Assembly: GCA_029233985.1 (NCBI GenBank)
Contig: JARGOK010000002.1
Coordinates: 124,001-188,000, forward strand
Source of the DNA: Candidatus Altimarinota bacterium
Lineage (GTDB): Bacteria > Patescibacteriota > Gracilibacteria > JAUYGZ01
Direction of reading: 5' to 3'
DNA: 64,000 nt
In this document: piece by piece, positions 1-64,000 of the stretch
How positions within the stretch are numbered: the stretch's first letter is position 1
Layout: each line of letters starts with the position of its first letter
Made by a program: the position numbers and the translations under genes
Notes under the pieces: generated by a model
Database searches by the model: none
Seen by the model: only the letters and a program-made list of their open reading frames with translations
What the model was told of the DNA's origin: nothing

Positions 1-1
1 C

Positions 2-340
2 ATGATTTATCCTATTCTATTTGCCATTACTTTTTCATTATTTTTAGCTCTTGTTCTTAAAAAAGCATTTTCTCAAGAAAAGAATCTACAGAAACTTTGT
101 ATACTTCCTGCTATTGCTGGATTATTTGATTACTTAGAAAATATTGGAATTATTATTATGATTCAGATTTTTCCTACTTTTAACAATGGAATAGCAAATA
201 TTACGAATATTTTTTCAGTATCAAAAAGCCTAACGACAACAATATCATTCACACTTATTATTATAGGTCTAATTACTTTATTTTTGAAAAAGAAAGGAGT
301 TTTTAAAAATGAAATTCTTCAGCAAAATAATAAGGAATGA
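2..340 (+). CDS. Integral membrane protein, probably 5'-truncated by the window edge
   Basis: 112 residues are visible from an ATG at base 2, but the frame is open to the window edge, so the true start may lie outside. Hydrophobic segments lie at about residues 3-18, 31-56 and 77-93, and a short Lys-rich tail follows. A charged FDYLENI motif sits between the first two segments. I recognise no family. It ends in TAA with no clear terminator. Confidence 0.55.
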   Translation: MIYPILFAITFSLFLALVLKKAFSQEKNLQKLCILPAIAGLFDYLENIGIIIMIQIFPTFNNGIANITNIFSVSKSLTTTISFTLIIIGLITLFLKKKGVFKNEILQQNNKE

Positions 341-431
341 AAAAAGTATTGAAAAATACGCTTCGGGGTCGTTGCACTTCACTCTCCAATATTTTGTTCC
401 ATTTCATTTCACAATGCATCGCATATACTAA
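309..431 (+). CDS. Possible 40-aa ORF overlapping the end of the preceding gene
   Basis: An AGGAG at 295-299 stands 9 nt before an ATG at 309, which is striking in a window where Shine-Dalgarno sites are rare. The ORF overlaps the previous gene by about 30 nt in another frame and ends at TAA (429-431). The product is basic with an aromatic-rich C-terminus and resembles no family I know. It may be chance. Confidence 0.2.
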   Translation: MKFFSKIIRNEKSIEKYASGSLHFTLQYFVPFHFTMHRIY

Positions 432-476
432 ACAATATATGGAATTTCTATCAAAGAAACCCAAAAACTCACTACT

Positions 477-1250
477 TTAGCCAAACACCCCAAAACCCAC
501 CGTTCTCTCTACCACCCAAAACAAGGCCACAGCCGCCATCACTACAGCACTACACTTCATCACTACCTGATAATACGAGGTTTTTTTCAAGAGAAGAATC
601 ATTGGAATAACAGCAGCTAAGATCAAGACCTGTCCTACCTCAACTCCGACATTAAACGAAAGCAGTGAAAGCAAAAAATGATCAACGGGGATATTCAGAT
701 CCGCCAATAATCCTGCAAACCCTAGACCATGAAACAGACCGAAAAAGAACACACCGAAGATCTGTCTTCGTTCAGATTTCACCAGTTCGTTCTTCGCAAA
801 GAAAACCGGAAAAATGGCCATATAGACAATAGAAAGAGCAATAAGAGGCTCCACGACAGAAGAACTGAGCTCAAAAAAACCAGACCCAGCCAGGATCAAC
901 GTAATACTATGAGCAATTGTAAATGAAGTCACGAGCTTTAGTACATGACCAAGCCTGGTATACACCAATACCAAGGTCAGGACAAAGAGAATATGATCAA
1001 GTCCTTCTAAGATATGTTTCACTCCCAATACCACAAAATCTTGAAAGAGCTGCCATTGACCTGCCCAAGTGTCACTTCCTTGTGAAGCCACAAAAGCATC
1101 AATTTCATCAGCAGTAATATCTGGGTTATTCTGAATTAATTCGAGCACATCTGCTGGAATAATTTCATGTGCAGAGACAAGAGAAACAGATGATTCAGCA
1201 ATAAATAGGAGTCCAAATAGTACAAAGACAGCGACAACAAATTTTTTCAT
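477..1250 (-). CDS. HupE/UreJ-like membrane protein
   Basis: 257 residues. An N-terminal signal peptide (about residues 1-27, ending SAHE) precedes a short soluble region and then about six membrane helices. The family signature HILEGLDHILF is at residues 79-89, followed by SFTIAHSITL and FGLFHGLGFAG, whose His residues are typical metal ligands or channel residues of the HupE/UreJ family (proposed nickel or cobalt permeases). A possible promoter on this strand is TTGCAT-16-TTTACT upstream of the ATG; no ribosome-binding site is visible. A DUF4331 protein and a TPR lipoprotein lie nearby. The metal specificity cannot be read from sequence. Confidence 0.85.
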   Translation of the reverse strand: MKKFVVAVFVLFGLLFIAESSVSLVSAHEIIPADVLELIQNNPDITADEIDAFVASQGSDTWAGQWQLFQDFVVLGVKHILEGLDHILFVLTLVLVYTRLGHVLKLVTSFTIAHSITLILAGSGFFELSSSVVEPLIALSIVYMAIFPVFFAKNELVKSERRQIFGVFFFGLFHGLGFAGLLADLNIPVDHFLLSLLSFNVGVEVGQVLILAAVIPMILLLKKTSYYQVVMKCSAVVMAAVALFWVVERTVGFGVFG

Positions 1251-1354
1251 AGGGAAGGGTGAAGTTTTCCTCAGTAAATCACAGCATCAGTTCAATGCAA
1301 GTTTTTTTGATGTTTCTGTTAGAATAAAAACACATTTTTGTCCACTTGTCGTAT

Positions 1355-1561
1355 ATGAAACCTGAAATAACAAATTGCGTCATTCAACTGCGAAAAAAGC
1401 ATCAGTTCACCCAAGAAGAACTCGCCTCAAAACTAGGAGTAAGCCGTCAAACCATCATTTCTATTGAGAAAGGCAAGTACTTACCGTCAATTCGTCTTGC
1501 ACTACAGATGGCAGAAGTCTTTAATAAACCTATAGAACACATCTTCACCTTACAAAAATAG
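1355..1561 (+). CDS. Small XRE-family HTH transcriptional regulator
   Basis: 68 residues, almost entirely a helix-turn-helix: LRKKHQFTQEELASKLGVSRQTIISIEKGKYLPS is the HTH (about residues 8-41), with the recognition helix around SRQTIISIE. A TTG three codons upstream is possible, but the ATG at 1355 fits the usual length of these short regulators. Eight nucleotides separate its stop from the next start, so it is almost certainly cotranscribed with the membrane protein that follows. Such short XRE proteins commonly pair with a small membrane protein of the DUF2178 type. Confidence 0.88.
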   Translation: MKPEITNCVIQLRKKHQFTQEELASKLGVSRQTIISIEKGKYLPSIRLALQMAEVFNKPIEHIFTLQK

Positions 1562-1569
1562 ATTTGCAT

Positions 1570-1938
1570 ATGAATAATTTCCACATCAAACGTGAGATAG
1601 GCGCTTCCATTATTCTTGCCGTTCTCCTCATTACCATCAGCAATCCTTTTGATTCAGTCTATATTTCTGAATACCTCAACTACTGGATCCCTATTGCGGT
1701 CATGGTCTTTTTTGGACTGGCTTTTTTCATGTGCCACAAACCTAGCAATGACGAAAGACAGCAACTTCTCCTCTTATTGGGGGAACGATTTGGGTTTATG
1801 GCAGGATCCCTTATTCTCATGATTGGACTTATTATCCAAGTCATAGATGGATTAGTAGACCCCTGGCTATTAGGAACATTCGTCGTCATGCTCTTAGCAA
1901 AAACACTGGGAATGATCTACGGAAAGGTCAAACATTAG
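1570..1938 (+). CDS. Small membrane protein paired with the XRE regulator
   Basis: 122 residues from the ATG at 1570, with about four hydrophobic helices (near residues 13-25, 38-54, 76-92 and 99-115). A NDERQQ motif stands between helices two and three, which is characteristic of the DUF2178-like membrane partners of small XRE regulators. Its role is unknown; by context it may sense membrane state or modulate the regulator. It follows the regulator by 8 nt. Confidence 0.65.
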   Translation: MNNFHIKREIGASIILAVLLITISNPFDSVYISEYLNYWIPIAVMVFFGLAFFMCHKPSNDERQQLLLLLGERFGFMAGSLILMIGLIIQVIDGLVDPWLLGTFVVMLLAKTLGMIYGKVKH

Positions 1939-1962
1939 CAGAAACACAAATGTAAAGTTTCC

Positions 1963-1990
1963 TTGACATAGATGTACAGAAGCCTACACT
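1963..1990 (+). promoter_or_regulatory. Sigma70-type promoter for the DUF4331 gene
   Basis: TTGACA (1963-1968), 16-nt spacer, TACACT (1985-1990). The predicted start of transcription near 1997 lies after the first in-frame ATG (1995), which argues for initiation at 2010 or 2022. Confidence 0.6.
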
Positions 1991-2021
1991 TTGTATGCTT
2001 TTATTTTTTATGTTCCTTTTT

Positions 2022-3374
2022 ATGCAGCAAAACATCTTAAAAACAGGAGTTACTGGGCTTTTAAGCCTCGCGCTTCTGGTTACAGCCATTCCTTTTGGCC
2101 TCAACAATGCTTTCACATCATCACATCGTGAAGCACCTCTCATCAGTATGGATCCAACAGCTGATCAAACTGACCTCTATGCTTACGTCAGCTCTGAAGA
2201 CGAGGACAATGTCGTATTGGTCGGAAACTACTCACCATTGATCCCTGAAGGAGTCGGACCAAATTTTCATGATCCCGATACAGGAGTTCTTTACGCTTTT
2301 CACATAGATAATGATGGAGATGCAATAGAAGACATCACTTACGCTGTTCGATTTCGAAGAAAAGTAAAGAATGGAAACACTTTCCTGTACAACACTCAAC
2401 CAGTATTGAAAATTAGCGACAGCAACGTAACCTATGTAGCTGATGTCTACAAAATCATGGGGAAATTCAATGGACGGACATCATCACGAGACCGTATTGC
2501 AACTGGTCTCAAAGTTGCTCCTCCAGTAATTGGGAAGAAGAGTCAACCAAACTACGAAAACCTTGCGGCAGAAGCTATCTCACGATTTGAAGACGGAGGA
2601 AAAATCTTTATGGGCCAACGAGATGATCCGTTCTTCGTAGACCTTGAACTTTTTAATCTCCTCAATCTCGGTGGAGGGAAAGACTCACTTGCTGGTGCAA
2701 ATGTCTTTTCTATCGTAATGGAAATTCCAAAAAACAAACTTACAAAATCTGGTGAACCAATCATTGGTGTTTGGGGAACCACTTCACGGAGAGCTTTCCG
2801 TACTTTCCGAAATGGAAAACGATACGATCGTGGAAAATGGACTCAAATTTCTCGTCTTGGAATGCCACTAGTAAACGAAGGTGTAGTGCCACTTGCATTC
2901 AAAGACTTCTTCAACAGTTCACACCCATCAAATGATGCAGATACAGCAGCTTACGCTCAAGTCATTCTTAATTCAGAACTTGGAGGACTTCTCAATGCTG
3001 TTCTTGGATTAGAAGTTCCACAACAAGAGCGTCAGGATATTTTTCAAATCTTTTTACAAGGAGTACCAGACCTCAATCGACCAAAGAATGTTCGACCAGC
3101 AGAAATGCTTCGGCTCAACACTTCTATCGCTCCAGCAACAACTCCAAACCGAATGGGAGTACTCGGAGGTGATATCGCAGGATTCCCGAACGGACGTCGT
3201 CTCGGAGATGATGTGACTGATATTACTGTCCAAGTAGTGTTAGGTGTCCTCGCAAAAACCTTCGGACTCGATTTTGAAGCTCCAGAAGGATACGCTGCCA
3301 TCGGAGATGGTGTAGACGCAAATGATCGAAGCTTTTCAAAGAGCTTCCCCTACCTCGCTTCACCAGTTCGATAA
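2022..3374 (+). CDS. DUF4331 family secreted protein
   Basis: About 450 residues. I chose the ATG at 2022 because the promoter at 1963-1990 would start transcription at about 1997 and because this start gives a clean signal peptide ending near NNAFTSSHREAP. The mature N-terminus SSHREAPLISMDPTADQTDLYAY is the hallmark of DUF4331 (cut here only as a description of position: residues about 30-52). The rest is a beta-rich extracellular domain with LGGDIAGFPNGRRLGDDVTDI near the C-terminus, also typical. Nine nucleotides separate it from the TPR lipoprotein downstream, so the two form an operon. Function of the family is unknown. Confidence 0.85.
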   Translation: MQQNILKTGVTGLLSLALLVTAIPFGLNNAFTSSHREAPLISMDPTADQTDLYAYVSSEDEDNVVLVGNYSPLIPEGVGPNFHDPDTGVLYAFHIDNDGDAIEDITYAVRFRRKVKNGNTFLYNTQPVLKISDSNVTYVADVYKIMGKFNGRTSSRDRIATGLKVAPPVIGKKSQPNYENLAAEAISRFEDGGKIFMGQRDDPFFVDLELFNLLNLGGGKDSLAGANVFSIVMEIPKNKLTKSGEPIIGVWGTTSRRAFRTFRNGKRYDRGKWTQISRLGMPLVNEGVVPLAFKDFFNSSHPSNDADTAAYAQVILNSELGGLLNAVLGLEVPQQERQDIFQIFLQGVPDLNRPKNVRPAEMLRLNTSIAPATTPNRMGVLGGDIAGFPNGRRLGDDVTDITVQVVLGVLAKTFGLDFEAPEGYAAIGDGVDANDRSFSKSFPYLASPVR

Positions 3375-3383
3375 TCAATCGCT

Positions 3384-4580
3384 ATGAAGAGAGAAATAAT
3401 GAAAACACACCAATCAAGAGGAACAACACGTTGTGTTGTTCCTCTTCTGGTAATTTGTCTCCTCATTATAACAGGATGTAGCACCTCGCCTGAGATCAGC
3501 TATATCCAAACTCAAGGAAACATCTCAAGCGTCACTTGGGAGCAAATAAATACAACCCAAGAAATCGTTAAACAAGAAGAAAACATCGACCAACTCTTCA
3601 CACTTGCGTCCCTCTATCTCCAAGGTATCAGAGAAAGCGCAGACCCAAGTCTCTACGAAAAGATCAAGCAAGTAATGGAATCAGCTCGCTCATTAGAACC
3701 CGACAACAACAATATTCTCTTTTTCGAAGCCCAAGTAGACCTCGGACGTCATCTTTTTTCTGACGCACTCAAAAAAGCTATTCGACTGACATCAGCATCG
3801 CCTAAGACCAACTATTTTTACGGAGTTCTAGCAGATGCTCATATCGAGCTTGGAAATTACGACGAGGCAGAGCAAGCCTTGGAAATCATGATCAATCTCA
3901 GACCAGACTTTAGCTCTTATTCTCGAATTGCCTACCTCAGAGAAATCTTCGGAGATAGAGAAGGTGCCATCGAAATGATGGAATACAGTACAGAATCCAG
4001 CATAGCCATCCCTGAAAACTTCGCCTGGTCCATCTCAGAACTCGGAAGACTCTGGTCAATTTCAGATAAAAATAAAGCCACTCAAGCCTTTGAAAGCGCC
4101 CTCAACACCTACCCAAACTACACACCAGCCCTTATGGGTCTCGCAAAGATTGATATGGCTGAAAAGAACTACCAAAAAGCCATTACAAAGCTTGAAAAAG
4201 CCCTCAGCATCCTCCCACTTCCAGAATACGCCACCCTATTAGCTGATCTCCACGAGAAACAAGGGAATTTTCAAAAAGCAGAGGCCTATTACAAGCTCGT
4301 CGATATCGGCTACGACCGCATCGAAGCTTCAGGAACAGATGTTCGCATGGAACGAACAAAATACCGTCTAGATCGAAATATCCTTCCTAAGGAATCACTA
4401 GCAATAGCTCAACAACTCTACAAGGAAAAACCAACTGTCTTTGTAGCAGATCTAGTAGCATGGGCTCATTTTCGGAATGGCAATCGAGAAGAAGCGAAAG
4501 GATGGATCAAAAAAGCACAAGAAACAGGTATTCAAAACCCAAGTATCATAAAGCACTCACAGTTGATCAGTGAAAAATAA
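3384..4580 (+). CDS. TPR-repeat lipoprotein
   Basis: 398 residues from the first ATG (a second at 3399 is possible). The N-terminus has a basic region, a hydrophobic stretch and a lipobox ITGC near residue 32, so it is probably a membrane-anchored lipoprotein. The remainder is helical with tetratricopeptide repeats, for example YFYGVLADAHIELGNYDEAE and TPALMGLAKIDMAEKNYQKA. It is cotranscribed with the DUF4331 gene, suggesting a joint role at the cell surface, possibly together with the HupE-like protein encoded nearby. Confidence 0.82.
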   Translation: MKREIMKTHQSRGTTRCVVPLLVICLLIITGCSTSPEISYIQTQGNISSVTWEQINTTQEIVKQEENIDQLFTLASLYLQGIRESADPSLYEKIKQVMESARSLEPDNNNILFFEAQVDLGRHLFSDALKKAIRLTSASPKTNYFYGVLADAHIELGNYDEAEQALEIMINLRPDFSSYSRIAYLREIFGDREGAIEMMEYSTESSIAIPENFAWSISELGRLWSISDKNKATQAFESALNTYPNYTPALMGLAKIDMAEKNYQKAITKLEKALSILPLPEYATLLADLHEKQGNFQKAEAYYKLVDIGYDRIEASGTDVRMERTKYRLDRNILPKESLAIAQQLYKEKPTVFVADLVAWAHFRNGNREEAKGWIKKAQETGIQNPSIIKHSQLISEK

Positions 4581-4582
4581 GA

Positions 4583-5119
4583 TTACTTATTCTTATCCAT
4601 AACTTTCTTCATCATCTCAGTCATTTGCTTCTTCAAAGCATCTATTTCAGACTGTTGATTAGACAGTTTTTCATTTTGACCTGAAAGTTCTTTTTTCATT
4701 TGATCAAGAGAAGCATCATGATCACTAATATGTTTTTCTACTTTATCTACAAATTTTTTCATATCTGCAGTTACTTCTTGTACAACAGCATCGGTAATTT
4801 TTCCATTCTTAATAAGTGATGCTTCTAGGTTTTTAGGGAGGGTCAAAAGAGTTCTATTAAAAACTTTTCGAAAAGATTCGAGAAGATCAGACGTAGCTTT
4901 CTGATCCGTTTCAAGCTGTAAAATTCGATTGTTATTTGAAGTATAAAACCTTTGAGCATCAGCAGCTGTAACTACTTCAACAGTGCGAGCACGCACAAAT
5001 CCATTATTGTCGCCAGGGACTTCAATTTTTCTAATAGTCATACCTGTTTTTCCAATTTTTTTATGATCAAAACCATTTGATTCATAAATCTCTAAGGCCA
5101 CGACTTTTTTCATACTCAT
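4583..5119 (-). CDS. Coiled-coil protein, tandem paralog 4 (of 4)
   Basis: 178 residues, last gene of a minus-strand array. It shares with its three upstream neighbours an N-terminal KxVxxLE-type strand, a central LPKNLEASLIKNGKI segment (compare LPQKIEAVLMKNGKL in paralog 2), a KKFVDKVEKHI segment, and a C-terminal coiled coil ending EIDALKKQMTEMMKKV. The N-terminal 60 residues diverge most. No signal peptide or membrane segment is seen. Family and function are unrecognised. It converges with the TPR lipoprotein gene, leaving 2 nt between stops. Confidence 0.8.
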   Translation of the reverse strand: MSMKKVVALEIYESNGFDHKKIGKTGMTIRKIEVPGDNNGFVRARTVEVVTAADAQRFYTSNNNRILQLETDQKATSDLLESFRKVFNRTLLTLPKNLEASLIKNGKITDAVVQEVTADMKKFVDKVEKHISDHDASLDQMKKELSGQNEKLSNQQSEIDALKKQMTEMMKKVMDKNK

Positions 5120-5169
5120 AAGAAGAAAAGTTAGAAATAATAATAATTCAATAGGTAATATACACCTAT

Positions 5170-5688
5170 TTATTTCGATAATTTTTTTATAACTTCAGCC
5201 ATTTGTTTTTTTAATTGTTCAATTTCAGATTTTTGTCCAACAATTGTTTCTTCAAGTTGAGCTCTTTTCTCTACTTCTTCTTGAATAATTTTTTCATTGC
5301 GAGTACTAATATCAGATATTTTTTTATCAATATCTTGCTTCACTTTTTCTGCAACAAGATCAACAACATCACCTCTATTCAAAATATTTGTAATCAATCG
5401 GTGAGGAAGTTCTGAAAGTGCCTTTTCCATAGCAGCCCTAGTTTCTTCGACAGAACTCTGGAGTGCATTTATCACTGGAACACTCAGTTCAGCTCTCAGC
5501 TTCTTAAATTCTTTTTCGATTTCATCTGCAGGAATATAGTCTTCCAAAAAAGCATAGATTTGTCCGTCTTTTGGGCCAGAAGACAATTGAAGATTACGAA
5601 AGGAAACCTTATGATTTTTTCCAATAGGGTTAGCATCTCCAACACCTTGTCGTGTTTCTACAATTCGAATTGCTTGAGATCGCTTCAT
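5170..5688 (-). CDS. Coiled-coil protein, tandem paralog 3
   Basis: 172 residues. It has the YIPADEIEKEFKKL block (about residues 50-63) that matches FIPADELEKELKTL of paralog 2, then LPHRLITNILNRGDVVD, and a long C-terminal coiled coil (about 110-170) ending in IEQLKKQMAEVIKKL. Cytosolic and soluble by composition. The array arose by tandem duplication, as shown by the shared order of blocks. Function unknown. Confidence 0.8.
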   Translation of the reverse strand: MKRSQAIRIVETRQGVGDANPIGKNHKVSFRNLQLSSGPKDGQIYAFLEDYIPADEIEKEFKKLRAELSVPVINALQSSVEETRAAMEKALSELPHRLITNILNRGDVVDLVAEKVKQDIDKKISDISTRNEKIIQEEVEKRAQLEETIVGQKSEIEQLKKQMAEVIKKLSK

Positions 5689-5726
5689 AATAGAGGGTTA
5701 AATAATAAAGAAAAAAAACCAAATTA

Positions 5727-6254
5727 TTATTTTTTGGAAACAGCTTGCATCAAATCTTGCATCTGCTTTTTCAATTTCTGAATTTCATCAGCTTGAGCAG
5801 AAAACTTCTTTTCTTGTAAAGCAATTTTCTTATCCTGTTCATCATTTCGAGCCATTTGCTGACCAATCGTTTTTTCTACCCTATCTACAAATTTCTGCAT
5901 CTTAATAGAAACAAGTTCAGTTGTTGCTTCTACCAGTTTTCCATTTTTCATAAGCACAGCTTCAATTTTCTGAGGAAGCTGCTCTAAAGAAGTTTCAATA
6001 GCAGAATGCGTAGATTCAGATGATTTCTTCAATTCCTGTACTTTCGCAAGTATTGATGCAGATAACGTTTTCAACTCTTTCTCCAATTCATCTGCTGGAA
6101 TAAAATTTTCCATTTTCACACCTACTGAGGCTGTATTTGAACCTTTAAAAACACTCACAGGAGAAAGCATAATAATATCCTTCTCATTTAATTCTCCACC
6201 TTCAACATTTGATCTTCTACTATGATCGACCGTTAAAACTTGCTTACTTTTCAT
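5727..6254 (-). CDS. Coiled-coil protein, tandem paralog 2
   Basis: 175 residues and the most regular member of the array: variable N-terminus (1-50), FIPADELEKELKTL (about 51-64), amphipathic helix with LPQKIEAVLMKNGKLVE (about 93-109), KMQKFVDRVEKTI, and a heptad-rich C-terminal coil. Only 5 nt separate it from paralog 1, so they are cotranscribed and probably translationally coupled. No recognised family. Confidence 0.8.
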   Translation of the reverse strand: MKSKQVLTVDHSRRSNVEGGELNEKDIIMLSPVSVFKGSNTASVGVKMENFIPADELEKELKTLSASILAKVQELKKSSESTHSAIETSLEQLPQKIEAVLMKNGKLVEATTELVSIKMQKFVDRVEKTIGQQMARNDEQDKKIALQEKKFSAQADEIQKLKKQMQDLMQAVSKK

Positions 6255-6259
6255 AGATA

Positions 6260-6757
6260 TTATTCAGTTTCTTTTAAAAGTTTTTTCATTTTCTCCTCAA
6301 GAGCTTTGATTCGTTTTTCTTGGGCATCATTCACTGCAATTTGTTCAGCCACTTTTTTTTCCATCACATCTACTATTATCTTGATATCACCTTGTACTTT
6401 TTGAGCAGTTCGTTCAACCAAGTCTCCTTTTGCTAAAAGTGCTTTAGAAATATTTGTAGGCAAAGTGGTCAATGTTTTTTCTACTGAATCTCGGAATGTT
6501 GTAAAACTTTCATGAAAAGGCTCTAAAAAACCATCTAACACTTCTGCTGAATACACAGATACCACTTTTGTTTCGATATCGACAATTCTATCAAAACCAG
6601 AGCCTGTCGCTTGTCCATGTCCAGGAGGTACAACATAACCTTCTCCAGTCTTAAGACTTCCCATCTTTAGTTTACTGGAGAGTGGCGTTCCTTTTTTTGG
6701 GTCTCCAAGAGCTACATATTCAGATTTGGTCAACTCTAGAACTTGAATTTTTCTCAT
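6260..6757 (-). CDS. Coiled-coil protein, tandem paralog 1
   Basis: 165 residues, first of the four paralogs and 94 nt after the 886-aa gene. It begins MRKIQVLEL, has a Gly-rich N-terminal region, then LPTNISKALLAKGDLVE (homologous to the KNGKLVE block of the others) and a shorter coil ending in ALEEKMKKLLKE. The FIPADE block is replaced by VYSAEVLDGFLEPF. The divergence of N-termini with a conserved C-terminal coil suggests different partners joined through a common oligomerisation part; that is inference. Confidence 0.78.
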   Translation of the reverse strand: MRKIQVLELTKSEYVALGDPKKGTPLSSKLKMGSLKTGEGYVVPPGHGQATGSGFDRIVDIETKVVSVYSAEVLDGFLEPFHESFTTFRDSVEKTLTTLPTNISKALLAKGDLVERTAQKVQGDIKIIVDVMEKKVAEQIAVNDAQEKRIKALEEKMKKLLKETE

Positions 6758-6851
6758 AGTATTGGCATAAAATAGGACAGAAATATGTTCGATCTAAGTT
6801 CAGTGTAAAAAACTTAAGATACTCTTATAAAAGCAAAAGTCACTTCATCGA

Positions 6852-9512
6852 CTAAGACTTTGACGCGCTCGAAAAAGTAAGATCAACAAGCATTTGTTTC
6901 TCGCGGCCTGTAGATTCTTCCATCATATCATAGCTTACTATAGCGTCTGTCATTCTATTGCGGAGGTTCACAAGCTCAGATAAATCATTTTGATGCTCCA
7001 ATTGGCCACTTTGAAGCTCTTCAATTGATGGAAGCCGGACTTTTATAACCTGCTCTTTATCAGATTTTTTACCCTTTCTAAAAGCAGGAAAAACAATCAA
7101 CCAAGGACACACTTCGTCCTTATTTGGAGAATATTCAAATCGATAGTGTTCACCAAAGTATCGCTTCAGACCTTCGCTTCTTTCCTTATAATTAAGCTGA
7201 GTACTGTACAAAAGACTCCTATCATTGTTACCATCTTCATAAGTTTTCTTATGCGTCAGATATATTACAAAATTTCTTCGTAGGTTCCCATTATATTTCA
7301 AAGCATTCCACACAACAGAATACTTCACATCATGACCATCAGTATCTGGAGCTTGAAGAGCCTTATCGATCTCATCAAATATTCTCTCAAAAAAGGGCTC
7401 ACCTGAGACGAGTGATTGTTGCACGATAGAAAGATCAACCAAAGAAAGAGCTTCTTTTATCCTATCTCGTCCTCGTGTCCTTAATCTATTTTTCTTAAAT
7501 ACTTCTTCAACACTCATCAATCCATCAGGCGTTCCCATATGATCTACCAGCTGTATATACACTTGAGATTCAATCAAAAACTCAAAAGTTTTCAATAACG
7601 CATCAGTTGAAAGAGGTTTTTTGAGATTTTTTGAGATAAAAGAAAGTAAGTTTTTATTTGGATTGACTGGGTCTGCCACCTTCAATTTTTCAAACACACT
7701 ATCGGTATTTGAAACTGGACACAAAAGAGATGAAATCACTTCTCCACTTTTTTCAGTGAGGCTAAGAAGAGAAAGTGTTGGGAGGTAGACTTTTTCTATA
7801 TACTCTCCAACAGTATTCTTTTGAAGAAAAGCTTCATCATTCTTTTCTTCAAGCTGAATATCTTTTGGGGTAATTTTATAAGATTCCAATAACAAACGGG
7901 GGTCCACTTTACCACGGATAGATCGTATATCTTCAAGTGCACGAACTCCCCTTTGGAAATTATCTACATTTGATTCAAAAAAAGCCTGCATAGCTTCATA
8001 AGAGGTAAAATAGCCTTTCTGAGCATCAAATTCTTCATCACTAAAACGATCAAGTAAAAAGAGTTCACCAGCATAAATATCTTCATTCATAATTTCTACA
8101 ATCAATCCCCTATTCACCAAAATATCCTGATGGATCTCTGCTAACTTAAGGATCACATATTGAAATTTCTTTTCTACTATATTTGCAAAGGTGATAATGG
8201 TATTGAACATCTCAACTTGGAGTTCCATCATCTTCTTTTGTCCATTAAAGAGTTTTTCTTGGTTTTTCATGATTTGTTGTTGCCCACTTTGCAGTGCAGC
8301 AAAACGAGCCATTATTTGTTTATGGCGCATTTCAGCAGGACTTGGTCCTTTTTTCTTAAACACACCGACTAAAGACCCCAAAGACTGCAAGGCACCCAAA
8401 TAATTTCCAGACATAATAGACATAGTACCATTCAAAATCGCTGATCCTGCAGCAACCGCTTGATTAACTTTTTTTGCTACCTCTGGTTTTAAAATTCCAA
8501 GATCAGAAGCCAAAGTAGCAACAATTTGTGTACCATTCAAAAATTTATTTGCCTTATCAGCAAAATCCATTCTATCTACAAGAATTTGCTTAGCTTTTAT
8601 TTCAGCTTCTTGATTGGGAAGTTTTATTTTTCCATTTTTTAATGCTGCCAATTGTTCATGAGGAGACATTTTCCCGTACATCACTTCTTTAATAAAAGCG
8701 ATCCCATCTGCATTTTCACCTACTTGTATTGAAAGGTCTTTTAATCCCTTATCTACTTTCTCTATACTTTTTTGAACATCATCAAATCGTGCATTCGATA
8801 CTTTTTGATATTTTACCAATGAACCACCCATAATACCGACTTGTTCTGCTTTCTTTTGTATTTCATCTTCTGTTCCTACAGGTTGATCATCAATAAATGA
8901 ATTCAAGTCATCAATTCCCTTCAGAAGAGAAAATTGCTTCATCATGTGATGATTCAAGTACAACTGTCCATTTTTATCTACTTTATCTAAATCAATAGTG
9001 GGAACAGAAGTTGATTGAGCAGACAGTGCTTTGACAACGACATCACTTGGCTTCAAATCTTTCAATTTATTCAAATCCTCACCATTTGACTTAAGGGCTC
9101 TAAGTGCCTCTACAAGTACTGCTTTAGAAGATTTCTCTGCATCACTATCGTATTCATCCAAAATCAAATCCATAGTTTCATTTATTCCAAAGGCAACTCC
9201 TTCAAGAACTAAGCTTGCACCAAAAGTAGCTGGTGCAGCGACCATGCCCCCCACTGCTAATGTACCAGCTATGAATTTACCAGCACCATAGACAACCCAA
9301 TGACCAGCTTTATGATCAGATTGTTTCTTCTCATAACTATCTAAAATCTTTCCAACATCAGCACGGACTTGATTTGTAGTTCTGCGCTGATGGATTTCTC
9401 TTTGAAGATTCTCATAAATATCCGGGTGATCTTCTTTAATTCCAAGTGCCACCATTCGTTGAGTCAAATAATTTCCATTCTTAGGTGGTGTGTCAGAAAT
9501 ATTATTATTCAT
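6852..9512 (-). CDS. Large coiled-coil protein with two Gly/Ala-rich hydrophobic segments, unknown function
   Basis: 886 residues, head of the operon with the four small paralogs. Visible parts: charged N-terminus; hydrophobic Gly/Ala-rich segment (about 73-110); helical region; second hydrophobic segment (about 349-385, AAGSAILNGTMSIMSGN...); coiled coil (about 393-455) rich in Gln and Met; a long helical C-terminal half without recognisable motifs. No signal peptide. Hydrophobic hairpins inside a long helical protein resemble alpha-helical pore-forming or membrane-remodelling proteins, but I see no family signature, so this is only a shape comparison. A possible promoter TTGAGA-16-TATTTT lies upstream on this strand. 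Confidence 0.8.
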   Translation of the reverse strand: MNNNISDTPPKNGNYLTQRMVALGIKEDHPDIYENLQREIHQRRTTNQVRADVGKILDSYEKKQSDHKAGHWVVYGAGKFIAGTLAVGGMVAAPATFGASLVLEGVAFGINETMDLILDEYDSDAEKSSKAVLVEALRALKSNGEDLNKLKDLKPSDVVVKALSAQSTSVPTIDLDKVDKNGQLYLNHHMMKQFSLLKGIDDLNSFIDDQPVGTEDEIQKKAEQVGIMGGSLVKYQKVSNARFDDVQKSIEKVDKGLKDLSIQVGENADGIAFIKEVMYGKMSPHEQLAALKNGKIKLPNQEAEIKAKQILVDRMDFADKANKFLNGTQIVATLASDLGILKPEVAKKVNQAVAAGSAILNGTMSIMSGNYLGALQSLGSLVGVFKKKGPSPAEMRHKQIMARFAALQSGQQQIMKNQEKLFNGQKKMMELQVEMFNTIITFANIVEKKFQYVILKLAEIHQDILVNRGLIVEIMNEDIYAGELFLLDRFSDEEFDAQKGYFTSYEAMQAFFESNVDNFQRGVRALEDIRSIRGKVDPRLLLESYKITPKDIQLEEKNDEAFLQKNTVGEYIEKVYLPTLSLLSLTEKSGEVISSLLCPVSNTDSVFEKLKVADPVNPNKNLLSFISKNLKKPLSTDALLKTFEFLIESQVYIQLVDHMGTPDGLMSVEEVFKKNRLRTRGRDRIKEALSLVDLSIVQQSLVSGEPFFERIFDEIDKALQAPDTDGHDVKYSVVWNALKYNGNLRRNFVIYLTHKKTYEDGNNDRSLLYSTQLNYKERSEGLKRYFGEHYRFEYSPNKDEVCPWLIVFPAFRKGKKSDKEQVIKVRLPSIEELQSGQLEHQNDLSELVNLRNRMTDAIVSYDMMEESTGREKQMLVDLTFSSASKS

Positions 9513-9599
9513 AAAGTTGAATTATTGATAAACAAAAAATAACCCAAAAAAAACATATCTCAAAGAAATATGACAATATTATGAAAAAAAAAATCCCTT

Positions 9600-9718
9600 A
9601 TCTTGGCGTCGTCCTACTCTGCCAGGGCCAAAGACCCAAGTACCATCGGCGATGTGTGGCTTAACTACTGAGTTCGGGATGGGATCAGGTGTACCTCACG
9701 CTCTATAGACACCAAGAT
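9600..9718 (-). rRNA. rrf: 5S ribosomal RNA
   Basis: About 119 nt with closing stem TATCTTGG / CCAAGATA and the conserved 5S core (on the plus strand GAGTTCGGGATGGGATCAGGTG, positions about 9670-9691). It follows the 23S gene by about 165 nt on the same strand. A run of ten T residues on the minus strand directly after its 3' stem may help termination. Confidence 0.93.
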
Positions 9719-9739
9719 AAGAGATTCTTATCAAGAGAT

Positions 9740-9814
9740 TGATTATCTCCCTGAGCAGAAGACCGTGGTAGGGTTTAAGCCCGTACTACAGCCTCCAACT
9801 CGGAGAGATAATCA
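9740..9814 (-). other. Stem-loop in the 23S-5S spacer
   Basis: A perfect 10-bp inverted repeat (9740-9749 with 9805-9814, TGATTATCTC / GAGATAATCA) closes a 55-nt region with an inner hairpin. It lies between the 23S processing stem and 5S, and is a likely RNase III-type processing site for releasing 5S. I see no tRNA in it: no TTCGA loop or acceptor. Confidence 0.5.
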
Positions 9815-9823
9815 GCAATAATT

Positions 9824-9885
9824 ATTTTAAGATGATGTAAAGATCACAATTCACACGTCAATCTAGAGTATATAAGATAGATACG
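9824..9885 (-). other. 23S rRNA processing stem, 3' arm
   Basis: This arm is an imperfect reverse complement of 13079-13154 over about 60 nt (shared blocks: ACGTCAATCT, GAGTATATAA, AAGATGATGT). Such long stems flanking mature 23S are RNase III substrates. The pairing fixes the gene ends to within a few bases. Confidence 0.75.
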
Positions 9886-13078
<3,193 letters not shown>

Positions 13079-13154
13079 GTATTTATATTTTTATATACTC
13101 AGAGATTGACGTGCAATTTGTAACCTTTACAAATTCACATCATCTTTATTTTAT
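13079..13154 (-). other. 23S rRNA processing stem, 5' arm
   Basis: Pairs with 9824-9885 (see that entry). The leader upstream of it, 13155-13280, holds two further hairpins: GTCC-GCAA-GGAC near 13187-13198 and GCAAAACCGC with GCGGTTTTTGC (about 13201-13243). No boxA-like antitermination site was recognised. Confidence 0.7.
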
Positions 13155-13285
13155 TGCTTTCGTTGATGTCAAAGTTCATACACAGGTCCTTGCGGACAAA
13201 GCAAAACCGCACGACAAAATGAAAAGTCAAAAGCGGTTTTTGCCCCCAGAGATGATATAGTAACCTTCTCAGCTGAGCGAGAAAA

Positions 13286-13314
13286 ATTCTATAGACTAAT
13301 CAAAGGCGTGTCAA
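13286..13314 (-). promoter_or_regulatory. Promoter of the 23S-5S rRNA unit
   Basis: On the minus strand TTGACA (13314-13309), 17-nt spacer, TAGAAT (13291-13286). This is the best match upstream of 23S and implies a leader of about 200 nt before the mature 5' end. It shows that 23S-5S is transcribed independently of any 16S gene. Confidence 0.8.
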
Positions 13315-13658
13315 ACCTTTTTCTGACTTTTTTCTCACTTTCTTTTGAATAAGCAACTATTGCCTTCCTCAAGCCATTTTTTAATAGTAGAGAGACCATT
13401 TATACTCCAAAATCATCATCAAATACAAGAAACTAAGAGATAAAAAAGCAAATTTCTTTAGCAAAAAGACAAGGATTTAAAAAAATAACGAACATGTATC
13501 TGGGATTAACATTCAAAACACACCACTACGGGAGAGCTTTTTATCAAAGGCATAAGTTGCAAAAAGCTCGGACCAGAACAAAATTCAAAGAGAGCCAAGA
13601 ACATGTGTTCTCGACCCTCTAAACTAGAGCAAAAAAGATCCAACCAATATGTATAGCT
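13315..13658. other. Intergenic region between ilvC and the rRNA promoter
   Basis: No ORF with coding character is seen. Two inverted repeats stand out: GAGCTTTTT with AAAAAGCTC (within 13533-13568, 18-nt loop) and an imperfect hairpin around AGAACATGTGTTCT (13589-13621). One of them may end the ilvC transcript, but neither is followed by a long T-run on the minus strand. Confidence 0.4.
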
Positions 13659-14717
13659 TTAGGCACTTTTGTTTTGATTCTCAGGCCTCAGGCTTCTCAC
13701 AGCCGAACCAGTTCTCCACATCTCACTATTTTTGATCATATCCAATTCAGCCTTCAACTTTTCTCTATAGTCAGGTTGACCGTTCGAATCAATCGATCGC
13801 TGTGCTTCTTCACCGCTCTTTACTTTTGTGTACAGTTCTTGAAAAACAGGAGCTGTTGCATCTCGAAACTTATCCTTCCAATCCAAAGCACCTCTCTGAG
13901 CAGTTGTCGAACAATTAGCAAACATCCAATCCATACCGTTTTCAGCTACTAAGCGAATCAAGCTTTGTGTGAGCTCTTCAACAGACTCGTTAAAGGCTTC
14001 ACTTGGAGAATGACCATTTTTTCTGAGTTCTTCATACTGTGCCTCCATAACACCTGCCAAAGCACCCATCAATATCCCACGTTCTCCTGTGAGATCACTG
14101 TTTGCTTCATTTTCCATTGTAGTTGGGAAGAGATATCCAGATCCAACTCCGATACCCAAAGCCTTCACACGTTCATCCGCACGTCCTGTAGCATCTTGAA
14201 AGACTGCATAGCTACTGTTGATCCCAGATCCATCAAGAAAATTTCGCCGTACAGAGGTCCCTGAACCCTTAGGGGCAACCAAGACGACATCAACATTTTC
14301 AGGGGGAATAATCCCAGTTCTATCCTTATAAGTCACCGCGAATCCATGTGAAAAATACAAACAGTCTCCTTCATCAAGGCATTCTTTTACCATATCCCAA
14401 CATTCAATCTGAGCAGCATCAGACAAAAGATACTGAATAACTGATCCTTTTTTGCAAGCTTCCGCAATGGGAAACAATGTTTCACCAGGCACCCATCCGT
14501 CACTCATAGCCTTATCCCAGCTTTTTCCTCCTTCCCTCTGACCAATAATCACTTTAAACCCATTATCCCTAAGGTTCAAAGCTTGTGCAGGTCCCTGTAC
14601 TCCGTATCCTATAATTGCAATTGTCTCTTCTTTCATTACTTCACGAGCTTTGTCCAAAGGGAATTCTTCTCGAGTTACTACGTTCTCTACCACTCCACCA
14701 AAATCAATATCAGCCAT
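13659..14717 (-). CDS. ilvC: Ketol-acid reductoisomerase (NADP+)
   Basis: 352 residues. Converts acetolactate or acetohydroxybutyrate to the dihydroxy acid in valine/isoleucine synthesis. The Rossmann motif GYGVQGPAQALNL is at about residues 38-50; the knotted C-terminal domain carries the metal-binding and catalytic acid residues (LTGERGILMGALAGVMEAQYEEL region). It is slightly longer than typical class I enzymes (about 330), with N- and C-terminal extensions like those of Bacteroidetes/fungal relatives. Promoter TTGATT-16-TATACT (14777-14750) gives a leader of about 25 nt without Shine-Dalgarno. Two dyads upstream are probable operators. It is separate from the other ilv genes. Confidence 0.95.
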   Translation of the reverse strand: MADIDFGGVVENVVTREEFPLDKAREVMKEETIAIIGYGVQGPAQALNLRDNGFKVIIGQREGGKSWDKAMSDGWVPGETLFPIAEACKKGSVIQYLLSDAAQIECWDMVKECLDEGDCLYFSHGFAVTYKDRTGIIPPENVDVVLVAPKGSGTSVRRNFLDGSGINSSYAVFQDATGRADERVKALGIGVGSGYLFPTTMENEANSDLTGERGILMGALAGVMEAQYEELRKNGHSPSEAFNESVEELTQSLIRLVAENGMDWMFANCSTTAQRGALDWKDKFRDATAPVFQELYTKVKSGEEAQRSIDSNGQPDYREKLKAELDMIKNSEMWRTGSAVRSLRPENQNKSA

Positions 14718-14749
14718 AATAAGGGAAATTTAATAATATAAACCAAGTT

Positions 14750-14777
14750 AGTATACGCATGATAGCCACTGAATCAA
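14750..14777 (-). promoter_or_regulatory. ilvC promoter
   Basis: Minus strand TTGATT (14777-14772), 16-nt spacer, TATACT (14755-14750). The two TGTC-N4-GACA dyads lie just upstream of its -35 box, a position usual for an activator on this side. Confidence 0.65.
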
Positions 14778-14785
14778 AGCGCACC

Positions 14786-14830
14786 TGTCGATTGACAACG
14801 ACAACGTTTCCGCTAAGCTGTCTGCAGACA
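14786..14830. promoter_or_regulatory. Pair of TGTC-N4-GACA dyads, probable operator between ilvC and the TrmB-like gene
   Basis: TGTCGATTGACA (14786-14797) and TGTCTGCAGACA (14819-14830, perfect 12-bp palindrome) share the half-sites TGTC/GACA; their centres are 33 bp apart, about three helical turns. The first contains a TTGACA that could serve as the -35 box of the rightward gene. The divergently encoded TrmB-like protein is the natural candidate to bind here. Confidence 0.55.
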
Positions 14831-14909
14831 TCGACAATACAGCAAGTAATAAAACAGAATCTTTCAAGAGTAGTCAGAGTAGAAATACACATTCATTATC
14901 CCCCTCACT

Positions 14910-15686
14910 ATGGACCTCCTCCCCCACCTCATGTCGCTTGGCCTCACCGAAAAAGAAGCGAAACTATATCTCACTCTTTTAGAAATAGGGAGCAATCCAG
15001 TGAGCTCCATAGCTCGAAAGGCAGGTATCACGAGGACAACAGCCTACGCTGCTCTAGAAACACTCAAAGAAAAAGGACTCGTCAGCACAATCGAGAAAGG
15101 TGGCATCCAACAATTTACGCCTGTAAAGCCCAGCAAACTCGAAAAATATGCAAAAAAGCTACGTGAAGACGCCACCAGCAACTATGAAAGAATCAAAGAA
15201 ATCATCCCAAACCTGAAAAGTCTGACAGGCGATCTTGTAATGGCGCCAAAGGTGAAATTTTTCGAAGGCCTCGAAGGAATCAAAACCATATATAGTGACA
15301 CCATAGAAACCCTAACAGCTCTTCCAAAAGGAGACCGAATAAAGTACAGCTACTCGTCAGCGCCAGAAGTCACCAGTGAACTCAGAAATTTTTTAGATTC
15401 TTACATTGCCGAAAGAGTTTCCATGAACATCAATGCAAAAATCATTATGCCAGACTCAAAGCTTGCACGTGATTACAAAAAAAACTCTAAAAAAAGGCTC
15501 TCCCAGCTCCGCCTAGTGCCTAAAGATATCGACACACTCATAAAGTCTGAAATCGCTATATACGACAGCAAAGTAGCAATAATGTCTCTCAAAGCCGGAA
15601 GACTTCACGGAGTAATAATTGATTCCCCAGAGATTGCCGCAACAGAAAAAGCAGTGTTTGAACTGGCCTGGAGAGGATGTGAGTAA
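14910..15686 (+). CDS. TrmB-family transcriptional regulator
   Basis: 258 residues. The N-terminal winged HTH is clear: LGLTEKEAKLYLTLLEIG (about 10-27), ARKAGITRTTAYAALETLKEKGLV (about 34-57). A helical linker and a C-terminal effector-like domain follow (about 85-258). TrmB proteins sense sugars in archaea, but bacterial relatives in small genomes bind varied ligands. Divergent placement from ilvC with paired dyads between them suggests control of branched-chain amino acid synthesis and of itself; this is inference. No ribosome-binding site. Confidence 0.88.
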   Translation: MDLLPHLMSLGLTEKEAKLYLTLLEIGSNPVSSIARKAGITRTTAYAALETLKEKGLVSTIEKGGIQQFTPVKPSKLEKYAKKLREDATSNYERIKEIIPNLKSLTGDLVMAPKVKFFEGLEGIKTIYSDTIETLTALPKGDRIKYSYSSAPEVTSELRNFLDSYIAERVSMNINAKIIMPDSKLARDYKKNSKKRLSQLRLVPKDIDTLIKSEIAIYDSKVAIMSLKAGRLHGVIIDSPEIAATEKAVFELAWRGCE

Positions 15687-15784
15687 AGCGCAAGAAAATC
15701 AGGGAACACTTGCATCGATATCACCACTGAAGAACAAGCAATGTGATGGTATTTACTAGAGAATGAGTGAAAAATGGCATTCAC

Positions 15785-17509
15785 TTACTTCTTTTTTGAA
15801 TTCATCTCTAAACGCAACTCGTTTTGGAATTTTTGAAGAGATCCATTTTTCCAGGGTCTCATTACTACCGAAAATAGTGAATCCATTACAGCAACAAAAA
15901 CATCTCTTTCCATCATCCCTAGTTTCTTTTGATTGTTCAACATACTTCCATCAATTCTTCGGTAAAGCCCCTCACTATTTCCCATGTGAATATTTTTCAG
16001 GCTTGGTATCGCAACCCCAAGATTTGATACAAAAGATACTTTCACTTCTTTATCAAAAATATGAATATCAAGAGGGATAAGACCATGTTTTTTCGAACGG
16101 ATTAAAGCTGAATAGACTCGAGAAGATGTTGCAGAAATAGGCGCCTCCCAATCACTACAAAAAAATTCAATGCCTTCAATATCCGCATAGAGTTCTTCTT
16201 TTATAAAGGACCCATCTTCATTCCTAAAAGGACCAAAATGAACAACGTGTGCTTTTTTCCCATCAGATAGCGTCATCAAAAACTGAAGAACCCTGTTTTT
16301 ATTGATTCCAGAACCATTATTTGTGGCAAAAACAGAATAATACTGCCTGTTTTTAAATTTCATATAAAGCTCAGTGTATATTTCAGTTTTCTCTTTGAGT
16401 TCACGCATCGCTTGTTCAGAAATATTTGAATCATTCGAAAACGAAGGAAGATCTTCCGAAAAGAAAACATAAGGAAGAATTCCAATTGAAGGCTTTGGTA
16501 AAACTATTCTTCCACCTGAAGCATGGTGAACAGATCCTTCTGAGAAATTGTTTTTTGAGAACTGATAAGTTTGAGCAGTTTTTTCCAAATGAGCCTCAAC
16601 ATCCATTCTTAAAATCTCGTTTTTATCAGCATCAGACTCTTTATAGCGATCACTAGAGTTCTTCACAGGCTTATTCAGATCCAAAGGAGTCACATTTTTT
16701 AGCTTTGTCCTCACTGTATCTGCAGAAGTGTTGTCAAGAATAGGATCCACTTTTTCTTTATCATAATATGCCATACCAGCAAAAGAAGCCCCAAACAAAA
16801 CAAAACAGATCACAAAAACATACAGAGGATTGGCCTTAGCCCATTCCATAAGGACCTCCCACTGGTCTTCATTCACTTGTTCTACAATCATCGTTATCAC
16901 TTCATTTCGATCTTTATACCCCACCAGCTGCAAATGATCATGGATCCAAGGATCTACATCATCAAAATCTAATGATTTATGTTTCTTTAAAAGACCCATA
17001 AAGTACTCCATTCTATTAGAGTAATATTTTAAACGGTTTTTTCCAGAAGAAACATGTTTTCCAGAAGCCTTCCAACAATCTTTGAATGCCTTTAATTCAG
17101 ATTCAGAATGAGAAGAAGACAACCAAACACCTATCTGGTGCCAAGTATTTGCAAACTCTACCAGAGCAAGGGGATTTTTATTCAAAAATTCCATATCCAA
17201 TTGAACAGCATATTGAGAATCAAGCTTATTTTGTAAGATACCATAGACTTGTGCCCCGTCCAAAACCCTCTCAATATTCTGAAGTTGAAACAACAGCCCC
17301 TGCATTTCCTTCGTTTGAAAAGGAGCCAACTGCATATACCTCAGGAGTTCCTGCACTTTTCCAAACATCAAGAGCTGAGTAATTTCTTGAGAAAAACGAC
17401 TCTTTGTTTCGAGAAGAAGTTTTTTATCTTTCTTATCGAGAGCTTCGTTTTCTCGTGACAAAATATCACATTCTGTTTGGCTAATAGTGTACTGAAGGGA
17501 GTTTTTCAT
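15785..17509 (-). CDS. Unknown single-pass membrane protein, third gene of the 1852-799-574 operon
   Basis: 574 residues. N-terminal helical cytosolic part (1-225), one membrane helix (about 228-248, NPLYVFVICFVLFG...), and a C-terminal part (about 250-574) that would lie outside. The stretch ALVEFAN ... FKDCWKASGKHVSS (115-155) matches ALVTMAN ... LKKHWKAAHRKVSS of the 799-aa neighbour, so the two are paralogs in their N-terminal halves. Eight nt separate it from that gene. No family recognised; the outer part has PF-rich beta-like segments. It probably forms a complex with its neighbours. Confidence 0.8.
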   Translation of the reverse strand: MKNSLQYTISQTECDILSRENEALDKKDKKLLLETKSRFSQEITQLLMFGKVQELLRYMQLAPFQTKEMQGLLFQLQNIERVLDGAQVYGILQNKLDSQYAVQLDMEFLNKNPLALVEFANTWHQIGVWLSSSHSESELKAFKDCWKASGKHVSSGKNRLKYYSNRMEYFMGLLKKHKSLDFDDVDPWIHDHLQLVGYKDRNEVITMIVEQVNEDQWEVLMEWAKANPLYVFVICFVLFGASFAGMAYYDKEKVDPILDNTSADTVRTKLKNVTPLDLNKPVKNSSDRYKESDADKNEILRMDVEAHLEKTAQTYQFSKNNFSEGSVHHASGGRIVLPKPSIGILPYVFFSEDLPSFSNDSNISEQAMRELKEKTEIYTELYMKFKNRQYYSVFATNNGSGINKNRVLQFLMTLSDGKKAHVVHFGPFRNEDGSFIKEELYADIEGIEFFCSDWEAPISATSSRVYSALIRSKKHGLIPLDIHIFDKEVKVSFVSNLGVAIPSLKNIHMGNSEGLYRRIDGSMLNNQKKLGMMERDVFVAVMDSLFSVVMRPWKNGSLQKFQNELRLEMNSKKK

Positions 17510-17517
17510 AAGATAAC

Positions 17518-19917
17518 TTAGTAAACAGGAATAATTCGAAATCTTTGCAAGGATGTCAATACATCAGATGAAAGATAAACAAGAGGTTTCATAGGACGTG
17601 AAATATGAGCTTCAGATGAAAATGATTTGCCTTCATAATTCCAACTATATGCAAGATCGCTATTTTGTGGAAAGTCTAGTGAAGGTTTCACAGAATACTG
17701 AATATACGCTTTCCACTCTAACTCACCATCACTATTTGGAACATAAACCGCAATCACACCTTCTTCTTGAGGGTTTTTGATATCTTTTTTTTCTGTGATC
17801 ACAAAGAGAATCTTTCCATGCCTATAAAACTCCAAAACAGAAAATTCTTTATCATCAACACTATCATTTACTACTGATTCAAAAGCGAGATAACGAGAAT
17901 CTTTTTCAAATTCAAGAGCTTCAGAAAGAGTTCCTGCAATCAATTGAGGTTGTTTTTCAGAATGTTTTCGATAATAAAATACTGGCTTCGCCGAGCTGAG
18001 AGAATGTTCTACTGCTGTATTGATAAGCTCAATATTTCTACCTTCACCAGAGTACTCCTGAAAAACAGGGGCTTTTTTCGCATCATTTGAAATTTTTGAA
18101 ACAGGAAGAAAAACGTCTTTTAAAAGATCCTTCGGGTAAGACATCATCTTCTTAGCAGCAAGAACCTTGCGACAGCGGTCCCAGTATTCAAAATACTTTT
18201 CTCGAGAAATCACAGGAGTCTTTTTGAGCAAATTATTGAGTTCTAACCAGATATTTTTATTTTTAATTCTCAAGGCATTATGTCTCCCAGAGATCGAATA
18301 GTGTTGAAAAGCTACTTCAGTAAGAGACTCAAAATCTTCCTGGAGTATTTCTACGTGCTTTCCTTCAGGTGTTTCAGTTAGTAAGTCACGATACTCTGAT
18401 GCATTCGTAATAAAACCAAACTGACGAGGTCTATGCAGACCCTTCTCCAAAGCAGTCTGATAGTATTTTTTTAAGATACTCGGAAATCTCGAAAGGATTT
18501 CTTTCATTTTGCCTGGTAAATGACTTCCTGTCATATTTTTTGGAAGAGAAAAAGATTTTGGGTATTCTTCGAGCTCTAAGTCTAGAAAAACTATTCGGTT
18601 TTCATTTGCATCTTGATACCCAATCTGAGCATTCTGTTCGATATCTCTTAGAGGTAAAAAGAATGACACATACTCCTCACCATCTGGTGTCGGCACAAGC
18701 ACCGAATAGTGATCTCCATCAAAACCCACAACAAATACCGACATCTCTAAAACATGTGGCTCAACAAGCCCATAAAAATCATCTGTACTCTTTTTACAGG
18801 AAAGTTGTAAAGCAGCACTCATCAAAGCATCTGAATCTTTTGTAATGGCGAGAACTGAATTCTCATCAGAAAGGGAATGCAATATCGTAGCTGTCTCATT
18901 TAAAATGGCAGACTCTAGGTTCTTAAATTTGGACTTAACTCGTGACGGACTGATTAAGTTTGGGGAAACACCTTTTGTACAATATCCTTCATCGTCATGA
19001 TGAAAGCTGTACATATGACCGTAGGTTGTATTATGAACAGGCGGGCTAGAAAAACTCACTGCAAACCCAGACATATTTTCAGAACTACTGCTAGTAGAAA
19101 AAGCCTGCTTCAAAATCCGTTCTCTAAAACTCTCCACAGACTTACCAAGAATTTCTCGGGACTTTTGATCTGCCAATTTCCTTCTTTCTTCACGTCTATG
19201 TTGTATATTCAAAGCAGTATTCACTGAGAGCAAAAGAACCAGAAGGACCACCACAAAAGCTGGCAAAACCCGATACAGCAGGATCCAGTTTCTCTTCACG
19301 GTATTTTTAATCTGCAAAATATCTTGCAATACAATTGGACCAAGGAGTGTTGGCACATCCCAATATTTTTCTACTTCTTCACCAGTTTTACCGAGTTCTT
19401 TATACACGCTTTTTTGACACTCATGCACTAGCTGACACATCCTCATGATGCTATCAGACTGAGATGAAACTTTTCTGTGTGCAGCTTTCCAGTGTTTTTT
19501 CAATTGTTTAGCTTCACAACTAACGTTCTGAAGAGACGCCAAAGAGTTTGCCATGGTCACTAAAGCATCTTCCTGGTCTGGAGTAAGTGGTACAAGCTTT
19601 GCTTCATACGAAAAAGAAGTCAAAACTGGCACGCTATCTACTTTATTAGCATCTTCTGTTTGAAATTCCACATTTCGAAGCTTTTCGATCATGAGATCAA
19701 ACTTTTGAGTATCCAAACCCGCATCATCAAGCAGTTTTTTCAATTGCTGAAGACCAGTGGGATAAATACGCTTTCGAATATCTGCCTTGAGTTGTTTCAA
19801 AACTTCAGGATACGCACGAATCTCTAGGTCATTGTCTGACTGATTGTGCCCTCGAAAATCACTCTTATTTTCATGAGTGATGATCAATGGGTCGTGAGAT
19901 GAAAAAGAAGAATTCAT
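17518..19917 (-). CDS. Unknown single-pass membrane protein, second gene of the 1852-799-574 operon
   Basis: 799 residues. Helical N-terminal region (1-205) containing the WKAAHRKVSS block (143-152) shared with the 574-aa paralog; one membrane helix (about 211-236, VLPAFVVVLLVLLL); then a large C-terminal region (about 240-799) with alternating helical and strand-rich sections and no motif I know. No signal peptide, so the N-terminus is probably cytosolic. It starts 15 nt after the 1852-aa gene. Function unknown. Confidence 0.8.
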   Translation of the reverse strand: MNSSFSSHDPLIITHENKSDFRGHNQSDNDLEIRAYPEVLKQLKADIRKRIYPTGLQQLKKLLDDAGLDTQKFDLMIEKLRNVEFQTEDANKVDSVPVLTSFSYEAKLVPLTPDQEDALVTMANSLASLQNVSCEAKQLKKHWKAAHRKVSSQSDSIMRMCQLVHECQKSVYKELGKTGEEVEKYWDVPTLLGPIVLQDILQIKNTVKRNWILLYRVLPAFVVVLLVLLLSVNTALNIQHRREERRKLADQKSREILGKSVESFRERILKQAFSTSSSSENMSGFAVSFSSPPVHNTTYGHMYSFHHDDEGYCTKGVSPNLISPSRVKSKFKNLESAILNETATILHSLSDENSVLAITKDSDALMSAALQLSCKKSTDDFYGLVEPHVLEMSVFVVGFDGDHYSVLVPTPDGEEYVSFFLPLRDIEQNAQIGYQDANENRIVFLDLELEEYPKSFSLPKNMTGSHLPGKMKEILSRFPSILKKYYQTALEKGLHRPRQFGFITNASEYRDLLTETPEGKHVEILQEDFESLTEVAFQHYSISGRHNALRIKNKNIWLELNNLLKKTPVISREKYFEYWDRCRKVLAAKKMMSYPKDLLKDVFLPVSKISNDAKKAPVFQEYSGEGRNIELINTAVEHSLSSAKPVFYYRKHSEKQPQLIAGTLSEALEFEKDSRYLAFESVVNDSVDDKEFSVLEFYRHGKILFVITEKKDIKNPQEEGVIAVYVPNSDGELEWKAYIQYSVKPSLDFPQNSDLAYSWNYEGKSFSSEAHISRPMKPLVYLSSDVLTSLQRFRIIPVY

Positions 19918-19932
19918 AAAATATAAGTATTG

Positions 19933-22900
19933 TTAACCGCCAAATAAACGTCTAAATCTCCCAAAGAGGCCTGTATTATCAGATTTTTCTGTTTTGGTGT
20001 GAGAGGTTTGCTGATCTTCATTAGATGGGATATACATATTGGTAACCCATTCGGACTCTACAATTTTTTTAAATGAAGATGGAAGAGTGCGTTTTTCACC
20101 ATTCGGACCAACACCATAGAAATGTATCGGCAATTGGGTCACCTTCTCCAGATCAAGATTCTTCACACGAGCCTCATAAAGCTTATCAACATGCAATGTC
20201 GTGGTCCATCTCAATGGCAAACTGCGATTGTACAAGGCAACCTCATATTCATCACCAAAGAGCTCTATTTGTGGATTTTCTAAAAACTTTTGAAAATCAT
20301 CCTGACATCCATCCAAAAAAGCTTTTATTTTTTTCACATCAGATGATTCGAAGATCAGTTTATTTTCTAGCTGAGAAAACAGAGGAATAGACTTGTCGGC
20401 TTCAATAATAAATTGATCTCCATCTCTGTAGACCATATGAGACCATCGATTCGAGTATTTTCTATCAACTCTCATACTGAGTCCCAAGGATTCGACACGC
20501 TCACGTAAATCATCTAAAGGAGAATGTTTCTCAAGTTCTTTAAAGAGAGAAGATTTTTCTTTCGCTTTAAAGGCATCAAAACGTTTTTTTGTCTGAAAGG
20601 ACTCTTCGCCATATCTCACCTCAAAAGGAAACACTGAGGAAAGTGCATTGTATAATGGCAATCTCGCAAAATGATCAAATTCAAGCGCTCCGAGTCGGTC
20701 TATCCGTGTGAGCCACTCTTGATGCTGTACTTCATCTGAAGATCCCGCCTGTCCCAACCCATAATTCAAGGAAAGAAACAATACTCCACGACTCGCATCA
20801 AAAACGAGAGGAAGTTTTTCCTTGTTCACATTCATTCCATACCCTTCATTGCCGAGTATTTTTTCAAGTTGAGCCAGGAGTTTTTGAGATTGATCCAAAG
20901 AAAGAGCTTTTTCAGTCTTAGTGACCTTATGCAATAAAGAATGAGAGATATTACTCGTATCAAAATCAATCCAATCGTGACCTGTATATTCTGATTGTGC
21001 AAGAACAGTATATTTCCCCCACTGTCTTTCAAGATCATTTTTTATCTTGTCATACTGTTGAAGATTTCCAGGGATTTTTTTTACTTGAGAAGGAATACCT
21101 CGTCCATAAATTATTTTTGCATCTGGAGAACACACTTCGATATATTTCTGCTGACCATACTCATCAGTATCCTCATCTGAAAGATGAGACACTTCATCCA
21201 AAGTGATCATTTTTTCTATTCGAGCGGGAATTTCAGCCTTCTGTTTCCTTATTTTTTCCCTTTTTTTACTCTTATCGATTGGTAACTGCCGGGAAACATC
21301 TTCAGGACCAAAAACGACATCCAAAAGCTTCTGAAGAAACGAGACATATTTTTCTTTTGTAAGACTCACTTCAAAAAGCGACTCAATCTTTTGAGGAATA
21401 TTACTTGCCATACAAATAACAGCTCCAAAGAGAGGCAACTCATCATAAACATCTACCGCATCCTTTCCTAAATACGTCGACACACTAACAAGCCTTTTAT
21501 TGATATCACCACTACCTGAAAAAAGATCTTCCAAAGTGGCATAAGGCGACGAACTTTTAAATGAAAGGTCATCAGAAAACTCTTCAAAATATGCCATCGT
21601 TAGCTTTTCTATTCTTTTTTGAAAATAAACAGCACCTAATGACTGAAACAAAAATGTCAGCGTACGAGGGCTCAGGTTCTTTTTCAAAACCTCACGACAT
21701 TGTAAAGCAAAGGGTTTACCAAACTCGAGAGCATGCTCAATTTTTCCAAAAGCGATCTCCGTGAGTTTATTAAATGAGCCTTGTTCACCCCCAAGGACAT
21801 CAAATGCTTCTTGAACACTTGTTTGAGAAAAAAATGTAAAATCTGGATCATTCAATATTTCTACCACAAGGTTTGAATTCAGATCATCATAGATCATCAT
21901 CGCCAAGAGAGCCTCAGTCTGAGTTGATTCATTTGGACTAAAAAACGAATCAGATTTTTCGTCTTCTTCATGAAACGAAAAAGTTTTCCCTACAGAAAAA
22001 TCAAACCATAAACATTTTTGAGATGCAGAACACTCTGATAGTTGAATCTTTTCAAAAAGCTCAGAGTGAGTAAAAAACCGAAGCAATAATGGATCTCGAG
22101 CGTGTCGCAAAAGAGTGGATCCTGTCAAAAACCCAAAAACCTGAGGAAGAAATTGACGCTCAATCTTTTGACTATAGGGATTTATTACACCAGAAACAAC
22201 AAGCGCAGGTTCATCAAAAACCAACGTAGCAAACTGACCAAACATCATTTCTTGAATACCTTCCTGATTTCCAAGTCGAAAAGCATCCGTCATCCAACGA
22301 ATTTTTTGTTCATCAGAATATTTAGGAAGCATCAAAATCTCTTCTTTCCATAACTGAAGAGGTGATATTTCTTTAATTCTCGATACAGAAGGTGAGGATT
22401 CATGTATGAGAGGTGACTCAGATGCCATTACATCCAAAGTTTCAAGAGTTTCCAAAGCTTCCAATTCACGCTCACCTTCATAAGTAATTAAATAATCCTG
22501 TACCACTTTAAAAAGTGGTGAAAACTCAGATGACTGTAGCCAAGCAAGGACTTCCTTTCGTTTTTCCACATCCAAATTCATCACAAACTCTGGCAAATAT
22601 TCAAAATTATCGCGGACTCGCAATCGTTTTTGGAGAGCAAGGAGCATAAATCTATAAGCCGGATGAGTATGTTGTTTTGAAACTCTCATCAAAAATTTTT
22701 CCAAAAGCCCAATTACTTCTGAATTGCCAGCCCCTTCTCGACCTAAAATCTTTAAAGACAATTCGGTATTTTTCAAGGTATCCGGATCATTCCAAAACGC
22801 AGTGTCTTTAAGAACATTTTTTTGCGTATCATCAGCAAACACTCGAGAGTATTGCAAAGCCCATTCGATAAATTTAATAGCCCCTACAAATTCTTTAGCC

Positions 22901-25491
22901 AAACGCTGTGGTAAATGCTCTACTTGTTTTAGAACCATTGGAAGAATCTCAGCCAAAGCACGTTCAGATTCACTAATATGAGGCGTGATCAACTCATCAA
23001 CTACACCGATACGAGTATCAATCTCTGGAGTACCAGCACCCACACGAATTCTCAGCACGTGAATACTTTTGGTGGCATCTCGAATATATGGCTTTAGTTT
23101 ATTTTGAAACTCTTGAGGGTACCCTTTTGAACGAATTAAATGGTTTAAATCAAACATTTTTGCATAAGAAGTACCTGGCATTTTCACTTCTTTTACTTCG
23201 CACCCCTGTTCACGAAGTGATTTGATGAAATCTTCTTTTAGAGGATACGTCAAACTCGTGAGTTCAAGCACTCCTCCTGGTTCTACTGCTCCAAGAGCGT
23301 TATTCAATCGTTCATCCAATACTCCATTCGTTTCCTGACTGATCACCATTTCTACCAAATCAAATTGTTCATTCTTTGGAATCTGACCAGGAGCATAACT
23401 CACCCAACTCGGCATCTCATCGTAAGACTCAATAAACCCCTTCGAAATAAAGAAATTTCTATGATCTTGCACAAAATTTGGGACTTCACGATCTGTGATA
23501 GCTCGAAGACTACACACTTTACGTACTGGTAATTGTGGGGACTTTCCTCCAGCAAGGGCGGCATCTCTCACCTTCGTATACATTTGTATTTGGCGACTCA
23601 AAGAAAGAGGGAGCACGGCTCGTCGGAGTAACACATCTTCGTCTTCCATATGTTCAATAGATTTTTTTTCAGATGGTTGTTTCTTCCGCTTTTTACTCAT
23701 ATTAGGTTTCCGAGTGTTATCACGAGGAGTCTTTGGTGTAGGAGACTCAGCCATATGAATAATTTCAGCAAGGTCATAATGACCAAAACTAATAAATGGT
23801 GAAAACACTAAAAGCAACTCAGGTAGGATCACACCATTACTCTGAAAAAGTTGATTCATCCGTTCAGATGGCATATCCCCAAAATTTTCTCGAACATTAA
23901 TTTTGTCAGATGAGTAGTACCCAGCTCTACGAGTTTCAGTAATAATCGCTACTCTGTCAGTCAACTCTATAAGACCATCTACATCTAGGATCTCATGCTT
24001 ATTAAAAAGCTCAGGGTGTTTTCGAAGCAACACATCAGCCAAATAAAAAGCCAGCAACCGTGACGAAAGAGCATCTCGAGTATATTCTGCTACAACTCCC
24101 GGACCAGATTTCTCCAAATCAATCCCTTTGAGAACTTTCAGCATCGCCTTTGCTCTTTTCAGTCTCTTTTCAATATTTTTTCGAGCTGATTCTGTTTTTC
24201 CTTTTTGAATCAAATCTTGCAACGTGTCAATTCTCTGCTCTGTATCACGTACCAAGGAATAATAAGAGGCTTTATCATCATGATCTTTTTCATATTTATC
24301 TTCAGCTCTCTGCAATCTCATTTTCCTCTGAGCTGCAATATATTGTTGAATCATCCCAACAGGCAGTGTTAATGAAAATCCCTTTTTTTTCCCTTTTGGT
24401 ACGACTTGAAGATACCCAGAAATAGTCGGCTCACCATTTTGATGAATTCGACGAATATTCTTTGCATCTGGTAGTTTATGTACTCCTAAAGACACCAAGG
24501 CTGAGGTAACAAATGTCACATCTTCCTTATCATTGTAGTCATTCAAGGTCTTTCTCTCTACTTTCAAATCAGGAAAATTATTAACCACATGCCTCAGTAC
24601 ATCAGCCGGAAGATACATCGATTCCATAAGATCCCACAAAACTTCTAAGGATCGCGCCTTTGCAGGCTCAGCCTCATATCTCACTCTTTTTTTTCCAGCG
24701 TCAGTCAGAGCATGAGACTGCAAGAGCTGATGCAATCGAGATAAAACAGTACATAAAACCTCAAAATCATCATCAAAAAATGAGCTCATTTCTTTCGAAG
24801 ATGATTTTTTTAAATGTTCTTCTAGAGTCTTTTTCAATACAGCTGCATCTGTATATTTCTTTTCAACCCAAGCTTTTTCAAGTCTACTGAGATCATCATC
24901 GTGCTTGTCATGTGTTCTCTCACGCTTTCTATTCAGTGTTTCTGAATACTGAAAAAACAACTGACTCATGTATCGCTGCTTTTCATCCAAAAGAAAAGAC
25001 GATAAGGTCACCATTCGATGGAAAAGCTTCAAGGCCCATTCTTTCGTCGGACCATCAGAAACAAGTTCTTTTATCAAGCTATCTGCACTTCCTTTTCGAA
25101 CATCAGAAGCGTACTGTAGCCAGTTTTTTCTCACATCTACGTGTTCTCGAGAAGATTTCAAATTCTGAATCCAGTAATATATTTCTCGGGCCAGTTCAGG
25201 GCTAAGCTCTGGTGTAGACTCTTGAGCAACCTCTGCATACTCCAAAAATTCTTTCAAAGACAAATGAGGGTCTGTCAGATCCAATTCCCAAAGCTCAGAT
25301 GAATCAATGATTTGTTGCACAATATCTGCTGAATATGGTCCTTTTAAAAGCTCTAAACGCGTTTTCTTTGTAATATGAGCAACAGGTCCACGAAAACATG
25401 ACGACACTAATTTCTCTGGAAAATCTCGTGTTTCACTGACTCTTCGAGCATTTACAATCATATCGGTCTTCTCGTAGTTGTTTTTTGACAT
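19933..25491 (-). CDS. Giant 1852-aa protein of unknown function, first gene of the operon
   Basis: No signal peptide or membrane helix; mostly helical, Lys/Glu-rich, so probably cytosolic. A Lys-rich linker (about residues 590-620, KKRKKQPSEKK) divides it. After it, FDLVEMVISQET followed by LGAVEPGGVLELTSL looks like the later strands of a class I methyltransferase fold, but no SAM-binding GxGxG precedes it, so any such domain would be degenerate. The C-terminus ends in an amphipathic GLFGRFRRLFGG that could touch the membrane. It heads an operon with two paralogous single-pass proteins, under a perfect consensus promoter. I recognise no family. Confidence 0.82.
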   Translation of the reverse strand: MSKNNYEKTDMIVNARRVSETRDFPEKLVSSCFRGPVAHITKKTRLELLKGPYSADIVQQIIDSSELWELDLTDPHLSLKEFLEYAEVAQESTPELSPELAREIYYWIQNLKSSREHVDVRKNWLQYASDVRKGSADSLIKELVSDGPTKEWALKLFHRMVTLSSFLLDEKQRYMSQLFFQYSETLNRKRERTHDKHDDDLSRLEKAWVEKKYTDAAVLKKTLEEHLKKSSSKEMSSFFDDDFEVLCTVLSRLHQLLQSHALTDAGKKRVRYEAEPAKARSLEVLWDLMESMYLPADVLRHVVNNFPDLKVERKTLNDYNDKEDVTFVTSALVSLGVHKLPDAKNIRRIHQNGEPTISGYLQVVPKGKKKGFSLTLPVGMIQQYIAAQRKMRLQRAEDKYEKDHDDKASYYSLVRDTEQRIDTLQDLIQKGKTESARKNIEKRLKRAKAMLKVLKGIDLEKSGPGVVAEYTRDALSSRLLAFYLADVLLRKHPELFNKHEILDVDGLIELTDRVAIITETRRAGYYSSDKINVRENFGDMPSERMNQLFQSNGVILPELLLVFSPFISFGHYDLAEIIHMAESPTPKTPRDNTRKPNMSKKRKKQPSEKKSIEHMEDEDVLLRRAVLPLSLSRQIQMYTKVRDAALAGGKSPQLPVRKVCSLRAITDREVPNFVQDHRNFFISKGFIESYDEMPSWVSYAPGQIPKNEQFDLVEMVISQETNGVLDERLNNALGAVEPGGVLELTSLTYPLKEDFIKSLREQGCEVKEVKMPGTSYAKMFDLNHLIRSKGYPQEFQNKLKPYIRDATKSIHVLRIRVGAGTPEIDTRIGVVDELITPHISESERALAEILPMVLKQVEHLPQRLAKEFVGAIKFIEWALQYSRVFADDTQKNVLKDTAFWNDPDTLKNTELSLKILGREGAGNSEVIGLLEKFLMRVSKQHTHPAYRFMLLALQKRLRVRDNFEYLPEFVMNLDVEKRKEVLAWLQSSEFSPLFKVVQDYLITYEGERELEALETLETLDVMASESPLIHESSPSVSRIKEISPLQLWKEEILMLPKYSDEQKIRWMTDAFRLGNQEGIQEMMFGQFATLVFDEPALVVSGVINPYSQKIERQFLPQVFGFLTGSTLLRHARDPLLLRFFTHSELFEKIQLSECSASQKCLWFDFSVGKTFSFHEEDEKSDSFFSPNESTQTEALLAMMIYDDLNSNLVVEILNDPDFTFFSQTSVQEAFDVLGGEQGSFNKLTEIAFGKIEHALEFGKPFALQCREVLKKNLSPRTLTFLFQSLGAVYFQKRIEKLTMAYFEEFSDDLSFKSSSPYATLEDLFSGSGDINKRLVSVSTYLGKDAVDVYDELPLFGAVICMASNIPQKIESLFEVSLTKEKYVSFLQKLLDVVFGPEDVSRQLPIDKSKKREKIRKQKAEIPARIEKMITLDEVSHLSDEDTDEYGQQKYIEVCSPDAKIIYGRGIPSQVKKIPGNLQQYDKIKNDLERQWGKYTVLAQSEYTGHDWIDFDTSNISHSLLHKVTKTEKALSLDQSQKLLAQLEKILGNEGYGMNVNKEKLPLVFDASRGVLFLSLNYGLGQAGSSDEVQHQEWLTRIDRLGALEFDHFARLPLYNALSSVFPFEVRYGEESFQTKKRFDAFKAKEKSSLFKELEKHSPLDDLRERVESLGLSMRVDRKYSNRWSHMVYRDGDQFIIEADKSIPLFSQLENKLIFESSDVKKIKAFLDGCQDDFQKFLENPQIELFGDEYEVALYNRSLPLRWTTTLHVDKLYEARVKNLDLEKVTQLPIHFYGVGPNGEKRTLPSSFKKIVESEWVTNMYIPSNEDQQTSHTKTEKSDNTGLFGRFRRLFGG

Positions 25492-25516
25492 ATAGAGAGA
25501 TAATGTTCAGGTTGGT

Positions 25517-25544
25517 ATTATAGATTATATTAGCATTTTGTCAA
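25517..25544 (-). promoter_or_regulatory. Perfect consensus promoter of the 1852-799-574 operon
   Basis: Minus strand TTGACA (25544-25539), 16-nt spacer, TATAAT (25522-25517). Transcription would begin about 19 nt before the ATG at 25491. It is one of only two perfect matches to both boxes found in the window, so the operon is expected to be well expressed unless repressed. Confidence 0.82.
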
Positions 25545-25565
25545 CACATAAGAGCATTTATGTGT
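25544..25565. promoter_or_regulatory. 8-bp dyad abutting the consensus promoter, ilvD side
   Basis: ACACATAA, 6-nt loop, TTATGTGT. It touches the -35 box of the minus-strand promoter and lies about 90 nt before the ilvD start. It could be an operator for either direction or a hairpin in the ilvD leader; no T-run follows it. Confidence 0.4.
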
Positions 25566-25654
25566 CATATGATCTAGTCGAAGCAAATCTCTTTCATAAA
25601 ACAAACCGTTCTCCTATAGTTCTTTACGATTTCATTTTCTTTTTGTTACATCGT

Positions 25655-27379
25655 ATGGCCAATAATAACCTCAAACACCGCTCAAAAGAACTCACAGGAC
25701 TCCATGGAGACAAAAACTGGGCAAAAAGAGCTCCTGCAAGAGCCATGCTCCGTGCTGTCGACTTCAAAAACGAAGAAGATTTTGATAAACCTCTCATCGC
25801 CCTAGCCGCCCCATACACCAATGGAACTCCCTGTAATGACCAAATAGACGAACTAGGAAAAACTCTAAAATCGGAAATATACTCAGCAGGCGCCATGCCT
25901 ATCATTTTTGGTACACCTGTCGTTTCTGATGGGATATCAATGGGAACTGAAGCCATGAAGTACTCCCTCGTCAGTCGTGAGATTATCGCTGACTGCATCG
26001 AAACAATGATCAATGGATACCTCTGCGACGGTTCTGTCACTATCGGAGGATGCGACAAGTCCATACCAGGGGCTGTTATGCCTCTTCTTCGAACCAATGT
26101 TCCCAGTGTCTTCGTTTACGGTGGAACCATTCGACCAGGAAAATACAAAGGACAAGATCTAAATATCGTCTCATCATTCGAAGCCGTCGGACAACACGGA
26201 GCAGGAAATATCGATGACGAAGAACTCAAACAAATCGAATGTCACAGCTGCCCTGGAGCCGGTTCATGTGGAGGAATGTACACTGCCAACACCATGGCGT
26301 CCATTATGGAAGCCGTCGGTATGAACCTTTCAGGATCCGCATCTCACAATGCCATGACCGAAAACAACAAAAGTGTCTCTGAGGACAAAAAAAACGACAT
26401 GAAACAAGCTGCAAAAGCTGTCATGAATCTCCTAAGACAAGACATCAAACCTCGAGATATTGTCACCAGAGAATCCATTGAAAACGCCGTCACCGTCATG
26501 ATGGCCGTAGGAGGATCCACCAATGGAGTCCTTCACGTGCTTGCCATGGCTCGAGAAGCAGAAGTCGACTTCACCATCGATGATTTCAACCGCATGAATG
26601 AAAAAACACCTATTATCGGAAACTTCAAACCAACAGGAAAGTACGTCATGTCGGACCTAGATGCTATTGGAGGTATTCCACTCATTATGAAAGAGCTCAT
26701 GGATGCTGGGATGCTCCATACAGATTGTATGACCGTCTCTGGAAAAACCATCGCTGAAAACCTAGAAAACATCGGAAAGATACCAAATACTCAAGACGTC
26801 ATCACTTCAATAGCCAATCCACTCTACGAACCAGGACATCATCTGGTCATCCTCAAAGGAAACCTCGCACCCGAAGGATCCGTCCTCAAACTCAGTGGAA
26901 AAACCCTCCACTCCCACACCGGACCAGCACGAGTTTTCGAAGACGAAGAAAGCTGCCTCAACGCTATCCTAGCAGGTAAAATCATCGACAATGATGTCAT
27001 TATCGTTCGCAACGAAGGTCCGGCAGGAGGACCAGGAATGCGCGAAATGCTCGCACCAAGTGCCGCCCTCATTGGTGCTGGTCTTGGAAAAACCGTGGCT
27101 CTCATCACCGATGGACGTTTCTCTGGTGGGAGCCACGGAATCATGATCGGACATGTCGCCCCAGAAGCCTTTAGAGGAGGAACTATTGGGATTCTTCAAG
27201 AAGGCGATGAAATCACCATCGATGTGGACAATAAAGAACTGAATGTAAATCTTACAGAAGAAGAACTCGAAAAACGAAAAGCTGAATGGAAACAAATGAA
27301 ACCAAGGTATACACGTGGGACACTGGCCAAATATGCAAAGCTGGTTCACTCGGCAAGTGAAGGGGCCATTACGAGCTAA
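25655..27379 (+). CDS. ilvD: Dihydroxy-acid dehydratase
   Basis: 574 residues from the ATG at 25655; the upstream open frame has no family similarity, and [15 protein letters not shown] fits the usual IlvD N-terminus. Dehydrates dihydroxy acids to the keto acids in valine/isoleucine synthesis. Iron-sulfur ligand cysteines are visible in [17 protein letters not shown] and [20 protein letters not shown]-terminal block [19 protein letters not shown] is complete. It converges with the ilvBN operon and stands back to back with the giant-protein operon. Confidence 0.96.
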
Positions 27380-27805
27380 GGTACAACCCTCGTACAGACG
27401 TGGGTTCATGCGTCTCTCTCACAAAACATATCTTACTCACAAACCCAAGACGCCATAAATGGACCTCTCCATAAAATATGGAAAAATCCTATTTTTGAGA
27501 TTTTAAAACACCTCTATCCACTTGAGACAAAAACAAATCTTTCGACTTTTTTAGAGCTAAAGTTTAGCTATACTCCGCAAAAAAATCTAACTCACCACAA
27601 ATATCATTCACATCAGTGGTTCAAACAATGCAGTGTATTCTTCAAATAATGAAGGAGGTACATCTCACACCTGTGGAAAAGATTTCTCCACTCCATTTCA
27701 CTCCGGTCGAAATGCCCAAAATGAACATTTATTATTTCCGCTGGTGGTTTTTTATGTTATTCCACTTGTAAGGGGTTAGAGGTCCCTCTCTCACGTTTCT
27801 CACCA
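27380..27805. other. 426-bp intergenic region between ilvD and the ACT-domain gene
   Basis: Holds an imperfect palindrome around AGACGCCATAAATGG (about 27450-27475) that resembles a sequence at 60030-60055, a possible -10 box TATACT near 27571 on the plus strand, and a possible 47-codon ORF (27628-27771). No obvious terminator for either convergent gene. Confidence 0.4.
27628..27771 (+). CDS. Possible 47-aa ORF
   Basis: ATG at 27628 with a second in-frame ATG at 27649. The peptide is rich in Pro, His and aromatic residues (HFTPVEMPK, YYFRWWFFM) and matches no family. A TATACT about 55 nt upstream could drive it. Coding status is doubtful. Confidence 0.15.
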   Translation: MQCILQIMKEVHLTPVEKISPLHFTPVEMPKMNIYYFRWWFFMLFHL

Positions 27806-28210
27806 CTACTCTCCCAACACCCTCACCGCCTCATCCACTTGTTCTTCACTTACACTGACATAACACAAGGTTTCTTGAGCAGTGCTTTCCGTCACATAAA
27901 TATTCTCAATATTGATGTTTTCTTTAGAAAGTCGAGCAGAGAGATCAGCAATCACCCCAGCCTTACTCGCAACAGTCACCTCTAATATATGGTCCCTACT
28001 CACATCATCAATGCCTGCTCCAGCTAATACATTCAGCGCCTTATCTTCCTGCTCAACGACCACACGCACTACACTTTTCCCAAAGCCCTCACTCACCAAC
28101 AATCCTCGAATACTCACACCAGCATCAGCCAAGAGCTTTGTAACATCAGCCAAGGCTCCAGCATGATTTGAGAGATAAAAAGTCACTTCATTGACGACAA
28201 TTGCTTTCAT
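27806..28210 (-). CDS. Tandem ACT-domain protein
   Basis: 134 residues from the ATG at 28210 (MKAIVVNEVTFYL). Two ACT domains in a row: about residues 3-65 (NHAGALADVTKLLADAGVSIRGL) and 70-134 (SKAGVIADLSARLSKENINIENIYV). ACT domains bind amino acids. It lies downstream of ilvN on the same strand (about 110 nt apart), so it is probably a ligand-responsive partner or sensor for branched-chain metabolism. It lacks a DNA-binding or catalytic part. Confidence 0.85.
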   Translation of the reverse strand: MKAIVVNEVTFYLSNHAGALADVTKLLADAGVSIRGLLVSEGFGKSVVRVVVEQEDKALNVLAGAGIDDVSRDHILEVTVASKAGVIADLSARLSKENINIENIYVTESTAQETLCYVSVSEEQVDEAVRVLGE

Positions 28211-28323
28211 AGAATAAGAAGAAAATATGCACACCTATTGTAATCCTGGATTCAAAGAACGCAAGACCGCTTTACAAGTTTTATTATTTTGTATTTCATT
28301 TTTTTCAAGTGCTATATTTTACA

Positions 28324-28878
28324 TCAATTCACTTGCCCGCTCGCTCCCCTATTCATAGCCGTCAAACCTGTACGAGCCAATTCTTTAATCCCAAATCCAC
28401 GTATTAAATCCAAAAAAGAATCCACCTTTGACGAGTCCCCAGTGATTTCCACCATTAGCGAATCATGTCCCACATCCACAATATTCCCTCGAAAAATATC
28501 AACAATCTGCATGATCTCTGAACGACTGGCTTTGGTGGCATAGATTTTCACCAATGCGAGTTCTCTCTGGACAGTCTGATCAAAACTAATATCACTTACC
28601 TTGATCACCTCTATCACCTTGTAGAGCTGTTTGATCACTTGCTCAGTATCCGTCTTGGTTCCATCGATCACTATCGTCATGCGACTGTATCCGCTTTGCT
28701 CACAAGCACCGATAGTCAAACTCTTCAAATGAAAACCTCGTCGACGAAAAAGACCGGTAATACGACTAAATACCAATGGGGTTTCTTGGACAATGGCTAC
28801 CACCACATGTTCTGTTTTTATCTCAGTAGATTTGACCTGAGTGTAGAGCGAATGAACTTGGTTTTTTATGACAGACAT
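28324..28878 (-). CDS. ilvN: Acetolactate synthase small (regulatory) subunit
   Basis: 184 residues. N-terminal ACT domain (about 23-95, VVVAIVQETPLVFSRITGLFRRRGFHLKSL) binds valine for feedback inhibition; a second domain (about 105-175) contains ELALVKIYA and GLTAMNRG at the end, as in IlvH/IlvN. It follows ilvB by 41 nt in the same operon. Confidence 0.95.
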   Translation of the reverse strand: MSVIKNQVHSLYTQVKSTEIKTEHVVVAIVQETPLVFSRITGLFRRRGFHLKSLTIGACEQSGYSRMTIVIDGTKTDTEQVIKQLYKVIEVIKVSDISFDQTVQRELALVKIYATKASRSEIMQIVDIFRGNIVDVGHDSLMVEITGDSSKVDSFLDLIRGFGIKELARTGLTAMNRGASGQVN

Positions 28879-28919
28879 AAAGAAAAATTAAGTGTGAGAA
28901 AGAATTTTTTATAAAAGCT

Positions 28920-30668
28920 TCAGGATATTTTATGAGTACCATCTGAGCAAGTAATCGTGTCAGACAAGCTTTTTCCACTTGGTACCATCGGAAACACATT
29001 TTCTTCTTTTTGAACAACAAACTCGCAGAGCACTGGACCAGTTTCTTGTCTCATACGTTCAATCACGGATTTCATATCTCCATTTGTCTCAGCTTTCATC
29101 GCTTTTATTCCGCAAGCCTCAGCAAGCTTCACAAAATCTGGATTAAACATCGGTGTAGAAGCATAATTTTTATCAAAAAAAAGCTCTTGCCACTGTCGGA
29201 CCATCCCCAAGAATGAATTATTTAGCACAGCTATCTTCACCGCAATCCCATCCTGAGCTAAAGTCACCAACTCTTGCATATTCATTTGAAAACTCCCATC
29301 GCCAATGATCGCCCACACTTCTTTTTCCGGATAAGCCACTTTAGCACCCATAGCAGCCGGCAATGCATAGCCCATTGTCCCAGACCCACCAGAAGTCAGA
29401 TGAGAATGCGGATTCTGAAACAAATACTCTTGAGCTGTTATCATCTGATGCTGACCCACATCCGAAGCAATAACCGCCTGCCCTTCAGTCTGTTTATACA
29501 ATTCTCTCACAACATCTCTCATACTCAACTTCATTCCTCCACCCTCTTCCTTCTTTTTTTGAATTATTGACTGAGGCACTGGGTACTCTTGCTTCCATTC
29601 CTCAATCTGCTTCAACCATTCGTTATATTCTCCTTGCTCAACAATCCCATTCATCTCTTTTAAAACATTCCTGGCATCTCCCACAATTGGCAATTCTGTG
29701 TGTACATTCTTTCCAATCTCTGCCGGATCAATATCCACATGAATAATGCTCGCTTTTGGCGCAAAATCATCAGCCTTTCCGATAATCCGGTCATCGAAAC
29801 GAAGACCAATCCCAAACAACACGTCACACTCCTGGACTGCAAAATTACAATGCGCAAAACCATGCATTCCCAGCATTCCCATCGATTGTGGATGATTTTC
29901 AGGAAAACATCCCAAACCATGAAGAGTCGTCACCACAGGAATATTCATCTTTTCAGCCAGTTCAATCAAATCAGGCATCGCATTAGCAATCAACACTCCA
30001 TGCCCAGCCAAGATCAATGGACGCTCAGCTTTTTCTAGCCATTGAGCCGCCTGCTGAATCATTCGCTTATTCCCCATCACCTTTGGTCGGTACCCCTTCA
30101 CGTCAGTTTTCTCTGGGTAGACAAATTCTTCAACCACTTGGTTTTGAATATCCTTTGGGAAATCAATCAGTACTGGACCAGGGCGACCGCTTCGAGCGAT
30201 ATGAAAAGCCTCTTTTACAGTAGCTGCAATATCTTTCGCATCAGTAATATAGTAGCTCTGCTTTGTAATTGGCTGAGTAATACCGATCACATCGGCTTCC
30301 TGAAATGCATCCGTCCCCGCCACTTGAGTCGGCACTTGTCCAGTAATAGCTATAATCGGCATCGAGTCCATATATGCATCAAAGATTCCCGTCACCAAAT
30401 TTGTCGCACCAGGGCCAGAAGTAGCCACACACACTCCCAGTTTTTCATGACCAGTCACTCGAGAATACCCAATAGCCGCTAAAGCAGCACCTTGTTCATT
30501 CCTTACCAAAACATGATTCAGATCCGGAAAATCCTTCATCACATCATAAAACGGCATAATAGCACCACCAGGGTATCCAAACAGATCCGTGACTCCTTCC
30601 ATCATCAGGCTCATAGCCATGACATGAGAGCCCGTTAGCGAACCTGTATATGTGTTCTTTTTAGCCAT
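28920..30668 (-). CDS. ilvB: Acetolactate synthase large (catalytic) subunit
   Basis: 582 residues. Thiamine diphosphate enzyme making acetolactate or acetohydroxybutyrate. The catalytic Glu is in RNEQGAALAAIGYSR (about residue 58), the FAD-binding middle domain is complete, and the ThDP-Mg motif GDGSFQMNMQEL ... AVLNNSFLGMVRQWQ is near 440-475. The C-terminus VPSGKSLSDTI is typical. Expression is probably set by the leader-peptide attenuator 75-180 nt upstream. Confidence 0.97.
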   Translation of the reverse strand: MAKKNTYTGSLTGSHVMAMSLMMEGVTDLFGYPGGAIMPFYDVMKDFPDLNHVLVRNEQGAALAAIGYSRVTGHEKLGVCVATSGPGATNLVTGIFDAYMDSMPIIAITGQVPTQVAGTDAFQEADVIGITQPITKQSYYITDAKDIAATVKEAFHIARSGRPGPVLIDFPKDIQNQVVEEFVYPEKTDVKGYRPKVMGNKRMIQQAAQWLEKAERPLILAGHGVLIANAMPDLIELAEKMNIPVVTTLHGLGCFPENHPQSMGMLGMHGFAHCNFAVQECDVLFGIGLRFDDRIIGKADDFAPKASIIHVDIDPAEIGKNVHTELPIVGDARNVLKEMNGIVEQGEYNEWLKQIEEWKQEYPVPQSIIQKKKEEGGGMKLSMRDVVRELYKQTEGQAVIASDVGQHQMITAQEYLFQNPHSHLTSGGSGTMGYALPAAMGAKVAYPEKEVWAIIGDGSFQMNMQELVTLAQDGIAVKIAVLNNSFLGMVRQWQELFFDKNYASTPMFNPDFVKLAEACGIKAMKAETNGDMKSVIERMRQETGPVLCEFVVQKEENVFPMVPSGKSLSDTITCSDGTHKIS

Positions 30669-30743
30669 ATCAGTAAAGAATTAATGTGAATATTAGTAGA
30701 TTCGAATATCATTCGTTGATTCGGATCGGGCGAGCGCAGCGAC

Positions 30744-30769
30744 AAAAAAAAAACCCTATATCAGGGCTT
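30744..30769 (-). terminator. Attenuator terminator ahead of ilvB
   Basis: Minus strand AAGCCCT (30769-30763), loop GATAT, AGGGTTT (30757-30751), continuing into a run of T to 30744. The 5' arm CCCT can alternatively pair with an AGGG that overlaps the leader-peptide stop codon (about 30801-30796), giving an antiterminator. Confidence 0.8.
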
Positions 30770-30798
30770 GTATCTTCACTTTATATGAAAGCACAACC

Positions 30799-30852
30799 CT
30801 AATTCAGAGGGATTCCCACGACGTTCACGAGGATGACGAATGATGCATTCAT
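30799..30852 (-). CDS. ilvB leader peptide (attenuator peptide)
   Basis: A 17-residue ORF, MNASFVILVNVVGIPLN, ending in TAG (30801-30799). Eight of the eleven residues from V6 to L16 are Val, Ile or Leu. It ends 30 nt before an intrinsic terminator hairpin that stands 76 nt before ilvB. The arrangement is that of ribosome-mediated attenuation: stalling on Val/Ile/Leu codons would cover CCCT in the leader and free AGGG to pair with the terminator arm. No Shine-Dalgarno is visible, as for most genes here. A possible promoter is TTGATG-16-TATTCT upstream (about 30870-30898). Confidence 0.78.
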   Translation of the reverse strand: MNASFVILVNVVGIPLN

Positions 30853-31091
30853 ATGATCAATAAGTTGTAAAAAGAATAGCACTCTCAAAAAAGACATCAA
30901 GGAAAAATACTCTTCCAGTCCGTCTTTCTAAATCCGTATTTCAGAACTGAAATCAGAGAGTATTAGCTCCAACAAAAAAAACATGGATTCAACTTAACAA
31001 TGCGAAATCATTTGCATTAATATTCCTGCAAAAAAAATGTAGTCATAGCATGTCTTCAGAACATTAGTGCGGTATTTATATCAAACCATGG
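30853..31091. other. Divergent intergenic region between the ilvB leader and obg
   Basis: The minus-strand promoter of the ilvB leader (TTGATG-16-TATTCT, about 30870-30898) is the only feature I can support here. The rest is AT-rich with no ORF of coding character. Confidence 0.4.
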
Positions 31092-31097
31092 TACAAT
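31089..31097 (+). promoter_or_regulatory. Extended -10 promoter of obg
   Basis: TGG-TACAAT (TGnTATAAT type). No good -35 box is seen. It gives a leader of about 20 nt before the ATG at 31123. Confidence 0.5.
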
Positions 31098-31122
31098 AAA
31101 ACGCCTAAAACTAATATTTCAC

Positions 31123-32508
31123 ATGTTCTGCGATCAAACACAGCTCGTCCTCACTGCAGGAAGTGGAGGAAAAGGATGTATTGCCTTTCTCCGTGAAAAA
31201 TTCATCGCAAAAGGTGGACCAAACGGTGGTAATGGAGGAAAAGGAGGAGATATGATCTTAAAGGTCAACACGGCTCTCAACAGTCTAATTGATCTTCATA
31301 CCTACAAAAAATTCACAGCAGATGCAGGAATGATGGGCCTCGGACAAAATAAGTACGGAAAAAATGGTGAAGATATGGTCCTTGAAGTCCCACTTGGAAC
31401 TATTGTTCGAGAAATTATTCGAAACACAGATGAAGAGATCATTGAAAAAAAAGTCATCGCAGATCTCTCAACTCCAGGGAAAAGCCTGCTTATTTGCAAA
31501 GGAGGAAGAGGTGGGTACGGAAATGCACACTTTGTGAGTTCAGTCCGCCAAGCGCCTAAATTTGCCGAACTCGGTGAAGACGGAGAACAAATCGAAGTCG
31601 AACTAGAACTCAAGCTCGTAGCTGATATTGGAATTATTGGAATCCCTTCTGCTGGAAAATCCACACTAATCTCTGTGATTTCCAATGCCAAACCAAAAAT
31701 TGCTGATTACCATTTTACGACACTCAAACCAAATCTCGGTGTGGTGAAAATTGCCGAAGGAGAATCATTTGTCGTCGCTGATATCCCAGGACTTATCGAG
31801 AATGCCCATGAAGGAAAAGGGCTCGGTATAAAATTCCTAAAGCATATCCAACGATGTCGATTACTCGTTCATCTCATCGATCCTATCCAACCAGATTTAT
31901 CCACACTTGAAAAAAAACCTGATGCAATATGGCAATCTGTCATCAATAATTTTGTCATGATAAATGCAGAGCTAGAAGCTTTTTCTCCGGAATTAGCGAC
32001 CAAACAACAACTGGTCGTTATTAATAAGTCTGATCAAATCGACGAAGAACTCGCCAAAGATCTCATCGAACATCTAAAAAAAGAAACCAAAAAAGACAAG
32101 CGGTTCATATTTTTTGACAAGTCTATCTCTGCCGCAACCACTGCAAACATACAAGAACTCAAATACTTTCTCTCCGGAGAACTCAACAAACTGCCAAAAG
32201 AAGTTCTTCTCGACCCAAAGTCGCCAGAAGCTATGGAAGATCCAGATGCACCAGTCATCTATCGTCCGCATCTCGACAATCCAAAATACTTCTCCATCGA
32301 AAAAGTAGCCGAAGAAACCTTCAAGATATCAGGTCAACGAATCGAGCAAATAGTCAATATGACCGACGTCAACAATCCAGAAGCTATGATGAGAGTCGAC
32401 GATGTTCTCTTCAAGATGGGAATTGCCAAAGAACTCAAAAAACAAGGAGCACAAGATGGATGCACCCTCATTATCGGAAAACACGAACTTGAATTTACTC
32501 GCGATTAG
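31123..32508 (+). CDS. obg: GTPase Obg/CgtA, ribosome assembly
   Basis: 461 residues. The Gly-rich Obg fold fills the N-terminus (about 1-160, GSGGKGCIAFLREKF, GGPNGGNGGKGGD). The G domain follows with G1 GIPSAGKST (about 172-180), G3 DIPGLIE, and G4 NKSD. The C-terminal OCT domain (about 375-461) contains FKISGQRIEQIVNMTD and DDVLFKMGIAKELKKQGAQDG. Binds the large ribosomal subunit and links GTP level to assembly. Its 3' end overlaps the convergent 211-aa gene by 14 bp. Confidence 0.96.
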   Translation: MFCDQTQLVLTAGSGGKGCIAFLREKFIAKGGPNGGNGGKGGDMILKVNTALNSLIDLHTYKKFTADAGMMGLGQNKYGKNGEDMVLEVPLGTIVREIIRNTDEEIIEKKVIADLSTPGKSLLICKGGRGGYGNAHFVSSVRQAPKFAELGEDGEQIEVELELKLVADIGIIGIPSAGKSTLISVISNAKPKIADYHFTTLKPNLGVVKIAEGESFVVADIPGLIENAHEGKGLGIKFLKHIQRCRLLVHLIDPIQPDLSTLEKKPDAIWQSVINNFVMINAELEAFSPELATKQQLVVINKSDQIDEELAKDLIEHLKKETKKDKRFIFFDKSISAATTANIQELKYFLSGELNKLPKEVLLDPKSPEAMEDPDAPVIYRPHLDNPKYFSIEKVAEETFKISGQRIEQIVNMTDVNNPEAMMRVDDVLFKMGIAKELKKQGAQDGCTLIIGKHELEFTRD

Positions 32509-33130
32509 TTTTCTTTTTTTCTAAAAGAAGTTTTCTGCGAAACAGTTTTTTTAGCAACTGCGCACCACCTTCCAACCATAAATCCCCTCTCTGAAGAAAC
32601 AAAAGGTCTACTTCACGATGAGATAAAGCTGCTCTTAACTCAAGAAAATACTCATGAGTTTCTTCAGACATCGTTTGAACATCCTCCATCAGTATTTTTA
32701 GCTGCTTAGTTTCAGAACTAGCCCATTTTATAGAAGGGTAACACTTCTCGAGCAATGGATTAAATTCACGAACAAATACCGCTCCTTTCTGACCTAAAAG
32801 CTGTTCATCTCCAAGGATATGCTCCAGCACAATTTTACGAACTAGTTTGATTCCCGAAAAATTGATGGCCGTTGATGATTGAGAAACATGTTTTTCAGGA
32901 TCACAAGCATCAATAAGCAATTGAACACAGTCTCTTACATCTGTATAAATCAAAGGAATCTGAACATAACTAACCTGAGCTGAGGTCAACAAACGTCCAT
33001 AAGACTCTTCCATAGAATCCACAACATTTTGAGCATCAAGAAAATTCTGAGAAATACCCTGTAAATTCCTCTGAACCAATTCATCAATCTCTTTCATTTT
33101 ATCCACATTTTTCAAGCGTACTTCAGACAT
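32495..33130 (-). CDS. Helical protein of unknown function
   Basis: 211 residues, soluble, largely helical, with no signal peptide or membrane segment. The C-terminus is highly basic (KKLFRRKLLLEKKKTNRE). It starts 18 nt after the stop of the PEGA-like membrane protein, so the two form an operon. No family recognised. It overlaps the end of obg. Confidence 0.75.
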   Translation of the reverse strand: MSEVRLKNVDKMKEIDELVQRNLQGISQNFLDAQNVVDSMEESYGRLLTSAQVSYVQIPLIYTDVRDCVQLLIDACDPEKHVSQSSTAINFSGIKLVRKIVLEHILGDEQLLGQKGAVFVREFNPLLEKCYPSIKWASSETKQLKILMEDVQTMSEETHEYFLELRAALSHREVDLLFLQRGDLWLEGGAQLLKKLFRRKLLLEKKKTNRE

Positions 33131-33148
33131 ACATTCTCAAACAAAAAA

Positions 33149-34123
33149 TTATTCACGAACCACCAATTCCTGGTATTCGGAGGCACTATACTCGAGAAAA
33201 ACACCGTCAGAAAGACGAATTATCCGTGTCGGCGCACCTATTTCAAATTCATTTAAGATTTCAGCTTCCAAAGTATCGAGATTAAAAGATATCAACCCAA
33301 CAACAGGCTCAGGTCCTGAAACACTTGCTACAAGATCATCTAATAATCCTCCATCTTTGTAGAGCTCTACATCATCTACGACCATCAAAAGCTTGTAATC
33401 TTCACCTGGAAACCACACTACTCGATCCATTTTTTCATATTCACTCAGTGGCGTCAGTGCATCCACACTCGGCTCCCATACCCACATCTGAGACTGCTGG
33501 TCTACCACCACATGTAAGAGTACTCGCTCACCTCCATCACTTACCAGTGCTTGTTGTACCAGTACAGAATCATCAAACAATCGTCTCCTTCTCTTGTTTT
33601 CAACATTCACCAAAAACAATCTCTCTTCATCCACGACCGAAACAATATTTCCTCCAGCATCAAGAACAGGATTTTTTAAAGACTCAAAAGAAACAAGACG
33701 CTCACCACTAGATATTCGAACTAAATCCTTGCCAATAGAAGATGCTTTTAGAATATATTCATCCTCTTCTTCAGTCTCAGGAAAATCAACTTCATCTTTC
33801 AAATATGGAATCAGATGAAAATCAAGCTCCACCTCAAGACGATCACCAATAACAATCGTCCTTTTAAAAGTTTCATTGTAATACCCTTCCACACTCGCAA
33901 CAAATTGATGACTCCCGACAGGTAATTCAATCTGACACCTCAGAGGACATTCCAATACATCATCATCTACCAAAAGCTGAAAGTCTCGAGAGGCACTCAC
34001 CACTACAGAACCAATATTAAGAAAAAAAGCCCAATAAAAAATCCCACCAATCAATCCAAAAATAACCATAAAAACAATGACTACGGACCATCGAGACGGA
34101 TTATGAGCCTGAAATTCTTCCAT
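33149..34123 (-). CDS. Membrane-anchored PEGA-like protein with a beta-propeller-like outer part
   Basis: 324 residues. A membrane helix at about 14-36 is followed by a PEGA-type segment (about 42-105): the text VVVSASRDFQLLVDDDVLECPLRCQIELPVGSHQF has the small beta-sandwich pattern of PEGA domains with P-x-G. The remainder (120-324) has repeated strand-turn blocks with VW.PG and similar, like degenerate WD40/TolB-type repeats. Probably surface-exposed. Its promoter is an extended -10 (TGC-TATAAT, 34158-34150) that overlaps the divergent rbfA promoter. Confidence 0.7.
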   Translation of the reverse strand: MEEFQAHNPSRWSVVIVFMVIFGLIGGIFYWAFFLNIGSVVVSASRDFQLLVDDDVLECPLRCQIELPVGSHQFVASVEGYYNETFKRTIVIGDRLEVELDFHLIPYLKDEVDFPETEEEDEYILKASSIGKDLVRISSGERLVSFESLKNPVLDAGGNIVSVVDEERLFLVNVENKRRRRLFDDSVLVQQALVSDGGERVLLHVVVDQQSQMWVWEPSVDALTPLSEYEKMDRVVWFPGEDYKLLMVVDDVELYKDGGLLDDLVASVSGPEPVVGLISFNLDTLEAEILNEFEIGAPTRIIRLSDGVFLEYSASEYQELVVRE

Positions 34124-34128
34124 ATTTC

Positions 34129-34158
34129 TGATATAATAGTGACCTCGAAATTATAGCA
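34129..34158. promoter_or_regulatory. Overlapping divergent extended -10 promoters (rbfA and the PEGA-like gene)
   Basis: Plus strand TGA-TATAAT (34129-34137) for rbfA; minus strand TGC-TATAAT (34158-34150) for the PEGA-like gene. Both predicted transcription starts fall near 34143, so the two promoters probably compete. Confidence 0.6.
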
Positions 34159-34175
34159 TATCCAAAAAACTCACT

Positions 34176-34511
34176 ATTCCTAATCCCCTTCCCATCTCTT
34201 ATCGAAACGAACAAGTCGGCAAAGAACTTCGAAAAGCTCTCAGCCAGTCTTTCCAAGAAGAACTACAGTACGAACGCTATGGACTCATCACCATCACAGA
34301 TGTTGTAGTCACCAGAGGTCTCGAACAAGCGAAGATTTTTGTCAGTACCATGAAGCACGGTCGTGACCTAGTAAAGCTCTTAAATAGCAATGTAGCCAAA
34401 TGGAAAACACGCATCAAAAACATTGTCAATCTCCGAAAAATCCCAACCATGACATTCGAGTACGATATCAGCAACGAAAGAGTAACAAAAATGGAAGAAA
34501 TGATGGAATGA
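34176..34511 (+). CDS. rbfA: Ribosome-binding factor A, with a non-AUG start
   Basis: 111 residues if started at ATT (34176). The frame reads ISYRNEQVGKELRKALS, then YGLITITDVVVTRGLEQAKIF, the KH-like core of RbfA, and ends MEEMME. RbfA binds free 30S subunits and helps mature 16S rRNA. Between the upstream in-frame TGA (near 34139) and the conserved N-terminal helix there is no ATG, GTG or TTG; the candidates are ATT at 34176 or ATC at 34194. An extended -10 promoter (34129-34137) gives a leader of about 30 nt. Length fits small RbfA proteins. A sequencing error cannot be excluded. Confidence 0.85.
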   Translation: MPNPLPISYRNEQVGKELRKALSQSFQEELQYERYGLITITDVVVTRGLEQAKIFVSTMKHGRDLVKLLNSNVAKWKTRIKNIVNLRKIPTMTFEYDISNERVTKMEEMME

Positions 34512-34516
34512 ACATC

Positions 34517-35194
34517 TTAGTCTTCAAAAAGCACCTCATACAACTGACGATTTGTGAACTTTCTATGTGAAAGACAGTTTTCACCAAAAAAAGCGAAAAT
34601 CAGTTTCTGTCTAAACTCATTAATAACCTGACAAACTCTGGGTTCTGTCACGTTATTGAGTGTTCCTATTTCACTGAGTAGATATCCTTCACGACAATAC
34701 ATATCAACATATCGTCTATTTTGAGGAGTTAAATTATTATAAACATTTTGTGCTCTGAAGCTCAGAGTATCAAATAACTTGTCATATCGAAAACGTGAAT
34801 CAACAATATACTCACTCAACCTGTAGTCATCTATATTTCTATATTTCAGCTTACTAAATGCATTCTTGGCTGATCCTGATCTCCCATTTTTTTCCCTAAA
34901 AAAACTCATCGTTGCCTTGTAAACCAAGCTACGCAAAAATGGGACTTCAAAAACCATTTTTTTTATACATTTACGAGGGTTATTGTCAAAACACTTCAGC
35001 TGGTTTAGCAGAAAAAACTGAAATATATCATCTCTTTCATGTTCGTCTAAACAGTATTTCTTTATCACACTACGAATAAGTGTTTCATGCTCATAAAAGA
35101 AATTCATCAGTTTATCTCTCTCTTGATAATATGAATGATCTAAAAAATGACTCTCGGGAGTATCGAAATGTTCTTCCTTGGGTGGTCTTTTCAT
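34517..35194 (-). CDS. Divergent sigma-70 family (ECF-like) RNA polymerase sigma factor
   Basis: 225 residues from ATG 35194, chosen because a perfect promoter (-10 at 35219-35214) would start transcription near 35207, after the other candidate ATG codons. Region 2-like helices lie at about 20-95 (YYQERDKLMNFFYEHETLIRS, DDIFQFFLLNQL, LRSLVYKATMSFFRE). Region 4-like HTH is at about 155-200 (LTPQNRRYVDMYCREGYLLSEIGTLNNVTEPRVCQVINEFRQKL, described as a recognition helix around TEPRVCQVINEF). Phe/Tyr/Asn content is higher than in neighbours. No anti-sigma gene is adjacent. Confidence 0.7.
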   Translation of the reverse strand: MKRPPKEEHFDTPESHFLDHSYYQERDKLMNFFYEHETLIRSVIKKYCLDEHERDDIFQFFLLNQLKCFDNNPRKCIKKMVFEVPFLRSLVYKATMSFFREKNGRSGSAKNAFSKLKYRNIDDYRLSEYIVDSRFRYDKLFDTLSFRAQNVYNNLTPQNRRYVDMYCREGYLLSEIGTLNNVTEPRVCQVINEFRQKLIFAFFGENCLSHRKFTNRQLYEVLFED

Positions 35195-35213
35195 AAAAAA
35201 TTTAACAGATGAC

Positions 35214-35241
35214 ATTATACAAAATAAACACAGATTGTCAA
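35214..35241 (-). promoter_or_regulatory. Perfect consensus promoter of the sigma-factor gene
   Basis: Minus strand TTGACA (35241-35236), 16-nt spacer, TATAAT (35219-35214). It sets the start codon of the sigma factor and implies transcription by the housekeeping sigma, with a leader of only about 13 nt. Confidence 0.82.
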
Positions 35242-35461
35242 TAAACAACTCACGCACTAAAAACAGTATCATTGATAAAACCATCAACAATATTCACATA
35301 CTAAAACAATAATAAAGTATTGCGAACAGAAGCAAAAATGAACAAAAATTTAAAAAAGCTTCTACCACGACATTGTTCATCTATTCTGACACTTAGAAAA
35401 ACTTCACAGAATTCTAAAAAAATGATGCAATAGGTAACAGCTTATTTGTGAAAATTTTTCG

Positions 35462-36514
35462 ATGAAAACTCCTCCTTCTTCACCAGACCCAAATATTACT
35501 CAAAAAATTCGTCGACCACAAAGTCATAGCAATTTTTCGCCGCGTATCGTTGTCGAAAAAGATATTGAGTTGAATATCAAATCAGTATGTGAAGAACAAG
35601 ATGTCATTTATATCCCAGATGTACCTCTTTTGAAAACAGAAAAAGAAAAACAAAGTCTCGTATACTTCGACGCAATCCGAAAAATGATCCAACAACTTTT
35701 TGCTGAAAGAGATCAAAAAACAGGCAAGCATCTCGATAAAGTTGGGAAATATGCAGAGTTTCTTTTGAATGCTGAAACATTCAAAACACAAATGCAGAGC
35801 ATACTTGAAGAAGAGTATTCCGACCAACCCTTCAGAAAAACAGAATTATCAAGAATCTCTGAACCAAAAACAATAGAAAAAATAAAGCTCGGATTACATC
35901 TGCATGATATTGGGAAACTACAACAAGAAATAATCGATCTGATAAACGCACCACGAAAACTCACACATGAAGAAAAACTCACTACCATGAGACACACAGC
36001 AGTGAGAAAAATCTTAGACGAACTCAGTATTTTTGATCCTATTATACGACAAATCGCTCTTTTTCATCATGCTCCCAGCTATTGGGGAGCAGACCCTTAT
36101 CGAGATGACACTCTCAGTCTCCCCACTCAAGCCATTGCGTTTTGGGATAAAAAAGAAGACAAAGAAGCTGATAGAGAAAACTACTTCCTCCAAATCACAG
36201 ACACACAACAACCCATCACACTCCCCTACGCGCACGAATACCTCCCACTTCACGTCATCATAAGTGAAGAAATAGATATATTTGACGCAATGACTGAACC
36301 CAGACCATACCGACAACACGAACCATTCTGGTTTCGCCAACAACGCAGAGGGAGTAGAAAAATCAATACTGCAAGAAGCCACTACAGCGTACAAGACGAA
36401 CTACTAAAAAGATGTTCTCACGATCGCAAGGGAAAAATTGCTCATCTTATTCTCACAGTTCTTCAAGAAAACTGGGAAAATGGTGCTATGCTAAAAGAAA
36501 ACATTGCTGCCTAG
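35462..36514 (+). CDS. HD-GYP-like phosphohydrolase domain protein
   Basis: 350 residues. After a disordered N-terminus comes an HD fold: KTGKHLDKVGKYAEFLL (first His, about 84-100), HLHDIGK (about 145-151), MRHTAVRKILDEL, FHHAPSYWGADPY, and IFDAMTEPRPYRQ. The last block is the D-x-x-D-A-[LM]-T-x-x-R-P-Y signature of HD-GYP proteins, which hydrolyse cyclic di-GMP, but the GYP motif itself is replaced by WGADPY. The residues needed for metal binding appear present. Substrate is therefore uncertain. Confidence 0.75.
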   Translation: MKTPPSSPDPNITQKIRRPQSHSNFSPRIVVEKDIELNIKSVCEEQDVIYIPDVPLLKTEKEKQSLVYFDAIRKMIQQLFAERDQKTGKHLDKVGKYAEFLLNAETFKTQMQSILEEEYSDQPFRKTELSRISEPKTIEKIKLGLHLHDIGKLQQEIIDLINAPRKLTHEEKLTTMRHTAVRKILDELSIFDPIIRQIALFHHAPSYWGADPYRDDTLSLPTQAIAFWDKKEDKEADRENYFLQITDTQQPITLPYAHEYLPLHVIISEEIDIFDAMTEPRPYRQHEPFWFRQQRRGSRKINTARSHYSVQDELLKRCSHDRKGKIAHLILTVLQENWENGAMLKENIAA

Positions 36515-36523
36515 AGCAACCTT

Positions 36524-36551
36524 TTGATCTTCAAAAAAAATCTGCTACTAT
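36524..36551 (+). promoter_or_regulatory. carB promoter
   Basis: TTGATC (36524-36529), 16-nt spacer, TACTAT (36546-36551). Leader of about 24 nt, no Shine-Dalgarno before the ATG. Confidence 0.55.
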
Positions 36552-36581
36552 CACTGAGATAAAAACTAACTCTCTACGAGA

Positions 36582-39500
36582 ATGAAACTAAAAAAAGTAT
36601 TGCTACTCGGATCAGGAGCCCTAAAAATTGGGGAAGCAGGTGAATTCGATTATTCTGGATCTCAAGCGATAAAGGCCCTCAAAGAAGAGAATATAGAGAT
36701 CATTCTCATCAATCCCAATATTGCAACCAATCAGACCTCCAAAGGCATGGCGGACAAGGTATACTTCCTTCCGATCACGCCTTTTTTTGTAGAACAAATT
36801 ATCAAAAAAGAAAAACCCGAGGGGATCATGCTTTCTTTTGGTGGACAAACAGCACTAAATTGCGGACTAGAACTAGAGAAAATGGGAATCCTAAAAAAAC
36901 ATAAAGTACAAGTCTTGGGAACACCCACCAAGTCTATAGAGCTCAGTGAAGACCGTGAAAAGTTTGCAGAATTTCTTCGAAAACTTGGACTGTACACTCC
37001 ACGGTCTATTGCCTGTAAAACGGTTGAAGCCAGTCTAAAAGCTGCAAAAGAAATCCAGTACCCCGTCATTTGTCGAGCAGCATTTGCACTGGGTGGAAAA
37101 GGAAGTGGGTTTGCAGAAAATGAAAAAGAACTTCGAAAACTTACCGAAATTGCGTTCGTGATGAGTCCACAAGTTCTCATCGAAGAAGATCTCAGAGGAT
37201 GGAAAGAAATCGAATACGAAGTAGTCCGAGATAAAGACAACAACTGTATTACTGTCTGTAATATGGAAAACTTTGACCCTCTAGGAATCCATACTGGAGA
37301 ATCAATTGTAGTCGCTCCATCTCAAACACTCAACAACCACGAGTACCATATGCTCCGTATGGTCAGTATCAAAACCATTCAAAACCTCGGGATCGTCGGA
37401 GAATGTAATATTCAGTTTGCCCTCGACCCATTTAGCGACGAATACCGGATTATCGAAGTAAACGCCAGGCTTTCACGGTCTTCTGCACTTGCATCGAAAG
37501 CAACTGGGTATCCACTAGCATATATTGCCGCAAAACTCGGACTCGGAAAAACACTACCAGAACTCAAGAACTCCATTACAAAAACAACATCTGCATTCTT
37601 TGAACCAGCACTGGACTATGTCACGGTAAAAATGCCACGTTGGGATCTGGGTAAATTCAGAAAAGTCTCAAAAGAAATATCTACAGAAATGAAGTCTGTA
37701 GGAGAAATAATGGCCATAGGACGATCATTCGAAGAAGCCTTTCAAAAAGGACTTCGGATGCTCAATATCGGAGCCGAAGGCTTTTCTAGCAAAGGGTTTG
37801 ATGTCAAAAATGTAGCTAAAGCTCTCGAAGTCCCTACACCAAACCGGGTCTTTGCCATTGCTTCAGCTCTGGACAAAGGATGGACCATAGAAGAAATCCA
37901 CGAACTCACTGGAATAGATCTCTGGTTTCTCAATAAACTCGAAAATATCGATGTTGTAAAAAAAGAACTCAAAGAAAACAAAGTTGAAATATCATCATCA
38001 GTAAAAAACCTGACTGATCTCGCTGCAAACTCACTTCTAACAGCAAAAAAATACGGATTTTCTGATGATCAACTCGCTCGTCTTCTCAAACTCAAATTCA
38101 TCGATATTCGAAACTACCGCAAGAAAAAACATATCCAGCCAGTAGTCAAACAAATTGACACCCTTGCTGCAGAGTTCCCAGCCGAAACAAATTACCTCTA
38201 CTCGACCTACCACGGATCTGAAAACGATGTAGAACCAAGCAAGAAAAAGAAAGTCATGGTGATCGGAAGTGGACCGTATTGTATCGGGTCTTCTGTAGAG
38301 TTTGATTGGTCTTGTATCAATGTAATCCAAACACTAGAAAAAGAAGGCTACGAAACTATTATGATCAATTGCAATCCTGAAACAGTTTCTACTGATTTTG
38401 ATAACTGTGACAAACTCTATTTCGAAGAACTGACACTCGAAAGAATTCTGGATATTTATCACACAGAAAAACCTGAAGGGATTATTATCTCTACCGGAGG
38501 TCAAATACCAAACAACCTCGCTCTCAAACTAAAAAAACACAAAGTAAAAGTTCTTGGTACAGCCATTGACTCCATAGACAAATGTGAAGACCGACACAAA
38601 TTTTCTGCGCTGCTCGACAAACTCAAAATAGACCAACCTCAGTGGACAGAAGCAAAAAAACTCAACGAAGCAGTTGCCTTTGCAAATGAAGTAGGCTTCC
38701 CAGTATTGGTCCGACCGAGCTATGTTCTTTCAGGAGCGGCGATGAGTGTGGCTTACGATAGCAAAACTCTCGAAGGTTTCCTCAGCCAAGCAACAGAAAT
38801 CTCAAAAGATGCTCCTGTCGTGATATCAAAGTTCGAAAAAAATGCTAAAGAAATCGAGATCGATGCTGTTGCCCACGAAGGTCAGCTCGTCATTTATGCC
38901 GTTGCCGAACACATCGAAAATGCTGGGGTCCATTCTGGTGATGCTACCATTGTCCTTCCACCTCAACGTCTTTATCTCGAAACCATCAAAAGAATCAAAA
39001 ATATCACCAAAGCCATCGCTGCAGAACTCAAAATCAGCGGACCATTCAACATCCAATTTTTAGCGAAAAATAATGAAGTAAAAGTGATCGAATGCAATCT
39101 CAGAGCAAGTCGTTCATTCCCCTTTTCTTCGAAAGTCACCGGCTACAATTTCATAGAGATCGCGACTTACGCTATGCTCGACCACCCGAAAATGAAAACC
39201 ATCAAAAAAATACCTTACAAAACACTCGAGCTTGACCATATTGGTATCAAAGCAGCTCAATTTTCTTTTACTCGACTCAAAGGTGCAGACCCGACTCTCG
39301 GTGTCGAGATGGCTTCCACAGGAGAAGTTGCTACTTTTGGAGACGATCTTCACGAAACTCTCCTCAAATCTCTCCTCTCTGTAGGATTTAGAATCCCAAA
39401 GAAAAACATCTTGGTGACTATTGGTCCAGAACGAGACAAAATAGATCTGATCGAACCAATACGCGAACTCACAAAAATGGGGTACAAAATCTTTGCAACT

Positions 39501-39803
39501 GAAGGAACTCACAAGAGTCTAAAAGAACACGGTGTGAAATCCAAAATGCTTAACAAAATCCAAACGAAAGAGTCTCCACACATTGGTGAGTATCTCCAAG
39601 GAAAAAAACTTGATATGGTTATCAATATCCCGAGCAGCTACAAAGCTGAAGAGATTACAGATGGATACCTCATTAGAAGAGCTAGCACCGACGCAAATAT
39701 CCCATTGATCACAAACAAACAAATTGCTGAACTACTGATTGAAACTCTTGCTAAATACACACTTGAAGACTTGACTGTAAAGTCTTGGGACGAGTACCTC
39801 TAG
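36582..39803 (+). CDS. carB: Carbamoyl-phosphate synthase large subunit
   Basis: 1073 residues, full length. Two homologous ATP-grasp halves: the first (about 1-400) makes carboxyphosphate (GSGALKIGEAGEFDYSGSQA at the start, FGGQTALNCG), the second (about 560-930) makes carbamoyl phosphate (GSGPYCIGSSVEFDWSC, STGGQIPNNLALKL). The C-terminal MGS-like allosteric domain (about 935-1073) is present. The glutaminase partner CarA is not encoded in this window. Followed by a strong terminator at 39821-39847. Confidence 0.97.
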   Translation: MKLKKVLLLGSGALKIGEAGEFDYSGSQAIKALKEENIEIILINPNIATNQTSKGMADKVYFLPITPFFVEQIIKKEKPEGIMLSFGGQTALNCGLELEKMGILKKHKVQVLGTPTKSIELSEDREKFAEFLRKLGLYTPRSIACKTVEASLKAAKEIQYPVICRAAFALGGKGSGFAENEKELRKLTEIAFVMSPQVLIEEDLRGWKEIEYEVVRDKDNNCITVCNMENFDPLGIHTGESIVVAPSQTLNNHEYHMLRMVSIKTIQNLGIVGECNIQFALDPFSDEYRIIEVNARLSRSSALASKATGYPLAYIAAKLGLGKTLPELKNSITKTTSAFFEPALDYVTVKMPRWDLGKFRKVSKEISTEMKSVGEIMAIGRSFEEAFQKGLRMLNIGAEGFSSKGFDVKNVAKALEVPTPNRVFAIASALDKGWTIEEIHELTGIDLWFLNKLENIDVVKKELKENKVEISSSVKNLTDLAANSLLTAKKYGFSDDQLARLLKLKFIDIRNYRKKKHIQPVVKQIDTLAAEFPAETNYLYSTYHGSENDVEPSKKKKVMVIGSGPYCIGSSVEFDWSCINVIQTLEKEGYETIMINCNPETVSTDFDNCDKLYFEELTLERILDIYHTEKPEGIIISTGGQIPNNLALKLKKHKVKVLGTAIDSIDKCEDRHKFSALLDKLKIDQPQWTEAKKLNEAVAFANEVGFPVLVRPSYVLSGAAMSVAYDSKTLEGFLSQATEISKDAPVVISKFEKNAKEIEIDAVAHEGQLVIYAVAEHIENAGVHSGDATIVLPPQRLYLETIKRIKNITKAIAAELKISGPFNIQFLAKNNEVKVIECNLRASRSFPFSSKVTGYNFIEIATYAMLDHPKMKTIKKIPYKTLELDHIGIKAAQFSFTRLKGADPTLGVEMASTGEVATFGDDLHETLLKSLLSVGFRIPKKNILVTIGPERDKIDLIEPIRELTKMGYKIFATEGTHKSLKEHGVKSKMLNKIQTKESPHIGEYLQGKKLDMVINIPSSYKAEEITDGYLIRRASTDANIPLITNKQIAELLIETLAKYTLEDLTVKSWDEYL

Positions 39804-39820
39804 ATGAAAAATCAGAAAAC

Positions 39821-39849
39821 AAGCCATTACCCTCTAGTGGCTTTTTTCT
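39821..39849 (+). terminator. Intrinsic terminator of carB
   Basis: AAGCCATTA, loop CCCTC, TAGTGGCTT followed by TTTTT. Stem of nine base pairs with one wobble/mismatch, 17 nt after the carB stop. Confidence 0.82.
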
Positions 39850-39963
39850 CATTCTACATTTGGGTTGATACTTGTTCTACCACCATTTCACAATAAAACA
39901 CCAGTTCTTCAGCATTTTCTATTTCACTCTGGAAAAGAAAAGTATAGGATAAAAGTATCTCCA

Positions 39964-40011
39964 GGAGTGGTAGGGTTCATCTTCGGATGAGTACCCTGCT
40001 CCTTTTTTTTT
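39964..40011 (+). terminator. UUCG-capped terminator hairpin directly upstream of the NYN-RNase H gene
   Basis: GGAG..AGGGT..TCATC, tetraloop TTCG, GATGA..ACCCT.CTCC, then nine T residues (40003-40011). It lies 115 nt beyond the carB terminator and ends only 12 nt before the next ATG, so it is not needed for carB and looks like an attenuator or a terminator for a very short RNA. Confidence 0.8.
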
Positions 40012-40023
40012 ACATCACCAAGT

Positions 40024-41238
40024 ATGACAACGAAGAAAAAAATGCCTTCGAAGAAAAAACCTACCCGACGAAACACCAAATCCAAAAAACGCCTCGCTAT
40101 CTTCATCGATGGAAACAATTTCCGTCATGGACTCAAGGCCTTTATAAAAGACGACCATCTTCATTGGCCGACCTTTTTGAGCGAACTCGAACGAGACTAT
40201 CGAGTGATAAAAACAACCTATTATATCGGAAAAGTCACGCATCCTCAGTTCGAAAAAGAAATTGTCTCTGCACAAGGAAAACTCATCCGAAACATGAAAC
40301 GTGCCAATATCGACACATGGCTTGGGTATTTCAACGAAAAAAAATCAGAAAAAGGAGTAGACGTACAAATTGCACTCGATATTGCCATAGGAGCAGCGGA
40401 AGACGAATACGATGTTGGACTTCTCATCTCTGGTGATGGTGACCTCATCCACTCCATAGATATTGCAAAAAAATACAACAAACGACTTCTTTTAGGGTAC
40501 ATCGCAGGTGTAAAAGGAAACTCATACCGGATCTCTTATGTCCTCAAAGCAAAAGCCAACGCCACCATAGCCCTCAATGACCAAGTAACAGCTGCACATA
40601 AAAAATGGCGTGAGCTCGCAGAAAAAGCAGGAATAGAACTACCTGGAAAGAAAAAAAAGAAAAAATCCACTAAAGCAACAAAAGAATCAGCAACAAAAAC
40701 AACAAAATCTACCAAGACAACAAAATCAACTACTGAGAAAATAGCTTTAAAAACATCAGCAATAACAGAGAAAAAAAGAGTACCGCGAAAAAAATCTCAA
40801 ACAAAACACAAAGGAAAAGCAACTCAAAAAGAACAAGATATCCTCATCTTCTCAGACGGAGCCTGCAGAGGAAACCCTGGAGACGCTGGATGTGGGGCAC
40901 TTATTACTGACAAAAATGGAAAAATCATAAAAAAACTCCGCAAATACATCGGGAAAACTACCAACAACCAAGCTGAATACAAAGCCATCATTTTAGGTCT
41001 CGAAGAAGCCGACAAAATGAAAACACGGTCCATCACCTGCTACCTCGACTCGATGCTGGTTGTAAACCAAGTCACCGGAAAATGGAAAGTCAAAAAACTC
41101 GAACTCCAACCATTTGTAGACAGTATTCGCTCTTTCGTTGCAAAACACCCCATGACTACTTTCCATCATATACCTAGAGAAAAGAACAAACATGCGGATC
41201 AACTAGCGAATGAAGCAATTGACCAAAAATCCAAGTAG
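40024..41238 (+). CDS. NYN (PIN-like) ribonuclease fused to RNase H
   Basis: 404 residues. A basic N-terminus (1-22) precedes a NYN/LabA-type domain (about 23-185) with the acidic residues D29 (IFIDGNN), D113 (GVDVQIALD) and D138/D140 (SGDGDL). A Lys/Thr/Ser-rich linker (about 208-270) leads to an RNase HI-like domain (about 271-400) with all four catalytic acids: D278 (SDGACRGNPG), E318 (NNQAEYKA), D342 (LDSMLVV) and D392 (HADQLANEA). The expected activities are metal-dependent RNA cleavage and cleavage of the RNA strand of RNA-DNA hybrids. A terminator hairpin stands directly upstream. The fusion is unusual; partner genes are not evident. Confidence 0.9.
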   Translation: MTTKKKMPSKKKPTRRNTKSKKRLAIFIDGNNFRHGLKAFIKDDHLHWPTFLSELERDYRVIKTTYYIGKVTHPQFEKEIVSAQGKLIRNMKRANIDTWLGYFNEKKSEKGVDVQIALDIAIGAAEDEYDVGLLISGDGDLIHSIDIAKKYNKRLLLGYIAGVKGNSYRISYVLKAKANATIALNDQVTAAHKKWRELAEKAGIELPGKKKKKKSTKATKESATKTTKSTKTTKSTTEKIALKTSAITEKKRVPRKKSQTKHKGKATQKEQDILIFSDGACRGNPGDAGCGALITDKNGKIIKKLRKYIGKTTNNQAEYKAIILGLEEADKMKTRSITCYLDSMLVVNQVTGKWKVKKLELQPFVDSIRSFVAKHPMTTFHHIPREKNKHADQLANEAIDQKSK

Positions 41239-41369
41239 AAGCATCATTGCGAGTAAACATACAAGGAGATGAGTTGGTTTTTTTTGTGAAGCGTAGAAAT
41301 CTGATCACCAACGTAACATTTCTTCTCATTTTCCGTATTAAATAGTGTGCAAGATCGTGTCACAAAAAA
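41239..41369. other. Intergenic region after the NYN-RNase H gene
   Basis: AT-rich, no ORF of coding character. A TTTTTTTT run (about 41279-41286) follows a weak stem, and might end the upstream transcript. The next feature is the promoter at 41370. Confidence 0.35.
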
Positions 41370-41397
41370 TTGACAATATAAAGAATAGTGATAAGAT
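41370..41397 (+). promoter_or_regulatory. Promoter of a short structured transcript
   Basis: TTGACA (41370-41375), 16-nt spacer, TAAGAT (41392-41397). The predicted start near 41403 coincides with the first base of an 8-bp hairpin. Confidence 0.65.
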
Positions 41398-41402
41398 GCA
41401 CA

Positions 41403-41509
41403 CTCTTTGGAATTCCAAAGAGCCGAACTTTTACATGCATGAAACAAAGAAGCGACAGATGTGAGGAAAAAAACTCTCCCTACATCTGTCGCTTCTTCTA
41501 CTTTTTTTA
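41403..41509 (+). ncRNA. Candidate ~105-nt small RNA or leader attenuator
   Basis: Between a promoter and a strong terminator lie two hairpins and no ORF: CTCTTTGG-AATT-CCAAAGAG (41403-41422), a short linker, then the terminator stem AGAAGCGACAGATGT (41448-41462) with ACATCTGTCGCTTCT (41482-41496), followed by a T-rich tail to 41509. The following lipoprotein gene begins 40 nt later, so the RNA may act as an attenuator for it, or be an independent small RNA. No known Rfam class recognised. Confidence 0.6.
41448..41509 (+). terminator. Strong intrinsic terminator of the short transcript
   Basis: Fifteen-base-pair perfect stem (41448-41462 with 41482-41496), then TTCTACTTTTTTT. It lies upstream of the lipoprotein start at 41550. 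Confidence 0.85.
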
Positions 41510-41549
41510 CTTAGTTTTTTTCGGCGAAAGCCGGATAGAAAGGGACATC

Positions 41550-42578
41550 ATGTCCCAGCGCCCACTTGCCGTTCTTTCGGTTTTGATCATCTCATGTTCT
41601 CTATCAGCTTGCGCTGACAGAGAGGGAGATACGTACATCTCAAATCAGAGCGAAACTCCTAGCAGCATTGCTGCTTCAACTGTATACAGTGCCGTTATAG
41701 GCACTCCTGGAAGCCAAACAGAACCTTCATCAGGATTTGTAGAAGCATTCACTTTCGAGTTAAGAGGTCTAAAAGACCTCATAACCAGTGAATTTCATTT
41801 TAAAGTTGAAACAACCGGCGGACTCATCGTCAGTCAGGCCTTCCTCAAGGAAGAAGACGCTCTCGGGCGTCAGTTTGATATCAACCGGAATGGTATACTA
41901 ACTAATGGAAATGGAACTTTAAAAATAGTGACGGACAACGATTTCGTCACATTTCAAGGTAACGTTCATAGATTTCGTTTGTTCCTTCAGATCATGAACG
42001 CACCAAAGGACTCAACTTTGCTTATCTCACTTGTGAATGTTGTAGGAAGATCATTTGAGGGTTCTTCCCTCGAAGACTTGCCAAGCAAGAGGTTTATAGT
42101 CGGTCCAACACTAGTATCAAACCCGGTATTGTCTACAAGAGTAGAAATGCTCAGCAGTGACTTGCTCTCTGCCAGCATTTTGGACATGGGAAAGATCACG
42201 ATCACTGCCCATGAATCTCTACACATAAACACTTTTTTCCAGGGACTTGAAAAAACACCGGGTATTGAAGCTCCATTTATTGAGCTTCGAGATCAAACAA
42301 ACACCATAATCGGCTCAGCTGATTTAGTTGCACAAAACGGAGGGTTTGCGGACAATGTAAAACGATTCCAATTTCTGAATGCGGATATACCGACAAGTAT
42401 ATCCATGTCTAGAAATGAAACGAAGACATATTTTGTCTTCGTGAACTACACGGAGATCCCATCTGGTATCAACGGAATCTCAAAACTGATCAGCTTTACA
42501 TTTGGAGGGACGACGGCATCTGGCCGTGGCTTTCCAAATATAAACATAAGCCATCCGACAAGGGTGGCAGTAAATTAG
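41550..42578 (+). CDS. Secreted lipoprotein of unknown function
   Basis: 342 residues from the ATG at 41550, preceded by AGAAAGGG, one of the few plausible ribosome-binding sites in the window, and by a small CGGC-GAAA-GCCG hairpin (41522-41533). The N-terminus is a lipoprotein signal with lipobox LSAC (about residues 18-21). The rest is strand-rich and hydrophilic (GTPGSQTEPSSGFVEAFTFEL, residues about 50-70), like a pair of beta-sandwich domains. No catalytic motif. Higher GC and fewer Lys codons than neighbours suggest possible transfer. Function unknown. Confidence 0.72.
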   Translation: MSQRPLAVLSVLIISCSLSACADREGDTYISNQSETPSSIAASTVYSAVIGTPGSQTEPSSGFVEAFTFELRGLKDLITSEFHFKVETTGGLIVSQAFLKEEDALGRQFDINRNGILTNGNGTLKIVTDNDFVTFQGNVHRFRLFLQIMNAPKDSTLLISLVNVVGRSFEGSSLEDLPSKRFIVGPTLVSNPVLSTRVEMLSSDLLSASILDMGKITITAHESLHINTFFQGLEKTPGIEAPFIELRDQTNTIIGSADLVAQNGGFADNVKRFQFLNADIPTSISMSRNETKTYFVFVNYTEIPSGINGISKLISFTFGGTTASGRGFPNINISHPTRVAVN

Positions 42579-42607
42579 TAATAATCATGCATTAAAAGTT
42601 TTAACAC

Positions 42608-42638
42608 TTACACCTTCCAGGGTGTGGGTGTTAAACAT
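42608..42638 (+). terminator. Hairpin after the lipoprotein gene
   Basis: AACACTTACACC, loop TTCCA, GGGTGTGGGTGTT: twelve paired positions with G-U wobbles. It is followed by an AT-rich stretch rather than a clean T-run, so it is a weak terminator call. Confidence 0.4.
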
Positions 42639-42760
42639 ATTTAAAAATAATTTTAAATATATTCAACTAGAGCACTTCGTCTCGTATTTTCAAAAGTGAT
42701 ACTTTGAATTCTCAAGAGAAATATATACAAGGAAAAATAAGAAGTAACACATATTCCACA

Positions 42761-44446
42761 ATGAATGCTCCATCTGAACACTATGAAGACGAAAAAACCA
42801 TGAAAAAAACTCCCAAAACTCTTACAGGGAAAGTATGGCAAGTGAGCTCGCCAAACACAAAACTTCCACTAATAGAACGAATAACACAGCACCGCAAACT
42901 CAAGCTCGATGAAGAACTCACGGAACTTCATTCCCCTTGGCTGCTAAAAAATATAGATACTGCAGTAAAAAGACTAGAGCAAGCGATCCAATCGAAAGAA
43001 CGTATCATGGTTTTTGGAGACTACGACGTAGATGGTGTCACAGGCGCCACAATTATCTATCTTTCTCTCAAAAAACTCACCAATGAGGTGTCAATACGCC
43101 TTCCTCACCGCGATAGAGACGGGTATGGACTCAATACAAAATTTATCGACGAGTGCTATAAAAACCAGGTAAAAGTAATTATTACTGTCGATTGTGGGAT
43201 ATCAAATGTTGCAGAAATTGCCCATGCCGAATCTTTGGGTATTCATGTCATCATTACCGATCATCACGATATCCCACTCGAAATCCCAAATGCCTACGCA
43301 ATACTCAATCCACAACAAGAAGACTGCAACTACCCCGAAGCAAAAGTTTGCGGAGCGGTAGTAGGGTTTAAAGCCATGCAAGCTCTTTTCGAACATGTAG
43401 GAAAAGACCCAAATGAACTCGATATATATCTCGATATGGCTGCTATGGCAACTATCGCAGACTGTATGCCACTCCGTGGGGAAAACAGGCTTATCGTAAA
43501 AAAAGGCCTAAAGCAATTTGAGCAGTGCCAACATCGTGGTTTGAAAAAACTGGTAGAAAGCAAACTCGGAGGAAAACGTATCACCAGTGAAGGGATAGGA
43601 TTTTGGGTTGCCCCCAGTATAAATGCAGCAGGGAGAATCAACGAGCCAACAGCAGCACTAGATATGATGATAGGAAATAGTGAAGCTGCAGAAAAAAAAG
43701 CACTCGAACTTTCAGAAATAAATGAAGAACGACGATCTATCCTCAAAAACCATCTTCAAGACGTTATAAACCAAGTAAACCCAGACGACTCTCTTCATAT
43801 TTTTTGGAGTGAAACATGGCCTTCCGGTATCAACGGGCTTTTAGCCGGAGAACTCTGCAAAAAATTTCATAAACCAGCCATTTGTCTTACCAAATCTGGC
43901 GAACACTATACCGCCAGTTGCAGATCAATTAGTGGAATAAACATTGTCGAAGTACTGCAAAAACACGATGAACTCTTTATCAAATACGGAGGACACGCCG
44001 CTGCCGCTGGATTTTCTATCGCTCCTGAAAACCTCGAGATCATGAAAGAAAAACTCACGGCAGATATTGGACAATTCCTCAAGGAAAACCCTATCACCCC
44101 TACACTTTATCTCGAAACCCAACTCAACGAATCTGAACTCAACCTCGACACCATCGGTGTCATCGAACAATTCGAACCATTCGGCATGGGAAACCCAAAA
44201 CCACAGTTTCTTTTGAGGAATGTTGAGGTCATCCACACCAAACCCGTTGGTGAAGACCAAACCCATCTCAGCCTAACCATTCGAAAAGGAACCCAAGAAT
44301 TCCGTTGCATTGCCTTCGGACAAGCAGAACACGAAGAACTTCTAAAACAATGGGAACAAATCGATATTGCCTGCAAACTTTCCAGAAATGAATTTCGAGG
44401 AAATGTAAGCTTAAATATTCAAGTGGTGGACGCAAGGAAAGCATGA
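42761..44446 (+). CDS. recJ: Single-stranded-DNA-specific exonuclease RecJ
   Basis: 561 residues from ATG 42761 (42800 is also possible; a TTG further up is less likely). DHH-family motifs: I DYDVDGVTGA (about 86-95), II/III VITVDCGI and VITDHHDIP (DHH), then DMAAMATIADCMPLRGENR, and the DHHA1 domain with GGHAAAAGFSI (about 410-420). The C-terminal OB-like domain (about 455-561) is complete. It degrades single-stranded DNA 5' to 3' in recombination and repair. It lies between the lipoprotein gene and pyrB, without evident functional link to them. Confidence 0.95.
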   Translation: MNAPSEHYEDEKTMKKTPKTLTGKVWQVSSPNTKLPLIERITQHRKLKLDEELTELHSPWLLKNIDTAVKRLEQAIQSKERIMVFGDYDVDGVTGATIIYLSLKKLTNEVSIRLPHRDRDGYGLNTKFIDECYKNQVKVIITVDCGISNVAEIAHAESLGIHVIITDHHDIPLEIPNAYAILNPQQEDCNYPEAKVCGAVVGFKAMQALFEHVGKDPNELDIYLDMAAMATIADCMPLRGENRLIVKKGLKQFEQCQHRGLKKLVESKLGGKRITSEGIGFWVAPSINAAGRINEPTAALDMMIGNSEAAEKKALELSEINEERRSILKNHLQDVINQVNPDDSLHIFWSETWPSGINGLLAGELCKKFHKPAICLTKSGEHYTASCRSISGINIVEVLQKHDELFIKYGGHAAAAGFSIAPENLEIMKEKLTADIGQFLKENPITPTLYLETQLNESELNLDTIGVIEQFEPFGMGNPKPQFLLRNVEVIHTKPVGEDQTHLSLTIRKGTQEFRCIAFGQAEHEELLKQWEQIDIACKLSRNEFRGNVSLNIQVVDARKA

Positions 44447-44499
44447 TCGCCGCCCCCTTAAAAATGGCGATACCCTCTATGCAATCAACAAACTTATAG

Positions 44500-44572
44500 G
44501 ATCAACTGTTCGGTTCCCCTTTTTCCTCCAGAGACGGATTAGCCTGTGACTGAAAAGGGCTTACGGGTTGTG
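44500..44572 (+). repeat. Dispersed element, copy 1
   Basis: A core of about 56 nt (44516-44571) is about 71 percent identical to 51197-51252. Both copies begin CTTTTTC, contain TCCAGA, ACG and AGCCT, and end GGGTTG. The arms CTTTTTC and GAAAAGG can pair. A short ATCGCC/GGCGAT hairpin lies just before this copy, after recJ. It may be a degraded repeat or a structured RNA. Confidence 0.45.
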
Positions 44573-44624
44573 CCTTTCATCTCATATTCCTCACCCCACT
44601 CTTCCATTCCATACAAATATCACG

Positions 44625-44630
44625 TATAAT
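44625..44630 (+). promoter_or_regulatory. -10 box of pyrB
   Basis: TATAAT 23 nt before the ATG at 44653. The -35 region is poor. Transcription would start near 44637. Confidence 0.45.
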
Positions 44631-44652
44631 TCACAAGAACATAATTCACCCT

Positions 44653-45552
44653 ATGCAACACATCTTGTCTTCAGACCAATTTACTCGAGAACAACTCCTC
44701 GAGATATTTAATGCAGCTAAAAAACTTCAAGACAGCAAGGAAATACCACAAACCATGAAAGGGAAAATCCTCGCCACAGTATTCCTCGAACCTTCAACAC
44801 GAACGAGACTCAGCTTCGAGACTTCGATGCTAAAACTCGGAGGACAAGTCATCTCCATACCCAATAGCGAAAGCTCTTCTCTCAATAAAGGAGAGTCTTT
44901 AGAAGATACTGGACGTATGATCGACAGCTACGCAGATATCATCGCCATGAGAGTCCCAAAGAAAGGCCAAGTAAATATTTTTTCCACCCATATTTCGACT
45001 CCAGTTATCAATGCTGGAGATGGTACCGGAGACCACCCAACTCAAAACCTCCTCGACCTCTATACCATATGGAAAGAACACGGAAAACTCGACGGACTCA
45101 CTATCGGTCTGATGGGAGACTGCTGCAACAGCAGGGTCTTGCGAGGAATGGCAAAAATGCTCGCTGAATTCGATTGCAAACTGATTTTCATTGCACCGCC
45201 AGAAGTTCAAATGAGAATTGATGTAAAAAGCTACCTCAAATCCAAAGGAAAAGACTACAAGATCGTCGAATCACTCGATGAAGTCATCACCGACCTCGAT
45301 GCTCTAGAGGTAAACCGCATCCGACACGAGTACTTCGAAGACAAAGAACGTGCCAAGGAAATCGGGAAACAATTCATCATCAGCAAGCAAATGCTAGAAA
45401 AAGGAAAAGAGAAACTCATCCTTCTCGATCCACTCCCAAGAATCAACACATACCTCGAAGAAGTCGATGAAATGCCACAAGCAAAGTACTTCGAGGCCGT
45501 CACAAATAGCCTCTTTGTAAGAATGGCACTAATCAACTCCTTACTCGGATAG
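44653..45552 (+). CDS. pyrB: Aspartate carbamoyltransferase catalytic chain
   Basis: 299 residues. Condenses carbamoyl phosphate and aspartate in pyrimidine synthesis. Carbamoyl-phosphate-binding STRTRLSFE (about 50-58), the loop Lys in LNKGESLEDT, and HPTQNLLDLYTI (about 125-136) are present. The late motif reads LDPLPRI where most enzymes have HPLPR, an Asp for His change at a conserved but probably not catalytic position. No regulatory PyrI chain is seen. carB, 5 kb upstream on the same strand, supplies the substrate. It converges with a small acidic gene. Confidence 0.95.
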   Translation: MQHILSSDQFTREQLLEIFNAAKKLQDSKEIPQTMKGKILATVFLEPSTRTRLSFETSMLKLGGQVISIPNSESSSLNKGESLEDTGRMIDSYADIIAMRVPKKGQVNIFSTHISTPVINAGDGTGDHPTQNLLDLYTIWKEHGKLDGLTIGLMGDCCNSRVLRGMAKMLAEFDCKLIFIAPPEVQMRIDVKSYLKSKGKDYKIVESLDEVITDLDALEVNRIRHEYFEDKERAKEIGKQFIISKQMLEKGKEKLILLDPLPRINTYLEEVDEMPQAKYFEAVTNSLFVRMALINSLLG

Positions 45553-45557
45553 CCAAA

Positions 45558-45764
45558 TTATTCCAGGTCGTCTTCGTCAAAATCTCCTTCGAAGCTAAAA
45601 ACAATCCCATCGCCTTCTTCAGCATCAAAAACAGCATCTAATCCATCTTGATCGATTTCCATTTCTACCAGATCTTCATCTGAAGGGTCTTCTTGATGAT
45701 CAAACTGTGGAAGCAATTCTTCCTGCTCATCATCATGTTGAGATATTTCTTCTCCTGGATTCAT
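45558..45764 (-). CDS. Small highly acidic protein
   Basis: 68 residues, of which over 40 percent are Asp or Glu, including a tail FEGDFDEDDLE. A TATAAT on the minus strand about 35 nt upstream supports expression. No family recognised; such acidic small proteins can act as chaperones or nucleic-acid mimics, but nothing here shows it. It ends 5 nt from the pyrB stop. Confidence 0.55.
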   Translation of the reverse strand: MNPGEEISQHDDEQEELLPQFDHQEDPSDEDLVEMEIDQDGLDAVFDAEEGDGIVFSFEGDFDEDDLE

Positions 45765-46038
45765 ACAACAAAATAAACGGTATAATCATAATATTATAGC
45801 TCATTTTATGTATTTTTGCAAACAAGAAGAGTCAGTACATTACCATCGATAGCCTAGCAATCTCATTACGGTCAGGAACTCAAAGCACACCAGCACTTTC
45901 CTTTCTCATTGCAAGTGATGACTTCATAAAGTTAAGTGCTCACTATTATTTGAGTTTTGCTTATCGTGGCCAAGATTCTTCAGGTTCTCAAAATAACGAA
46001 AAAAAAAGTTCCTCTAATTCCTTTAGATCTTCTAGATC

Positions 46039-47388
46039 CTACTCCTTTTCCAAATAATCTCTCGGATCCACATGTCTCCCGTCTTTCAATACTTCAAAGT
46101 GCAAATGAGGGCCTGTTGTCAGTCTCCCTGCTCCATTCGTCCCTATAGCACCTCCACTAAGCGCCATCACCTGACCTTGTTTTATAAAATCACCTTCATT
46201 CACCATAAACGAGTACACATGACCATACACCGTAGACAATCCATCTCGATGAGCCAACTGCAGATAACTGTATCCCTTACCACCATCATGTACCTTTATC
46301 ACACGTCCAGCCAACGGTGCCTGAATTGGAGTTAACTGGTCTGTGGGAATATCAATAGCATTATGCTCCAAACCAAATCGGTTTCGGTACCCTTCGTCCT
46401 GAAATCCTGCTGATACTCCTAAAGATGGTGACACAGGCCAAATCATCTGTTCACGAGGAAAATCCTGATACTCAAAAGTATCCAAACCAGCAGCTAAAGA
46501 CGTAATCCGTTCATAAAGCGCCTCCTGCTCTAAACGAGCCTCTTCCAATTGGTCTGAAAAGAAGACTTGCTCATGTTTTTTTTCTGCTAATAACTGCCTT
46601 TGATAAACCTTTTGCTGTTCAGCTGAAGCAAGAACAGCACCGATCTGATCGGTATTAATCACCAACTGATCTTGAAGGACTTGTAAACGCATTTTCAACA
46701 ACACCAATTGCTCTTCTTGCGACAGCAACTGTTGAAACTGGTCTACAAGCTGATCATAAACCTGTCTCAATAAATAATCTTGAAAAACCAATTCCCCTGG
46801 TTCAGCTCGACTCGAAAGCCACTGATACAAATTCAGTTGTCCATTTTCCATAATGTATTCTCTCTTCACGCGAAAATATATCTGAACTAATTTGTCCACC
46901 ATTCTTTGCAAATCTTTTTTTTCTAATTCTAATAATTTTTCCTGCACTAAAAACCGGCTCTGCAAGGTCATCAATTGTGACAATTTTCCTTTGAAAAATT
47001 CTTGTTGGTCAGCTAATCTTTGTTGCTGAAGCTGTATTTGCTGAATCTGAGCATCAATCAAAGAAACATCTTGCTGCAAAGGAACCAACACTGCCTCGAG
47101 ACCACTCACCTCTTCAGAAGTTTGTCTAAACAACTTTCGATACCCCTCTTCAAATAAGTCTCGCACAGGAATATCACCTTCTTTGTCAGGAGATACTTCC
47201 AGTTGCTGGCTCCATGTCGGATCTTGCCTTGAGGAGGTACGACCTAAGGTACTGGAGTCCTCTTCGATAAGATATTCATCCGGATCAATCTCAAGTTCCA
47301 ATTCTTCAGCAAAAGAAACCGAAGGCACCAAAAAAAACAACAGCAAAAGAAGACCAAAAAGAAATCGATACGTCATTTTCATATTCAT
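46039..47388 (-). CDS. M23-family murein hydrolase with coiled coil (EnvC/NlpD-like)
   Basis: 449 residues. Signal peptide (about 1-27), long Gln-rich coiled coil (about 85-305), then a C-terminal LytM/peptidase M23 domain (about 320-449). Zinc ligands are visible in EHNAIDIP (His, Asp) and GPHLHFEV (HxH), with YGHV between them. It cleaves peptidoglycan cross-links or activates amidases in cell separation. Its stop lies upstream of pyrB's convergent neighbour; a dockerin-like gene precedes it by 20 nt, so the two are probably cotranscribed. Confidence 0.92.
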   Translation of the reverse strand: MNMKMTYRFLFGLLLLLFFLVPSVSFAEELELEIDPDEYLIEEDSSTLGRTSSRQDPTWSQQLEVSPDKEGDIPVRDLFEEGYRKLFRQTSEEVSGLEAVLVPLQQDVSLIDAQIQQIQLQQQRLADQQEFFKGKLSQLMTLQSRFLVQEKLLELEKKDLQRMVDKLVQIYFRVKREYIMENGQLNLYQWLSSRAEPGELVFQDYLLRQVYDQLVDQFQQLLSQEEQLVLLKMRLQVLQDQLVINTDQIGAVLASAEQQKVYQRQLLAEKKHEQVFFSDQLEEARLEQEALYERITSLAAGLDTFEYQDFPREQMIWPVSPSLGVSAGFQDEGYRNRFGLEHNAIDIPTDQLTPIQAPLAGRVIKVHDGGKGYSYLQLAHRDGLSTVYGHVYSFMVNEGDFIKQGQVMALSGGAIGTNGAGRLTTGPHLHFEVLKDGRHVDPRDYLEKE

Positions 47389-47408
47389 ATCTCGATTTCA
47401 AAAGAAAA

Positions 47409-48035
47409 CTAATTCGTCTCATATTCCGACAAAACAATCGCTAACATCTGAGTTGCTTGGTTTCCCAAAGTATTCCAGTTTTGGATCAAGTACAGCAAAT
47501 CAGTGAAATCAAATATTCCATCACTATTCGAGTCAGCCTGTTGTGTCAGAGGACTCTGAATCTTATAAATAAAATCAGCAATATGCACAAATTGTCCATT
47601 ATCCTTTCGTTCAACTTTAAACTTCAAATTTCCTTCAGTTTCTGGGGCAAAAAAGTACGTCACCACTGCGTTTGGATCCGACAATGTCACCTGAGTAAAA
47701 TTCCCAGTATCTGGAATCCACCTTACTTCATCAGTATTAGAAGTCACCACAGGCAGAGGAAGAGCATTCAGAACAACTGTTTCTTTAAATCCATACACAA
47801 AAGTATGAATGTATACTCCCCCAATCAATTGTTGGTTGGCAGGTTGCTTTGAAGATGGTATTTGACCAGAATTGTATCCTGTAGCATTCGGTGCATAACC
47901 AACAGGATTACCTCCACCAGTTACATTCGTCTGCAAATTCAAATCCATCTGGTACATATTCCATACCAAAATCACTACCAACATCAGCACGGCTCCCATC
48001 ACTGCAAACTGTCCTGTTTTTCGATCCATAAACAT
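47409..48035 (-). CDS. Membrane-anchored protein with a dockerin-like EF-hand
   Basis: 208 residues. One N-terminal membrane helix (about 11-27, FAVMGAVLMLVVILVW), a Gly/Asn-rich linker, a beta-rich domain (about 75-160), then DSNSDGIFDFTDLLYLIQNW (about 168-187), which matches half of a type I dockerin: calcium ligands D-x-N-x-D-G and a hydrophobic helix. The second dockerin repeat is absent. It is followed 20 nt later by the M23 peptidase gene. A calcium-dependent cell-surface role is plausible. Confidence 0.7.
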   Translation of the reverse strand: MFMDRKTGQFAVMGAVLMLVVILVWNMYQMDLNLQTNVTGGGNPVGYAPNATGYNSGQIPSSKQPANQQLIGGVYIHTFVYGFKETVVLNALPLPVVTSNTDEVRWIPDTGNFTQVTLSDPNAVVTYFFAPETEGNLKFKVERKDNGQFVHIADFIYKIQSPLTQQADSNSDGIFDFTDLLYLIQNWNTLGNQATQMLAIVLSEYETN

Positions 48036-48170
48036 AAAAAATATTCACATCAAACTATATCACGTGCACAAAGAGCATCCAAAACAAGAAATATCAGTAG
48101 AAAAGCATTTAGAAAGACCTGCTAGGGGGAATTCACCATATAACGCTCGTGAGTCTTCATAAATAATCCA

Positions 48171-48199
48171 TTGTCATCGGATTAATGCTGATTTATACT
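48171..48199 (+). promoter_or_regulatory. tRNA promoter
   Basis: TTGTCA (48171-48176), 17-nt spacer, TATACT (48194-48199). Transcription would begin about 38 nt before the tRNA. Confidence 0.7.
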
Positions 48200-48243
48200 C
48201 TTCTGGCATATTTACCAGTATACATTGGCGAAATGCATAATGT

Positions 48244-48320
48244 GTCAGGGTAGCTCAGCTGGTTAGAGCACAGGATTCATAACCCTGAGGTCGGCGGTTC
48301 AAGTCCGCCCCTTGACACCA
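48244..48320 (+). tRNA. tRNA with CAT anticodon (elongator Met, or Ile2)
   Basis: 77 nt with encoded CCA. Acceptor GTCAGGG / CCTTGAC plus discriminator A; D arm GCTC/GAGC; anticodon loop TTCATAA (anticodon CAT); T arm GGCGG-TTCAAGT-CCGCC. The anticodon stem CAGGA/CCCTG has an A-C opposition next to the loop. Initiator features (three G-C pairs before the anticodon loop, C1-A72) are missing, so it is an elongator Met or lysidine-modified Ile tRNA. Confidence 0.92.
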
Positions 48321-48507
48321 TACAAATCATATCAGGACACACGCGCTTCTTTTTCTAGGAAGACAGTTAAAAGATCAAATAGATTACGACAAAAAAACAC
48401 TTAAAACACCACATTACTCCTTTAAAGCACGATTGACTTGACCTAATAATAATTATTACCGCATTAGCAATAATATTAAAAGGCATTATCATATTGAGTT
48501 CAGAGTG
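48321..48507. other. Intergenic region after the tRNA
   Basis: A weak CTTC-TTTTTCTA-GGAAG hairpin stands near 48348-48363. Otherwise nothing is recognised. Confidence 0.3.
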
Positions 48508-48894
48508 CTAAGCACGCTCATAAACATAATATAAAATCACATCAGGTTTCGTATAATCAAAGCCAGGCTCTACAGTATATCCTTTCTCAACCAATTCAGC
48601 ATAGAGCTGGTCATCATTCTCACCTCCTGGATGAGCATCGCCAACAGTATATTGCACTTCAGCACACCCAATATACTTTCCAGCTTCTTTATACCACTTC
48701 TTTCGCTGAAGAAAATATGCAACAATCTTTTCATCTGGAAGAACAAAATCATAATGATCTAAATATTCCGATTGTAGATACTTTTCGAGTACTATAAGAA
48801 TATTTTCTTTGTGTTTCTCAGGATCAGCAATGCGCTCATTTCTCCTAATTTCTTCACTTGATAGTTCCTCATAATAATCTCCAGCTGATTCCAT
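48508..48894 (-). CDS. Small soluble protein of unknown function
   Basis: 128 residues, acidic, no signal peptide or membrane segment. Features: LPDEKIVAYFLQRKKWYKEAGKYIGCAE and a C-terminal PDVILYYVYERA strand. The mixed alpha-beta pattern is compatible with a small ferredoxin-like fold. No family recognised. It stands alone between the tRNA and psiE. Confidence 0.6.
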   Translation of the reverse strand: MESAGDYYEELSSEEIRRNERIADPEKHKENILIVLEKYLQSEYLDHYDFVLPDEKIVAYFLQRKKWYKEAGKYIGCAEVQYTVGDAHPGGENDDQLYAELVEKGYTVEPGFDYTKPDVILYYVYERA

Positions 48895-49059
48895 AAGAAT
48901 TCTTTAAAAATACATTATACAATTATATCATGTTCTGATAAGAAAAAAAAGCAAACAACCAGCTCTTTCCATGTCCAGTAAAGAAAACTCATATTTCAAA
49001 ATGAATCAAATAACGCTACTATTTGAAACCAATGAACACCTCAATAATAAACTCCTCGT

Positions 49060-49581
49060 ATGAATACCGAAGACTCAACCACTCTCAAAGTTCTCCAAAT
49101 TTCGACTAAATTTCTTGCCATAGCTTTAGGAGCAGCTCTGGTTATTGCTTCATCCATTGAAATATACAAAGTAAGTATAGAATTACTCGATTTTCAAATA
49201 TCATCGGCTATTCAAGAAGGAATGTTTATGCTAATCCTCTTAGAAATGTTTTACGTGGTCAGGTCATTTATCAAATACGGGAGCGTCAATACTTCACTCA
49301 TTATTAGCGTCGGGATTGTCGCCATTATCAAAGTCATCATTTTCAATCTCAATACGATGGACCTCAACAAAGCCATCGGATTTTCCGTACTCTTTTTATC
49401 ACTCTCAGTAGGACTGCTCCTAGAAAACCAGCACTACAAATTAAAAATTGACCAAGGACGAAAACCAGTAGGTCTCAATATATTCAAAGACTTCTTCATG
49501 ACAAATGAAGAACAAATTCAAGAACTCGAACAAGAGGATTTTCAGTCAGCTCAAAAAAAAGAAGCTCAGAGCCTTTCATAA
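49060..49581 (+). CDS. PsiE-family membrane protein
   Basis: 173 residues with four membrane helices (about 14-32, 48-64, 78-96, 106-124). EGMFMLILLEMFYVVRSF followed by ISVGIVAIIKVIIF is the PsiE (phosphate-starvation-inducible E) pattern. The C-terminal tail is charged. The role of PsiE is unknown even in E. coli. Its last 16 bp overlap the convergent DAHP synthase gene. Confidence 0.78.
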   Translation: MNTEDSTTLKVLQISTKFLAIALGAALVIASSIEIYKVSIELLDFQISSAIQEGMFMLILLEMFYVVRSFIKYGSVNTSLIISVGIVAIIKVIIFNLNTMDLNKAIGFSVLFLSLSVGLLLENQHYKLKIDQGRKPVGLNIFKDFFMTNEEQIQELEQEDFQSAQKKEAQSLS

Positions 49582-50606
49582 GCAGACATAATCATATTTT
49601 CAGTCTCTTCAAATCCAATACACGCATCAGTAACAGAAACACCATATTCTAGCTCTCCCCAACCTCCGGCAATATCTTGCCGACCTTCGTGAATATGACT
49701 TTCCACCATAATACCTTTGATAGCAGATGTTCCATTTTTGATCTGCTGAATAACATCATTCCAAACGACAGGCTGTTGTTTATGGTCTTTGTTGCTATTC
49801 GCATGACTACAATCCACAAAGAACTGTGCCGGTAAACCAGCATCAATACAATCTTTTTCAAGCTGAGCTATTTTTTCAGCCTGATAATTCGGTCCATTTT
49901 TCCCTCCACGAAGAACAATATGACAATATGGGTTTCCCGTAGTCCTTACCACCGCAACCTTTCCATCTCCATCCATTCCAAGAAAGTGATGTTCATTTGT
50001 TGCCGTCACAATAGCGTTTAGTGCAATATCAACATTCCCCATCGTTCCATTCTTAAACCCCACAGGCATAGACAATCCACTCGCCAATTCACGATGTGTC
50101 TGAGATTCAGCAGTTCGAGCTCCGATAGCAGACCAGCAAATCAGGTCCGAATAATACTGAATAGTAATAGGACCAAGAACCTCAGTAGCTGTTGGAAGGC
50201 CCAGTTCATTGATTTGAATCAGTAAATCACGAGCCAGCTCCACTCCCTTTGCCAAGGTATAAGAATTGTCCAAGTAAGGATCGTAAATAAATCCCTTCCA
50301 TCCGATTGTAGTCCGAGGTTTTTCAAAGTATGTTCGCATGACGATGACCATTTTGTCCTCAACCTTTTTTCGTAATGTATTCAGCTTTTTTGCATACTCC
50401 AGAGCTTGATCCATATCATGAATAGAACATGGCCCAACCACAACAACAGTGCGGTCATCATGCCCATCCATAATATTTTGAATATCTTCACGACCTTTCC
50501 AAACCGTTTCATTTGTCTTTGAAGTCATAGGAAACTTTGCCATCACCTGCTCTGGCGACTCAATCAATTCAAACGCATCGACATGGACATTATTTGTTTT
50601 CTTCAT
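49566..50606 (-). CDS. aroG: 3-deoxy-7-phosphoheptulonate (DAHP) synthase, class I
   Basis: 346 residues from ATG 50606 (MKKTNNVHV). First step of the shikimate pathway, joining phosphoenolpyruvate and erythrose 4-phosphate. Class Ialpha motifs are complete: VVGPCSIHD (about 56-64), RTYFEKPRTTIGWKG (about 92-106), GARTAESQTHRELASGLS, CHIVLRGGKNGPNY and VDCSHANSNKDH. The N-terminus is of the E. coli AroF/G/H type, so feedback inhibition by an aromatic amino acid is likely. The symbol is by similarity; it could equally be named aroF. aroB, a later step, lies 8 kb downstream. Confidence 0.95.
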   Translation of the reverse strand: MKKTNNVHVDAFELIESPEQVMAKFPMTSKTNETVWKGREDIQNIMDGHDDRTVVVVGPCSIHDMDQALEYAKKLNTLRKKVEDKMVIVMRTYFEKPRTTIGWKGFIYDPYLDNSYTLAKGVELARDLLIQINELGLPTATEVLGPITIQYYSDLICWSAIGARTAESQTHRELASGLSMPVGFKNGTMGNVDIALNAIVTATNEHHFLGMDGDGKVAVVRTTGNPYCHIVLRGGKNGPNYQAEKIAQLEKDCIDAGLPAQFFVDCSHANSNKDHKQQPVVWNDVIQQIKNGTSAIKGIMVESHIHEGRQDIAGGWGELEYGVSVTDACIGFEETENMIMSAYERL

Positions 50607-50754
50607 AGTGAAAAGATCATACCACATGAGTGATACAAATATTCAAAGAACCATGCCCCAAGAAGAATAAAGCATCAACATCATCTCCTTCTAAAGAAGA
50701 AAAATCCAACGTAATATATCTATAATGTCTCGAGCCCAATAACCTCATTTCACT

Positions 50755-51042
50755 ATGAAAGACTTCATCAGCTTCATTCGCGAACAAGGAGTCGTCGGAC
50801 TCACCATAGGTTTTATCCTAGGAGGTGCCACATCCAAAGTGGTCTCATCCTTTGTAAAAGGTATTGTCCAACCTCTCATTGGAATGACTATCGGTAGCCC
50901 AGAAGGACTCGCAGAACTCAAATACCAATCTATTCTCTATGGACAATTTTTAGTGGATTTCATCGATTTTGCGATCATTGCAGCAATAGTCTACTTTATT
51001 TTCAGCAAACTTGGGCTTACAAAGCTCGATAAGAAAAAATAA
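50755..51042 (+). CDS. mscL: Large-conductance mechanosensitive channel family protein, short
   Basis: 95 residues against about 130 in typical MscL. The first helix IREQGVVGLTIGFILGGATSKVVSSFVKGIVQP and the second ILYGQFLVDFIDFAIIAAIVYFIF correspond to TM1 and TM2 of MscL (pore-lining GxxxGxxxS pattern). The periplasmic loop and C-terminal helix are shortened. It probably forms a tension-gated pore against osmotic shock. Confidence 0.85.
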   Translation: MKDFISFIREQGVVGLTIGFILGGATSKVVSSFVKGIVQPLIGMTIGSPEGLAELKYQSILYGQFLVDFIDFAIIAAIVYFIFSKLGLTKLDKKK

Positions 51043-51184
51043 TACAAACGCGTACAAAATAAATCACTCAAAAATGTCCCTTATCGCATCTCGACTACCT
51101 GCCCAAAACAAAGTTGAAGGGGAGCTAAAGGTGTTCTTGAGGTAAGCATTGCAAATAAACGAACAACTCATGCGGAAGATTTGC

Positions 51185-51252
51185 CTTATCCATCTTTTTC
51201 ATCCAGAAACGAGCCAGCCTCTGGTTAAAAAAGGATTAGGGGTTGGGTTAAA
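51185..51252 (+). repeat. Dispersed element, copy 2
   Basis: Partner of 44500-44572 (see there). In this copy an inner stem CCAGA/TCTGG can form between the outer arms CTTTTT and AAAAAAGG. It lies between mscL and the convergent 128-aa gene. Confidence 0.45.
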
Positions 51253-51264
51253 GAAATTCACATT

Positions 51265-51651
51265 CTACTCGCCAAACAAATTAATACTCTCCCAAGCCGC
51301 ATTATGCTCCCGAATATCGGAGCTTTTTTGAAATACATCTACTTTAAAATTCGATTCATCCCATTCGTCAAAAACCTCATCCTCCCAGTCATATCTCCCA
51401 AAAGTTTCTTTTGCCTCAAATTTTACAAGTGGAAGTTTTGAAGTATGGTCAGCAGGCTCTAAAATCGTCACACATATGACTTCAATCAACTCATTACCAA
51501 CTCCAATTTCTTCTTCTGTCTCTTCACTGCGCACCTTGTATCCACGATCCAAAAACTTCTTTATCATCGCTCTATGCTGCTTGTTTTTATCGTCACTTGT
51601 TGGTCTAAAAACCTCATCCATAGCTCTCATTTTACGTTTAGGGGCACCCAT
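51265..51651 (-). CDS. Small acidic protein of unknown function
   Basis: 128 residues, soluble, mixed alpha-beta (FLDRGYKVRSEETEEEIGVGNELIEVICVT and FEAKETFGRYDWEDEVFDEW). The pattern vaguely recalls RraB-type RNase regulators but is too weak to claim. No signal or membrane segments. Confidence 0.55.
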   Translation of the reverse strand: MGAPKRKMRAMDEVFRPTSDDKNKQHRAMIKKFLDRGYKVRSEETEEEIGVGNELIEVICVTILEPADHTSKLPLVKFEAKETFGRYDWEDEVFDEWDESNFKVDVFQKSSDIREHNAAWESINLFGE

Positions 51652-51727
51652 AAGAATTCAATAAAAAATACAACACCCATAGTATAACAAATGATCTAGG
51701 CAACAAACACCAAACAATACGCCAATA

Positions 51728-52168
51728 TTATTCCTCTAAGGAATCAGAAGCATCTTCTTCTTTAAAATCCAAGGATCCAGAATTAACACAATACCTCATT
51801 CCACTGGCTTCGGTTCCATTATCATGTTTGGTGGGACCATCAGGAAATACATGCCCCAGATGACCTCCGCATTTTCCGCAAACAACCTCAGTCCTAACCA
51901 TTCCATGAGTTTCATCGGTATGCTCTATCACGGCTCCTTCTGTTACAGCCTCAGTAAAACTCGGCCATCCCGATCCAGAATCAAACTTTGTCTTCGAAGC
52001 AAACAAAATCTCCCCACACCCTGCGCAAATATATTGCCCAGTAGTTTTATTTTCCAATAGCTCACCACTAAACGGAGCCTCTGTGCCTTTTTCACGAAGG
52101 ATACGATACTGATCATCCGTCAATCGTTCCTTCCACTGTTCTTCCGATAAATGTAGGTCATCACTCAT
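51728..52168 (-). CDS. msrB: Peptide-methionine (R)-S-oxide reductase
   Basis: 146 residues. Reduces methionine-R-sulfoxide in proteins. Two zinc-binding CxxC pairs (CAGC near residue 48, CGKC near 97), the substrate-binding GWPSF, and the catalytic RYCVNSGSLDF with Cys near 127 are all present. A short acidic C-terminal tail (DASDSLEE) follows. No MsrA is encoded nearby. Confidence 0.96.
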   Translation of the reverse strand: MSDDLHLSEEQWKERLTDDQYRILREKGTEAPFSGELLENKTTGQYICAGCGEILFASKTKFDSGSGWPSFTEAVTEGAVIEHTDETHGMVRTEVVCGKCGGHLGHVFPDGPTKHDNGTEASGMRYCVNSGSLDFKEEDASDSLEE

Positions 52169-52208
52169 AAGGTAGGTAAGATTACATCAAGTATAGCTCA
52201 ACTCTTCT

Positions 52209-52502
52209 ATGAAAAAAAACCTCATCATCATCTTCAATGTCATCTTTGGACTCGTCCTTATCCCTGCATGTATGACAGCTATGACAAGTCCACTAATAAT
52301 TGAGACCCAAAGATCCATAAAACCCCCAAACCCATGGGAAGCTTTTGGATCTCTCATTATCTTTCCTGTTCTCATTATCTTCTCCATCATCAGCTCAATC
52401 CTCTTCCTCGTCTACGAAAAACCAAACCCAGCTCTCGTCATGAGTGGAATCGCATTCTTAAACATCATTCTCCTTCTTGGTGCCTTGTTTCAATTAGAAT
52501 AA
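52209..52502 (+). CDS. Small membrane protein of unknown function
   Basis: 97 residues with three hydrophobic helices (about 4-25, 47-68 and 76-95). A Pro-rich loop (SIKPPNPWEAFG) lies between the first and second. It is divergent from msrB and convergent with the methyltransferase gene. No family recognised. Confidence 0.6.
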   Translation: MKKNLIIIFNVIFGLVLIPACMTAMTSPLIIETQRSIKPPNPWEAFGSLIIFPVLIIFSIISSILFLVYEKPNPALVMSGIAFLNIILLLGALFQLE

Positions 52503-52509
52503 GAAAAGG

Positions 52510-52992
52510 CTACGAACTCACACTTCTTTCCAACTCCAGCAACCACTCTTTTTTCTCTACACCAGGTTGATACCCTCCGAGTGACCCATCAGAGCCCACT
52601 ACTCGATGACATGGCACGATGATAGGCAATGGGTTTTTATTATTTGCTCCTCCAACAGCTCGAGCTTTTTTGACATCACCCACCATCTTCGCTTGATCCG
52701 CATACGCTCGTGTCTCTCCATAAGGGATCTGCATCAAAGCATCCCAAGCCTGCATTTGAAAAGTTGTGCCTACCAATGAAAAAGGCACATCAAAAGAAAC
52801 TCTCTTCCCAGAAAAATACTCCAGTAATTGAACCTCAACCGCCAAAAGCAATGAGGTCGACTCAGAAGGATGATCAGAAACACCAAACTTCAGCCCGACC
52901 AAGACTTCATTCTTTTCAAGAAGTGTCAGAGACCCCACCGGAGATTCCATGTAATGATAAAAAAACTGATCCATAATGGGTATTGAGAACAT
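52510..52992 (-). CDS. ogt: Methylated-DNA-protein cysteine methyltransferase
   Basis: 160 residues from the ATG at 52992, only 2 nt after the stop of the FtsB-like gene (MDQFFYHY at 52974 is an alternative). It repairs O6-alkylguanine by transfer to its own Cys. The active-site motif IVPCHRVVG (Cys near residue 130) and helix-turn-helix (FQMQAWDALMQIPYGETRAYADQA) with the Arg finger are present. The gap to the upstream gene suggests translational coupling. Confidence 0.95.
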   Translation of the reverse strand: MFSIPIMDQFFYHYMESPVGSLTLLEKNEVLVGLKFGVSDHPSESTSLLLAVEVQLLEYFSGKRVSFDVPFSLVGTTFQMQAWDALMQIPYGETRAYADQAKMVGDVKKARAVGGANNKNPLPIIVPCHRVVGSDGSLGGYQPGVEKKEWLLELERSVSS

Positions 52993-52994
52993 TC

Positions 52995-53408
52995 CTAATC
53001 AATTTGTGGGATTCGAGCAAACAAATACTGCATCCATTTGGAACTCAGGTCTTCTTCAAAAATCCAATCATTCGAAGAAATAATTCGTTCATCCCCTCCA
53101 GTCACAATAACAACCTTCTCTCCAACAGATTTTCTATTCAGTTTTCTTTTGGCTTCTTTTCGAAAAAAATAATCAGTTTGATAGTACTCGTATCGCTTTT
53201 CAAGATCTTGATTTGTCTCAACCAAACGCTGATTTTCATCCATAAACCACTGTTTCTTTACTTCAATTTGATAGCTTTTGTAAAGCAAGCTCGTGTATTC
53301 CACAAACAACCAACCACTCAAAATCAGCAAAACGGCCATCATGACTCGAATTTGAAAGTTTTTATACGAAACCGGGTGATGATTGCCCTGGGCAACAGCA
53401 GTACTCAT
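52995..53408 (-). CDS. FtsB/DivIC-like cell-division protein
   Basis: 137 residues. One membrane helix near residues 23-41 (VMMAVLLILSGWLFVEY), then a coiled coil (about 45-85, ENQRLVETNQDLEKRYEYYQ) and a short conserved segment EAKRKLNRKSVGEKVVIV, as in FtsB/DivIC septum initiators. Such proteins bridge FtsL and FtsQ/DivIB in the divisome. Followed by ogt. Confidence 0.82.
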   Translation of the reverse strand: MSTAVAQGNHHPVSYKNFQIRVMMAVLLILSGWLFVEYTSLLYKSYQIEVKKQWFMDENQRLVETNQDLEKRYEYYQTDYFFRKEAKRKLNRKSVGEKVVIVTGGDERIISSNDWIFEEDLSSKWMQYLFARIPQID

Positions 53409-53533
53409 AGTGTTATTACTTATTCACTTCCATACTACCAAACCTCTTCCGTTCGATCTACAAAGAACAAAACGAATAAACAACAAAGCAAAAATCTATG
53501 AACTATAAACAATAAACACTCCACTCCGAACAA

Positions 53534-53542
53534 TGCTACAAT
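53534..53542 (+). promoter_or_regulatory. Extended -10 promoter of the TPR gene
   Basis: TGC-TACAAT, 28 nt before the ATG at 53571. No good -35 box. Confidence 0.45.
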
Positions 53543-53570
53543 TCACGAGAAAACACCTCCTCATTTCGAT

Positions 53571-54566
53571 ATGAAATACTATCTCATCATCGTCATTATC
53601 ATCTTGTTGGCTTTCACAAGTCTAGAACTCATTCCTAGCACAAAAGCACCATCCAAAGGAAAAAACCTCCTAAGTGCCTCGATCCAACTCAACACAGTCA
53701 AATCCACAAAATCCGAATTGGCATCTTCTATGTTTTCAGAAAAACCCATTCCATCTACAGAATCCAAGCTCCAGATTCTGAACTCAAGTATATCAAAAGC
53801 TGCCATTCTTATTTCTGAAGGGAACCGTGACGAGGCAGGAGTATATCTCCATAGCCTCATCGAAAATCATCCTGATGGAGAAACCAAGCTAAAAGCTTTG
53901 TCTTTGCTAAACATCTATCACACTTTCGATCAACATCGTGACGCAGACACTAGCTATCTCTGGACACTCTTTGCAAAGCAACTCGGTGAATTTGAAGAGT
54001 ATGATATCGCCATCACTCTTGCGGAAAAAGCCACCCAGTTAAACGAAAACTATCGAGATGCATGGCTCATAAAAGGATACTGTGAAATGAAAACAGAAAA
54101 CTTAGATGAATCTGAAAAATCACTCCTCAAAGCATACCAACTCGATCCTGGAAACACCCAAATTCAATACCTCCTCGGAGTAATGTACTTTAAACAAAAA
54201 AAACCTGAATTGAGTAGCCAGTACTTGCTCTATGCCAAGCAAAACGATCATATTCACCTCCAAGACATCAGAGAAAAACTCGCAGAAAATGCTATTTTAT
54301 CTGAAAACTACGCACTCGCTTCTCATTATTTCGAAGAAGCACTCACAAACAGCACCGACACGGCATCGATCCTCTCTCGTCTCATATGGCTCCATATCGA
54401 AAAACTCCAACAACCCGATAAAGCCACTCTTTTTGCAGAAAAACGCATCATTGAATATCCATCAGATCCCGAAAGCCACCAACTCATGAGCTGGGTCCTC
54501 ACCAAACAAGATGAACTAGAAAAGGCCTTAAAGTATCTAGAAAAGAGCGAGGCTCTAAAAAAATAA
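53571..54566 (+). CDS. Secreted or membrane-anchored TPR protein
   Basis: 331 residues. A hydrophobic N-terminal segment (about 1-20, YYLIIVIIILLAFTSLELI) acts as a signal anchor. After a Ser-rich linker come tetratricopeptide repeats (about 85-325), for example YDIAITLAEKATQLNENYRDAWLIKGYCEMKTENLDES and PESHQLMSWVLTKQDELEKALKYLEKSE. Probably a scaffold for protein interactions. No link to neighbouring genes is visible. Confidence 0.82.
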   Translation: MKYYLIIVIIILLAFTSLELIPSTKAPSKGKNLLSASIQLNTVKSTKSELASSMFSEKPIPSTESKLQILNSSISKAAILISEGNRDEAGVYLHSLIENHPDGETKLKALSLLNIYHTFDQHRDADTSYLWTLFAKQLGEFEEYDIAITLAEKATQLNENYRDAWLIKGYCEMKTENLDESEKSLLKAYQLDPGNTQIQYLLGVMYFKQKKPELSSQYLLYAKQNDHIHLQDIREKLAENAILSENYALASHYFEEALTNSTDTASILSRLIWLHIEKLQQPDKATLFAEKRIIEYPSDPESHQLMSWVLTKQDELEKALKYLEKSEALKK

Positions 54567-54582
54567 CAAAAAGAAGACATCT

Positions 54583-54610
54583 ATGACTTTTTCTTTAATA
54601 CCTCTATAAT
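54583..54610 (+). promoter_or_regulatory. pth promoter
   Basis: ATGACT (54583-54588), 16-nt spacer, TATAAT (54605-54610), about 25 nt before the ATG. Confidence 0.6.
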
Positions 54611-54635
54611 CCTTAATATCACTAGAACACCTTTT

Positions 54636-55166
54636 ATGAAACTCCTCATTGGTCTTGGAAACCCAGGCGATAAATACCTAAAAACACGACACAATATCGG
54701 TTTTCGTGTCATCGATGCTTTTCTCAAACCTTTTGATGGAGAGTCTACCTCGTGCTCAAAATTCAACGCCGAAGTCACCGAACTCACAACTCCTGACTCC
54801 AAACTCTTGGTTATCAAACCAATGACCTTCATGAATCTCTCGGGGGAATCGGCTCAACAATTTGTAAACTTTTACAAACTCAATCCCGAGGAAGACATTC
54901 TCATCTGTTATGACGACAAAGACTTAATGTTTGGAACCCTCAGAGAACGAAGCGAAGGAGGTTCTGGTGGCCATAATGGAATAAAATCACTGAGCTCCCA
55001 CCTGGGAACACAAAAATACCATCGACTCAAATTTGGAGTCGGGCACGAAGACCAAAAAATCCCAACCGATGCCTTCGTTCTCCAAAAATTCAATAAAGAA
55101 GAGGAAGAACAATTGCCAGTACTGATTGGTCAAGCGGTAAAGAAGATTGAAGAGTGGTTGAAGTAA
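54636..55166 (+). CDS. pth: Peptidyl-tRNA hydrolase
   Basis: 176 residues. Releases peptides from stalled peptidyl-tRNA. LIGLGNPGDKYLKTRHNIGF carries the Asn (N10) and catalytic His (H22) of the family; CYDDKDLMFG carries the catalytic Asp; GGSGGHNGIKSLSSHLGT is the conserved tRNA-binding loop. Slightly shorter than the E. coli enzyme (194). Its transcript would read into the MITE-like repeat that follows. Confidence 0.96.
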   Translation: MKLLIGLGNPGDKYLKTRHNIGFRVIDAFLKPFDGESTSCSKFNAEVTELTTPDSKLLVIKPMTFMNLSGESAQQFVNFYKLNPEEDILICYDDKDLMFGTLRERSEGGSGGHNGIKSLSSHLGTQKYHRLKFGVGHEDQKIPTDAFVLQKFNKEEEEQLPVLIGQAVKKIEEWLK

Positions 55167-55190
55167 CACTTCCCGTCATCAACCTTAAAT

Positions 55191-55330
55191 CCTGTCATTC
55201 AGAGGAACAAAGAATCCTTCCCGACAAGACTAAAATGCCCATTTAAAAATGACCTGCTATTCAAAAAAAAACATTCTCTATTTTTTGTATTTCATTCAAA
55301 CCTAAGATTGTCTGGTACTTCAGAATGACA
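55191..55330. repeat. MITE-like repeat with TGTCATTC/GAATGACA ends
   Basis: 140 bp bounded by TGTCATTCAGAG and its near reverse complement TACTTCAGAATGACA; internal ...AAAGAATCCTT and AAGATTGTCTGG continue the inverted symmetry. This is the layout of the common bacterial small palindromic elements that begin TGTCATTC and end GAATGACA. No ORF inside. It sits between pth and the UPF0489 gene, whose stop it nearly touches. Confidence 0.6.
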
Positions 55331-55345
55331 AAATAGAAAAACCCC

Positions 55346-56131
55346 CTAGCAATCCTTTGCAATCTCAGCAACTTTCATCTCTTCAGTAATCCTCTTCGCC
55401 ATCCGTATCGCCTTCTCCTGATCAATAAAGAACGGTGAAGTCGCCATCGTAATAAGCTTCGTCTGAGGAAGATACTTTCGAATAACCTCCATCTTTTGTT
55501 CAAACTCCACATGACTCATCTCCGTACAAAACACATCTAAATCAATATCCAATACAATCTGTTTTTGTTCTCCTAACTCCAAACTCGCAACTCCAAACTC
55601 TTTACTTTCCACATAATTCCTCACTTCATCAAAAATACCCAACTCCAACGCTGGATTAATAAACGTTGCTATTTGCAGAACTTCATTGGTATACCGAAAC
55701 ACATCTTTCAAATCATCAATATTCACCTCGATATTCGGCGGCACTGCGTCATCATAGTGAGCATCCACATGAACCAATGTCGCTCCTTTCTGAAACCATC
55801 CTGCCATTAACCCCTCACACCATCCATAAAAAGCATGGTTATGATTATCAAACACATAGATCGGTATTTCATAATCCAAGCAAAGAAGTGCTTTCTCAAG
55901 ACCACTACACTCAACCCATTTGTCCTCATCAAAATCATGAAAAGTTATCTGGTCAGAAACCTGAAGATCGCCAAAAGAACCTTTCATCAATGGAGTTATT
56001 CGCAAAGGAGATCGTTGTGGTTTCCGATCTAAGGAAAAAGAGTTGTTTCCAATTCCCTTATCCAAAAGAAGACCAGTACAATAATAAGGATGAATATTCT
56101 CAAAGAACCATTCTGGAAAATGCTGTCTCAT
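55346..56131 (-). CDS. UPF0489 family protein (arginase-like fold)
   Basis: 261 residues. Motifs IYVFDNHNHAFYGW (about 91-104), LVHVDAHYDDAV (about 118-129) and VLDIDLDVF (about 194-202) match UPF0489 and recall the metal-binding HxDxH and DxD motifs of the arginase/deacetylase fold. Likely a metal-dependent hydrolase of unknown substrate. Its ATG overlaps by one base the stop of the upstream small gene (TAATG), so the two are translationally coupled. Confidence 0.8.
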   Translation of the reverse strand: MRQHFPEWFFENIHPYYCTGLLLDKGIGNNSFSLDRKPQRSPLRITPLMKGSFGDLQVSDQITFHDFDEDKWVECSGLEKALLCLDYEIPIYVFDNHNHAFYGWCEGLMAGWFQKGATLVHVDAHYDDAVPPNIEVNIDDLKDVFRYTNEVLQIATFINPALELGIFDEVRNYVESKEFGVASLELGEQKQIVLDIDLDVFCTEMSHVEFEQKMEVIRKYLPQTKLITMATSPFFIDQEKAIRMAKRITEEMKVAEIAKDC

Positions 56132-56364
56132 TAGGCTGCCAAGTCTTTATGATTTGGGAGAAGTATTTCTCCAAGAACTTGTTCAACCGAAGGCTGTAAT
56201 TCATCATGAATCATTCTGCCTTGAGTCATTTCTGCTCTCGTACTTTCAACCATCCCTGCAAGAATATTCAATTGCTCAGGGCTTAGAGGACTTTTTGTCT
56301 CCAAATCATCAGAAGCATCGACATCAGCATCCAACCAACCGAGATGTGTATCTAGAGTTTTCAT
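56131..56364 (-). CDS. Small acidic protein coupled to the UPF0489 gene
   Basis: 77 residues, acidic N-terminus (DADVDASDDLE) then a helix with SPEQLNILAGMVESTRAEMTQ. It ends with TAATG that opens the UPF0489 gene. No family recognised; perhaps a partner of the UPF0489 protein. Confidence 0.6.
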   Translation of the reverse strand: MKTLDTHLGWLDADVDASDDLETKSPLSPEQLNILAGMVESTRAEMTQGRMIHDELQPSVEQVLGEILLPNHKDLAA

Positions 56365-56405
56365 AGCAAGGAGTTACTAATATAAAAAATCATACTCTTT
56401 TTCAC

Positions 56406-58334
56406 CTAAAAGGCAAGAAAATCCTGTCGAACAGGACAGTCAGGAAGCGCCAGCATTTTAAAGGAGTCTCCATACAAACGCTGAATCAATATCAAATAAT
56501 TCCTATGAAAGAAATCCTGATAAGTTTTAATAAAGTTTTTTGGAGCATCTCTCAATACTCGCCCAGCAGACAATATATCTGGCGTGTCACGGTCTTTAAG
56601 AAAAACATGTGTGAAAGCCATTTCACGAATAAACTGTTGTATCATACGATATCCATGAAGATGGGCTCCAGCTTTCTTCAGTTTTAAATTTTGAGAGAAC
56701 AAATCGTTTCCAGAAAGCGACAAGGTGTCATTCCAGAGAAGGACATGTTTTTTTATACGAGTAGCAGAAACAGGACGTGGAACTCCTCGAAACAGGTCTG
56801 AGAAAAACTCAAAAGGCGTCTGATTCTTAAAAGTTTTTTGAGGCTGTGACCAGGTAGAAGAAGTATTATTGGCAAGAAAACGGAAAAATTGAGACAAAAC
56901 ACTTCCCTCCATTTTTTTTGGCAGAGCCTCAAGAACAAATCGACTTAAATTATGAAGTCGATCAGCAATCACACTATGTTTTCCATCAGCGCTCACAAAA
57001 ATATCCTGAGGTAACAATCCAGGAAAGACAAACTTCATAACATCTTCAATACAATCTGCCTTTTTAAAGGCTACTCGAAGAACATCAATCATCATTTCAA
57101 AATGACAAGGAAGCAAAAACTGAAAGTGTTCTTCAAATGAGTCTTCCAATGAAGAGAATTGCCCAGGTGAAGCTGTAATTCTTTTGTACAAAGCACTACT
57201 CGCAATTGGTCTCCATAAAAACAAGTCTTTGATCATGGTATCTCGTGCCAAAAAAACGGTATTTTCGTCTTCCAAGCCTTTATCAATTTCTGGAGAAGAA
57301 GGAAGCTTCAAATATGCATGAGGAGCTTTGTATGATTGAAAACCAGAAAAATCAGGATCATCCTGAAACCCAGTAGAAAGGTCCAACAAATCCAATGACT
57401 CCAGTACTTTGTACAAGGGGAGGTTCTGACTTCCTGTTGATTCATACAAGTGACGTGAAGCATCTCGCAAAAACAACTGTGTATGGGAAAGGCTCAAAGG
57501 GTCCATTCCCGATTCTACTTCTTTATACAACGCTGATATCTTATCCAGAAAAGACTGACTTTTCTTTCGGTTTCCCAAAGTATATTTGTTTCTCCAAATT
57601 TGAGAGGAGCGAAGTGGTGGAGCATACCCACGAACAAATCGAGAGGAAAGAAAATGCTCCGAAAATGAATTCGTTACTGAATATGTTTGAAGAGGAGGAA
57701 TTGAAACCTTTCCTTCATATCTATTCATAGGAATGTAAGGTGTCATGTAGCGTTGTACATCACTGTCCAATGAAGACAGATGCTGTGATAATTTTTTCGA
57801 AAGATTGTGATCAGCAAAATTTTCTGGGACAATCGCACGAAATTTTTCAGCAAGCGTGTACAAAAAAAGAACCTGCATTAAATAGTCCACATCTGATTCG
57901 TAAGGAAGAAGATGTGAAAAATTATATTTTGATAATTCTCGAAGTGTCGCCAAACTTGGTCTTCGGTCGAGATCAACAATTAATGTATCATAATTCACTT
58001 TTTCACCAGCAATAAAAATTTGGCGAGAATATTGCCCATCCATTCGAACTATCGGCGTGGACAATGAATGCATAGAATAAGTTTCCAACCATTCGCTCCG
58101 TGTTTTTTCAATAATTTCTCTCATATAAGAAACTGCAGGTGATATTTCACACATCAGTGATGTTTCAATATTGGTCAAGGTATCACGTATGAGTTGAAGC
58201 GAGATTTTTTCTCGATACAACATTTGCTGAAGCTGAATTAGAACTGCGGGCATTTCTCTTCTTTCAGACATTTCCCCATTTATCAGAGCTTCAAAATCCT
58301 TCCGACCGTAATCAAACCCACGTGGAAAAGCCAT
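56406..58334 (-). CDS. Unknown 642-aa protein
   Basis: 642 residues, soluble, mostly helical, with no signal peptide, membrane helix or motif I know. Notable are many conserved-looking aromatic and His residues (HLLPYESDVDYLMQVLFLY, AHLHGYRMIQQFIREMAFTHVF). Promoter TTGAGT-16-TATACT (58387-58360) separates it from aroB. It is transcribed toward the two small genes downstream and is 42 nt from the first. Confidence 0.75.
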   Translation of the reverse strand: MAFPRGFDYGRKDFEALINGEMSERREMPAVLIQLQQMLYREKISLQLIRDTLTNIETSLMCEISPAVSYMREIIEKTRSEWLETYSMHSLSTPIVRMDGQYSRQIFIAGEKVNYDTLIVDLDRRPSLATLRELSKYNFSHLLPYESDVDYLMQVLFLYTLAEKFRAIVPENFADHNLSKKLSQHLSSLDSDVQRYMTPYIPMNRYEGKVSIPPLQTYSVTNSFSEHFLSSRFVRGYAPPLRSSQIWRNKYTLGNRKKSQSFLDKISALYKEVESGMDPLSLSHTQLFLRDASRHLYESTGSQNLPLYKVLESLDLLDLSTGFQDDPDFSGFQSYKAPHAYLKLPSSPEIDKGLEDENTVFLARDTMIKDLFLWRPIASSALYKRITASPGQFSSLEDSFEEHFQFLLPCHFEMMIDVLRVAFKKADCIEDVMKFVFPGLLPQDIFVSADGKHSVIADRLHNLSRFVLEALPKKMEGSVLSQFFRFLANNTSSTWSQPQKTFKNQTPFEFFSDLFRGVPRPVSATRIKKHVLLWNDTLSLSGNDLFSQNLKLKKAGAHLHGYRMIQQFIREMAFTHVFLKDRDTPDILSAGRVLRDAPKNFIKTYQDFFHRNYLILIQRLYGDSFKMLALPDCPVRQDFLAF

Positions 58335-58359
58335 AAATCCATATAAAAAACGAGATGCC

Positions 58360-58387
58360 AGTATAACACTCTTTTATCATTACTCAA
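58360..58387 (-). promoter_or_regulatory. Promoter of the 642-aa gene
   Basis: Minus strand TTGAGT (58387-58382), 16-nt spacer, TATACT (58365-58360). The ATG is about 26 nt downstream. Confidence 0.6.
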
Positions 58388-58399
58388 GAGTATGACATC

Positions 58400-59866
58400 C
58401 TATCCCGGCAAAAACCCACCACCACTCCCAAGACCAGCCCCTTCCGAAGAATTCAATCCTCCAGCCCCACCAGATTGCTCTCGATATTGTCTTTTCGCCT
58501 CAGCTCGCTCTCTCATCTCTCGCAATCGCTTCTGAAGATCCGTCTCCCCCACAAAAGAAGTCGACGAAAGCGGAGCACCATACGAAGTACTAGTCGATTG
58601 AGAAGGCGAATACGAACCACTGGTAACACCATCCCAAGTTGAGCTCACATCATCCAATGCTCTTTTTTGCTCTACAGATGAGACTGTTTGTGGTTGGAAT
58701 GAACTTGAGGGTTGGCTCATATCAACAACTTCTACATCATCCACCCACTCCCCTTGCTCAATCACCTTCTTCACAATCTTCTCTTCCACAGCTATCCCAA
58801 ACTGTCCCATTTGTTGATAACAAGTCCCTAAACGCGATACCAAAACCACTCGAAGGTCTCCCTTTGCCTTCTTATCCTTTCTCATATGCTTTACAAAATC
58901 TTTGATCAACCCCTTCGTCTTGGTTTTTCCAAGCCCTAAAGCATCCAGTAGATCATTTTGTCGGTCATACTCTGTTTGCGGCATAAACCTCATCTCAACA
59001 GCTAAAGCAGCAGCCATCCGCATCCCTACAGCCACCGCCTCTCCATGCACAACTTCATAATCACTCATATGTTCCACCACATGAGCAAAAGTATGCCCAT
59101 AATTCAAAATCTGACGCACATTTCCTTCTCGTTCATCCTTCATCACCACATTCACCTTTATCTGTGCACATCTCGCGATCATCTCACTCACTGTCTCCCA
59201 TTCACTCGGAAGAAAGTCATTGGGCTTCTTTTTCCAAAGTTCTATATGCTTTTCAAAAAACTCCCACAAAGGTCGCTCTTTTATAGCTCCATACTTCAAA
59301 GCCTCTCCCAGGCCTGCTCTCCAATGCTTTTGTGGCAAAGTCCTCAAGACATCTGGATCAATATATACTTTTTTAGGATGCCAAAACGCTCCTGCAAGAT
59401 TCTTCCCAGCTTTCAGATCAATTCCTACTTTCCCACCAATACTGCTATCCACCATCGCCAAAAGCGACGTCGGCACGTGGACATACTCAATACCTCTCAT
59501 AAAACTCGCAGCCACATACCCTCCCAAATCTCCCACAACTCCTCCACCAAGAGCAATAATTCCTGTTTTTCGATTTGCTCCAAGTCCCACCATATCCTCT
59601 AAACACTCCGAAAACTGTTCCACAGACTTTGAGCTCTCTCCTACAGGCACCACAATTTTTCCTAAATAAAGCTCTTCTCGTTTCAAGGCATCAATCAATT
59701 TTTTTGAATACAGTTTCCCTACTTTTTTATCTGTGATAACCACATACTTCTCTGCAAACCGCTTCATTCTCAAATCAGAAGCAATATTTGCAAAAACCCC
59801 ACGATCAATAACAATATCGTAACTCTTATCCTTTTCCGATGTGAGACCAAGATGTATTCGCTGCAT
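58400..59866 (-). CDS. aroB: 3-dehydroquinate synthase with a long low-complexity C-terminal tail
   Basis: 488 residues; the enzyme proper is about residues 1-365. GGGVVGDLGGYVAASFMRGI (about 108-127), PTSLLAMVDSSIGGKVGID and GLGEALKYGAI, then the metal-ligand His residues in HGEAVAVGM, are all present. It closes DAHP to 3-dehydroquinate. From about residue 383 a 106-residue tail follows: Ser/Thr/Gly-rich, with one charged helix (LQKRLREMRERAEAKRQYRE) and a Gly-rich end GSGGGFLPG. Typical AroB lacks such a tail. The tail is probably disordered and its role is unknown. Confidence 0.94.
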   Translation of the reverse strand: MQRIHLGLTSEKDKSYDIVIDRGVFANIASDLRMKRFAEKYVVITDKKVGKLYSKKLIDALKREELYLGKIVVPVGESSKSVEQFSECLEDMVGLGANRKTGIIALGGGVVGDLGGYVAASFMRGIEYVHVPTSLLAMVDSSIGGKVGIDLKAGKNLAGAFWHPKKVYIDPDVLRTLPQKHWRAGLGEALKYGAIKERPLWEFFEKHIELWKKKPNDFLPSEWETVSEMIARCAQIKVNVVMKDEREGNVRQILNYGHTFAHVVEHMSDYEVVHGEAVAVGMRMAAALAVEMRFMPQTEYDRQNDLLDALGLGKTKTKGLIKDFVKHMRKDKKAKGDLRVVLVSRLGTCYQQMGQFGIAVEEKIVKKVIEQGEWVDDVEVVDMSQPSSSFQPQTVSSVEQKRALDDVSSTWDGVTSGSYSPSQSTSTSYGAPLSSTSFVGETDLQKRLREMRERAEAKRQYREQSGGAGGLNSSEGAGLGSGGGFLPG

Positions 59867-60093
59867 AAGATCATTAAAACAATCCCAGTATAACAGATCT
59901 CAGGAAATTCTCTGAATCCTCATTCAGACCGAGATCACAATCAAAGACAGATTTCTACACTCTTATACCTGTAGAAATATCAATTCATCGCGTCTCAGAC
60001 ACAAACAGGTCTCACAAAAAACAAAGACGCCGTAAATGAATGTCTCTACAAGAAGAAGAAATAAAAAGCTTCGGACTCTTATCCTCATATCTA

Positions 60094-61023
60094 CTACTTA
60101 TGAAACTTCTCATGCACTTCTTTCAATCTCGAATTCGTAATATGCGTATAAATCTGAGTAGTTGTAATACTCGCATGACCGAGCATTTCTTGGACTGAAC
60201 GAATATCTGCACCATTTCTGAGCAAAGTTGTTGCAAAACTATGCCGAAGAGTATGAGGACTCACTTTTTTTATTATCCCAGCCTTTCGGGCATATTTTCC
60301 CACCACGTTTTGGATCGATCGCACAGAAAGCCTTTTTTTGTCACCTTTTAAAATATCCTCATCGATTTTTCGCCCACGTCCACCAGAAAGAAACAATGGC
60401 TCAAAATTATCATCACGTAAGGTTAAATACTTTTGCAAAGCATCCGCCGCGAGTTCTGTCAAAAACACAATTCGTTGCTTTTTTCCTTTCCCTCGGACCA
60501 TAAATTCCTTTCGCTTCATATCCACAGACCCTCTATTCAGACTCGCGAGTTCACTTACCCGTAGACCAGTAGAGTACAGCATTTGCAGTATCGCATAATC
60601 CCTTCGACCCGATTTTCGGGTCTGATTTACCGATTGAAAGATACGAACCAATTCTTCAGTTTCCAAAAACTCCACAGATCTCTCAGGGATCTTCGAAAGT
60701 TCTATTTTTTCTGGTGCAAGAGTATCTACATCGTGTTTTGTAACATATTTCAAAAACGCTCGCAAAGCGATCAAATGATAATTTTGAGTTTTAATACTAA
60801 GCGTTCGATGAGTTCGAAGGTCTTCAAAACGGTTCAATTGAAGACGATATTGTTGGATATCCAAAAGATTTAAGTCTTCTAAAGCTTTATCTTCTCCAAA
60901 AAAACTGCCAAAACGTCCTAAGTAATGCTTATAATTTTCTAAAGTCTTTTCAGAACGATTTTTTTCGAGCTCCGTATACACCAGAAATCGATCGAGCCAA
61001 CATGTAAAAGAATTGGAAGCCAT
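60094..61023 (-). CDS. Tyrosine recombinase (XerC/XerD type)
   Basis: 309 residues from ATG 61023 (MASNSFTCWL). N-terminal SAM-like DNA-binding domain (about 1-95), then the catalytic domain with R (STGLRVSEL), K (RGKGKKQRIV), HxxR (HTLRHSF), H (LGHAS) and Tyr (TTQIYTH). Length and motifs match the chromosome-dimer resolvases XerC/XerD rather than phage integrases. No att-like repeats are seen nearby, so a chromosomal role is more likely. Confidence 0.93.
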   Translation of the reverse strand: MASNSFTCWLDRFLVYTELEKNRSEKTLENYKHYLGRFGSFFGEDKALEDLNLLDIQQYRLQLNRFEDLRTHRTLSIKTQNYHLIALRAFLKYVTKHDVDTLAPEKIELSKIPERSVEFLETEELVRIFQSVNQTRKSGRRDYAILQMLYSTGLRVSELASLNRGSVDMKRKEFMVRGKGKKQRIVFLTELAADALQKYLTLRDDNFEPLFLSGGRGRKIDEDILKGDKKRLSVRSIQNVVGKYARKAGIIKKVSPHTLRHSFATTLLRNGADIRSVQEMLGHASITTTQIYTHITNSRLKEVHEKFHK

Positions 61024-61099
61024 AAATAAGTGATGAAACACCGTCTAAATAGTAACACAACCAGAAGAGAAATATTTGTGAGGACAAACATCAAAAAAC

Positions 61100-61127
61100 T
61101 TGACATTTAAGATTCATTGAGTATACT
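61100..61127 (+). promoter_or_regulatory. Promoter of the 271-aa coiled-coil gene
   Basis: TTGACA (61100-61105), 16-nt spacer, TATACT (61122-61127). Leader of about 65 nt. Confidence 0.75.
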
Positions 61128-61198
61128 GGCGACAACCTCGAGTATCTCATCAGATATTTGGACCTATCATCACTTTTTTTTACTCTTTTTATAAACAC

Positions 61199-62014
61199 AT
61201 GGAAAAAACATACACCATTTCAGAAGTCCAAGACAGAATTGATGTAAAAATTAAGATAGAACATGAAGAGCTAGCCTACGCTCCTGAAAAGAGTAAACTA
61301 GGACAAACAATCAAGACTAAAATGCTTTTCGAGACGCTCATCATGCTTCGACACCTCTTAAACCACACAAGCTACATCGACTACCTTATAGACATCACTG
61401 AAAAAGGATTCGGAATAGATCCAGAATCCGACCAATTTTCCGAAACAAGACTTGAGACAGGAATTCTAATGTCTCAAAATCAAAATTCTCTCAATGAAAT
61501 TACTACAAACGCCAAAAAAGACCCCCAGTATACTCAACTTATTGGTTCAACTATAGAACAATTGCGTCTGGCTATACTAGACGAAGATACAAAAGAGACC
61601 ATATTACAACGAGAATTTTTTGGTGACGAGAGAAATGCAGAAGAAATTGTTCAGGAAAAAGTCAGAAAATTCAGAGATACTATAGGTGACATGTGTAAAA
61701 TTTTTAGAAAAATCATAGCTGAAATCAATACCATAAGAGAATTGCCTATTGCCCGTTTTGATTTTGATAAGTTTGCAAAAGCATTCGAAAAAGTACAAAA
61801 AGGGATTACTAAAGAAGGTGGAAAGGAAAATAGACTAGAAAATGATAAAAAACTTGCTGAAAGCCTCTCATTTCTTTCAAAAGAACCAAAAATTTCTCCA
61901 TTACAACCTTTTGCATCCGACACAGACCCGAGTTTGTATGAAACTGAAAATGATTTCTCTGAAAAACTCGAAGAAGAAGAAGAAGAAGACGACAGGTTTG
62001 GCCTAACAGGATAA
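61199..62014 (+). CDS. Helical protein with C-terminal ISPLQPF / RFGLTG motifs
   Basis: 271 residues, soluble and helical. The C-terminal 45 residues contain KISPLQPF, a string of Glu (EEEEEEDD) and DRFGLTG at the very end. The same order (PISPLKPF ... GRYGLEG) closes the 336-aa protein encoded next, so they are members of one family with a conserved tail. A strong terminator (62041-62066) follows. No known family. Confidence 0.75.
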   Translation: MEKTYTISEVQDRIDVKIKIEHEELAYAPEKSKLGQTIKTKMLFETLIMLRHLLNHTSYIDYLIDITEKGFGIDPESDQFSETRLETGILMSQNQNSLNEITTNAKKDPQYTQLIGSTIEQLRLAILDEDTKETILQREFFGDERNAEEIVQEKVRKFRDTIGDMCKIFRKIIAEINTIRELPIARFDFDKFAKAFEKVQKGITKEGGKENRLENDKKLAESLSFLSKEPKISPLQPFASDTDPSLYETENDFSEKLEEEEEEDDRFGLTG

Positions 62015-62040
62015 TTGAAACCAAGAAGCAATGAATACTC

Positions 62041-62075
62041 AAGCCTCTAGAAAAATCTAGAGGCTTATTTTATTT
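62041..62075 (+). terminator. Intrinsic terminator of the 271-aa gene
   Basis: Perfect 11-bp stem AAGCCTCTAGA (62041-62051) / TCTAGAGGCTT (62056-62066), loop AAAA, followed by ATTTTATTT. Confidence 0.85.
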
Positions 62076-62167
62076 CAAACACGCTTCACAAGACAAATAA
62101 TATCACTTGATAAGAAAAATTGACTAAAACATATGGTCCAAAAAAAAGAGAAGTAAGGCATTCTAAA

Positions 62168-62195
62168 TTGACTCAAAATGATTATCCAGTAATCT
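62168..62195 (+). promoter_or_regulatory. Promoter of the 336-aa gene
   Basis: TTGACT (62168-62173), 16-nt spacer, TAATCT (62190-62195), about 20 nt before the ATG at 62214. Confidence 0.65.
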
Positions 62196-62213
62196 AAATA
62201 TAAAAAAAACATT

Positions 62214-63224
62214 ATGAACAATCTCAATAAACAAGCGCCAACAAATAAAGAAGTATCTCAAGATATTTTTTCTGATGAAAAGAGTGAAAAAACTCCACTT
62301 TTTATTTCACCGAATTTTCAAGGAGTGACATTTAAAGAATTATTCGACGAACAAATAAATTTTTCTGGAAAAAGTCTCACACGATTTACAGTTTCAGTAT
62401 CAACACTTTTAGAAGTACAAATTCATGAAATCGAAAAACTTTTAAACTCAAGAAATAATAACGACGACAAAATTCTGGAAAAACTTGCTATCTACATGGT
62501 GAGCTATATCTATACAAACCAAGAACTCATCTCCGAAACATCTGAAAGTATTGGTCTCTTTTGTCTATTATATCGTCTCTGTGATGTCAATATAGATGTC
62601 TTGCAGAAAACTCTTTCTCAAACTCAAAACTTCATAAAGACACTCAATACAAAGAAAGAAATAATACAAAAGCTCTATAAAATGTTCAATCATATTCCTG
62701 AAAATCAGATTACAGTTGATCATATGAAATTCAGGCTCTTAATAAGACTCAAAGAAATCATTGAAAACGAAGAAAGAATAGATGGATTACAAAGAGTTCA
62801 CCAAAAAATACGACAAAAAAGCCTAAAAATTCTCGCAATAATGAATGATTCAGTATACCAAATAAATGACGTTTTTGGTCTTTGTGCCACAGAAACAACT
62901 CTGAGAGAAGATCACACACAAAAAAGAGCACCTTTACCTCTAAATTATGAAGTTGCCGAAAGAGAAAGAATTCGTCATGAAAAACAAGCAAGAGCAAAAA
63001 AAAGGCTGATAGAAGATCTAATCAGAAATAAAGTAAAAAAAAGTCAAAACAATGAATTAAAGAAGAAGAATACAGAAGAAAACACACCAAAAAGACCAAT
63101 TTCACCTTTAAAACCCTTCGTAAACAAAATAGATTCAGCAGATATGAAGCCTGAAAACCAGGCAGAAGAACAAAAAGATGACTCAGGAAGATATGGCTTA
63201 GAAGGTCAGTTTTGGAAAGAATAA
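62214..63224 (+). CDS. Helical protein with C-terminal ISPLKPF / RYGLEG motifs
   Basis: 336 residues, very Lys/Glu/Asn-rich, AT-rich gene. Helical throughout, with a strongly basic coiled stretch at about 240-285 (ERERIRHEKQARAKKRLIEDL). The tail PISPLKPF ... DDSGRYGLEG matches the preceding protein's KISPLQPF ... DDRFGLTG. The N-terminal halves show no clear similarity by eye. Function unknown; each gene of the group has its own promoter. Confidence 0.75.
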   Translation: MNNLNKQAPTNKEVSQDIFSDEKSEKTPLFISPNFQGVTFKELFDEQINFSGKSLTRFTVSVSTLLEVQIHEIEKLLNSRNNNDDKILEKLAIYMVSYIYTNQELISETSESIGLFCLLYRLCDVNIDVLQKTLSQTQNFIKTLNTKKEIIQKLYKMFNHIPENQITVDHMKFRLLIRLKEIIENEERIDGLQRVHQKIRQKSLKILAIMNDSVYQINDVFGLCATETTLREDHTQKRAPLPLNYEVAERERIRHEKQARAKKRLIEDLIRNKVKKSQNNELKKKNTEENTPKRPISPLKPFVNKIDSADMKPENQAEEQKDDSGRYGLEGQFWKE

Positions 63225-63245
63225 GAAGAATTTCATCATTCTTAT

Positions 63246-63275
63246 TTGACAAGAGGACCAAAATACTATTAAATA
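63246..63275 (+). promoter_or_regulatory. Promoter of the right-end gene
   Basis: TTGACA (63246-63251), 17-nt spacer, TTAAAT (63269-63274). Starts transcription about 25 nt before the ATG at 63306. Confidence 0.5.
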
Positions 63276-63305
63276 GAGTATTGAGTATCCAATAACCTCA
63301 TATAT

Positions 63306-64000
63306 ATGCAAGGAGTTGAAGACTATCGTAATCCAGATAAAAATCGTTTTATCGAACAAAACTATCTGGAGACGTTTCAGACTGCTCAAGAGATGCTAAA
63401 AAAGTACTTGAGAGGATTTGACAAAAACAGTCGTGAAATTGTTCGAATAGAAGCTTTTATAAAGTGGTTTAAAGTTAAATATGAAGAAACAAAAGGGAGT
63501 TATTCTCATAATATCATAAAAACTACCATCCAAAATGACTACGATATCGACGAAGAAGTACAAAAAGACATCCTCAAAGGATGCGACATGGTAATGAAAT
63601 CCGACAGTATGGTTGCCATTACTCATTCTGACGATATTGATGAAATCATCGAAAGAATAGAAGATATGATTGAGAGACATGATGCATATAATTCTGTACC
63701 AGAAGAAAAAGAAGATTGGCTAATCAAGCATGAAAAACTTCACGGAAAACTTCCATCATTTGAAAAGTCTCCGAGTATTTCTAAAGATGACCTCATCGAC
63801 GCACTAGAAGACAAAATCCATCTTTTGAGGAATGCAAAGCACACACTAGGAAAAATTGAAGTAAGCATGGCTGCAGCTCGAATGAAGCATAAAAAGCTCA
63901 TACTAGGAAGTACTGAAGAAAAGATGGCTGCAGCTCGAATAAACAAAAATGACGAACAATACAGGAATCATCTTCAAGTTCTTTATCGAACAACATCATA
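63306..64000 (+). CDS. Helical protein with a 19-residue repeat, 3'-truncated by the window end
   Basis: At least 231 residues from ATG 63306; open to the last base. Mostly charged helix. Near the end of the visible part, two copies of a 19-residue unit appear: LGKIEVSMAAARMKHKKLI and LGSTEEKMAAARINKNDEQ (57-nt DNA period, starting near 63846 and 63903); the DNA segment ATGGCTGCAGCTCGAAT is identical in both. More repeats may follow outside the window. It is third in a row of coiled-coil genes, but the ISPLxPF tail cannot be checked. Confidence 0.7.
   Translation, partial: MQGVEDYRNPDKNRFIEQNYLETFQTAQEMLKKYLRGFDKNSREIVRIEAFIKWFKVKYEETKGSYSHNIIKTTIQNDYDIDEEVQKDILKGCDMVMKSDSMVAITHSDDIDEIIERIEDMIERHDAYNSVPEEKEDWLIKHEKLHGKLPSFEKSPSISKDDLIDALEDKIHLLRNAKHTLGKIEVSMAAARMKHKKLILGSTEEKMAAARINKNDEQYRNHLQVLYRTTS

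Follow-up and report, generated by a model that had tools for sequence, protein, structure and literature searches.

A candidate ribosome-mediated attenuator upstream of ilvB-ilvN in a CPR genome, and gene-matched leaders in its class

Known leader-peptide attenuators and the ilvB locus

The attenuators of the enterobacterial ilvGMEDA and ilvBN operons combine a mixed Val/Ile/Leu leader peptide with a terminator (segments 3:4) that competes with an antiterminator (segments 2:3), and in mycobacteria leaderless short ORFs serve as cysteine attenuators. In Actinobacteria, leader peptides rich in Val, Ile and Leu (V/I/L) precede ilvB (Corynebacterium ilvBNC, the ilvB-II motif), and a terminator/antiterminator switch has been proposed for them or tested by mutation (PMC1262725, PMC10272879, PMC11857589). 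The leaderless short ORFs of mycobacteria have been described (PMC4633059), and the mycobacterial cys leaders have no obvious intrinsic terminator (PMC1262725). V/I/L-rich upstream ORFs (uORFs) also precede ilvB in the ilvB-OMG and Leptospira ilvB RNA motifs, for which attenuation was suggested (PMC10272879). A 2010 paper gave Proteobacteria and Actinobacteria as the groups in which leader-peptide systems were known and itself added Firmicutes (PMC2965389). No report joining CPR/Patescibacteria with leader-peptide attenuation was found in the open literature searched.

According to our analysis, the ilvB-ilvN genes of a Candidatus Altimarinota bacterium are very probably controlled by a predicted ribosome-mediated transcription attenuator that senses valine, isoleucine and leucine. 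The mechanism is already known; new are the lineage and a genome in which Shine-Dalgarno (SD) sites are almost absent. Like the actinobacterial ilvB leaders, the locus has a V/I/L-rich uORF in the 15–17-residue range before ilvB, followed by an intrinsic terminator, but it lacks an Rfam match, belongs to another phylum and lies in a genome with hardly any SD sites; furthermore, the C. glutamicum leader is described with three hairpins, whereas the 1:2 hairpin is unsupported here. With the enterobacterial systems it shares the mixed Val/Ile/Leu leader and the 3:4 versus 2:3 switch, although it takes up just 109 nt, counted from the leader start through the T-run, and has neither an SD site nor a strong 1:2 pause hairpin. 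The mycobacterial leaderless short ORFs resemble it in having the leader start at the mRNA 5′ end or close to it and in runs of codons for one amino acid; unlike in the mycobacterial cys leaders, a terminator is present, and relatives show the near-leaderless layout more clearly than does the window (the whole stretch of DNA analyzed, 64,000 nucleotides). The ilvB-OMG and Leptospira ilvB motifs are similar in their V/I/L-rich uORF before ilvB but differ in that Rfam scans of the window and the class loci revealed no riboswitch, T-box, ppGpp riboswitch or leader family over threshold (Trp_leader reached a covariance score of 14 bits versus the 41 required; ilvB-OMG, Leu_leader and others were also below threshold).

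Leader, terminator and antiterminator upstream of ilvB

The features of the locus, in the direction of transcription, are:

30873..30900, minus strand: candidate ilvB promoter predicted from sequence alone, TTGATG (30900-30895), a 16-nt spacer and TGC-TATTCT (30878-30873, extended -10)
30799..30852, minus strand: leader ORF of 17 codons, MNASFVILVNVVGIPLN, by translation; V/I/L leaders recur before ilvB genes of the class
30808..30811, minus strand: segment 1, CCCT within the leader ORF, possible partner of AGGG in segment 2 (hairpin -3.4 kcal/mol, z -0.1)
30792..30802, minus strand: segment 2, TTAGGGTTGTG, overlapping the leader stop (antiterminator fold)
30774..30790, minus strand: apical 6-bp hairpin TTTCAT/GTGAAG within the antiterminator (fold)
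30761..30772, minus strand: segment 3, TACAAGCCCTGA, 3′ strand of the antiterminator, whose AAGCCCTG (30769-30762) doubles as the 5′ arm of the terminator (fold)
30744..30769, minus strand: intrinsic terminator, 8-bp hairpin 30769-30751 (segment 4, TAGGGTTT) and T-run (fold)
28920..30668, minus strand: ilvB, acetolactate synthase large subunit, 582 aa, first gene under the predicted control (tblastn relatives up to 68% identical, nearly full length)
28324..28878, minus strand: ilvN, acetolactate synthase small subunit (Pfam ALS_ss_C 1.3e-30, ACT_AHAS_ss)
27806..28234, minus strand: tandem ACT-domain protein (Pfam ACT, two stretches), 89 bp after ilvN and possibly in the same operon as ilvB-ilvN

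Translation of the minus-strand ORF 30852-30799 upstream of ilvB confirmed the 17 residues of the original prediction, with Val, Ile or Leu at 8 of the 11 codons from 6 to 16. The leader was also correctly predicted to end over an AGGG segment: its stop codon TAG forms the first bases of TAGGG (30801-30797) and lies inside segment 2. The start at 30852 is tentative; ATG 30897, TTG 30888 and GTG 30882 lie upstream in frame with no stop between and would extend the peptide to 29–32 residues. The candidate promoter has a weak consensus score, equaled or exceeded in 63 of 200 shuffles, and the best promoter match in the window lies ~20 nt from the leader start.

The terminator hairpin AAGCCCTG-ATA-TAGGGTTT (as a whole, AAGCCCTGATATAGGGTTT) is followed by a T-run reaching 30744, has a folding energy of -7.9 kcal/mol (z -2.9 against shuffles) and is the sole terminator-like site in 30600-31200. 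It is situated 29 nt past the leader stop, at a distance that in relatives is mostly 22–34 nt, and 75 nt ahead of ilvB. The obgE gene upstream of this region (from 31123, plus strand) is divergent, so the terminator can act only on the ilvB transcript. Alternatively, the 5′ arm of the terminator pairs with TTAGGGTTGTG over the stop codon, forming an 11-bp antiterminator of -15.7 kcal/mol (z -4.1; none of 200 shuffles was equally good). The proposed switch, a CCCT...AGGG terminator with a T-run whose 5′ arm can pair instead with the AGGG at the leader end, is thus borne out.

The 4-bp CCCT/AGGG helix between segments 1 and 2 was no better than shuffles at the window locus (p 0.64). Therefore, of the "complete logic" of ribosome-mediated attenuation claimed originally, the leader, terminator and antiterminator stand and the 1:2 helix does no better than chance, and we describe the locus as a three-segment attenuator rather than one of the four-segment trp type. 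The elements of a leader-peptide attenuator that were found comprise an ORF rich in codons for the pathway product, an intrinsic terminator before the first gene, an antiterminator spanning the stop region and recurrence in relatives; the 1:2 protector/pause hairpin of the classical four-segment type was not found at the window locus. The 1:2 helix is supported in only a few relatives (L082, p 0.002; L238, p 0.007), and as a general feature of these leaders it is weak across loci.

The genome (1.66 Mb, 97% complete) does belong to the CPR, and its SD-less translation, likewise predicted, agrees with the ORF counts: of 56 long ORFs, drawn from the window and from three other parts of the genome, 2 have an SD tetramer at -20..-4, compared with 6 of 56 for a control window; the 16S 3′ end still carries CCTCC. 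This 3′ end lies on another contig (G000:C3:508808), and the 23S and 5S rRNA genes at 9886-13075 of the window have no adjacent 16S gene. Matched to a model of 2,925 positions, the 23S gene extends over 3,190 bases and may contain an insertion. An ORF of 1,852 residues (19933-25491, minus strand) had no Pfam match. Neither the ilvD gene in the window (no clear leader) nor leuA of the same genome, which sits ~70 bp after hflX (no leader), resembles ilvB in this respect.

Leaders at ilvB and other amino-acid genes in relatives

Among the genomes examined from the same small family and from its order no other ilvB was found, and the comparison was therefore widened to the class, where ilvB occurs in 49 of 353 genomes and the closest relative belongs to another family. 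This nearest relative, Ca. Peregrinibacteria RIFOXYB2_FULL_33_20 (L002/L082; IlvB 68% identical), has the leader MEKNLHLIVSLVLI, the antiterminator GGGTGGATT/AATCCGCCC and the terminator AATCCGC/GCGGATT continuing as GCGGATT-TTTTC, none of which shares sequence with the parts in the window. Further leaders before ilvB in the class are MTQLLVVLV, MNQLNVVVLLG, MNLSIVVVMLG, MRSLSIVLGLVLVLR, MKQINLLVILLLITIKQ.., MNLTQTSILVLVLIYQ and MKNVFSLVILLVVILINQI, not all of them with a terminator at the usual spacing. The short ORF and alternative stems of the original prediction thus recur in the closest ilvB relative and in several class members with V/I/L leaders, terminators and antiterminators. Overall, a V/I/L leader at p<=0.05 was present in 14 of 49 class ilvB upstreams versus 1 of 79 from a genome collection, mostly outside the CPR and for the most part from Geobacter relatives, archaea, Firmicutes and Bacteroidetes (Fisher 4e-6). 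About 70% of the class ilvB genes have no such leader, in some cases perhaps because ilvB does not come first there. No leader was found at the Roizmanbacteria and KatS3mg090 ilvB.

In some class genomes ilvB contains 27–33 in-frame TGA codons; recoded Gracilibacteria likewise read in-frame TGA as an amino acid. V/I/L leaders precede ilvB in three genomes that read TGA in this way (L122, L123, L126). In other CPR classes, 3 of 15 ilvB genes had a leader, one of them with a terminator: at L262, MKKQLALVLSLIINTPTGV precedes ilvB and the terminator lies 34 nt past its stop. Attenuation may extend beyond the class.

Since leader sequences cannot be aligned between families, fold and duplex tests replaced a column-wise count of compensatory changes. 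A terminator 18–36 nt past the stop follows 13 of 23 leader-like ORFs, as against 26 of 322 other short ORFs in the same upstreams (Fisher 3e-8). The stretch from the stop to segment 3 folds better than shuffles at most loci, with per-gene values of 2e-4 (ilvB), 3e-7 (ilvA) and 1e-8 (leuA) and a Fisher combination over 21 loci of 4e-16, although the loci are related and the combined p-values therefore optimistic. Codon content was the sole criterion for picking leaders, which makes this test independent of their selection. Where a leader has a good promoter match, 4–12 nt separate the end of the -10 box from the leader start in 11 of 14 cases, placing the transcript start at or a few bases from the start codon; several leader ORFs of relatives may, by this spacing, be leaderless.

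The codon content of the leaders follows the gene. The product of ilvA serves isoleucine synthesis specifically, and Ile-run leaders precede this gene in the genome of the window (MKNTIIIIDL), in a second genome of the family (MNKNIIIISP) and elsewhere (MKRLILIISVLIIIL, MHKFATIISIVVIIIF, MKKLALSLLIIVIIIL), and Leu-run leaders precede leuA (MQKQLLLLELLLLRD, MLMNKLLLSPLLLLRLDRA). Leaders of trpE carry WW and have a terminator 20–26 nt past the stop in 8 of 8 cases, while some hisG leaders are His-rich, with a terminator in 3 of 5. Matched leaders at p<=0.05, where 5% would be expected for each gene, numbered 12 of 30 for ilvA-Ile, 6 of 30 for leuA-Leu, 9 of 30 for trpE-Trp and 7 of 30 for hisG-His. 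Counts for unmatched combinations were mostly near chance; those raised were leuA-His, hisG-Trp and ilvA-V/I/L (5 of 30 each), the last being expected and the first two possibly arising from upstream coding sequence. Some His-rich matches before hisG are tails of TrpR/YerC-like genes, which makes histidine the weakest of the five cases. The relatives thus appear to use the same attenuation for isoleucine, leucine and tryptophan, and probably for histidine.

The ilvA upstream region of the window's own genome is a predicted second attenuator: MKNTIIIIDL (L220:17724-17756; G000:C5 about 105724-105756) is followed by an 8–9 bp hairpin and a T-run, and the gene encodes a threonine dehydratase with a LeuA_dimer domain.

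Several trp and his loci have features of their own. A conserved WW leader, mostly with an S-x-R ending, is seen in eight trpE upstreams (L193, L194, L199, L200, L212, L213, L214, L217). Before the window genome's own trpE (L221:2173-2208), the short ORF MKPLFQKSYWH has one Trp codon, its ATG overlaps the stop (ATGA) of a Trp-repressor-family gene (Pfam Trp_repressor 2.7e-22), and a 5-bp hairpin with T6 lies 40 nt downstream; a trp attenuator coupled to TrpR translation is possible at this site. At L165, L176 and L183, before hisG, the His-rich leader-like stretch apparently encodes the C terminus of a TrpR/YerC-like regulator, and one ORF may serve there as both regulator and leader.

Proposed mechanism, alternatives and significance

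The alternative pairing of the parts and their recurrence in relatives with gene-matched codons are apparent from the sequences themselves; we infer where transcription starts, that the ORF is translated and the ribosome stalls, and which way the response runs. RNA polymerase would initiate about 10–20 nt ahead of the leader ORF, and a ribosome would start the leader without an SD site. A shortage of charged Val-, Ile- or Leu-tRNA would stall the ribosome in VILVNVV (codons 6–12) and leave segment 2 exposed; segment 2 would then pair with segment 3 in the 11-bp antiterminator, no terminator would form and ilvB would be transcribed. When all three amino acids are plentiful, the ribosome would reach the stop codon and hide segment 2, segments 3 and 4 would pair, and transcription would end at 30744. 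Unlike in E. coli trp, an untranslated leader would be expected to read through, the antiterminator winning because segment 1 is weak.

It is improbable that the two helices are instead flipped by an RNA-binding protein, a small molecule such as ppGpp or a tRNA, the V/I/L ORF being a coincidence. Such a pair of helices would suit any sensor, the 1:2 helix is weak, and a ppGpp riboswitch is used by ilvB genes elsewhere (PMC10272879); however, the codon content tracks the gene at ilvB, ilvA, leuA, trpE and hisG, the spacing from stop to terminator is near constant, and the locus has no Rfam riboswitch or T-box match.

Slightly less probable still is a plain hairpin with a T-run that causes constitutive partial termination without regulation, next to an ORF that is V/I/L-rich by chance. 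Hydrophobic-residue codons are common in T-rich DNA, and the leader ORF by itself is marginal (p about 0.05): an equally rich short ORF turned up in 1,427 of 20,000 dinucleotide shuffles of the 300-nt region preceding ilvB. Since the ORF is weak alone, the attenuator claim rests on the combined layout and the comparison with relatives. A rich ORF with a terminator 15–40 nt past its stop was found in 75 shuffles, and the complete layout, including an antiterminator of equal duplex energy, in 6; these spacing-limited tests were used instead of a composite leader-plus-terminator score, which without a tight spacing limit mispaired elements in the window. The parts also recur independently, and in different sequence, among relatives; this, set beside the single V/I/L leader among 79 ilvB upstreams outside the class, argues against unregulated termination. 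That the ORF encodes a functional small hydrophobic peptide or a piece of a longer coding sequence is very improbable, for although it is hydrophobic and upstream in-frame starts lengthen it, the leaders are conserved only in V/I/L (or Ile, Leu, Trp) content and in their place before a terminator.

Beyond the ribosome-mediated attenuator at ilvB, we advance with some reserve, as a reading rather less likely to hold than to fail, a class-wide form of CPR attenuation on leaderless or near-leaderless ORFs. The ribosome would begin at the transcript's 5′ end once this emerges from RNA polymerase, coupling would be achieved without SD sites, a 1:2 pause hairpin would be unnecessary, and the system would operate also in TGA-recoded lineages.

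In conclusion, gene-matched leaders occur across a CPR class, which suggests that its reduced members sense the supply of amino acids and adjust biosynthesis. Attenuation would imply tight coupling of transcription and translation in cells that hardly use SD sites. Most members of the CPR are uncultivable, and the leaders offer short sequences that may be tested with reporters.
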